Assembly (NCBI GenBank): GCA_016185075.1
Contig: JACPOH010000065.1
Coordinates: 1-33,743, forward strand
DNA length: 33,743 bases
Source: Aquabacterium sp.
GTDB taxonomy: Bacteria; Pseudomonadota; Gammaproteobacteria; Burkholderiales; Burkholderiaceae_C
Reading direction: 5' to 3'
Under the pieces are notes generated by a model. It did not search any database. It was not told where the DNA came from and saw only the letters and a program-made list of their open reading frames with translations. Made by a program: the position numbers and the translations under genes. The stretch's first letter is position 1; each line of letters starts with the position of its first letter. Shown piece by piece: positions 1 to 33,743 of the stretch.

Positions 1-1646
1 CTACGTTCAAGGTGGCGGCCGAGTACGGCGTGATCGTGCTGACGGCGATCTCGGCCTTCATCTTCATGCGTCGCCGCAAAGAGCAGTTGCCCTACAGCCC
101 GAATGACCTGTGCACAGCGGCGCTCATCACGATGCTGTCCGAGGCGTGCCTGACCCTGTACGCCAACGTCAACGATGCCTTCATCCTGCTGGGCCATGTC
201 TACAAGGTCGTGGCCTATTTCTACATTTACCGCGCGGTCTTCGTGACCAGCGTGCGTGACCCTTACCGGCGGCTGAGCGAAGAGATCGAAGAGCGCCAGG
301 TGGCGGAAGAGCGAGCGGCGTTTCTGGCCTACCACGATGTGCTGACGCGCCTGCCCAACCGCGAGCTGGCGCGCGATCGTCTGCTGCAGGCCCTGGCCGA
401 TGCCAAACGGCACAACAAGCAGGTCGCCCTGGTGCTGCTTGATCTGGACCATTTCAAGAACATCAATGACACCTTGGGCCACACGGCTGGCGACCAACTG
501 CTGCGTGGGGTGGCCACGATCCTGGTCAACACGCTGAGGCAGTCGGACACGGTGAGCCGGCCTGGTGGGGACGAGTTCCTCCTGGTGCTCAAGGATCTGT
601 CGGATGCCGATGCGGCCACGCCGGTGGTCACCAAGGTGATGGAGGAGCTGGGCAAGCCCTTCTCGGTCAATGGCCACGAGCTGTCCATTTCTGCGTCGAT
701 GGGCATCGCGATGGCGCCCAACGATGGTGAGGACTTCGACGCCTTGCTGCAGCGTGCCGACACGGCGATGTACCGCGCCAAGGAAGAGGGGCGCAACACC
801 TATCGGTTCTTTGATGACCGCATGAACGCCGAGGCCGTCGAGCGACTGAACATGCGTAACGGCCTGCGCCGTGCGCTGGAGCTGGGGCAGTTTGTGCTGC
901 ACTACCAGCCCCAGGTGGATCTGGCCACGGGCCGTGTCTTTGGCGTGGAGGCCCTGATCCGCTGGCAGCACCCCGAGTGGGGGCTGGTGCCGCCCGGCAA
1001 ATTCATCCCGGTGGCCGAGGACAGCGGTTTGATCGTGCCCATCGGCGACTGGGTGATTGCCGAGGCCTGTCGTCAGGCGGTGGCCTGGTCGGACAAGGGC
1101 CTGCCGCCGATGACGGTGGCCGTGAACCTGTCTGCGCTGCAGTTCAAGCGCGGCGAGGTGGAGTCCGTGGTGTCGCAGGCCTTGGTCGCATCGGGCCTGC
1201 CACCGGCGCAGCTGGAGCTGGAGCTGACCGAGTCGGTGCTGATCAGCGATGTGGAGAGCGTGGAGACGCGCCTGAAGGCACTGAAGGCCCTGGGCGTGAA
1301 GCTGGCCATCGACGATTTCGGTACGGGCTACTCCAGCTTGTCCTACCTGAAGCGTTTTTCAGTCGACAAGCTCAAGATCGACCAGAGTTTCGTGCGGGAT
1401 CTGGAGCGCCACCCGGAAGATGTGGCCATCGTGCGCGCCATCATCCAGATGGCCAAGGGCCTGGGTCTGAGCACCATCGCCGAGGGCGTTGAAACGCTCG
1501 CCATGATGCAGCACCTGCGTGCCCTGGGCTGCCTGGAAGGGCAAGGCTACTGGTTCGCCAAGCCCATGCCTGCTCCCGCGTTCGAGGACTGGCTGCGCCA
1601 GACCCTGGACCACGGCACGCTCAAGCGGGTCACCGAAGCGGCCTGA
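1..1646 (+). CDS. Membrane-anchored GGDEF-EAL protein (c-di-GMP turnover), 5' partial
   Basis: The reading frame is open from the left edge (first full codon at base 3), so the start lies outside the window and about 547 residues are visible. Counting from the Val codon at base 12, residues 1-85 hold hydrophobic segments ending in a LGHVYKVVAYFYIYRAVFV stretch, which resembles the end of a MASE3-type membrane sensor. A GGDEF domain follows, with an intact GGDEF motif (185-189) and the inhibitory-site RxxD (RQSD, 176-179) five residues before it. The EAL domain has EAL (313-315), ELTE, DDFGTGYSS and EGVET, so the phosphodiesterase site also looks complete. By family, the protein makes and/or degrades cyclic di-GMP at the inner membrane in response to an unknown signal; which activity dominates cannot be told from sequence. 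It is convergent with the HiPIP gene, and its stop codon lies in the loop of a hairpin. Confidence 0.93.
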   Translation, partial: TFKVAAEYGVIVLTAISAFIFMRRRKEQLPYSPNDLCTAALITMLSEACLTLYANVNDAFILLGHVYKVVAYFYIYRAVFVTSVRDPYRRLSEEIEERQVAEERAAFLAYHDVLTRLPNRELARDRLLQALADAKRHNKQVALVLLDLDHFKNINDTLGHTAGDQLLRGVATILVNTLRQSDTVSRPGGDEFLLVLKDLSDADAATPVVTKVMEELGKPFSVNGHELSISASMGIAMAPNDGEDFDALLQRADTAMYRAKEEGRNTYRFFDDRMNAEAVERLNMRNGLRRALELGQFVLHYQPQVDLATGRVFGVEALIRWQHPEWGLVPPGKFIPVAEDSGLIVPIGDWVIAEACRQAVAWSDKGLPPMTVAVNLSALQFKRGEVESVVSQALVASGLPPAQLELELTESVLISDVESVETRLKALKALGVKLAIDDFGTGYSSLSYLKRFSVDKLKIDQSFVRDLERHPEDVAIVRAIIQMAKGLGLSTIAEGVETLAMMQHLRALGCLEGQGYWFAKPMPAPAFEDWLRQTLDHGTLKRVTEAA

Positions 1647-1654
1647 GCCGCTTC
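1635..1654. terminator. Probable bidirectional terminator hairpin
   Basis: A perfect 8-bp stem (GAAGCGGC / GCCGCTTC) with loop CTGA spans the stop codon of the GGDEF-EAL gene and is followed by a T-rich ATTCGTTTCCT tail. It sits between two convergent genes 18 nt apart, so it may end both transcripts. The T-tract is imperfect, so efficiency is uncertain. Confidence 0.55.
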
Positions 1655-1664
1655 ATTCGTTTCC

Positions 1665-1976
1665 TCAGGCCTTCTTGGCGTAGGCCGAGCACCAGCCCTT
1701 GGCATTGACCTGCTTGCCGCCGACCAGCGGGCAGGCGCCCCAGGCGTCACCGGCCTTGCCCTGGAAGAACTGGCAATTGCCACAGACGCTGCCGGCCTTG
1801 TAGGTGGGGTACTTCTTGGCATCCACCTTGGTGGCGTCGTGCTTGTAGCCCAGGCCGGTGGCGGTCGGGTCCTTTTCGTCCACCTTGGGGGCGTCCGCGG
1901 CGCGTGCCTGGCCCATCACCGACAGGGCGGCTGCGGCGGGCACGATGGTCATCATGAATTGGCGACGGCTGGTCAT
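1665..1976 (-). CDS. High-potential iron-sulfur protein (HiPIP), Tat-exported
   Basis: A 103-residue precursor. The N-terminus carries a twin-arginine signal (SRRQFM) and a hydrophobic stretch ending at ARA (about residue 26), so it is exported folded to the periplasm. The mature part has four cysteines at 65, 68, 82 and 96 in the CxxC...C...C arrangement of HiPIPs, which hold one [4Fe-4S] cluster working between the +2 and +3 states. Such proteins are soluble electron carriers, for example to photosynthetic reaction centres or terminal oxidases in purple and other betaproteobacteria; the partner here is not visible. The start is the ATG at 1976. The gene is divergent from a MerR-type regulator, and the 143-nt gap between them contains two inverted repeats. 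Confidence 0.95.
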   Translation of the reverse strand: MTSRRQFMMTIVPAAAALSVMGQARAADAPKVDEKDPTATGLGYKHDATKVDAKKYPTYKAGSVCGNCQFFQGKAGDAWGACPLVGGKQVNAKGWCSAYAKKA

Positions 1977-2007
1977 GGTGTGTTCTCCATTGAGTGGGGG
2001 AAGGTTA

Positions 2008-2028
2008 AAAGTGGTTTGAATCCACTTT
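2008..2028. promoter_or_regulatory. Inverted repeat in the HiPIP / MerR divergent promoter region
   Basis: A perfect 7-bp inverted repeat, AAAGTGG-N7-CCACTTT, lies about 32 nt upstream of the HiPIP start. Its right arm overlaps a TTGACT hexamer (2027-2032) that could be a -35 element reading toward the regulator gene. Position and symmetry suggest an operator, but no binding protein can be assigned from sequence alone. Confidence 0.4.
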
Positions 2029-2045
2029 GACTCATTTTCGACCCG

Positions 2046-2059
2046 CCATTGGCCAATGG
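2046..2059. promoter_or_regulatory. Perfect 14-bp palindrome upstream of the MerR-type regulator
   Basis: CCATTGGCCAATGG is a perfect uninterrupted palindrome lying 60 nt before the regulator start codon. Together with the inverted repeat at 2008-2028 it is a candidate operator for autoregulation or for control of the divergent HiPIP gene. Function is inferred only from symmetry and position. Confidence 0.4.
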
Positions 2060-2119
2060 ATGTCGCGACAATGGATCAAGCGAATTCAATTTGAGTTCAA
2101 TCAAGATTCGAGGTGCGCC

Positions 2120-3154
2120 ATGTCCGAAGAAGTGAGATCCATCAAGGAAGACGCCATCGTCCCTCGCTACCGCAGCAGTGCAGCGGCCCGCATGGTCAAC
2201 ATCACGGTTGCCACCCTGCGCGTGTGGGAGCGGCGTTACCAGGTGGTGGGGCCGGTGCAGACGGCATCCGGCCAGCGGCTCTACTCCAGCCAGGATGTGC
2301 GCCGGCTGGTGTTGATCAAGCAACTGGTCAACCGAGGGCACAGCATCGGCATGCTGGCGCGCATGGAGACCGCCAGCCTGCAGGACCTCATGGATGAGGC
2401 GGACCAGACCGAGAGCGTGCTCAATGGGGACGTCGCCTTGCCGGCGCTGGTCGCCAACCCGGCGATCGACACGGGCCCGGAAGAGCTGCGCGTCTTGCTG
2501 GTGGGCAAGGATGCGGCCTTGCACTGGGCCAATGTGTTGCACGGTTTCGAGGGGGTCAAGCTGGTCAAGTCCATTGACGGCAGCCCCGCTTCAGAGCTCT
2601 CCATCAAAGGTGTGAAGGCCGACGTGTTGCTGGCCGATCTGTCTGCGCTGCACATGGACACGGTGGACTGGCTGATACGGCTGCAGCGGGTCGTCGGCGC
2701 CCGCCAACTGCTGGTTGTCTATGGCTTTGCCAGCACCCAGGTGACCGGCGCTTTGCATGCACGTGGCGCCATCCTGAGGCGCACGCCGGTGCCGGCCGTG
2801 GAACTCATGCAGGCCATGATGGATGCGGCACGCGGCTGGCGCAGTGTGGCGCGTGGCTTGAGGCATGTGCCTGACCCCGCGCCTGCACCGCGCTTTGATG
2901 CAGGCGCGCTGGCTGGCCTGGTGCAGGCCATGCCCCGGGTGGCCTGCGAGTGCCCGCAGCACCTTGCCCACCTGGTGACCATGCTGGGCCAGTTCGAGGC
3001 TTACAGCGCCGATTGCGAAAGCCGGGAACCGGCCGACGTGGCACTGCACGCTTACCTGTACCGCGTGGCCGGGCACGCGCGCGCCCTCATGGAAGAAGCG
3101 CTGGTGACCCTGGCTCAGGCCGAGGGTGTGGCCTTGCCTCAGGCCACGGCCTGA
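2120..3154 (+). CDS. MerR-family transcriptional regulator with Cys/His-containing C-terminal region
   Basis: A 344-residue protein. Residues 17-90 form a MerR-type winged helix (SSAAARMVNITVATLRVWER, then GQRLYSSQDVRRL). Residues 123-240 look like an alpha/beta Rossmann domain similar in layout to the B12-binding domains of CarH/LitR regulators, but the DxHxxG cobalamin-binding motif is not present. The C-terminus (about 270-335) has a C276-x-C278-P-x-H281 motif followed by a helical segment with another Cys, which could bind a metal or act as a redox switch. I chose the ATG at 2120 because GAGG lies just upstream and homology begins there; an in-frame start at 2027 would add 31 unsupported residues. 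The gene is divergent from the HiPIP gene and overlaps the 3' end of the convergent ABC exporter gene by 16 nt. Confidence 0.88.
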   Translation: MSEEVRSIKEDAIVPRYRSSAAARMVNITVATLRVWERRYQVVGPVQTASGQRLYSSQDVRRLVLIKQLVNRGHSIGMLARMETASLQDLMDEADQTESVLNGDVALPALVANPAIDTGPEELRVLLVGKDAALHWANVLHGFEGVKLVKSIDGSPASELSIKGVKADVLLADLSALHMDTVDWLIRLQRVVGARQLLVVYGFASTQVTGALHARGAILRRTPVPAVELMQAMMDAARGWRSVARGLRHVPDPAPAPRFDAGALAGLVQAMPRVACECPQHLAHLVTMLGQFEAYSADCESREPADVALHAYLYRVAGHARALMEEALVTLAQAEGVALPQATA

Positions 3155-4992
3155 TCGTCATCCTCGGTGTCTTCGCCCAGGAAGCCGCCGCTTTGGTGTG
3201 CCCACAGGCGCGCGTACAGGCCACCCTTGGCCAGCAGCGAGGCATGGTCGCCTTCTTCGACGATGCGGCCCTGGTCCAGCACGATGAGCCGGTCCATGGC
3301 CGCGATGGTGGACAGCCGGTGCGCGATGGCCACCACGGTCTTGCCCTCCATCAGGCGGTAGAGACTGGCCTGGATGGCGGCCTCCACCTCGGAGTCCAGC
3401 GCGCTGGTGGCCTCGTCCAGAAGCAGGATGGGGGCGTCCTTGAGCATCACGCGGGCAATCGCAATGCGCTGGCGCTGGCCACCTGAGAGCTTCACGCCGC
3501 GCTCACCCACATGAGCATCGTAGGCCGTTCGGCCCTTGGGGTCGCTCAAGGTCTGGATGAAGTCGTGTGCCTCGGCCTTGATGGCGGCCTGCACCATGTC
3601 CTGCTCGGTGGCGTCCGGGCGGCCGTACAGGATGTTGTCGCGCACCGAGCGGTGCAGCAGCGAGGTGTCCTGCGTGACCATGCCGATCTGCGCCCGCAGG
3701 CTGTCTTGCGTGACCTGGCTGATGTCCTGGCCATCGATCAGCACCTGCCCACCTTCGACGTCATAGAAGCGCAGCAGCAGGTTCACGATGGTGGACTTGC
3801 CTGCACCAGAGCGACCCACCAGGCCAATCTTTTCGCCAGGCTGGATGTGCAGGTTGAGGCCGTCGATCACCGTGCGCTCGCCGCCGTAGGCGAAGCGCAC
3901 GTTCTGGAAGCGGATGTCGCCGTGCTGCACTTTTAGCGCCTTGGCATGCGGCTGGTCCAGCACCGTGTGTGGTCTGGCCAGGGTGGTGATGCCATCCTGG
4001 ATCGTGCCGATGTGCTCGAACAGCATGGCCACTTCCCACATCATCCAGTGTGAGATGCCATTGAGTCGCAAGGCCATGGCGGTGGCGGCGGCCACGGCAC
4101 CGATGCCCACCTGCCCATGGCTCCACAGCCACAGGGCCAGGCCCGTGGTGCTCAGGATGAGCAGCATGCTCAGCGAATGGTTGATGACCTCGAATCCGCT
4201 GACCAGGCGCATCTGGCCGTACACGGTCTTCATGAACTCCTTCATGGCCGATTGCGCGTAGGCGGCTTCACGGTTGGCATGCGAGAACAGCTTGACCGTG
4301 GCGATGTTGGTGTAGGCATCGGTGATGCGGCCGGTCATGGTCGAGCGGGCATCGGCCTGTTCCTTGGACTTGCGCGCCAGCCTGGGCACGAAGTAGCTCA
4401 CCGAGATCACGTACAGCGTCAGCCAGCCCAGGAAGGGCATGATCAGCCACAGGTCGAAGCGGCCTACCACCACGGTCATGGTCACGAAGTAGATGGCCAC
4501 GAAGACCAGGATGTCGGCGACGATGAAGCAGGTGTCGCGGATGGCAATGGCCGTCTGCATCACCTTGGTGGCCACGCGCCCGGCGAACTCGTCCTGGTAG
4601 AAGCCCATGCTCTGGCCGAGCATGAGGCGGTGGAAGTTCCAGCGCATCTTCATCGGGAAGTTGCCGGCCAGTGCCTGGTGCTTGATCACCGTCTGCAGCA
4701 GCACGGCCAGCGGGCTGGCCAGCAGGATGAGGGCCAGCACAAGCAGCTTGTCGCGAGACTGCGTCCACAGTTGGGCGGGCGGCACCTGGCTGAGCCAGTC
4801 CACCACGCTGCCCAGCATGTTGAACAGCAGGGCCTCGAACGCGCCGATGGCCGCGGTGAGCGTGGTCATGCCCAGGATGAAGCGGCGCTGCCCATGCGTG
4901 CCGGCCCACACGAAGGCCAGAAAGCCTTTGGGCGGCACCGCTGGGGGCGTATCGGGGTAGGGGTCGATCAGTCTTTCAAACCAGCTCAGCAC
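3139..4992 (-). CDS. ABC exporter, fused membrane and ATPase domains (MsbA/MDR type)
   Basis: A 617-residue half-transporter. An N-terminal six-helix ABC membrane domain (about residues 30-330) is followed by a nucleotide-binding domain with Walker A GRSGAGKST (near 391), signature LSGGQRQRIAIAR (near 500), Walker B ILLLDEATSALD (near 520) and an H-loop in IAHRLSTI. Such proteins homodimerise in the inner membrane and export lipids, drugs or peptides; the substrate cannot be inferred. I prefer the GTG start at 4992 because GGAG sits about 8 nt upstream and the typical N-terminus LSWFERLIDPYPD begins there; a start at 5025 would add 11 residues. The gene is alone in its orientation between a convergent regulator gene and the upstream ion channel gene. 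Confidence 0.92.
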   Translation of the reverse strand: MLSWFERLIDPYPDTPPAVPPKGFLAFVWAGTHGQRRFILGMTTLTAAIGAFEALLFNMLGSVVDWLSQVPPAQLWTQSRDKLLVLALILLASPLAVLLQTVIKHQALAGNFPMKMRWNFHRLMLGQSMGFYQDEFAGRVATKVMQTAIAIRDTCFIVADILVFVAIYFVTMTVVVGRFDLWLIMPFLGWLTLYVISVSYFVPRLARKSKEQADARSTMTGRITDAYTNIATVKLFSHANREAAYAQSAMKEFMKTVYGQMRLVSGFEVINHSLSMLLILSTTGLALWLWSHGQVGIGAVAAATAMALRLNGISHWMMWEVAMLFEHIGTIQDGITTLARPHTVLDQPHAKALKVQHGDIRFQNVRFAYGGERTVIDGLNLHIQPGEKIGLVGRSGAGKSTIVNLLLRFYDVEGGQVLIDGQDISQVTQDSLRAQIGMVTQDTSLLHRSVRDNILYGRPDATEQDMVQAAIKAEAHDFIQTLSDPKGRTAYDAHVGERGVKLSGGQRQRIAIARVMLKDAPILLLDEATSALDSEVEAAIQASLYRLMEGKTVVAIAHRLSTIAAMDRLIVLDQGRIVEEGDHASLLAKGGLYARLWAHQSGGFLGEDTEDDDQAVA

Positions 4993-5071
4993 GGCAGGGG
5001 CTCCGCAAGGGCGCCACGCGCCCATAAGCGCCCAAGGGTACCGTGTTTGCGCCTGCGCGGCGCACGGTGGC

Positions 5072-5968
5072 CTATTTGGCGCTGACGGCGGCCTGCTGCA
5101 TGGGCGATCCCACCTTCAGGTGCTGGTCACTGTCGGCCATGGCGGCCAGCAACTGCCGGGCGTTTTCCTTGCCGACGGCCGCTTCGGCCAGCAGGAACCC
5201 GCCGACTTCGCCCACGCCCACCACAAGGTCGGCGCCAGCCGCTTCGAGGTACACACGCTGACCGGGGTCGAGCAATTCGGCAATGATGCGGGCGTCGCGG
5301 TTGCTGGTGCGTGCCACCATGCAGTTGACGGCGGTCAGCGCGTCGGCGTTCTGCTTTTCTGCATAGTTGGCCAGCACCACGATGGTGGCGGCTTGAGGCA
5401 GGCAGGCACGCTCTACGCACTCGCCGCGGATGGGGTAGCTGGCCCGCGTGAACAGCAGCAGCGGGTCATCGATCGGCTTGTGGTCCAGATCGGCCATGAC
5501 CACGATGGGCGCGTGCGCAAAGCGCGCTTCGTGGCGAAGGTTGCGGATGATCTGCGGCCCCTTGATGTTCCAGCCAACGATGACGATGTGTTCGCTCAGC
5601 TTGTGCATTTTCAACCCCATGTCTTCCTTGACCTTGCGCTCGATGAGGACAGCGGCCGCCAGCGCGCACAGCAAGGCGGTCAGCAGTTTGGACAGGATCA
5701 GGGCAATGCCCACGACGATGCGCCCGGGCAAGGTAACGGGCTGCACGGCCGAATCCCCGGAGGTCGTCATCGTGACCAGGATGCCGTAGAAGGCTTCGCC
5801 GAAGGAATGAACGCGCGCGCTGTGCCCCGACTCGAAGTAGTAGACCAGCGCGGCGCCGGCCACCCACATGAGGATGAAGATGCCGGTCAGCTCGACGATG
5901 AAGCGGTAGCGTGCCACCGCCATCAGCCGCATGAACAGGGCCAGAAGGCTGGTCCGCGAAGTCACCAT
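5072..5968 (-). CDS. Two-TM ion channel with RCK (TrkA-N) domain and non-canonical filter
   Basis: A 298-residue protein with the layout of a bacterial K+ channel: TM1 (about 23-45), a pore loop, TM2 (about 84-108), then a cytosolic RCK/TrkA-N domain starting with SEHIVIVGWNIKGPQII, whose glycine-rich loop would bind NAD or another nucleotide. The pore loop aligns with the usual TTVGYGD filter region but reads TTSGDSA (TTSGDS at residues 68-73, bases 5750-5767), so three of the four VGYG residues differ. It is therefore ion-channel-like, but K+ selectivity is doubtful. The ATG at 5968 has GGAG about 7 nt upstream; an in-frame TTG at 6031 is less likely. It lies 79 nt upstream of the exporter gene on the same strand, so the two may be co-transcribed. 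Confidence 0.88.
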   Translation of the reverse strand: MVTSRTSLLALFMRLMAVARYRFIVELTGIFILMWVAGAALVYYFESGHSARVHSFGEAFYGILVTMTTSGDSAVQPVTLPGRIVVGIALILSKLLTALLCALAAAVLIERKVKEDMGLKMHKLSEHIVIVGWNIKGPQIIRNLRHEARFAHAPIVVMADLDHKPIDDPLLLFTRASYPIRGECVERACLPQAATIVVLANYAEKQNADALTAVNCMVARTSNRDARIIAELLDPGQRVYLEAAGADLVVGVGEVGGFLLAEAAVGKENARQLLAAMADSDQHLKVGSPMQQAAVSAK

Positions 5969-6070
5969 GGGCAGGCTCCAACGCAAGATGGGGTGGAACC
6001 AGTCTACGGCCAGTACCCGGGGGGCTGGCAAGCGTAAGTACCTAGGCCGGTCCTTGCCTGTGTGACATGT

Positions 6071-6988
6071 TCAATAGATTTCCGGCACGATCATGCTTTG
6101 CGGCACCGGCTGGCGGATGTAGTCCTCGCGGCGCTCGCGCGGCGGCAAGCCCACAGGCGGGTGCTCGATTTCGTGATACGGCATTTGCTGCAGCAGATGG
6201 TGGATGCAGTTCAGGCGTGAGCGCTTCTTGTCCACGGCCTGCACGACCCACCAGGGCGCCTCGGGGATGTGGGTGCGCTCCAGCATCACCTCCTTGGCCC
6301 GCGTGTAGTCTTCCCAGCGTCGGCGGCTTTCAAGGTCCATCGGGCTGAGTTTCCACTGCTTGAGCGGGTCCTGGATGCGGGCCAGGAAGCGCGCCTCCTG
6401 CTCATCGTCCGACACGGAGAACCAGTACTTGATGATGCGGATGCCACTGCGCACCAGCATCTTCTCGAACTCGGGCACGGAGCGGAAGAACTCTTCGAGC
6501 TCATCGTCGCTGCAAAAGCCCATCACGCGCTCGACGCCGGCGCGGTTGTACCAGCTGCGGTCAAACAACACGATCTCGCCGGCGGCGGGCAGGTGGGCCA
6601 CATAGCGCTGGAAGTACCACTGGGTCTTTTCGCGGTCGTTGGGGGCGGGCAGGGCGGCCACTCGGCACACGCGCGGGTTCAGCCTTTGGGTGATGCGCTT
6701 GATGGCGCCGCCCTTGCCGGCCGCATCGCGCCCCTCGAACAGCACGACCACACGCTCGCCTGTGTGCACCACCCAGTCCTGCAGTTTGACGAGCTCGCCT
6801 TGCAGGCGAAACAGCTCGCGGAAGTACATGCGGCGGGTGTCGCGGGCCTCCGGGCTGAGCGCCAGCGTGTCGCCGGCCAGCAGGCGATCGTCGATCTCCA
6901 TCTCCAGCTCTTCGTCGTAGCTGTCGATGACGTCATCCTGCAGGCGGCGCAGCAGATCCGGGTCGATGGGGGGGATGGGGTGGGTCAT
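6071..6988 (-). CDS. ppk2: Polyphosphate kinase 2
   Basis: A 305-residue PPK2-family protein, which transfers phosphate between inorganic polyphosphate and nucleoside diphosphates (mainly forming GTP or ATP from polyP) in the cytosol. It has Walker A GRDAAGKGG (86-94), the Walker B/catalytic segment LFDRSWYNRAGVERVMGF (141-158) and a lid-type helix DYTRAKEVMLERT. Length and motifs fit the single-domain class of PPK2. The ATG at 6988 begins the conserved reading MTHPIPPIDP; a GTG at 7030 would extend it by 14 residues with no better ribosome site. The gene is divergent from the acyltransferase gene, and the 137-nt gap holds a palindrome. It fits a polymer-storing lifestyle also suggested by the PHB depolymerase gene. 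Confidence 0.95.
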   Translation of the reverse strand: MTHPIPPIDPDLLRRLQDDVIDSYDEELEMEIDDRLLAGDTLALSPEARDTRRMYFRELFRLQGELVKLQDWVVHTGERVVVLFEGRDAAGKGGAIKRITQRLNPRVCRVAALPAPNDREKTQWYFQRYVAHLPAAGEIVLFDRSWYNRAGVERVMGFCSDDELEEFFRSVPEFEKMLVRSGIRIIKYWFSVSDDEQEARFLARIQDPLKQWKLSPMDLESRRRWEDYTRAKEVMLERTHIPEAPWWVVQAVDKKRSRLNCIHHLLQQMPYHEIEHPPVGLPPRERREDYIRQPVPQSMIVPEIY

Positions 6989-7063
6989 GGAGCGCTTCGG
7001 AACGTGAATGCAAACGGAATAAGCTGCCACGCTGGCGTGTCAGTTTGATGATTGGGTGATTTC

Positions 7064-7077
7064 TGCACATCTGTGCA
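7064..7077. promoter_or_regulatory. Palindrome TGCACA-TC-TGTGCA between ppk2 and the acyltransferase gene
   Basis: A perfect 6-bp inverted repeat with a 2-nt spacer, followed at once by CACATAATC, whose CATAAT could be a -10 element for the acyltransferase gene. No good -35 hexamer is visible at 17 nt, which would fit an activator-dependent or weak promoter. A T8 run (7097-7104) and a GGGGC/GCCCC hairpin (7105-7118) lie between it and the start codon at 7126. Confidence 0.4.
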
Positions 7078-7125
7078 CATAATCGCCACCTGTCGCTTTT
7101 TTTTGGGGCGCTGGCCCCTCTTGCC

Positions 7126-8016
7126 ATGTTTCATCGGATTTTGTCCTTCATCAAGGGTGTGCTGGCCAGCGTCGTGCTGACCATCAACATCGTGGTGGCC
7201 TTTTCCTTGGTTTTTCCCCTGGCGCTGGTCAAGCTGGTGCTGCCTTTCCGCTTCGTGCGGCTGGTGGTGGACTTCATCCTGGCCAACATCGCCGAGACCT
7301 GGATCGCCGTCAACAGCATGTGGATGGCCGCGGTGGGCCGCACGCGCTGGCATGTGCAGGGTGACACCCAGTTCAAGTACAAGGGCTGGTACCTGGTCAG
7401 CAGCAACCACCAGAGCTGGGTCGACATCCTGGTGCTGCAGAAGGTGTTCAACCGCAAGATCCCGCTGCTGAAGTTCTTCATCAAGCACGAGTTGATCTAT
7501 GTGCCGCTGATGGGCCTGGCCTGGTGGGCGCTGGACTTCCCCTTCATGAAGCGCCGCGGCGGGGCCAGTGCCAAGAAGGATCTGGAGACGGCGCGCAAGG
7601 CCTGTGAGAAGTACAAGGTGATCCCCACCTCGGTGATCAGCTTCATGGAGGGCACGCGCTACACGCCGGCCAAGGCCAAGGAGCAGAAGACGCCTTACAA
7701 GCACCTGCTCAAGGCCAAGACCGGTGGCGTGGGCATGGCCCTGGAAACCATGGGTGAGTTGTTCAACTGCATGGTGGACGTGACCATCGTCTACCCCAAG
7801 GGGGTGCCCACGTTCGTTGACCTGCTGACCGGCAACATCGATGACGTGATCGTGTCCGTGCGCTCGGTGCCCATCCCCAAGGACGTGCTGGTCAATGAAA
7901 ACGGCGACCCGCCTTCACGCGCCCACCTGCAGCAGTGGATCAATGACCTCTGGCAAGCCAAGGACCATGAGATCGACCGCCTGACGGCGGACTTCAAGGC
8001 CAGGAAGCTGAAGTAA
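7126..8016 (+). CDS. Membrane-bound 1-acyl-glycerol-3-phosphate acyltransferase-like protein (PlsC/YihG family)
   Basis: A 296-residue protein with N-terminal hydrophobic segments (about 8-55) and an LPLAT acyltransferase domain. The catalytic NHxxxxD motif is NHQSWVD (H95, D100) and the second motif is EGTR (175-178). By family it moves an acyl chain from acyl-CoA or acyl-ACP to lysophosphatidic acid or a related lysolipid at the inner membrane. It looks closer to the E. coli YihG type than to the housekeeping PlsC, so an accessory role in phospholipid remodelling is likely. No clear Shine-Dalgarno precedes the ATG at 7126, and a GC hairpin lies just before it, but there is no alternative early start. 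Its 3' end overlaps the convergent downstream gene by 23 nt. Confidence 0.9.
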   Translation: MFHRILSFIKGVLASVVLTINIVVAFSLVFPLALVKLVLPFRFVRLVVDFILANIAETWIAVNSMWMAAVGRTRWHVQGDTQFKYKGWYLVSSNHQSWVDILVLQKVFNRKIPLLKFFIKHELIYVPLMGLAWWALDFPFMKRRGGASAKKDLETARKACEKYKVIPTSVISFMEGTRYTPAKAKEQKTPYKHLLKAKTGGVGMALETMGELFNCMVDVTIVYPKGVPTFVDLLTGNIDDVIVSVRSVPIPKDVLVNENGDPPSRAHLQQWINDLWQAKDHEIDRLTADFKARKLK

Positions 8017-8752
8017 GCGGCGTGCTGGCGGCCGCTGCCGGCTTCAACAAGGGCTGCCGCAGCCTGTCGAACTCGGCAGGTGCAACGTACTGCAGCAGCT
8101 CCTTGCCTTCGCTGTCAAGCGCGAGATCCAGGCCTTTGGCCGGGTAGAGAAAGTGCTCCAGATGCCCGTTGCTGCGCACACGCTCGGCGGGTGTGCCGAA
8201 GCGGGCCACCACCGTGTCGGCATCCAGGTTGGCCTGAGGGATGAAGCTCAGCGCGGTGATGGGCGCCTTCAAAGCAGTTTCCAGGTCGGCCGGCGTCAAG
8301 GTGTACTTGCGCGTCGTGCTCTCCATGAACTCGGACTTGATTGCGCGCTCACGCATGGCGCGGATGTCGTCTCGGTTGAGTTGGGCGGTGATCACGACCT
8401 TGCCCGTGATGAAGCCGGCAGAGGCCGGGTCCACGAAGGCTTCCAGCACGCCATCTTCACCCGGTGCGGCAATGATGGCGATCTGCATGGCTTCACCCCA
8501 TTGCTGTTGTGCATCGGCCAGGGTGCTGGCGCCCTGACCCAAACCAGCGGCCGCTGCGGAGGGTGCCAGGGTCAGGCCCATGACCTTGCTGGCACCACCG
8601 GGCAGGATCTCAACCTGCCAGGGCAGGCCGCCAGCCTTGGCACTGATGCGCGCCGTGTCCTGCGGCGCGAGCAGGTCGTGCCCGACAACGATCAGCGCGC
8701 CCAGTGCCAGCGAGGCTGCCACCAGGCCACTGACGATCGATACCTTGTTCAT
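7994..8752 (-). CDS. Conserved hypothetical membrane-anchored periplasmic protein
   Basis: A 252-residue protein I do not recognise. It starts with a hydrophobic signal or anchor (MNKVSIVSGLVAASLALGALIVV), so most of it should face the periplasm. The remainder is mixed alpha/beta with no cysteines, no obvious catalytic motif and an Ala/Ser/Pro-rich end. Its ATG overlaps the stop of the upstream class II aldolase gene in an ATGA junction (8749-8752), which implies translational coupling and a shared operon with the aldolase-family gene and matB. The in-frame extension to 8803 lies inside the aldolase gene and is unlikely. Function is unknown; an envelope partner of the operon is only a guess. 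Confidence 0.8.
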   Translation of the reverse strand: MNKVSIVSGLVAASLALGALIVVGHDLLAPQDTARISAKAGGLPWQVEILPGGASKVMGLTLAPSAAAAGLGQGASTLADAQQQWGEAMQIAIIAAPGEDGVLEAFVDPASAGFITGKVVITAQLNRDDIRAMRERAIKSEFMESTTRKYTLTPADLETALKAPITALSFIPQANLDADTVVARFGTPAERVRSNGHLEHFLYPAKGLDLALDSEGKELLQYVAPAEFDRLRQPLLKPAAAASTPLTSASWP

Positions 8753-9507
8753 GTCTTGTAGCTTTGATCTGTTCGGTCGAGTTTGCGGATGAGGGCTGGC
8801 CACACGAAGCTGCCGCCCATGCCATCGGTTTGCACCTTCATCGCGTGGGCCACCCCTTGCAGGATGAGCGGGTTGACCTCGGTCAGCTCGGCGCCGCCCG
8901 ATTGTGCTGCCAGCTGGATCTGGCAGGTCGACTCGAAGATGTACATGCTCAGGAAAGCGTCTGCGATGGTGCGACCCACCGTGAGCAGGCCGTGGTTGCG
9001 CAGCATCAGGAAGTTCTTGTTGCCCAGATCAGCCTGCAGGCGGGGCTTTTCTTCTTCGCGGAAGGCCACGCCCTCGTACTCATGGTAGGCCAGGGAGGCC
9101 AGCACAAAGGTGCTCTGCTGCGAGATGGGCAGCACGCCGTTCTTTTGCGCCGACACGCCCACGCCAGCGCGTGTGTGGGTGTGCAGCACGCAGCCCGCGT
9201 CTTCGCGCACCGCGTGAACGGCGCTGTGGATGGTGAAGCCGGCCGGGTTGACGAAGAAGGGCGAGTCAGACAGCTTGTTGCAGTGCTGGTCAACCTTGAC
9301 CAGGCTGGAAGCTGTGATCTCGTCGAACATCAGCCCATAGGGGTTGATGAGGAAGGCATGCTCGGGGCCGGGGATGCGCGCCGAGATGTGGGTGAAGACC
9401 AGGTCGCTCCAGCCGTACATCGCCACCAGGCGGTACGCCGCGGCCAGGTCCACGCGCAGCTGCCACTCTTCGGGGCTGACCTTGTCCTTCAGGGAGGGGA
9501 TGTCCAT
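8749..9507 (-). CDS. Class II aldolase/adducin family protein
   Basis: A 252-residue cytosolic protein of the class II aldolase/adducin fold. The metal site is visible as H109-x-H111 (VLHTHTRAG) plus H172 in LRNHGLLTVG, the positions that bind zinc in fuculose-phosphate aldolase and ribulose-phosphate 4-epimerase. Members of this subgroup in proteobacteria are mostly uncharacterised and may act as aldolases, decarboxylases or epimerases; the substrate is not evident. The ATG at 9507 has GGAGA about 8 nt upstream. It lies 27 nt downstream of the malonyl-CoA synthetase gene and overlaps the next gene by 4 nt, so it is the middle gene of a three-gene operon. Confidence 0.9.
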   Translation of the reverse strand: MDIPSLKDKVSPEEWQLRVDLAAAYRLVAMYGWSDLVFTHISARIPGPEHAFLINPYGLMFDEITASSLVKVDQHCNKLSDSPFFVNPAGFTIHSAVHAVREDAGCVLHTHTRAGVGVSAQKNGVLPISQQSTFVLASLAYHEYEGVAFREEEKPRLQADLGNKNFLMLRNHGLLTVGRTIADAFLSMYIFESTCQIQLAAQSGGAELTEVNPLILQGVAHAMKVQTDGMGGSFVWPALIRKLDRTDQSYKT

Positions 9508-9534
9508 GCTTGTCTCCTGTGTGTGAACCACAGC

Positions 9535-11079
9535 TTACTGGAAGGTGCCTTGATGGCTTTGCCGCAGGAGGTTCTTTTGCACCTTGCCCATGGCATTGCG
9601 TGGCAGATCGGGTACCGTGAAGATGCGCTTGGGCACCTTGAAGCCAGCGATGGTGTCTTTGAGCTTCTGGATGAGCGCCCGCTCCTGCACCGTTTGCCCC
9701 GGCTCGACCACGATGACGGCGACCACGCCTTCGCCAAAGTCGGGGTGTGGCACGCCGATCACGGCAGATTCGACCACGCCAGGCTGCTTGTCGATGAGGG
9801 CTTCGACCTCGGCGGGGTAGACGTTGAAACCGCCTGTGATGATGAGGTCCTTCGCGCGGCCTGAGAGGTGCACATACCCGTGTTCATCGATGTGGCCGAC
9901 ATCCCCTGTGCGGAACCAGCCATCAGGCGTGAAGGCTTCGGCGGTTTTGTCGGGCATGCCCAGGTAGCCGCCAAACACGTTGGCGCCCTTGACCTCGACC
10001 TGTCCTATCGCTTGCGCAGGCAAGACCTCGCCTTGTTCGCCGACGATGCGCAAGCCCACGCCGGGCAGCGGGCGGCCGACGCTGCCAGGGATCCGTGGGC
10101 CTTCATGTGCGCGGCAAGGGTTGGAGCACAGCATGCCGGTTTCGCTCATGCCGTAGCGCTCCAGGATGGTCTGGCCCGTGCGCTGGGTGAAGGCCTCGTG
10201 CGTGGCGGTGAGCATGGGCGCCGAGCCGCTCACGAACAGGCGCATGTGCTGTGTGGCTTGCGGTGTGAGGCCCGCATCGTGCAGCAGGCGCACATACATG
10301 GTGGGCACGCCCATGAACACGCTGGCGCGTGGTCCCTGTGTGGCCTTCATCTCGCGCAGCACGGTGGCAGGGTCGAACGCGCCAAGCCAGCGCATGGGCG
10401 TGCCCGAGAGCAAGGCGCAGTGGCAGGCCACGAACAGCCCGTGGATGTGGAAGATGGGCAGGGCATGCAGCAGGCAGTCGTCCTGACGCCAGTCCCACAG
10501 GTTCAGCAAAGTGCGCGCATTGCTCCACAGGTTGTGGTGGCTGAGCATGGCGCCCTTGCTGCGGCCTGTGGTGCCCGATGTGTAGAGAATGGCCGCCAGA
10601 TCGCCAGGCTGGGCCGTTGCGGGTTCGTGCTCGTCTTCCTGGTGTGCGGCGTGCGCGAGCAGGCTACCTGTGCGGTCTGATCCCAGTGTGAACAGGTGTT
10701 CGACATGGCCGTGTGCGGCCAGGGGGATCACCCATTCCTGATCGGCTGGGCGGCACACCAGCACAGCTGGGCGCGCATCGTTGACGAAGTAATTCAGCTC
10801 GTCCGCGCGGTAGGCCGGGTTCAGCGGCAGAAAGGCGCAGCCGGCGCGCAGCGTGGCCAGATACAGCATCAGGGCTTCGACGGATTTGTCCACGTGCGCG
10901 GCGACCACGGGCGGGCGGTCGTCCACGCCATGCAGCTTGAGGCTGTCCAGCAGATTGGCCATCATGGCCGTGGCACGGTCCAGGTCCTGCCAGGTGTAGG
11001 CCAGGCCCTGGTCGGTGAGGATGGCGGTGTCGGTCTGCGTGGCGGGCCACGCGGCGCGCAAGGCCGCAAACAGGTTCAT
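9535..11079 (-). CDS. matB: Malonyl-CoA synthetase (malonate-CoA ligase)
   Basis: A 514-residue member of the ANL adenylating enzyme family. The phosphate-binding loop is YTSGTTGRSKG (166-176), followed by HALPIFHIHGLFVA, YGMSETGML, GFNVYPAEVEALI and the C-terminal catalytic Lys region PRNAMGKVQKNLL. The run of motifs closely follows what I know of Rhodopseudomonas MatB, which activates malonate or methylmalonate to the CoA thioester using ATP. Activity on another short dicarboxylate is possible. The ATG at 11079 has an AAGGA site about 8 nt upstream; the longer in-frame reading to 11325 runs antisense into the end of the neighbouring gene and is rejected. It is the first gene of an operon with a class II aldolase-family gene and an anchored protein gene. 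No malonate decarboxylase or transporter gene is nearby. Confidence 0.87.
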   Translation of the reverse strand: MNLFAALRAAWPATQTDTAILTDQGLAYTWQDLDRATAMMANLLDSLKLHGVDDRPPVVAAHVDKSVEALMLYLATLRAGCAFLPLNPAYRADELNYFVNDARPAVLVCRPADQEWVIPLAAHGHVEHLFTLGSDRTGSLLAHAAHQEDEHEPATAQPGDLAAILYTSGTTGRSKGAMLSHHNLWSNARTLLNLWDWRQDDCLLHALPIFHIHGLFVACHCALLSGTPMRWLGAFDPATVLREMKATQGPRASVFMGVPTMYVRLLHDAGLTPQATQHMRLFVSGSAPMLTATHEAFTQRTGQTILERYGMSETGMLCSNPCRAHEGPRIPGSVGRPLPGVGLRIVGEQGEVLPAQAIGQVEVKGANVFGGYLGMPDKTAEAFTPDGWFRTGDVGHIDEHGYVHLSGRAKDLIITGGFNVYPAEVEALIDKQPGVVESAVIGVPHPDFGEGVVAVIVVEPGQTVQERALIQKLKDTIAGFKVPKRIFTVPDLPRNAMGKVQKNLLRQSHQGTFQ

Positions 11080-11156
11080 GACTGAATCCTTCGGAGCAAG
11101 TGACAGCGGTGTGGGCAGGGGGAGCGCTGTGAGCCGCGCCCGCTGCGGCCTGCAGC

Positions 11157-13243
11157 TCAGGCAGCGTCGTTGGCCGCACGCAGGGGCGTGGGGGCGCTTG
11201 CTTCCATCTGCATCAGCTCGGCATGATAGAGCTGCACGCGGTTGCGGCCGTGGCGCTTGGCTGCATACAGCGCGGCATCGGCGTGGGCGAGCATGCCGTC
11301 CACATCGAGGTGGTTGGCATTCCACTGAACCGCGCCGATGGACACCGTGGCGTAGATGGTGCGGTCACCGACCTGAATGGGTGTTTCGTCCAGCGTGTGG
11401 CGGATGCGCTCCAGCGCAATCAGCGCTTCGCTCAAGGGCGTGTTGGTCAACAGCACGGCGAACTCTTCGCCCCCCACGCGGGCCGGCGTATCGGTGTCAC
11501 GCAGCGATTCGCGCAACACGTCGGCGAACGCGTTGAGCACCGCGTCGCCTGCTGCATGGCCGTGGGTGTCGTTGATGTGCTTGAAGTGGTCCAGGTCCAG
11601 CAGGGCCACGGTCATCGGGGTGCCGTAGCGGCGTGTCTGGATGAGGCTGGTCTCGGCCACTTCAAAGAAGTGGCGGCGGTTGGCCAGGCCGGTGAGCGCA
11701 TCGCGCGTGGCCAGGCGCAGCAATTCCTGCTCGGCCGTCACGCGGGCGTTTTCCTGGTCGCGGGCGTGGAACAAGGTACCCAGCGTGACGACCAGGGGCT
11801 CCAGCAGTTGCACCATCTGTTCGTCGAAGCCATCAGGCCGGTTGCCCAGCGCGATCATGCCCAGCACCTTGTTGTCAAAGCGAATGGGCATGCCCAGGAA
11901 GTTGCGCAGCGTGGGGTGGCCTTCGGGCGTGCCCTGGCTGGCGTGGTGCGTGCCAGGCTCGTTGGTCAGCACGATCTGGTTGTGCGTGACCACATGGCCG
12001 AACAGGTTGTCCAGGCGATGGAACTGCAGGCTCTCGGCGCGGCGCTCGTACTGGCCGTTGCGGACCTTGCCATGGCGCCAGTCCAGATCCGAGATCGTGG
12101 GCACCATCAGGTAAGGCTGGCCCTTGTCGTTGTACTGCACGATGCCGATGAAGCCGAACGTGCTCTCGCTGATGCGCAGCAAGGGCTCGAACAAGGCCTC
12201 GCACGCATCCTCCACATTGCGGTTGAGCAGGAAGCTGGTCTGGGCCTGGTTGAGCAAGTCCAGCAATTGGCGCTGGCGGTTGCGCAGAGACTCCTGGCGC
12301 TTGCTTTCGGTGATGTCAAGCAAGGTGCCCACGATGCGCCGAGGGCGCCCGCTGTCATCGCGCTCGACGGTGCGGCCGTAGCTTTGCACCCAGACGTAAT
12401 GCCCCTTCTTGTGCCGGATGCGGTACTCCAGCGCGATGACGTCCATGCCCGGGTTGCGGTAGCTTTGCAAGGCCCGGTCGGTGTTGACGCGGTCATGCGG
12501 GTGCACCATGTCCATCCAGCTGTGGTTGTCGTGCTCGACCTCGTCTTCGCGGTAGCCCAGCATGCTGGCAGCGCGCGCGTTGATGATGAGTTCCTGCGTC
12601 TCGTTGTTGGCGTCCCAGGTGCCGATGCGGGCCGACTCGAGCGCGAGGTACAGCCGCTCCTTCGTTGCTTCGATGGACGACTCCAGCTGTTTCTGCCGGG
12701 TCAGGTCAAACAGATAGCTGCGGATACGCAGCAGGCGGCCGGCCTCGTCGTAGTCGGCCTTGTTGACCTGGTGCACCCAGCGCATGCCGCGCGTGGATGG
12801 CCGCAGTCGGAAGCTGATTTCCAGCACGGGCAGCAAGCCCTGGTGGTGGCTGCTCAGGCTGCTGCGCACGGCTTCCTGATCCTGCGGGTGCACGATGTCG
12901 GTATACGGTTGCCACTCGTGCAGTTCATAAGCCAGGCGTTTGCCAAAGATGTCCTTGAGGATGTCAGAAGATCGTGCGCCAGGATCGTTCGCTTGCTGTG
13001 GACCACATGCCCGCAGAAGCTCAGTTCACGGGGCCACTGGCTGCCCTCGGTGCCGTGGTGAGCGGCGAACCACAGCCGATCCTCATCGACCAGCGACACC
13101 ACGCAGATGGGCACGTCGAGCACATTGGCTGCCAGTGAGGTGATTCGATCGAGTTCCTGGTCGCCATCCTGGTCTAGAAGGTTCAGGTCACGCAATGCCG
13201 TCAGTCTGAGGTCTTCATCTGGCGGGATGGGGGCAGCGGGCAT
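11157..13243 (-). pseudogene. Broken sensor diguanylate cyclase (GAF-PAS-PAS-GAF-GGDEF) with out-of-frame junction
   Basis: The 5' part starts at an ATG (13243) with GGAG upstream and encodes the first ~94 residues of a GAF-type sensor (from LTALRDLNLLDQ to RELSFCGHVVHSKRTILAHDLL). At about 12965-12990 similarity leaves this frame, and the frame two bases over continues as SSDILKDIFGKRLAYELHEW...DIVHPQDQ, the middle of a PAS domain, then a second PAS, a GAF and a GGDEF domain with an active-type GGEEF motif and an RxxD inhibitory site (RDTD). The second half of the first GAF and the start of the PAS are missing, so this is not a single-base shift but looks like an internal deletion of roughly 0.3 kb with length 1 modulo 3. 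The 3' frame has only a poor GTG start (12893). An assembly error cannot be excluded. The stop-side end lies 77 nt from matB. Confidence 0.72.
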
Positions 13244-13486
13244 TCAACAGGCTCCAGCAACTCGGCACGACAACTGAAGCCAAGATGTTACGCAGAAAGT
13301 CCGCCACACAGATAGGGAAATTCACGCCAGAAGCATGGGCGCAGAAGCCAAAAATCGCTGTCCGTTTGATGCGTTCAATTCTCCATTGACGAATGGCGAC
13401 AGCGGGCTTTACATCGCGAAACGCAAGCGCTCTTGAACTTGCGCGCTGCGGCCTGATCTCAAGGTGTCAACTCATGGAGGCGGTTC

Positions 13487-13966
13487 ATGCACATGACACG
13501 CTACTGGATGACCGGTTGCATGGCCTTGATCCTGCTGGTGGCAGGGCGCTGGCCTCAACGTGATGACCTGGAAGACGAGCACCTGCGTCAGCGCACGCGC
13601 GTGACGTTGACCAGCAAGTACGACGTGGACGAAACCGCACGGCAGATCGAGCGTTCGGTTCGTCGCAATGGCCTGCCGGTGGTGTTGAACACCTCGGTGA
13701 AGCCGCCCGATGGCGTCGCGCCTGGCCTGGGCGAGGCCAGGGTGCTGGTTTTGGGGGATGAGAGCGGCCACACGCCTGTTCTGCAAATGCAGGGCCAGGC
13801 CCGACCGGAGTTGCCGTGGACGGTGGTGATCCGCCCGCGGGCCGACGGTCAGGCTGAGGTGCTGTTGACCGACCCTGGGGGGCTGGCACCGCCGGAGGGC
13901 GTGTCCGAGCAGACCTTGCAGAAGGTGGCCGATCTGCCAGGCATGCTCAAGGCGGTGCTGAGCTGA
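13487..13966 (+). CDS. Small signal-anchored protein, DUF302-like
   Basis: A 159-residue protein starting at an ATG with a strong GGAGG six bases upstream (13476-13480). An N-terminal hydrophobic segment (about 8-20) suggests a secretion signal or membrane anchor. The remainder follows the pattern of the DUF302 fold: SKYDVDETARQIERSVRRNG (amphipathic helix), then strands ending RVLVLGD, HTPVLQM, ELPWTVVIRPRADGQ and EVLLTDPGGL. DUF302 proteins are small, of unknown biochemical role, often periplasmic. This assignment is pattern-based and moderately uncertain. It is divergent from the broken diguanylate cyclase gene (243-nt gap with no other gene seen) and convergent, 6 nt apart, with the acyl-CoA synthetase gene. 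Confidence 0.75.
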   Translation: MHMTRYWMTGCMALILLVAGRWPQRDDLEDEHLRQRTRVTLTSKYDVDETARQIERSVRRNGLPVVLNTSVKPPDGVAPGLGEARVLVLGDESGHTPVLQMQGQARPELPWTVVIRPRADGQAEVLLTDPGGLAPPEGVSEQTLQKVADLPGMLKAVLS

Positions 13967-13972
13967 GCGGCT

Positions 13973-15619
13973 TCAGACGTCGATGGCTTGCGCCGAGCCA
14001 GCCTGTTTGCGCAGCTCGAACTTCTGGATCTTGCCGGTGGAGGTCTTGGGCAATTCACCGAAGACCACGGCGCGCGGGATCTTGAAGCCGGCCAGGTGCT
14101 GGCGGCAGTGGGCAATGATGTCTTCGACGGTGACCTGGGCGCCGGCCTTCAACTCGATGAAGGCGCAGGGCGTTTCGCCCCATTTTGGGTCCGGCTTGGC
14201 CACCACGGCGGCGGCCATCACGGCGGGGTGGCGGTACAGCACGTCTTCGACCTCGATGGATGAGATGTTTTCCCCACCCGAGATGATGATGTCCTTGCTG
14301 CGGTCCTTGATCTTGACGTAGCCGTCGGGGTACATCACGGCCAGGTCACCGGTGTGGAACCAGCCGCCTCGGAAGGCGTCCTGCGTGGCCCTGGGGTTCT
14401 TGAGGTAGCCCTTCATCGTGATGTTGCCGCGGAACATGATCTCGCCCATGGTCTCGCCATCAGCGGGCACGGGCTGCATGGTGCCCGGGTCCATCACGGT
14501 GACATTGCGCTGCAGGTGGTAGTTGACGCCCTGGCGTGCGTTCAGTCGGGCGCGTTCGCCCACGTCGAGCTTGTCCCAGTCTTCGTGCTTGACGCACACG
14601 GCGGCCGGGCCATAGATCTCGGTCAGGCCGTAGACGTGCGTGAGGTCGAAGCCCAGTTGCTCCATGCCTTCGATCATGGCGGCGGGTGGCGCGGCGCCGG
14701 CCACCATGGCCTTGACCTGGTGCGTGATGCCTTGCTTGAGTTCAGCGGGGGCTGCAACCAGCGCGCCGTGCACGATGGGGGCGCCGCAGTAGTGGCTTAC
14801 CTTGTGCGTGCGGATGGCGTCGAAGATGGCTTTCGGGTCCACGCGGCGCAGGCACACGTTGACGCCCGCGCGTGCGGCCACCGTCCAGGGGAAGCACCAG
14901 CCATTGCAGTGGAACATGGGCAGCGTCCACAGGTAGACGGCGTGCTTGGGCATGTCCCACTCCAGGATGTTGGAGATGGCGTTCATGGCCGCGCCCCGGT
15001 GGTGGTAGACCACGCCCTTGGGGTTGCCGGTGGTGCCCGAGGTGTAGTTCAGGCTGATGGCCTGCCACTCGTCAGCGGGCATCTGCCATTCGAAATCAGG
15101 CGAGCCGCTGGCCACGAGTTCGTTGTAGGTGAGGCTGCCGATGCGCTGCACATGGCCTGTGTAGAGCGCGTCTTCGGTGTCGATGACCAGGATGTCACGC
15201 TGCGTTTGACGCAGGCTGATCGCCTTGGCCATGACGGCGGCGAACTCCGGGTCGACGATCACGGCCTTGGCCTCGCCGTGGTCCAGCATGAAGGCCAGGG
15301 CCTCGGCATCCAGCCGGGTGTTGAGGGTGTTGAGCACCGCGCCTGCCATGGGGATGCCAAAGTGAGCTTCCACCATGGGCGGCGTGTTGGGCAGCATGAC
15401 GGCGACGGTGTCGCCCAGCCCGATGCCGCGCTGGCTCAAGGCGCTGGCCAGTTGGCGACATCGCGCATAGGTCTGCGCCCAGGTCTGGCGTAGATCGCCG
15501 TGAATGATCGCCAGCCTTTCAGGGTAGACGGCGGCCGTGCGCTCGATGAAAGACAGGGGGGTGAATGCAGCGAAGTTGGCGTCGTTGCGAGACAGGTCTT
15601 GCTCGTAGATGTGGCTCAT
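13973..15619 (-). CDS. Acyl-CoA synthetase (AMP-forming, short/medium chain type)
   Basis: A 548-residue ANL-family ligase. The phosphate loop is NYTSGTTGNPKG (about 192-203). Other marks are MFHCNGWCFPWT, YGLTEIYGP, GWFHTGDLAVMYPDGY, the hinge/A8 segment DRSKDIIISGGENISSIEVE and the A10 lysine in PKTSTGKIQKFELRK. The WCFPWT segment and overall order resemble the fatty-acid / methylmercaptopropionate CoA ligase (DmdB-like) group, so the likely reaction is ATP-dependent activation of a short or medium-chain acid in the cytosol, feeding beta-oxidation. The chain length preferred cannot be read from sequence. The ATG at 15619 has AGGAGAC just upstream. It is monocistronic here, between convergent and same-strand neighbours. 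Confidence 0.92.
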   Translation of the reverse strand: MSHIYEQDLSRNDANFAAFTPLSFIERTAAVYPERLAIIHGDLRQTWAQTYARCRQLASALSQRGIGLGDTVAVMLPNTPPMVEAHFGIPMAGAVLNTLNTRLDAEALAFMLDHGEAKAVIVDPEFAAVMAKAISLRQTQRDILVIDTEDALYTGHVQRIGSLTYNELVASGSPDFEWQMPADEWQAISLNYTSGTTGNPKGVVYHHRGAAMNAISNILEWDMPKHAVYLWTLPMFHCNGWCFPWTVAARAGVNVCLRRVDPKAIFDAIRTHKVSHYCGAPIVHGALVAAPAELKQGITHQVKAMVAGAAPPAAMIEGMEQLGFDLTHVYGLTEIYGPAAVCVKHEDWDKLDVGERARLNARQGVNYHLQRNVTVMDPGTMQPVPADGETMGEIMFRGNITMKGYLKNPRATQDAFRGGWFHTGDLAVMYPDGYVKIKDRSKDIIISGGENISSIEVEDVLYRHPAVMAAAVVAKPDPKWGETPCAFIELKAGAQVTVEDIIAHCRQHLAGFKIPRAVVFGELPKTSTGKIQKFELRKQAGSAQAIDV

Positions 15620-15716
15620 GCAGGTCTCCTTGTGGGAGCCGACATCCTGCCGCAGAAAACCCTTGTTTCAAACAGGGATAGTCAGGGATTTGCGCAGTTT
15701 GCGCGCTTTGCCGTTT

Positions 15717-15977
15717 TCAGATGCCGGCAGAATCCGCAGATTCGGACGCGCCTTCGGCCACCACCTTGATGCGCGCGCCGTGCACGCTCACGACCTGGCC
15801 TGCCCGGATCTTGGCCGTCTTGCGCAACTCGTCCTGACCATCGACCTGCACGCGTCCTTCGGCCACCATGGTCTTGGCCCGCCCGCCACTGTCGGCGAGG
15901 CTGCAGGCCTTGAGCAGCTTGTCCAGGGTGATGAATTCGCCGCGGAGCTCGAAGGTGATTTGCTGAAGTGGAGGCAT
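15717..15977 (-). CDS. S4-domain RNA-binding protein (YbcJ-like)
   Basis: An 86-residue protein made almost entirely of one S4 domain: ITLDKLLKACSLADSGGRAKTMVAEGRVQVDG, then ETRK-like DELRKTAKIRAGQ and a closing strand. This matches the small stand-alone S4 proteins of the YbcJ group, thought to bind structured RNA, perhaps ribosomal; no enzymatic domain is attached. I chose the ATG at 15977 because the domain begins right after it; the longer frame to 16040 adds a Cys/Arg-rich stretch without similarity. The ribosome site is weak. It lies 97 nt upstream of the acyl-CoA synthetase start on the same strand and may share a transcript. Confidence 0.88.
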   Translation of the reverse strand: MPPLQQITFELRGEFITLDKLLKACSLADSGGRAKTMVAEGRVQVDGQDELRKTAKIRAGQVVSVHGARIKVVAEGASESADSAGI

Positions 15978-16159
15978 GAGACAGGAATCAGGGTTGTTGC
16001 GTAAGCGGCGGACGTGTGAACGCTTGCACGGACAGTGCACAATCGCGGGATTGTGGGCCGCTGTGTATTCAGATACCGTGCAGCCCTGGTTTCGAGGCTC
16101 CGGGTGGCACCTGCCGCGAGGGGCTCCATTGTCCCCTTTCGGGGCGGTCGTGACGATTC

Positions 16160-16609
16160 ATGAAAAGAACTGATTTGGTAAAAAGCCTGGGTCTGAAGAT
16201 TCGCGGGCAGATGCAGCAAGCGGGGACGCCGGGGCGTTTCGCACAAGGGTCTGCCGCCTTGCCTGATCGCCGCGAACAGCGCAAGATGGATCAGGCTGCC
16301 GGTCTGGTGCCGTTTGCCGTCAAGCTGCACAAGGATCTTGTCAGCCAGTTGCGTGAGATGGCCGAGCGCGATGGCGTGGACCTGAACGTCCTGACGGACC
16401 AACTGATCCGCGCGGGCATGGGCGCCAAGGGTGAGGATGCGCCGGCTGTGAAGGCATCAGTCAAAGCCGCGCCTGCTGCAAAGAAAACCAAAACCGCCCC
16501 TGTGACGGCGGCTGAAGAAGTCAAGAAGGCACCGGCCAGGAAAGCCGCTGCCAAGAAAGCGCCAGCCAAGAAGGCACCCGCCACGAAAGCTGTCAAACCC
16601 AAGGCCTGA
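16160..16609 (+). CDS. Putative DNA-binding protein: ribbon-helix-helix-like core with histone-H1-like Lys/Ala/Pro tail
   Basis: A 149-residue basic protein. Residues 51-88 (PFAVKLHKDLVSQLREMAERDGVDLNVLTDQLIRAG) have the strand-helix-helix pattern of ribbon-helix-helix DNA-binding proteins. Residues 96-149 form a low-complexity tail of repeated KKAPAKKAP-like units typical of histone-H1-like or AlgP-type tails, which bind DNA non-specifically. The N-terminal 45 residues are basic with no known motif. The likely role is a nucleoid-associated or regulatory DNA-binding protein, by inference only. The ATG at 16160 has a weak ribosome site; Met43 (16286) is an alternative that would keep the core and tail. 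It ends 31 nt before the aldehyde dehydrogenase start on the same strand. Confidence 0.78.
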   Translation: MKRTDLVKSLGLKIRGQMQQAGTPGRFAQGSAALPDRREQRKMDQAAGLVPFAVKLHKDLVSQLREMAERDGVDLNVLTDQLIRAGMGAKGEDAPAVKASVKAAPAAKKTKTAPVTAAEEVKKAPARKAAAKKAPAKKAPATKAVKPKA

Positions 16610-16640
16610 GCGCCGGCTGATCTGACCGATGGAGACAAGC

Positions 16641-18113
16641 ATGAACAGAGCCAATATGCACATCGTTGACCCCCACACCGGCGAATCCAACCCTGCTGAC
16701 ATCCAGCGCGTATTCGAGTCGCAACTGGCCACGGCGACCGCCTGGCGCGAATCGACCGTTGCCGAGCGCATCGCCCGCCTCAAGAAGCTGCGCGACGCGA
16801 TGATGGCCCGTCGCGATGATTTCTACAAAGCCTTCCAGCTGGACTATCGCAAGCCGGCGTCCGAGGTCGAGGCCACCGAGTTCATGCCGGTGCTCGACGA
16901 AATCCGCCATGCCATCGGCAGCCTCAAGAAATGGGCGACACCCAAGCGCGTGTGGCCCACGATGGCCACCATGTTCACGCAAAGCTGGATCGAGTACCAG
17001 CCGCGCGGCCGCTGCCTGATCATCGCGCCCTGGAACTTCCCGCTCAACCTGTGCTTCGGCCCGCTGGTGTCGGCCCTGGCTGCGGGCAACACGGTCATCC
17101 TCAAACCCTCCGAGATGACGCCGGCTGTGAGCGCCGTGATGGCCGAGGTGATCGCCGAGGTCGTCCCGAGCAACGAGGTGGCCTTGTTTGAAGGCGCCTT
17201 GCAGACCTCGCAAGCCCTGCTGGAGCTGCCCTTCGACCACATCTTCTTCACCGGCTCGCCTGCCGTGGGCAAGGTCGTGATGGCGGCCGCTGCCAAGCAC
17301 CTCACCAGCGTGACGCTGGAGCTGGGTGGCAAGTCGCCCGTGATCGTCGATGAGTCGGCTGACCTGAAGCTGTCGGCCCAGACCCTGCTGTGGGGCAAGT
17401 TCACCAACTGCGGCCAGATCTGCGTGGCGCCTGACCACCTGTATGTGCACGAGTCCGTGAAGGACCGTTTCGTGCAGGCTTGCCGCGACGTGATCGCCGA
17501 GCGCTTCGGTGCCACACCCGAAGCCCAGCGCAAGAGCCCTGACTTCACCCGCGTGATCAACCAGCGCCACACCCAGCGCATTGCCGGCCTGCTGCAGGAC
17601 GCCAAGGACAAAGGCGCCAAGGTGTTGGCCGGTGGCGATGTGGACATCGCCGGTTGCTACATCTCGCCCACGCTGATCGAGCAGGTGCCGGCCAACGCCA
17701 GCATCATGTCGGAGGAAATCTTCGGCCCGGTGCTGCCCGTGATCACCTACCGCGACATCAGCGAAGTGGTGCGCCAGATCAACGCCGCACCCAAGCCCCT
17801 GGCCCTGTACATCTTCAGCAAGAACAAGGCACGCATGCGCCAGATCCTGGCCCAGACCAGCTCGGGCGGCGTGGCCATCAACCACGTGGTGCTGCACTAC
17901 GCGCACGGCAACCTGCCGTTTGGTGGCGTGAACAACTCCGGCATCGGCAGCGCCCACGGCGAGTTCGGCTTCAAGGCCTTCTCGCATGAACGTGCGGTGC
18001 TGAAGTCCGGCCCGGTGCTGATGGCCAAGATGTTCTTCCCGCCGTACACCGGCCTGAAGCAGAAGCTGATCCGCTGGACAGTGGATTCCCTGCGTCTGCC
18101 CTCGCTGTTCTGA
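16641..18113 (+). CDS. Aldehyde dehydrogenase (coniferyl aldehyde dehydrogenase-like, class 3)
   Basis: A 490-residue NAD(P)-dependent aldehyde dehydrogenase that would oxidise aldehydes to carboxylic acids. Visible landmarks are the oxyanion Asn in APWNFPLN (N132), the general base Glu in LELGGKSP (E227), the catalytic Cys in NCGQICVAPDH (C261), and EEIFGPVLPV. The short length and a C-terminal hydrophobic/basic segment (FFPPYTGLKQKLIRW) match the class 3 / fatty or coniferyl aldehyde dehydrogenases, which may touch the membrane. The true substrate is not determined. The ATG at 16641 has GGAGA 8 nt upstream; an in-frame ATG at 16629 is less likely. A strong intrinsic terminator follows the stop. 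Confidence 0.93.
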   Translation: MNRANMHIVDPHTGESNPADIQRVFESQLATATAWRESTVAERIARLKKLRDAMMARRDDFYKAFQLDYRKPASEVEATEFMPVLDEIRHAIGSLKKWATPKRVWPTMATMFTQSWIEYQPRGRCLIIAPWNFPLNLCFGPLVSALAAGNTVILKPSEMTPAVSAVMAEVIAEVVPSNEVALFEGALQTSQALLELPFDHIFFTGSPAVGKVVMAAAAKHLTSVTLELGGKSPVIVDESADLKLSAQTLLWGKFTNCGQICVAPDHLYVHESVKDRFVQACRDVIAERFGATPEAQRKSPDFTRVINQRHTQRIAGLLQDAKDKGAKVLAGGDVDIAGCYISPTLIEQVPANASIMSEEIFGPVLPVITYRDISEVVRQINAAPKPLALYIFSKNKARMRQILAQTSSGGVAINHVVLHYAHGNLPFGGVNNSGIGSAHGEFGFKAFSHERAVLKSGPVLMAKMFFPPYTGLKQKLIRWTVDSLRLPSLF

Positions 18114-18141
18114 CCGATAATCCGCACGCCTGATCATCCCG

Positions 18142-18165
18142 GCCCGCCTACATGGCGGGCTTTTT
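18142..18165 (+). terminator. Rho-independent terminator after the aldehyde dehydrogenase gene
   Basis: A perfect 7-bp GC stem, GCCCGCC / GGCGGGC, with loop TACAT is followed directly by TTTTT (18161-18165). It lies 28 nt after the dehydrogenase stop and only 16 nt before the livH start, so it should end the upstream transcript or act as a leader attenuator for livHMGF. An ATG inside the loop (18152) is in frame with livH but is judged not to be the start. Confidence 0.85.
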
Positions 18166-18181
18166 GCATGTCGCGAAGCTC

Positions 18182-19105
18182 GTGGATACCTTCATTCAAC
18201 AACTGATCAACGGCCTGGTGCTGGGCAGCATGTATGCCCTGGTGGCGCTGGGCTACACCATGGTCTACGGGATCATCAACCTCATCAATTTCGCCCACGG
18301 TGAGGTGCTGATGGTGGGGGCCCTGGTGAGCTGGACGGTGGTGACCCACCTGGAGGGCAGCGGCCTGCCCGGTTGGGCCTTGCTGGCCTTGTCGCTGGTG
18401 GTGGCCATGCTGGCCTGCATGGCCTTGAATTACGTGATCGAGAAGCTCGCTTACCGGCCCTTGCGCAATGCGCCGCGTCTGGCGCCGCTGATCACGGCCA
18501 TGGGCATGTCGCTGCTGCTGCAGACCCTGGCCATGATCATCTGGAAGCCCGACTACAAGCCTTACCCGATCCTGCTGCCTGACGAGCCCTACGAGATCCT
18601 GGGCGCCACCATCAACATGGTGCAGATCCTCATCCTGGCGGTGACGGCGGTGACGCTGGCTGGCCTGATGTTCCTGATCAACGGCACGAAGCTGGGCCGG
18701 GCCATGCGCGCCACGGCCGAGAACCCGCGCGTGGCGCAGCTGATGGGCGTGCAGCCCGACAAGGTCATCTCGGCGACCTTCATCATCGGTGCGGCCCTGG
18801 CGGCCTTGGCTGGTGTGATGTGGGCGGCCAATTACGGCTCGGTGCAGCACACCATGGGCTTCCTGCCGGGCCTCAAGGCCTTCACGGCGGCCGTGTTCGG
18901 TGGCATCGGCAACCTGGGCGGCGCCATGGTGGGCGGCATCCTGCTGGGTGTCATCGAGGCCATGGGTGCTGGCTACATCGGTGACCTGACGGGCGGCGTG
19001 CTGGGCAGCAACTACCAGGACATCTTCGCGTTCACGGTGCTGATCCTGGTGCTGACCTTGCGGCCGCAGGGCCTGCTGGGCGAGCGTGTGGCCGACCGGG
19101 CGTGA
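18182..19105 (+). CDS. livH: Branched-chain amino acid ABC transporter permease LivH
   Basis: A 307-residue polytopic inner-membrane permease of the LivH family, forming a heterodimer with LivM to import branched-chain or related amino acids. The typical N-terminus DTFIQQLINGLVLGSMYALVALGYT and the EAA-like loop RAMRATAENPRVAQLMGV are present, and there are about eight hydrophobic segments. I chose the GTG at 18182 because the family usually starts at this MDTFIQQ position; the upstream in-frame ATG at 18152 lies in the terminator loop. The ribosome site is weak. It is the first gene of livHMGF, 11 nt before livM. No periplasmic substrate-binding protein gene is present in the window. Confidence 0.92.
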   Translation: MDTFIQQLINGLVLGSMYALVALGYTMVYGIINLINFAHGEVLMVGALVSWTVVTHLEGSGLPGWALLALSLVVAMLACMALNYVIEKLAYRPLRNAPRLAPLITAMGMSLLLQTLAMIIWKPDYKPYPILLPDEPYEILGATINMVQILILAVTAVTLAGLMFLINGTKLGRAMRATAENPRVAQLMGVQPDKVISATFIIGAALAALAGVMWAANYGSVQHTMGFLPGLKAFTAAVFGGIGNLGGAMVGGILLGVIEAMGAGYIGDLTGGVLGSNYQDIFAFTVLILVLTLRPQGLLGERVADRA

Positions 19106-19116
19106 AGGGGCTGACG

Positions 19117-20223
19117 ATGCAAAAGCGTTTTCAAACCTTCCTGATCTGCGCGGCGGCCTTGCTCGTGCTGCCGCTGCTGCTGCAAGGCTTCGGTGAGGCC
19201 TGGGTGCGCATCATCGACACGGCGCTGCTCTACATCCTGCTGGCGCTGGGCCTGAACATCGTGGTGGGCTTTGCCGGCCTGCTGGACCTGGGCTACATCG
19301 CCTTCTATGCGGTCGGTGCGTACATGTTTGCGCTGCTGGCCTCACCGCATCTCAGCGAGAACATCCCGGCCTTGGCGGCCATGTTTCCAGACGGGCTGCA
19401 CACGCCCATCTGGCTGGCCATTCCCATTGCGGCCGGCGTGTCGGCGCTGGCGGGTGTGCTGCTGGGGGCCCCCACGCTCAAGCTGCGTGGCGACTACCTG
19501 GCCATCGTCACCCTGGGCTTCGGTGAAATCATCCGCGTGTTCATGAACAACCTGGATGCGCCCGTCAACATCACCAACGGGCCCAAGGGCATCAGCAGCA
19601 TCGACGCCATCAGCGTGGGCGGGGTCAGCCTGGGGCAGCCCTGGCATGTGGCCGGCTTCACGCTGCCGTCGGTCACCTTGTACTACTACTTGTTCCTGGC
19701 CATCGTCGTGCTGGCCGTGATCGTGTGCCTGCGCCTGCATGACTCGCGCCTGGGCCGCGCCTGGCTGGCCATTCGGGAAGACGAGATCGCGGCCAAGGCC
19801 ATGGGCCTGAACACCCGCAACCTCAAGCTGCTGGCCTTCGGCCTGGGCGCCACGTTTGGTGGGGTGTCGGGTGTGCTGTTTGCCAGCTTCCAGGGCTTTG
19901 TCTCGCCCGAATCCTTCAGCTTGCAGGAGTCCGTGATGGTGGTGGCCATGGTGGTGCTCGGCGGGCTGGGGCACATCCCCGGTGTGATCCTGGGTGCCTT
20001 CCTGCTGGCCGCTTTGCCGGAGGTGTTGCGCCATGTGGCCGGGCCTTTGCAAGCCATGACGGGCGGGCGCCTGGATGCGGCCATCCTGCGGCAACTGCTG
20101 GTGGCGCTGGCCATGATCGGCATCATGCTGATGCGGCCGCGCGGCTTGTGGCCATCGCCGCGCCATGAAGATCGCCTGATCCCGGATGAGGACGCTGAAC
20201 TTGCGCAAAGGGGCCGCGCATGA
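19117..20223 (+). CDS. livM: Branched-chain amino acid ABC transporter permease LivM
   Basis: A 368-residue permease of the LivM family with about nine to ten hydrophobic segments, the early signature ALGLNIVVGFAGLLDLGYIAFYAVGAY, the mid-protein GDYLAIVTLGFGEI and the cytoplasmic coupling loop LGRAWLAIREDEIAAKAMGLN that contacts the ATPases. It pairs with LivH in the inner membrane. The ATG at 19117 is preceded by GAAGGGG; the GTG at 19102 overlaps the livH stop region and is less likely. The stop codon overlaps the livG start as ATGA (20220-20223), so livG translation is coupled. Confidence 0.93.
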   Translation: MQKRFQTFLICAAALLVLPLLLQGFGEAWVRIIDTALLYILLALGLNIVVGFAGLLDLGYIAFYAVGAYMFALLASPHLSENIPALAAMFPDGLHTPIWLAIPIAAGVSALAGVLLGAPTLKLRGDYLAIVTLGFGEIIRVFMNNLDAPVNITNGPKGISSIDAISVGGVSLGQPWHVAGFTLPSVTLYYYLFLAIVVLAVIVCLRLHDSRLGRAWLAIREDEIAAKAMGLNTRNLKLLAFGLGATFGGVSGVLFASFQGFVSPESFSLQESVMVVAMVVLGGLGHIPGVILGAFLLAALPEVLRHVAGPLQAMTGGRLDAAILRQLLVALAMIGIMLMRPRGLWPSPRHEDRLIPDEDAELAQRGRA

Positions 20224-20914
20224 GTCAGACCCTGTTGAGCGTGGCGGGCGTGTCCAAGCGCTTTGGCGGCGTGCAAGCCCTGAGCGAGGTCGGCCTGAGC
20301 ATCACCGCAGGCCATGTGCATGGCCTGATCGGCCCCAATGGCGCGGGCAAGACCACCTTCTTCAATGTGATCACGGGCCTCGTACCGTCTGATCAGGGGC
20401 GTTTCGAACTGGCTGGCCAGGCCTACAAGCCGATAGCCGTGCACAAGGTGGCCCAGGCGGGTATCGCGCGCACTTTCCAGAACATCCGCCTGTTTGCCGA
20501 CATGAGTGCGCTGGACAACGTGCGTGTGGGCCGCCATGTGCGGACCAAGGTGGGCTGGTGGCAGGCCCTGTTGCGCACCAAGGCCTTCACGCATGAAGAA
20601 GGTTTGATCACGCGTGACGCCATGGCGCTGCTCGAATTCGTGGGCCTGGCTGGCAAGGCCAGTTGGACGAACCGGCCGCCGGCATGAACGCCACCGAGAA
20701 AGTGCAGTTGCGCGAGCTGATCGAACGCATCCGCCAGCAAGGCCGTTCGGTGCTGCTGATCGAGCACGACGTGAAGCTGGTCATGGGCCTGTGCGACCAC
20801 GTGACCGTGCTGGACCAGGGCAAGCTGATCGCGTCCGGCTCACCTGCGCAGGTGCAGCGCGATCCTGCGGTCATCGCGGCTTACCTGGGTGGGGCCCACC
20901 AGCCTGGCCCTTGA
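20220..20914 (+). pseudogene. livG: livG, ABC ATPase gene interrupted by an out-of-frame internal deletion
   Basis: The first 148 codons encode a normal LivG N-terminus with Walker A GPNGAGKTT and Q-loop ARTFQNIRLF, up to VGLAGKAS. The frame then hits a stop at 20685-20687. The C-terminal part continues two bases over, from 20663 (LDEPAAGMNATEKVQL) through the H-loop IEHDVKLV to a stop at 20912-20914. Compared with the LivG family, about 28 residues containing the ABC signature (LxYGxQRRLEIARAL) and the first half of Walker B are missing, which implies a loss of about 85 bp (1 modulo 3). Neither fragment should make an active ATPase. The lesion is either real or an assembly error, since livH, livM and livF on either side look intact. 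Confidence 0.82.
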
Positions 20915-21678
20915 TGCCGATGCACACGAGTCCTTCCAACATGTCTTCCGTGAACACGACCTCATCGACCCCGCTGCTGGCTGTGCGTGATCTCAGCGTG
21001 TCTTATGGCGGCATCAAGGCTGTCAAGCAGCTGAACATCGAGTTGCACCAAGGGGAACTGGTCAGCCTGATTGGTGCCAACGGTGCGGGCAAGAGCACCA
21101 CGCTCAAGGCCATCTGCGGCCTGCTGGCGCCGCAGTCCGGCGAGGTGCTGTTCGATGGCCGCAGCATCAAAGGACAGGGCGCGTGGACGCTGGTTTCGCA
21201 AGGCCTGGTCATGGTGCCGGAAGGCCGCGGCATCTTCACGCGCATGAGCATCGACGAGAACCTGCGCATGGGGGCCTATCTGCGTAAGGACAAGGCCCAG
21301 ATCGAGGCCGATACCGAGTCGGTCTACCAGCGTTTCCCGCGCTTGAAAGAGCGCCACAAGCAGCTGGCTGGCACCTTGTCGGGCGGCGAGCAGCAGATGC
21401 TGGCCATGGGCCGCGCCTTGCTGGCCAAGCCCAGGCTGCTTTTGCTGGACGAGCCTTCGATGGGCCTGGCTCCCATCATGGTCGACAAGATCTTCGAGGT
21501 GGTGCGCGACGTGTCGCAGCAGGGTGTGACCGTGCTGCTGGTCGAGCAGAACGCGCACCGCGCGCTGGAGATGGCCGACCGCGCCTATGTGCTGGATTCG
21601 GGTGAGGTGGCGCTGTCAGGGCCTGCCCGCGAGTTGCTGGGCAACCCGCAGGTGCAGGCGGCGTATCTCGGCGCGTGA
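20914..21678 (+). CDS. livF: Branched-chain amino acid ABC transporter ATP-binding protein LivF
   Basis: A 254-residue ATPase with Walker A GANGAGKST (54-62), Q-loop region GLVMVPEGRGIFTRMS, signature LSGGEQQMLAMGRALL, Walker B LLLLDEPSMGLAP and H-loop VEQNAHRALE. VPEGRGIF is characteristic of LivF. It would normally pair with LivG to drive LivHM. The ATG at 20914 overlaps the original livG stop by one base (TGATG), implying coupling; ATGs at 20920 and 20941 are in frame and the last gives an N-terminus closer to usual family length. Because the livG frame now ends 225 nt earlier, ribosomes from the livG start would not reach this junction in frame. The stop abuts the stop of the convergent HIT gene. 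Confidence 0.92.
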   Translation: MPMHTSPSNMSSVNTTSSTPLLAVRDLSVSYGGIKAVKQLNIELHQGELVSLIGANGAGKSTTLKAICGLLAPQSGEVLFDGRSIKGQGAWTLVSQGLVMVPEGRGIFTRMSIDENLRMGAYLRKDKAQIEADTESVYQRFPRLKERHKQLAGTLSGGEQQMLAMGRALLAKPRLLLLDEPSMGLAPIMVDKIFEVVRDVSQQGVTVLLVEQNAHRALEMADRAYVLDSGEVALSGPARELLGNPQVQAAYLGA

Positions 21679-22101
21679 TCAGGCTTCCAGCGCCGCCACG
21701 ATCTTCGCGGCCAGCGCCTTCAGATGGTTCTGGTCTGCCATCACGGTGGCGTGCGGGCGGCGCAGATCGCCAATCGAACCCGGGATCACATGGACGTGAA
21801 AGTGCGGCACGGTCTGGCCGGCACCGGGGCCGTTGAGCTGCATCAGCACCACGCCGTCGGCACCCAGGCCTTTCTTCTGCGCGTTGCCGATCTTGCGCAC
21901 GGTGGCCATGCAGGCTTGCGCCGCGGCATCAGACAGTTCAAACAAGGTTTCGGCCGGCTCCTTGGGGATCACCAGCGCATGGCCATCCGTCTGCGGCATG
22001 ATGTCCATGAAGGCCAGGGTGTGCTCGTCCTCGTACAGCTTGATGCAGGGGATCTCGCCGCGCAGGATCCTGGCGAAGATGTTGTTCGTGTCGTAGCTCA
22101 T
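21679..22101 (-). CDS. HIT-family nucleotide hydrolase/transferase (Hint-like)
   Basis: A 140-residue HIT protein with the histidine triad VPHFHVHVIP (H100, H102, H104) and the FMDIMPQTDGHALVIPK strand typical of the family. HIT proteins act on the alpha-phosphate of nucleotide conjugates such as AMP-lysine or diadenosine polyphosphates in the cytosol; the exact substrate here is not clear. The ATG at 22101 has AGGAGCACTGC upstream. It follows the 2Fe-2S/FAD oxidoreductase gene on the same strand by 45 nt and is probably co-transcribed with it. It is convergent with livF, with the two stop codons directly adjacent. Confidence 0.94.
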   Translation of the reverse strand: MSYDTNNIFARILRGEIPCIKLYEDEHTLAFMDIMPQTDGHALVIPKEPAETLFELSDAAAQACMATVRKIGNAQKKGLGADGVVLMQLNGPGAGQTVPHFHVHVIPGSIGDLRRPHATVMADQNHLKALAAKIVAALEA

Positions 22102-22146
22102 GCAGTGCTCCTTGAATGGTGGGGCGCAAAGGGCGAAACAGGTGGT

Positions 22147-23190
22147 TCAGGTCGAGGCCTTGTCGGCGGCGCTGGTGAAGGCATCGGCGTAGAAATACTC
22201 TTCTGGCAGGCCGGCCTTGGCGATGAAGTCCTCGCGGGCGGATTGCACCATGATGGGGGCGCCACAGGCATACACCTCGTGGCCAGACAGATCGGGCAGA
22301 TCCGCCAGCACGGCCTGGTGGACGAAGCCGGTGCGGCCTGTCCAGTGGTCCTCCGGCCTGGCTTCAGACAGCACGGGCACGTACGTCAACCACGGCAGCT
22401 CGGCGGCCTGTTGCGCGGCCCAGTCATGCATGTACAGATCGGCCTTGCTGCGGCAGCCCCAGTACAGCGTGGTGGGGCGGCTGATGCCCTTGTGGCGCAT
22501 GTCTTCGATGATGGCCTTGAGCGGCGCGAAGCCCGTGCCCGAGCCCAGAAGCACCACGGGGCGCTCGGATTCTTCGCGCAGGAAGAAGGTGCCGAACGGC
22601 CCTTCGACACGCAGGATGTCCTTTTCCTTCATGGTGCCGAAGACCTGATCCGTGAACACGCCACCTGGCATGTGGCGGATGTGCAGCTCGATGCCTTCGG
22701 GCCCGGCCTCCTTGACCGCATGGGGCGCGTTGGCCATCGAGTAGCTGCGGCGCTGGCCATCCTTGAGGATGAACTCGATGTACTGCCCGGCTCTGAAACC
22801 GAAGTTGTTGGTGGCCGGCAGTTGCAGGCGCAGCACCATCACATCGGGCGCCAGGCGGGTGAGGCGGGTCAGACGGGTGGGCATCTTGACCACGGGGTGA
22901 TCGCCCATGCCGACCACCTGCTTGCATTCCAGCACCAGATCGGTCTGCGGGGTGGCACAGCAGGTCAGCATGTAGCCGTCGGCCTCTTCCTTGGGGCTCA
23001 GGGCCTTTTCCTGGTGCGCGCCATGGATCACACGGCCCTCGATCAACCTGCATTTGCACGAGCCGCAGGCGCCATCCTTGCAGCCATAGGGCAGGCCGAT
23101 GCTGGCGTTGATGGCAGCACTCAACACCGTTTCGTCGCGCTGCATGGTGAAGCTGCGGTTGCTGGGGGCGATGGTGACGGAAAAACTCAT
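22147..23190 (-). CDS. 2Fe-2S ferredoxin-FAD/NAD(P)H oxidoreductase (CDP-6-deoxy-3,4-glucoseen reductase-like)
   Basis: A 347-residue single-chain electron transfer protein. The N-terminal plant-type 2Fe-2S domain has C37-x4-C42-x2-C45 and a distal Cys at 77 (LTCC). The FAD-binding barrel has RRSYSMAN (R148, Y150, S151), and the NAD(P)-binding domain begins with LLGSGTGFAPLKAI (216-225) and ends with YACGAPIMV. The layout matches the reductase components of oxygenases and the AscD/DdhD-type reductases, which pass electrons from NAD(P)H through FAD to the iron-sulfur centre. The partner protein is not in the window. I chose the ATG at 23190 because GAGG precedes it by 9 nt and the domain begins there; the long upstream extension of this frame runs antisense to the SDR gene. 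Confidence 0.93.
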   Translation of the reverse strand: MSFSVTIAPSNRSFTMQRDETVLSAAINASIGLPYGCKDGACGSCKCRLIEGRVIHGAHQEKALSPKEEADGYMLTCCATPQTDLVLECKQVVGMGDHPVVKMPTRLTRLTRLAPDVMVLRLQLPATNNFGFRAGQYIEFILKDGQRRSYSMANAPHAVKEAGPEGIELHIRHMPGGVFTDQVFGTMKEKDILRVEGPFGTFFLREESERPVVLLGSGTGFAPLKAIIEDMRHKGISRPTTLYWGCRSKADLYMHDWAAQQAAELPWLTYVPVLSEARPEDHWTGRTGFVHQAVLADLPDLSGHEVYACGAPIMVQSAREDFIAKAGLPEEYFYADAFTSAADKAST

Positions 23191-23304
23191 GAACACAACC
23201 TCGGTCAAGATGGGTGCAAATGAGAACCGCCCGTACCTGAACAAGCGCGTGGCGGCCTCAGAATCACGGGGTCGATTTTCGCTCAGACTTTGAAGCCGCC
23301 CGCC

Positions 23305-24219
23305 ATGTTCAATCCTCCACCCGCACGACACACCCGGTTTCGTCAGACGCGCGTGCTGATCGTCGGCTGCGGCGACGTGGGCCTGCGCGCTGCCAGGCAA
23401 GTGCTGCCACGTTGTCGCGTGCTGGCCTTGACCTCGCAGCCGGAGCGCGTGGGCCTGCTGCGCGAGGCTGGCATCGTGCCCTTGCTGGGCAATCTGGACC
23501 GGGCCGAGAGCCTGGGGAGGCTGGCCGGGCTGGCCACGCGCGTGCTGCATCTGGCACCGCCACCGGGTTCGGGCGCCACCGACCCGCGCACGGCCCGTCT
23601 GCTGGCAGCCTTGAGCCGGCGGGGTGGCGTGCAGACCCTCGTCTATGGCAGCACCACCGGTGTCTATGGCGATGCCCAGGGCGCCTTGTTCGATGAAACC
23701 CGGGCAGTGGCACCGGCCACCGATCGGGGGCGTCGCCGTGTGCATGCTGAAAGCCTGGTGCGGTGGTGGGGCCGCCGGCAGGTGCTGCAGTCCGGCACGC
23801 GCGCCAGCATCCTGCGCATCCCGGGGATCTATGCCCTTGATCGCGATGGTGGCGACCCACGTGAACGTGTGCGCAAGGGCAGCCCGGTGCTGACACCAGC
23901 CGATGACGTCTACACGAACCACATCCATGCGGACGACCTGGCACGTGCTTGCGTGGCGGCCCTGTGGCGTGGCAGACCAGGCCGAGTGGTGCACACCAGT
24001 GACGACACGGACATGCGCATGGGTGACTATGTCGACTGGGTCGCCGACCACTTCGGGTTGCCCAGGCCCCCCAGGTTGAGCCGTGCCGAGGCGGCGACCG
24101 CTCTGAGCCCGATGCAGCTGTCGTTCATGAGCGAGTCACGTCGCCTGCGCAACGATCGGCTCAAGCAGGAGCTGCGTGTGCGCCTGCGTTACCCATCGAT
24201 ACACAAGGGCCTGGCTTGA
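23305..24219 (+). CDS. NAD(P)-binding SDR/epimerase-like protein (YeeZ-type)
   Basis: A 304-residue atypical short-chain dehydrogenase. The nucleotide-binding fingerprint is VLIVGCGDVGLRAAR (G21-x-G23-x-x-G26). The segment LVYGSTTGVYGD holds the usual active-site Ser/Thr, and the Tyr-x3-Lys pair is absent or altered (GRRRVHAESLVRW follows), so catalysis in the normal SDR manner is doubtful. C-terminally, NHIHADDLARACVAALWRG is a typical epimerase motif. The pattern resembles E. coli YeeZ, whose role is unknown. The ATG at 23305 is taken as start; a TTG at 23290 is possible. It is divergent from the oxidoreductase gene with a 114-nt gap. Confidence 0.85.
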   Translation: MFNPPPARHTRFRQTRVLIVGCGDVGLRAARQVLPRCRVLALTSQPERVGLLREAGIVPLLGNLDRAESLGRLAGLATRVLHLAPPPGSGATDPRTARLLAALSRRGGVQTLVYGSTTGVYGDAQGALFDETRAVAPATDRGRRRVHAESLVRWWGRRQVLQSGTRASILRIPGIYALDRDGGDPRERVRKGSPVLTPADDVYTNHIHADDLARACVAALWRGRPGRVVHTSDDTDMRMGDYVDWVADHFGLPRPPRLSRAEAATALSPMQLSFMSESRRLRNDRLKQELRVRLRYPSIHKGLA

Positions 24220-24353
24220 GGCCTGCTCGCGACAGGCGAGCCCCCTGTTCAGGGCCTTCTCCCTCTCATTGGGGTGTGGGCTGCGTGGCTGACGAGACGC
24301 GTGGGTGATATCTTCGCGCGTTTCATCATCCAATATTCAACAAGGGTTTGACC

Positions 24354-25328
24354 ATGTCTCTCCGTCGTGCCGTGGCCGCTGCCAGCGTGGCCTTGATCAC
24401 CATCCTGTCTGCCTCTGGCGTCCAAGCCTATGACCAGGTGGTCGTCTTCGGCGACAGCTTGTCCGACAACGGCAATCTGGCTCAGAAGTTTGGTGGGGCT
24501 GTGCCTGCAGCACCGTACGACAGTGGTCGATTCACCAACGGTGCCGTGGCCGTTGAAGTCATGGCGACCAAGCTGGGCTTGCCGCTGGTGGACTACGCCT
24601 ATGGCGGCGCGCTGACCGGTACGGGCAACCAGTTCCAGGCGCAGAACCCGCTGGTGGCCAACACCGGCATGCTCAGCCAGGTGAACAACTACGTGGCTGG
24701 CGGTGCGGCCAACGCGCAATCGCTGTATGTGGTCTGGGGTGGTGGCAATGACTTCCTGGCCGCGATCTCGTCGGGCAGTTTCACGAACATGCCGTCTGTG
24801 GTGTCGACGGCGGTGAGCAATCTGGTGACCGAGGTGGGCACCTTGTACGGTGCGGGTGCGCGCGATTTTCTGGTGCCGTTGCTGCCTGATCTGGCTACCA
24901 CGTACTACGGTACCTCCGGCGCCATCCCTGCCAGCTTGCTGACCTCGCTGTCCACCAGCTTCAACGGGGCCTTGACCACGCAGTTGAACAAGCTGCAGGC
25001 GGGCAGCGCCGGCATGAACCTGACCATTTTCGACACCCCCACCATGCTGGCCGGTGTGCGCGCAGGCCTGGCGGCGTCGGGTGGCAACACCACCGACCGC
25101 TGCTGGACGGGCGACTACACCGGCGCCAACAGCACGGCCCCGGTCTGCGCCAACCCCGATCAGTACTACCTGTTCGACAAGGTGCACCCCACGGCTTATG
25201 TGCATCAGGCGGTGGGCTCAGCCATGGCCACGGCCATGACCTCTGCGGTGCCCGAGCCCATGAGCAGCGGCCTGATGCTGGTGGGCCTGGTGTTCACTGG
25301 CCTGGCTGTGCGTCGCGCGCGCGCCTGA
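24354..25328 (+). CDS. Exported GDSL/SGNH esterase with PEP-CTERM sorting signal
   Basis: A 324-residue precursor with an N-terminal signal peptide ending near VQA (about residue 25), then a GDSL hydrolase domain. Block I is FGDSLSDNGN (catalytic Ser), block III is VWGGGNDF (oxyanion Asn) and block V is DKVHPT (catalytic Asp and His). The C-terminus is a PEP-CTERM signal: VPEP, a hydrophobic segment (GLMLVGLVFTGLAV) and RRARA. An exosortase would process it, so the esterase should reach the outer surface or the exopolysaccharide matrix. The substrate (lipid, ester polymer or acetylated sugar) is not determined. The ATG at 24354 has AAGGG upstream. A weak sigma-54-like element (24286-24300) lies before it. 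Confidence 0.93.
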   Translation: MSLRRAVAAASVALITILSASGVQAYDQVVVFGDSLSDNGNLAQKFGGAVPAAPYDSGRFTNGAVAVEVMATKLGLPLVDYAYGGALTGTGNQFQAQNPLVANTGMLSQVNNYVAGGAANAQSLYVVWGGGNDFLAAISSGSFTNMPSVVSTAVSNLVTEVGTLYGAGARDFLVPLLPDLATTYYGTSGAIPASLLTSLSTSFNGALTTQLNKLQAGSAGMNLTIFDTPTMLAGVRAGLAASGGNTTDRCWTGDYTGANSTAPVCANPDQYYLFDKVHPTAYVHQAVGSAMATAMTSAVPEPMSSGLMLVGLVFTGLAVRRARA

Positions 25329-25364
25329 GCCGGTAGCCAAGCCAGCGCCTGCCCGAGCCAGGGC

Positions 25365-26018
25365 TCAGGTGGGCGCGGCCGTCTTGGGCTTGAACTTGCA
25401 CCAGGCACTGACGCTGCACTCCCAGCAGCGCGGCTTGCGCGCCTGGCACACATAACGCCCATGCAGGATCAGCCAGTGGTGGGCGTGCAGCTTGAACTCC
25501 GCAGGGATGCGTTTGAGCAGCTTGAGTTCGACGTCCAGCGGCGTCTTGCCCGGGGCCAGGCCAGTGCGGTTGCCCACGCGGAAAATGTGCGTGTCCACCG
25601 CCATGGTGGGTTCGCCAAAGGCCACGTTCAGCACCACATTGGCTGTCTTGCGGCCCACGCCGGGCAGGGCTTCCAGGGCCTCGCGGGTGCGGGGCACTTC
25701 ACCGCCGTGCAGCTCGATGAGCATGCGGCAGGTTTCCATCAGGTGCTTGGCCTTGCTCTTGTACAGCCCGATGGTCTTGATGTACTCACACAAGCCATCA
25801 AGGCCCAGATCCAGGATCTGTTGCGGCGTGTTGGCCACCGGGAAGAGTTTCGCCGTGGCCTTGTTGACCCCGACGTCGGTGGCCTGCGCTGACAGCAACA
25901 CGGCCGTGAGCAGCTCGAAGGGCGTGCTGTAGGCCAGCTCGGTTTCCGGGTGCGGGTTGGCCGCTTGCAGGGTCTCGAAAAAGGCCTGGATGTCGGCCGG
26001 CTTCATCAGGGCAGTCAT
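25365..26018 (-). CDS. nth: Endonuclease III (DNA glycosylase/AP lyase)
   Basis: A 217-residue base-excision repair enzyme that removes oxidised pyrimidines and cleaves at the abasic site. The helix-hairpin-helix LPGVGRKTANVVL carries the catalytic Lys124, Asp142 lies in VDTHIFRVGNR, and the C-terminal [4Fe-4S] cluster cysteines follow the C-x6-C-x2-C-x5-C spacing (191, 198, 201, 207). The ATG at 26018 overlaps the stop of the upstream DUF3617 gene as ATGA (26015-26018), which decides this start over the ATG at 26006. The two are therefore translationally coupled, an unusual pairing for a repair enzyme and an exported protein. Confidence 0.96.
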   Translation of the reverse strand: MTALMKPADIQAFFETLQAANPHPETELAYSTPFELLTAVLLSAQATDVGVNKATAKLFPVANTPQQILDLGLDGLCEYIKTIGLYKSKAKHLMETCRMLIELHGGEVPRTREALEALPGVGRKTANVVLNVAFGEPTMAVDTHIFRVGNRTGLAPGKTPLDVELKLLKRIPAEFKLHAHHWLILHGRYVCQARKPRCWECSVSAWCKFKPKTAAPT

Positions 26019-26608
26019 GGCTTGGGTGGCGGGGCCATGGGCTTGAGGTCGCCGCAGTCTGCGCCCAGCCACTTGGCATGGTGCTTCATGGTCACGGTCT
26101 GTGGCTGGCCGTTGCGCTGGCTGGTGATGCGGATGTTGCTGCTGTAAGAGGTGCTGTCGGTGAAGGTGGTGCTGCCTTCGCCTTCACTGACCGGCTGTGT
26201 GCAGCTGAACTTCCAGCTCCAGGTGTTGCCTTGGTGGGTCATCGAGGTGTTCTTGCAGTTGCCTTCGGTCTTTTGCCAACGGTTCTCGTCGAGCATCTCT
26301 CGCGTCAGGCACATGCGGATGCCCATGTTGCCGCCGCCGGGAGCCATCTGCACGCCCCTGGCTTTCATTTGTGCTTCCATCTGGTTGCGCATCTCGGGTG
26401 GCATGCGTTTCATCTGCTCGGCCAGTTGCGCTGACATGTCGGGCAGCGGCTTGCCATTGAGCTGCTGCGAATCAGCCGTGACCTGCCACAGCCCCGGTTT
26501 GATGGGCGGTGTGTCGGCCGCGTGGGCTGCGATGTTGAGTGAGACAGTCAGCGCCAGCGATACCGCGACGCGGTGGGCTGTGAAGGATGAGCGGCGAGAC
26601 GTGCACAT
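26015..26608 (-). CDS. DUF3617 domain-containing exported protein
   Basis: A 197-residue protein with a signal peptide ending near AHA (about residue 30) and a DUF3617 domain: IKPGLWQVTADSQQLNG at the start, a Met-rich middle (MSAQLAEQMKRMPPEMRNQME), MCLTREMLDE, and conserved Cys residues in GNCKN and FSCTQP. DUF3617 proteins are periplasmic and of unknown function; they are common in beta- and gammaproteobacteria. The ATG at 26608 has AAGGAG about 7 nt upstream. Its stop overlaps the nth start, and it begins 51 nt after the end of the TPM-domain gene. Confidence 0.9.
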   Translation of the reverse strand: MCTSRRSSFTAHRVAVSLALTVSLNIAAHAADTPPIKPGLWQVTADSQQLNGKPLPDMSAQLAEQMKRMPPEMRNQMEAQMKARGVQMAPGGGNMGIRMCLTREMLDENRWQKTEGNCKNTSMTHQGNTWSWKFSCTQPVSEGEGSTTFTDSTSYSSNIRITSQRNGQPQTVTMKHHAKWLGADCGDLKPMAPPPKP

Positions 26609-26659
26609 GCGGGCTCCTTGGCTTGGTCAGGAGAACGATCATGACACAAGGCCAGGGGC

Positions 26660-27163
26660 TCAGATCAGCACGATGGCGTCGGGCAATTCATTGGCGTTGG
26701 GGCGGCCTGCCAGCGGGAAGTGCTGGCGAAGCAGATCGCTGACGGCGTGGATGGCTTGCGCCAGGCCGGCTTCGTACTGGTCGCTTTGCAATGAGGCGGC
26801 CAGTTGCTCGGTGATGGCCTGCCACGTGGCGCTGTCGGTGCGGATGTGCAAGCCCCGGTCTGCCAGGATCTCGATGCGGCGTTCGGCCAGCAGCAGGTAG
26901 ATCAGCACGCCATTGTTGTGCTCGGTGTCCCACACACGCAGCTGGCTGAACAGCTCGATGGCGCGCTCGCGTGCAGAGACGCCGCGCCACAAGGCCGCCG
27001 CGTCCAGGCCAGCTTCGACGCACACGCGCAGTTCACCCAGGTGGCGGGCTTCGCTGTCACGCACGGCTTGCTCCAGCCGCTTCAGGCCATCGGTACCCAG
27101 CAGTCGTCGGGCATCGGCGGCATCCAGCCAGATGTGGCGCGCCCACCGCGCAAGCTTGTTCAT
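26660..27163 (-). CDS. TPM-domain protein without signal peptide
   Basis: A 167-residue protein with a single TPM (TLP18.3/Psb32/MOLO-1) domain: residues 18-155 include GTDGLKRLEQAVRDSEARHLGELRVCVE, FSQLRVWDTEHNNGVLIYLLLAERRIEILADRGLH and a C-terminal helical part. There is no signal peptide, so it probably faces the cytosol, possibly at the membrane, although the basic N-terminus (MNKLARWARHIWLD) may associate with lipid. It is the third gene of the LemA-TPM-TPM operon, 10 nt after the upstream TPM gene. Biochemical function of this family is not established. Confidence 0.9.
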   Translation of the reverse strand: MNKLARWARHIWLDAADARRLLGTDGLKRLEQAVRDSEARHLGELRVCVEAGLDAAALWRGVSARERAIELFSQLRVWDTEHNNGVLIYLLLAERRIEILADRGLHIRTDSATWQAITEQLAASLQSDQYEAGLAQAIHAVSDLLRQHFPLAGRPNANELPDAIVLI

Positions 27164-27173
27164 GTCTGCCACC

Positions 27174-28109
27174 TCACCATCTGCCGGAGGCACCGCCGCC
27201 GCCAAAGTCGCCGCCCCCACCAGAGGACCAGCCGCCACCGCCGCTGCCCCCACCCCAGCCGCCGCCCATGGGTGGGCCGCCCCAGCCCCCAGGGCCACCT
27301 CGCCCGCCCGAACCAAAGGCCAGCGCGAACAGCGAGGCGCCCACCCAGGCCGCCAGGGCCATGAACAGACTGGTGGTGACCAGCCAGACCAGGCCCCCGG
27401 TGACCAGGCCGGTGGCGAAAGCACCGCCTTTGCGACCCAGGATGCTGCTGAGCACACCGAACAAGATGGGCACGCCGATCAGGCCGAAGACCAGCAGGTC
27501 ATTGAGCTGAAAGCCATCGTTGCGTTGGGGTGACCTGGCGGGCGGCGCTTCCGGCAGCGGCAGGTTCTCGCCCTGGATGCGTGCGATCAGCTGGTCGATG
27601 CCCTGGTTGAGCCCGCCTGCGTAGTCGCCCGCCTTGAAGGCCGGCTTGATGGCCCGCTCGATGATCTGGCTGGCCGCCAGATCGGGCACGGCGCCTTCCA
27701 GGGCCTTGGCCACCTCGATGCGGATGCGCCGGTCCTGCCTGGCCACGACGATCAGGAGGCCGTCGCCGACATCGCGCCGCCCGATCTTCCAGGTGTCGCC
27801 CACCCGTTGCGCGTAGGCCGCGATGTCCTCAGGCTGCGTGCTGGCCACCAGGAGCACGACCATCTGCGTGCCCCGCGTCTGCTCGAAGGCCATGAGCTTG
27901 CGCTCCAGCGCCTGCTGTTGCTCGGGGCTGAGGGTCTGGCTCTGGTCGATCACATGGCCGCTCAGCGGCGGTACGGGCAGCACGTCACCGGCGTTGTCGC
28001 CCGCCCGGGCGGGCTGCAGCCACATCAGACAGGCCAGGGCACAGATCATCAGCCCGGCATGCAGGCGTGACCAGGCCGGCGTCATGAGCCGTGCTGTGCG
28101 GGCGTCCAC
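27174..28109 (-). CDS. TPM-domain membrane protein with Gly-rich tail (YgcG-like)
   Basis: A 311-residue protein with a signal peptide ending near ARA (about residue 36), a periplasmic TPM domain (about 48-180: GHVIDQSQTLSPEQQQALERKL, QMVVLLVAST, GDGLLIVVARQDRRIRIEV), one or two transmembrane segments (about 200-270) and an extreme Gly/Trp-rich C-terminus ending in SSGGGGDFGGGGASGRW. The Gly-rich end with SSGGGG is typical of YgcG-like proteins next to LemA. I chose the GTG at 28109 because AAGG precedes it at a suitable distance; the ATG at 28085 is also possible. Gaps to its operon neighbours are 9 and 10 nt. The function is unknown, with a proposed envelope-associated role. Confidence 0.92.
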   Translation of the reverse strand: MDARTARLMTPAWSRLHAGLMICALACLMWLQPARAGDNAGDVLPVPPLSGHVIDQSQTLSPEQQQALERKLMAFEQTRGTQMVVLLVASTQPEDIAAYAQRVGDTWKIGRRDVGDGLLIVVARQDRRIRIEVAKALEGAVPDLAASQIIERAIKPAFKAGDYAGGLNQGIDQLIARIQGENLPLPEAPPARSPQRNDGFQLNDLLVFGLIGVPILFGVLSSILGRKGGAFATGLVTGGLVWLVTTSLFMALAAWVGASLFALAFGSGGRGGPGGWGGPPMGGGWGGGSGGGGWSSGGGGDFGGGGASGRW

Positions 28110-28118
28110 GTGGGGGCC

Positions 28119-28739
28119 TTACTTCTTGGTGAAGTCCACCGTGGGCGGCACGGTGATCTGGGCTTCGTTCTGCACGGTGAAGTTGGGCTTGACCTGGTAG
28201 CTGAAGACCATGGCCGTCAGGTTGGTCGGGAAGCTGCGCGCCAGCACGTTGTAGTCCTGCACCGACTTGATGTAGCGGTTGCGGGCCACGGTGATGCGGT
28301 TTTCCGTGCCTTCGAGTTGAACGCGCAGATCCTGGAAGCCCTGGTTGGCCTTCAGGCTGGGGTAGTTTTCGCTGACCACGAGCAGGCGCGACAGGGCGCC
28401 GGACAGCTCACCCTGGGCCTGCTGGAACTTGTTGAAGGCCTCGGGGTTGTTGATCAGCTCGGGCGTGGCCTGGATGCTGGTGGCTTTGGCTCGTGCCTCG
28501 ACCACCTTGGTCAGCGTGTCCTGTTCGAACGCGGCCTCACCCTTGACCGTGGACACGATGTTGGGGATGAGGTCGGCGCGGCGCTGATACTGGTTGAGCA
28601 CCTCGGACCAGGCCGATTTGGTTTGTTCGTCCAGACGCTGGAAGTCGTTGTAGCCACAGCCGGTCAGGGAGAGGGCCAGCGCGGCCGCCCCAGCAGGCGC
28701 AGCCAGACGACGAAGCGAAGAGAGCGGAGCAGCGATCAT
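28119..28739 (-). CDS. lemA: LemA family lipoprotein
   Basis: A 206-residue protein with a lipobox (LTGC, Cys28), so it is likely anchored by lipid in the envelope. The LemA domain is recognised by YNDFQRLDEQTKSAWSEVLNQYQRRADLIPNIVSTVKG, the ARAKAT helix and YPSLKANQGFQDLRVQLEGTENRI. The family forms helical bundles of unknown function and usually sits beside TPM-domain genes, as here. The ATG at 28739 has AAAGG about 8 nt upstream; a TTG at 28763 is less likely. It is the first gene of the three-gene operon. Confidence 0.95.
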   Translation of the reverse strand: MIAAPLSSLRRLAAPAGAAALALSLTGCGYNDFQRLDEQTKSAWSEVLNQYQRRADLIPNIVSTVKGEAAFEQDTLTKVVEARAKATSIQATPELINNPEAFNKFQQAQGELSGALSRLLVVSENYPSLKANQGFQDLRVQLEGTENRITVARNRYIKSVQDYNVLARSFPTNLTAMVFSYQVKPNFTVQNEAQITVPPTVDFTKK

Positions 28740-28844
28740 CTGTAACCTTTCAGGCAAGGGCAAGTCGTTTGCCGAAGCTTAGGTTATTTTGGGGCGATTC
28801 GCTGCGCTGCAAGAGCCCCGCGCGCCATGGGCTCGGCGAGCACT

Positions 28845-29063
28845 TCAGGCGGCCTGCGCGTCCAGCAAATGACAGGACAGCACTTCGTGTGAGCGCGACT
28901 TGGGGTAGCGGTCCCGCACGATCTGAATGGCGCCCATGGGCGTGTCGGCCAGTACTTTGAGAACGCGCTTGACGGCTTGCTGGGACGGGGTGATCACGAC
29001 CAGGGTCGAGACTTCAAAAACACGTAGGGCAGGTTCAATGGCAAGGTTCATCAGGGCGCGCAT
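28845..29063 (-). CDS. Small hypothetical protein (72 aa)
   Basis: I do not recognise this protein. It has an ATG preceded by GGAGA at about 8 nt, supporting expression. The sequence (LRVFEVSTLVVITPSQQAVKRVLKVLADTPMGAIQIVRDRYPKSRSHEV) suggests a small alpha/beta domain; it has no signal peptide and one Cys near the end. It lies alone 105 nt upstream of lemA on the same strand, with 256 nt of non-coding DNA on its other side. The coding call rests on the ribosome site and codon use typical of its surroundings. Confidence 0.55.
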   Translation of the reverse strand: MRALMNLAIEPALRVFEVSTLVVITPSQQAVKRVLKVLADTPMGAIQIVRDRYPKSRSHEVLSCHLLDAQAA

Positions 29064-29319
29064 GCGGTCTCCACTTCATGGCCAGGCGCGTTTGCGACGC
29101 GGTGTTTGGCCACCTGTTTCATCATGCATTTTGCGGGCCAGCCATGACAGAGGATTGACCCCATGACGGGGCCTGATGTGGGTGCCAGACCACGCGTTTG
29201 AGTGGGGTGCACACCGGCCAGGTGCCGCCACATGAAACGTCATCCGGCATGTGGCAACAGGGTCGTGCCTGCACCGAGGTCGCTGGCCGCCAGCCCTTGG
29301 TTCAGGTCTTGTATCTGCC

Positions 29320-29982
29320 TCAGCTTGGCTGGCGGCGTGCGCGCGCGCGCGCCAGCGCGGCTTCGATCACGGCGCGCTTCTTGTCCAGCTCTTGTGGGTC
29401 GGTGAGCCTGGACGCCTCTTCGATGTGGGCCAGTTTGTGTTCGGCCTTGGCCTGCAGGCGTGCCTCGTGGTCGGCTTTGGCGCGTTCCACCCGGATCTGG
29501 TGAAAGGCGTAGCGCTGGCGCGCCTGATCGGCCAGTTCCTGGGGCCAGGCGGCCCAGCCCGTGGGCGCGGGTTCACCGTCATGCGCGGGCACCAGGGAGA
29601 TGCAGTCCACCGGGCACACGGGGATGCACAGCTCGCAACCGGTGCACTGGCTTTCGATGACCGTGTGCATGTGCTTGTTGGTGCCGATGATGGCGTCCAC
29701 CGGGCAGGCCTTGATGCACAAGGTGCAGCCGATGCACCAGGCTTCGTCGATCACGGCCAGCGAGCGCGGGCCTTCCTGCCCGTGGGCCTCGCTCAAGGGC
29801 AACTCAGGCAGGCCCGTGAGTGCCGCCAGACGCCGCACGCCCTCGGCGCCGCCGGGCGGGCACTGGTTGATGCCCGCTTCGCCTTGGGCAATGGCCCTGG
29901 CATAGCCTTCACAATCAGGAAAGCCGCAGCGCGTGCATTGCGTCTGCGGCAGGAGGGCATTGATTTGTTGGGCGTCCAGCAT
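29320..29982 (-). CDS. rnfB: RnfB-like iron-sulfur electron transfer protein
   Basis: A 220-residue protein with three [4Fe-4S] sites: an N-terminal RnfB-type cluster (C16, C19, C24, C41) and two ferredoxin clusters (C83, C86, C89, C93 and C113, C116, C119, C123). The order is that of RnfB/RsxB, but the usual N-terminal membrane segment is absent and no other rnf gene is nearby, so it is probably a soluble stand-alone electron carrier rather than part of a full Rnf pump. The C-terminus is a long charged helix (about 150-218). The ATG at 29982 starts the family reading [16 protein letters not shown]; no strong ribosome site is seen. Its last codons run through a (GC)7 tract. Confidence 0.88.
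29339..29352. repeat. (GC)7 dinucleotide tract at the end of the RnfB-like gene
   Basis: Fourteen bases of alternating G and C encode the Arg-Ala repeat near the C-terminus of the RnfB-like protein. Such tracts can adopt left-handed DNA and may slip in replication; a length change would only alter the protein end. Confidence 0.6.
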
Positions 29983-30036
29983 GATGGCGCCGGAGTGTAC
30001 AAGCCCTGCGCCGCGCCAGGCGGGCAGGGCCAGCCT

Positions 30037-31296
30037 TCACTTCTTGTTGTGCGACAGGATGAAGGCGCGGATCTCCGGGTAAGCCTGTTCGCGCCAGCGG
30101 CGGCCCGAGAAGATGCCGTAGTGGCCCGCGCCAATCACGTCATAGTGCTTCTGACGTGACTTCGGGATGCCGGTGCACAGTTCGTGTGCAGCCTTGGTCT
30201 GGCCGGCGCCCGAGATGTCATCGAGTTCGCCCTCCACGGTCAGCAGGGCCGTGGTCTTGATGTCCTGCGGGCGCACCAGTTCGTCCTTGCCTTGCGGGTT
30301 GCGGACCTTCCAGGTGCCATTGACCAGGGCGAAGTCCTGGAACACTGTCTTGATGGTGTCGAGGTAGTACTCGGCGGGCATGTCCAGCACGGCGTTGTAC
30401 TCGTCGTAGAACTGGCGGTGGGCCTCGGCGCTGTCACCGTCACCGCGCACCAGATCCAGGAAGTAGTCGTAGTGCGAGTTGGCGTGGCGGTCCGGGTTCA
30501 TGGCCACGAAGCCCGTGTGCTGCAGGAAGCCGGGGTACACGCGGCGCGAGGCACCGGGGTAGTTGGGCGGCACGCGGTAGATCACATTGTTTTCGAACCA
30601 CTCGAAGCTCTTGTTCATGGCCAGGTTGTTGACGGCCGTGGGCGACTTGCGGGCGTCGATGGGGCCCCCCATCATGGTCATGGTGCGGGGCGTGGGTTCG
30701 CCGCGGCTGGCCATCAGCGACACCGCCGCCAGCACCGGCACGGTGGGTTGGCACACCGAGATCACGTGCACGCCGGGGCCCACCTTGCGAATGAAGTCCT
30801 GCACGTAGTTGACGTAATCGTCCAGGTGGAAGGGGCCTTCTTCCAGCGGCACCATGCGGGCGTCGATCCAGTCGGTGATGTAGACCTTGTGGTCCTGCAG
30901 CATGGTGCGCACCGTGTCGCGCAACAGGGTCGAGTGGTGGCCGGACAGGGGCGCGACGATCAGCACCGAGGGTTGATCACGCATCTTCTCCAGCAGGGCC
31001 GCGTCGTCGGTGAAGCGTTTGAAGCGGATCAGCTTGCAAAAGGGCTTGTCTTCGACCACCTGCTCCTGGATCACGACGTCCGTGCCGTGCACGTTCACCT
31101 TGTTGATGCCGAACTCGGGCTTTTCGTATTCCTTGGTCAGGCGGTGGATCAGGTCAAAGCCGGCCGACACGCGGTGCGCGGAGGGGATCTGCGCCAGCGG
31201 GGACAGCGGGTTGCTGTACAGCTTGGACGCGGCACTGGCAAATTCAGAGAACGGGCTGATCCAGGCGCGGTTGGTTTCGTAGATCTGGTAGAGCAT
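30037..31296 (-). CDS. phaZ: Intracellular polyhydroxybutyrate depolymerase
   Basis: A 419-residue enzyme, the same length as Ralstonia eutropha PhaZ1, which degrades native intracellular PHB granules to 3-hydroxybutyrate units. The catalytic nucleophile is Cys182 in SVCQPTVP (PhaZ uses Cys rather than Ser), with the Asp in EGELDDISG (359-360) and His392 in AGHYGIFSG. The N-terminus MLYQIYETNRAW and the FENNVIYRVPPNYPG segment also match. There is no signal peptide, consistent with intracellular action. The ATG at 31296 has AAAGG about 9 nt upstream. It is divergent from the oxidase gene; the 344-nt gap includes a TGCAGTGCA motif that may be a PHA-related operator. Confidence 0.96.
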   Translation of the reverse strand: MLYQIYETNRAWISPFSEFASAASKLYSNPLSPLAQIPSAHRVSAGFDLIHRLTKEYEKPEFGINKVNVHGTDVVIQEQVVEDKPFCKLIRFKRFTDDAALLEKMRDQPSVLIVAPLSGHHSTLLRDTVRTMLQDHKVYITDWIDARMVPLEEGPFHLDDYVNYVQDFIRKVGPGVHVISVCQPTVPVLAAVSLMASRGEPTPRTMTMMGGPIDARKSPTAVNNLAMNKSFEWFENNVIYRVPPNYPGASRRVYPGFLQHTGFVAMNPDRHANSHYDYFLDLVRGDGDSAEAHRQFYDEYNAVLDMPAEYYLDTIKTVFQDFALVNGTWKVRNPQGKDELVRPQDIKTTALLTVEGELDDISGAGQTKAAHELCTGIPKSRQKHYDVIGAGHYGIFSGRRWREQAYPEIRAFILSHNKK

Positions 31297-31640
31297 GGCG
31301 GGGCCTTTGGGTCGGGTACAGCAAACGCATGAAGGTGATCACTCACGCTTTCAACAACATGGTGCAGTGCAGCATAGTAGAGTTTTTCAATATTTGCACT
31401 TCTGATGGGCCCGTGAGCAAGTCAACAACAGCACGATTGGCCTGTTTTTTTGAGTCTGCTTGACCGTTTAACGGGGTGGCGCTTGTGTCGCGTTCCATCC
31501 CTACCGAAGCAAGGGGGGCTCCCCGAGACAAGGGGGGCCCTGGAGGGGGGGAATCCGCGGTGTTGCGCTAACGTTTACTTACTGCCTGTTTCTTATTGTG
31601 AAACTTGGTGAAAGTAACAGCAACACAAGAGAGCCCCTGC
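31297..31640. other. Divergent intergenic region between phaZ and the copper-radical oxidase gene
   Basis: This 344-nt gap holds no gene I can support. Near phaZ it carries TGCAGTGCAGCA (31363-31374), somewhat like repeats reported near PHA genes, and an AT-rich block (31375-31398). A sigma-54-like TGGCGC-N5-TCGC lies at 31477-31491 facing the oxidase gene. At 31510-31551 there is a direct repeat CAAGGGGGGC (31510-31519 and 31529-31538) and G-runs of 6, 6 and 7, a possible G-quadruplex. GTGAAA occurs twice, 10 bp apart (31598 and 31608). None of these has been tested. Confidence 0.5.
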
Positions 31641-33170
31641 ATGCGTGCACCCAGAACCCATCGAGCCCGCCGCCCGGCGCGCGCCGCTGTCGAACCTCGC
31701 CGGGGCCTGCTGGCCAAGTCCGTGCTGGCGGGGGCGCTTGCCCTGTTGTTGCCGAACGCGCACGCGGCGTGGGATACGTATATCAAGGGGGCATTCGGGC
31801 CCGTGGTGAACTGGCCCTTGATCCCGATCCACGTCGTGTTGCTGCCCGATGGCCGTGTGCTGGGTTATGGCACGGACGGCAAGGGCAACCAGACGGGGCA
31901 GTTCACCTACGACGTCTGGGACCCGAGCAAAGGCACCGGCGTGGACGCCCACCTGACTTTGCCCAACACCACCGGCACCGACACCTTCTGCAGCGGCCAG
32001 ATCGTGCTGCCGGCCAGTGGCGCGGTGCTGTTGACGGGCGGCGACAAGACGGTCAACAACGTCCGCAACTATTCGGTCAACGACGTCAACCTGTTTGACT
32101 ACCGTTCTTCAGCCCTGTATTCGGCTCAGCAGCCCATGAACTACCTGCGCTGGTATCCAACCGTGTTGACCACGGCAGCGGGTGAAGTGCTGGTGCTGGG
32201 CGGGCGCATCGACCCCGACACGCCCACGCCCACGCCGGAGGTCTACACCGAAGGCCGCGGCTGGCGCACCTTGTCGTCGGCCACCAGCGACGATGCCTAT
32301 GGCCTCAAGAACTGGAGCTACCCGCGCGCCTGGCAGGCGCCCAACGGCAAGGTCTTCATCGCCACCAAGTGGGGCGGTACCTACTACCTTGATCCAGCGG
32401 GCACCGGCAAGCTCGAGAAGACCAGCCTGACCCTGCCGGCCAGCGACGAGTACCTCACCAGCGTGATGTACACACCGGGCAAGATCCTGTCGCTGCGCAA
32501 GCTCAACAAGGCCGTGGTGATCGACATCACCGGCGCCACGCCCAAGGCCACGAGCGTGATCGGTGTCGGGCAGGATCGCTTTCATGGCTCTGCGACCGTC
32601 CTGGCCGATGGCAAGGTGTTTGTCAATGGTGGCTCGATGGTGAGCAACGTGGCCAATGGGGTGGCCTACACGGCCAAGATCTGGAACCCGGCCAACAGCG
32701 GCTGGACCACGGCCGCCACGGCCAGCAAGATGCGCCTGTACCACTCGGTGTCCTTGCTGCTGCCCGATGCGCGCGTGCTGACGGCAGGTGGTGGTGCACC
32801 AGGCCCCGTCATCAACCTCAATGCCGAGATCTACACGCCGCCTTACCTGTACCAGCAGGATTGGTCAGGCACACTGGCGACACGGCCTGTGATCACGGCG
32901 GCACCCGCGACGGCCACCTGGGGGCAATCGATCGCGGTGTCCACCAATGTGAGCGGTATCAGCAAGGTCACCCTGGTCAAGACGGGCTCGGCCACGCACA
33001 CGGTGGACTTCGACCAGCGCTTCATGACACTGGACTACACCGCCTCGGGCCAGAACCTGAGCGTGACGATGCCCGCTTCGGCCAACGTGGCACCGCCGGG
33101 TTATTACATGCTCTTCGTGTTCAACAGTGCGGGCGTGCCGTCTGTGGCGAAGATCATCAAGCTGAACTGA
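31641..33170 (+). CDS. Exported copper-radical oxidase (galactose/glyoxal oxidase family, DUF1929)
   Basis: A 509-residue precursor with a long Arg-rich N-terminus and a signal peptide cleaved near AHA (about residue 42), then a kelch-type beta-propeller and a C-terminal galactose-oxidase early-set-like (DUF1929) domain. By alignment from memory to galactose oxidase, all copper ligands are present: Cys117 (DTFCSG) to pair with Tyr172 (RWYPTVL) as the thioether cofactor, Tyr367-His368 (LYHSVSLLLPD) and His453 (THTVDFDQR). PGYYMLFVFNSAGVPSVAK closes the domain. Such enzymes oxidise alcohols or aldehydes and make H2O2 outside the cell; fungal forms are best known and some Streptomyces have GlxA. 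The ATG at 31641 is preferred over the TTG at 31605. It is followed by a strong terminator. Confidence 0.92.
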   Translation: MRAPRTHRARRPARAAVEPRRGLLAKSVLAGALALLLPNAHAAWDTYIKGAFGPVVNWPLIPIHVVLLPDGRVLGYGTDGKGNQTGQFTYDVWDPSKGTGVDAHLTLPNTTGTDTFCSGQIVLPASGAVLLTGGDKTVNNVRNYSVNDVNLFDYRSSALYSAQQPMNYLRWYPTVLTTAAGEVLVLGGRIDPDTPTPTPEVYTEGRGWRTLSSATSDDAYGLKNWSYPRAWQAPNGKVFIATKWGGTYYLDPAGTGKLEKTSLTLPASDEYLTSVMYTPGKILSLRKLNKAVVIDITGATPKATSVIGVGQDRFHGSATVLADGKVFVNGGSMVSNVANGVAYTAKIWNPANSGWTTAATASKMRLYHSVSLLLPDARVLTAGGGAPGPVINLNAEIYTPPYLYQQDWSGTLATRPVITAAPATATWGQSIAVSTNVSGISKVTLVKTGSATHTVDFDQRFMTLDYTASGQNLSVTMPASANVAPPGYYMLFVFNSAGVPSVAKIIKLN

Positions 33171-33191
33171 TTTTTCGCGACCCCAGACGAC

Positions 33192-33227
33192 AAACGCCGC
33201 GCAGGCCACCGCGCGGCGTTTTGTTTT
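33192..33227. terminator. Bidirectional intrinsic terminator between convergent genes
   Basis: An 11-bp perfect inverted repeat (AAACGCCGCGC / GCGCGGCGTTT) with an 8-nt loop is followed by TTGTTTT on the plus strand. It separates the convergent oxidase and PEP-CTERM genes, 21 nt after the oxidase stop; the A-run on the left arm gives a U-tract for the minus-strand transcript as well. Confidence 0.88.
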
Positions 33228-33238
33228 GGCGCGGCCGT

Positions 33239-33743
33239 TTACTTGGCGCGGCGGCGCAGGCTCACGCCCATGATGGCCAGGCTGCAGGCGGCCAGGGCAA
33301 GGTTGGTGGGTTCGGGGACGGCAGCGATGTTGTCCAGGCCGGCCACGTTGGCCGTGGCGCTCAGGTCAAATGACAAGGCCGTGCCCGAGAAGCTGAAGTT
33401 GGCGGCGGTCCAGTTGCTGTAGTTCGTCGTGTTGGCCACCAGGTCGAAGGTGCCGAGCAGCGTGCCCGTGCCGTTGAGACCCGAGTAAGCCTTGACGGCG
33501 CCGATCACGTCGGTGGGGGTCGAGTAGAAGAAGGTCAGCAGGCCGTCCACGCCGCCTGCCACGTTCATGAAGGCGGTGGTGTTGGTCACACCGTCGAGCT
33601 GGGCCATGGCCACGCCCAGGGGCGAAGGTGCGTTGCTGTAGTACGGGTCGAAGGCGGGGTCATTGGACACGCCGAGCACGTTGGTGAAGGTCACGCCCTT
33701 TGCAGCGTACTGGTTGTCAACGGCCTCGCCATAGGCCCAGTTC
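33239..33743 (-). CDS. PEP-CTERM exported protein, 5' partial
   Basis: The frame is open to the right edge (first visible residues NWAYGEAVDNQYAAKGVTF), so the start lies outside and about 167 residues are seen. The C-terminus is a PEP-CTERM signal: VPEP, a hydrophobic helix (NLALAACSLAIMGVSL) and RRRAK, so it would be processed by an exosortase. The visible body is Thr/Asn/Ser-rich with beta-strand patterns (FSFSGTALSFDLSATANVAGLDNI), typical of PEP-CTERM surface proteins of unknown function. It is convergent with the copper-radical oxidase gene and separated from it by a strong terminator. Confidence 0.93.
   Translation of the reverse strand, partial: NWAYGEAVDNQYAAKGVTFTNVLGVSNDPAFDPYYSNAPSPLGVAMAQLDGVTNTTAFMNVAGGVDGLLTFFYSTPTDVIGAVKAYSGLNGTGTLLGTFDLVANTTNYSNWTAANFSFSGTALSFDLSATANVAGLDNIAAVPEPTNLALAACSLAIMGVSLRRRAK

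Follow-up and report, generated by a model that had tools for sequence, protein, structure and literature searches.

The filter sequence VGYG of K+ channels is replaced in several described channels. NaK has the filter TVGDG with only two sites and is non-selective, and K+ selectivity arises when its TVGDGN is converted to TVGYGD or TVGFGD (PMC8689586). CNG channels carry TIGETPPP, and a NaK chimera with a CNG filter shows Ca2+ block (PMC5052707); a CNG mimic shows an interaction between Glu66 of the filter and Tyr55 in the pore helix (PMC6091977). An acid also follows the Gly in the filters (LGD) of polycystins (PMC6056229). The plant proteins CASTOR/POLLUX/DMI1 have four predicted TM segments and two tandem RCK domains per subunit; CASTOR has the filter ADS(A)GNHA, its 2TM construct gave a PCa/PNa of about 30 and its D265N mutant gave no current (PMC6697748), showing that gating by an RCK ring does not require TVGYG in the pore. 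NaKTs of Tsukamurella paurometabola, a bacterial 2TM channel obtained by genome mining, is Ca2+-activated and non-selective, and its proline-rich filter, LPMGNGPLSP, is according to its authors found in no other channel (PMC5052707); non-selective 2TM channels with odd filters thus exist in bacteria. ADP and NAD+ activate the RCK channel GsuK and Ca2+ inhibits it (PMC3510474), so Ca2+-responsive and nucleotide-responsive RCK domains both exist.

The window analysed here, a stretch of 33,743 nucleotides of Aquabacterium sp., encodes a 298-aa channel protein on its minus strand (Table 1). The 2TM-pore-RCK layout proposed in a preliminary description of this DNA was borne out by Pfam, with Ion_trans_2 (29.2 bits, cut-off 22.5) passing clearly above its cut-off and TrkA_N (24.1 bits, cut-off 23.8) passing narrowly. 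The ORF listing begins this frame at an upstream TTG (6031), but the ATG was taken as the gene start; a GGAG, read by eye, lies 7 bases ahead of it, and the same Met begins the Aquabacterium homologs. An AF2 model, with the window sequence and L003–L006 as input, has the layout of two TM helices and a re-entrant pore loop in the pore part (block pLDDT 67–83 for residues 21–100, and 69–83 for residues 21–50). Since the mean pLDDT was 47 (<50 in the RCK domain), neither the filter geometry nor the orientation of Lys94 was taken from the model. Elsewhere in the window, the plus strand encodes a MASE3-GGDEF-EAL protein (12–1646) whose MASE3 domain matched only from profile position 144, its N-terminal side seemingly cut by the contig start.

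Table 1. Features of the SGD-type channel gene and its neighbours in the window
Feature	Position	Strand	Remarks
2TM-pore-RCK channel gene	5072..5968	-	ATG at 5968; 298 aa; stop counted in
TM1, residues 25-45 (approx.)	5834..5896	-	Pfam match from residue 30/31; helix in AF2 model
Pore helix, residues 57-69	5762..5800	-	
Filter TTSGDS, residues 68-73	5750..5767	-	Where TTVGYG is expected
Lower TM2, residues 93-111, SKLLTALLCALAAAVLIER	5636..5692	-	17 of 19 columns invariant in 8 members
Invariant Lys94	5687..5689	-	One residue past the usual hinge-Gly site
RCK N-terminal Rossmann lobe and next helix, residues 127-275	5144..5590	-	TrkA_N and profile matches
ppk2 (polyphosphate kinase 2), upstream, co-directional	6071..7030	-	Pfam PPK2 (1.3e-110), TIGR03707, synteny
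MsbA-like ABC exporter, downstream, co-directional	3139..5025	-	Pfam ABC_tran, ABC_membrane

The pore loop, GILVTMTTSGDSAVQPVT, aligns without gaps to those of VGYG relatives from the pore helix through the conserved Pro. As the preliminary description stated, three of the four filter residues differ (V to S, Y to D and the second G to S), with Asp in place of Tyr; the SGDS-type filter lies where it had been placed, its residue-to-base positions having been worked out by hand. The motif is kept in a clade, with Thr-Ser-Gly-[Asp/Glu] in all 8 distinct members (identical copies dropped) from two genera, and it persists down to 54–57% identity. The clade filters read TTSGDSAVQP (4 members), TTSGDASVQP (1), TTSGDSAVVP (1) and MTSGEVGIAP (2). 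T69, S70, G71, P77 and T79 are invariant; position 72 is Asp in 6 members and Glu in 2, an acid thus following the filter Gly, in the Tyr position, throughout, and no member has the TxGYG/TxGFG signature. Other channel-like matches with odd filters read TTMGSQYWP (L016, genome G052), TIGLGEIP (L078, G630) and SGTGLSDITP (L086, G035).

Members of the clade include the isolate Aquabacterium fontiphilum CS-6 (L006). A contig scan gave four Aquabacterium relatives of the window channel with 70–88% identity, and whole-genome searches found members in the window's own genus (6 of 42 genomes, window counted) and in another genus of the family (2 of 6 genomes). The genome draws were overlapping samples (genus, 42; family, 200 and 399; order, 399; phylum, 398; class, 321; relatives of the clade genome G021, 149). 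No further members were found in the order draw (E<=1e-20), the class draw (E<=1e-14), the phylum draw or the G021 relatives, and the family draw of 399 genomes yielded three already-known members and one VGYG match. Of 37 phylum-level rows, 7 lacked a locus and 1 was the window; the 29 loci read had VGYG (28) or LGYG (1). The 46 pattern stretches from a scan of virus contigs included no relative of the channel, and tblastn against plasmids and phages gave no match to it. Searches of open-access literature turned up no description of the clade. As far as sampled, the clade appears from these searches to be narrow and within one family, its carriers being a small group of freshwater bacteria.

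The clade was compared position by position with 46 other homolog rows, a set that was chosen for its resemblance to the clade or to the clade's first member, with identical rows dropped and two RCK-only matches and one TMG-SQ filter included, and that is not unbiased. Forty-three of these rows have V/L-G-Y/F-G (37 TVGYGD, 3 TVGFGD, and one each of TLGYGD, TVGYGE and SVGYGD), one has TMG-SQ and two lack the region. Position 70, Ser in all 8 clade members, is V42, L1 and M1 in the other rows (2 gaps); position 72 is Y40 and F3 (3 gaps); position 73, S5/V2/A1 in the clade, is G43 and S1 (2 gaps); and position 74, A5/G2/S1 in the clade, is D42, E1 and Q1 (2 gaps). Outside the filter, position 62 is G4/A2/Y2 in the clade, Gly or Ala being in the Aquabacterium members, and W37, Y5, F1 and M1 elsewhere (2 gaps). 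We take this position to be the site of KcsA Trp68, which supports the filter Tyr; the Trp position and the filter Tyr were lost together in 6 of the 8 members. At the hinge-Gly site (position 93), all 8 members have Ser, and the other rows have G37, L3, F3 and I1 (2 gaps). Lys94 is found in 8/8 members and in none of the 46 other rows (4 gaps); its counterparts in the alignment are MthK Ile84 and KcsA Ile100, both of them cavity-lining residues. Equivalence of Lys94 to the rectification controller of Kir channels (Asp172) was considered and is not claimed, passages of a review (PMC4145359) lending it no support. Tyr61, kept in 6 members and replaced by Phe in 2, has the same spacing to the filter acid as Tyr55 to Glu66 in the CNG mimic; because Tyr is also usual in the other rows (38/46), this is compatible with a CNG-like arrangement and not diagnostic of it.

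The earlier description of the RCK domain as apparently normal holds only in part: TrkA_N, the N-terminal Rossmann lobe, matched all 8 members but in the window protein covers only residues 128–250 of the 298, no member matched TrkA_C at E<=0.01, and the glycine motif is GWNxKG, the usual Rossmann motif being GxGxxG. Some channels with a Rossmann RCK lobe have no C-lobe. Ion_trans_2 matched 6 of the 8 members at E<=0.01. When the 8-member profile was searched against solved structures, the best relatives among the best 60 of 69 matches were BK (1.2e-9), MthK (4.7e-6), the CASTOR RCK (1.6e-5) and Kv; for the window channel, phmmer ranked MthK first. No NaK or CNG chain was among those 60 matches, and since kinship beyond the motif was not found there, membership in these families is not claimed. 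E231 aligns with the Glu of MthK RIIAE and, in a hand alignment, E183 (Asp in the clade genome G630) may stand in place of MthK Asp184; both MthK residues are Ca2+ ligands, and the third MthK ligand is not kept in the clade. The RCK ligand of the channel could possibly be Ca2+ or a nucleotide.

The clade channel thus has a two-helix pore followed by RCK, like MthK, an RCK-gated K+ channel of archaea, and BK/Slo, but differs from them in having no VGYG, a Ser for the hinge Gly with Lys just past it, no RCK C-lobe match and no conserved third Ca2+ ligand of MthK. With NaK and CNG it shares the loss of VGYG and an acid directly after the filter Gly, whereas their Val/Ile is Ser in the clade and the second Gly of NaK is Ser, Ala or Val; moreover, NaK is not known to have an RCK. 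CASTOR/POLLUX/DMI1 resemble it in combining an RCK ring with a non-TVGYG pore containing a filter Asp, but in place of the tandem RCKs and ADS(A)GNHA of CASTOR the clade has one RCK N-lobe and TSG[DE]. NaKTs, also bacterial and 2TM, likewise has a filter very unlike TVGYG; unlike the NaKTs filter, the SGD motif is kept by a clade.

Close pairs of clade members are under purifying selection: dN/dS (NG86) was 0.049–0.169 among the window, L003, L004 and L005 and 0.085 for the G021–G630 pair. Values for distant pairs reached 0.66, where dS is probably underestimated, and only close pairs were therefore taken as evidence of selection. The filter codons vary synonymously between species. The reading frame is open in 7 of the 8 members; that of G630 (L032 / L065) has an internal TGA replacing an otherwise conserved Trp of TM1, attributable to recent disruption of the gene or to an error in the assembly.

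The order ppk2, channel, ABC exporter on one strand was found in the window, L003, L004 and L005; in A. fontiphilum CS-6 (L006, genome G590), the channel follows ppk2 with no ABC gene nearby. The ABC exporter of the window scored below the cut-offs of TIGR02204 and TIGR02203. A ppk2 match was obtained in 34 of the 42 genomes of the genus, and among the 30 loci read the channel lies between ppk2 and the ABC exporter in 4 and after ppk2 only in 1; all five are SGD-type, and no VGYG homolog with these neighbours was found. The other 25 loci have no tblastn match to the channel at E<=1e-5. In 16 of them an ABC gene begins 1–134 bases after ppk2, in one (L120) the two genes are 1184 bases apart and separated by another reading frame, and the remaining 8 show no ABC gene within the sequence available. 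Downstream sequence was short in two loci (L113, 509 bases; L102, 158 bases), and genome-wide searches of these two genomes found no clade member. A close relative, G159, whose PPK2 is 94% identical, has an empty site, the bases after its ppk2 stop resembling by eye those after the channel stop in the window. The channel-less ppk2 loci, the adjacency of ppk2 and the ABC gene and this empty site mark the channel as an accessory gene or cassette. The ppk2–MsbA-like exporter pair itself recurs in Aquabacterium (16/30 loci), with no obvious functional link. The reading frame between the two genes in L120 (2418–3611, opposite strand, 397 aa), at a place that in other species is empty or occupied by the channel, looks by eye like a candidate outer-membrane phospholipase A, and the ppk2 genes of L103 (G608) and L109 (G612) each contain one internal TGA.

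A joint operon function with PPK2 was not adopted, as most of the ppk2 loci read have no match to the channel and the channel also occurs where no ppk2 was found. The channel-bearing genome G591, listed as 99% complete, had no PPK2 match at E<=1e-120; no ppk2 was found in 16 kb around the channel of G021, which has other neighbours there, or in 8,965 bases of G630, where about 316 bases of contig precede the channel match, too few to show the upstream neighbour. At least one ordinary V-G-Y/F-G channel is encoded in seven clade genomes (G000, G590, G591, G599, G605, G607 and G021), so the SGD channel is not the sole channel of these cells; the window's own genome has a VGYGD channel on contig C382. 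In G630 the sole listed Ion_trans_2 match reads TIGLG.

On the parallels with NaK, CNG, polycystins, CASTOR and NaKTs, our best reading, held with moderate confidence, is that the gene encodes a cation channel, gated through its RCK, in which the four-site K+ filter has been lost and which is most likely non-selective, and by analogy it likely works like NaK and CNG. In such a channel, i) the subunit would assemble as a tetramer, ii) the Ser-Gly-[Asp/Glu] turn would retain the lower filter, i.e. the Thr and the first Gly, iii) four carboxylates would form a ring where the Tyr ring stood, iv) the resulting filter would be shorter, wider and hydrated, v) the pore would pass Na+ and K+, with divalent block or some Ca2+ permeation, and vi) a ligand on the cytosolic RCK ring would open it. 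Also in favour are the invariant T69, S70 and G71 with an acid at 72 in 8/8 members, the low dN/dS of close pairs, the joint loss of the Trp position and the filter Tyr, and the ordinary channels present in seven clade genomes. The earlier suggestion that the channel may pass a different ion fits the acid conserved where Tyr would stand, a feature seen in NaK and CNG too, but is qualified by the readings weighed below in which K+ is still conducted or nothing is. Counting against the preferred reading are the variation after TSG within the clade (S/A/V at 73, A/S/G at 74), from which the filter may matter little, and the putative cavity Lys ring, which would repel cations; the TGA in TM1 of G630, the dN/dS values of distant pairs and the low pLDDT of the AF2 model are further points against it. 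We also entertain, tentatively, a new pore type in which a ring of four filter Asp/Glu residues and a cavity ring of four Lys would combine with ligand-controlled passage of Na+ and/or Ca2+, with the Lys ring serving as an inbuilt rectifier or keeping out divalents and polyamines.

The main rival, to which we give a fairly low probability, is a non-conducting pseudo-channel, either a tetrameric membrane sensor or a dominant-negative subunit, whose filter drifted after conduction was lost while the conserved TM2 and RCK pass on a signal or assemble with another protein. Its main support is the contrast between lower TM2 (Table 1) and the filter and post-filter region, in which 4 of 10 columns are invariant (0 of 19 in the C-terminal tail); the invariant Lys at the expected cavity site and the loss of the second filter Gly and the next Asp point the same way. 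Lower conservation of the filter than of TM2 counts against a finely tuned filter, but it also seems to fit a loose, non-selective one. Moreover, five residues in and just after the filter are invariant, and the acid at 72 is kept across two genera, making free drift unlikely to explain the filter.

It is less probable still that the protein is an RCK channel permeable to or selective for Ca2+, equivalent in function to plant CASTOR/DMI1. The acid in the filter, the profile match to the CASTOR RCK and the need for the filter residue Asp265 for current in CASTOR (PMC6697748) speak for it. However, that match concerns the RCK, the sole part contained in those CASTOR entries, and BK and MthK match better; the acid comes after Ser-Gly in the clade and before Ser/Ala-Gly in CASTOR; and a Lys ring would disfavour divalents. 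That the protein is still a K+ channel with weak selectivity, as retention of Thr69 and Gly71 of the lower filter and the K+ conduction of its solved 2TM-RCK relative MthK might suggest, is very unlikely, since NaK, which has Asp here, is non-selective and acquires K+ selectivity once given TVGYGD or TVGFGD (PMC8689586). An assembly or sequencing artefact or a dead gene can be given hardly any credence: although the window is an entire contig from an 82%-complete assembly in 411 contigs, the motif occurs in 8 members including an isolate, with synonymous codon changes and low dN/dS in close pairs.

If the channel conducts, it would be a natural experiment in which the scaffold of an RCK K+ channel has changed its selectivity by having its filter swapped and its gating part retained. 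The protein is small, at 298 aa, and both homologs 54–87% identical and relatives with the empty site are available. Its study would show to what extent selectivity is lost when an acid takes the place of the Tyr, and what effect a charged Lys beneath the filter has. A conducting channel would also provide a bacterial case of RCK-gated non-K+ channels, which are now known from plants (CASTOR).
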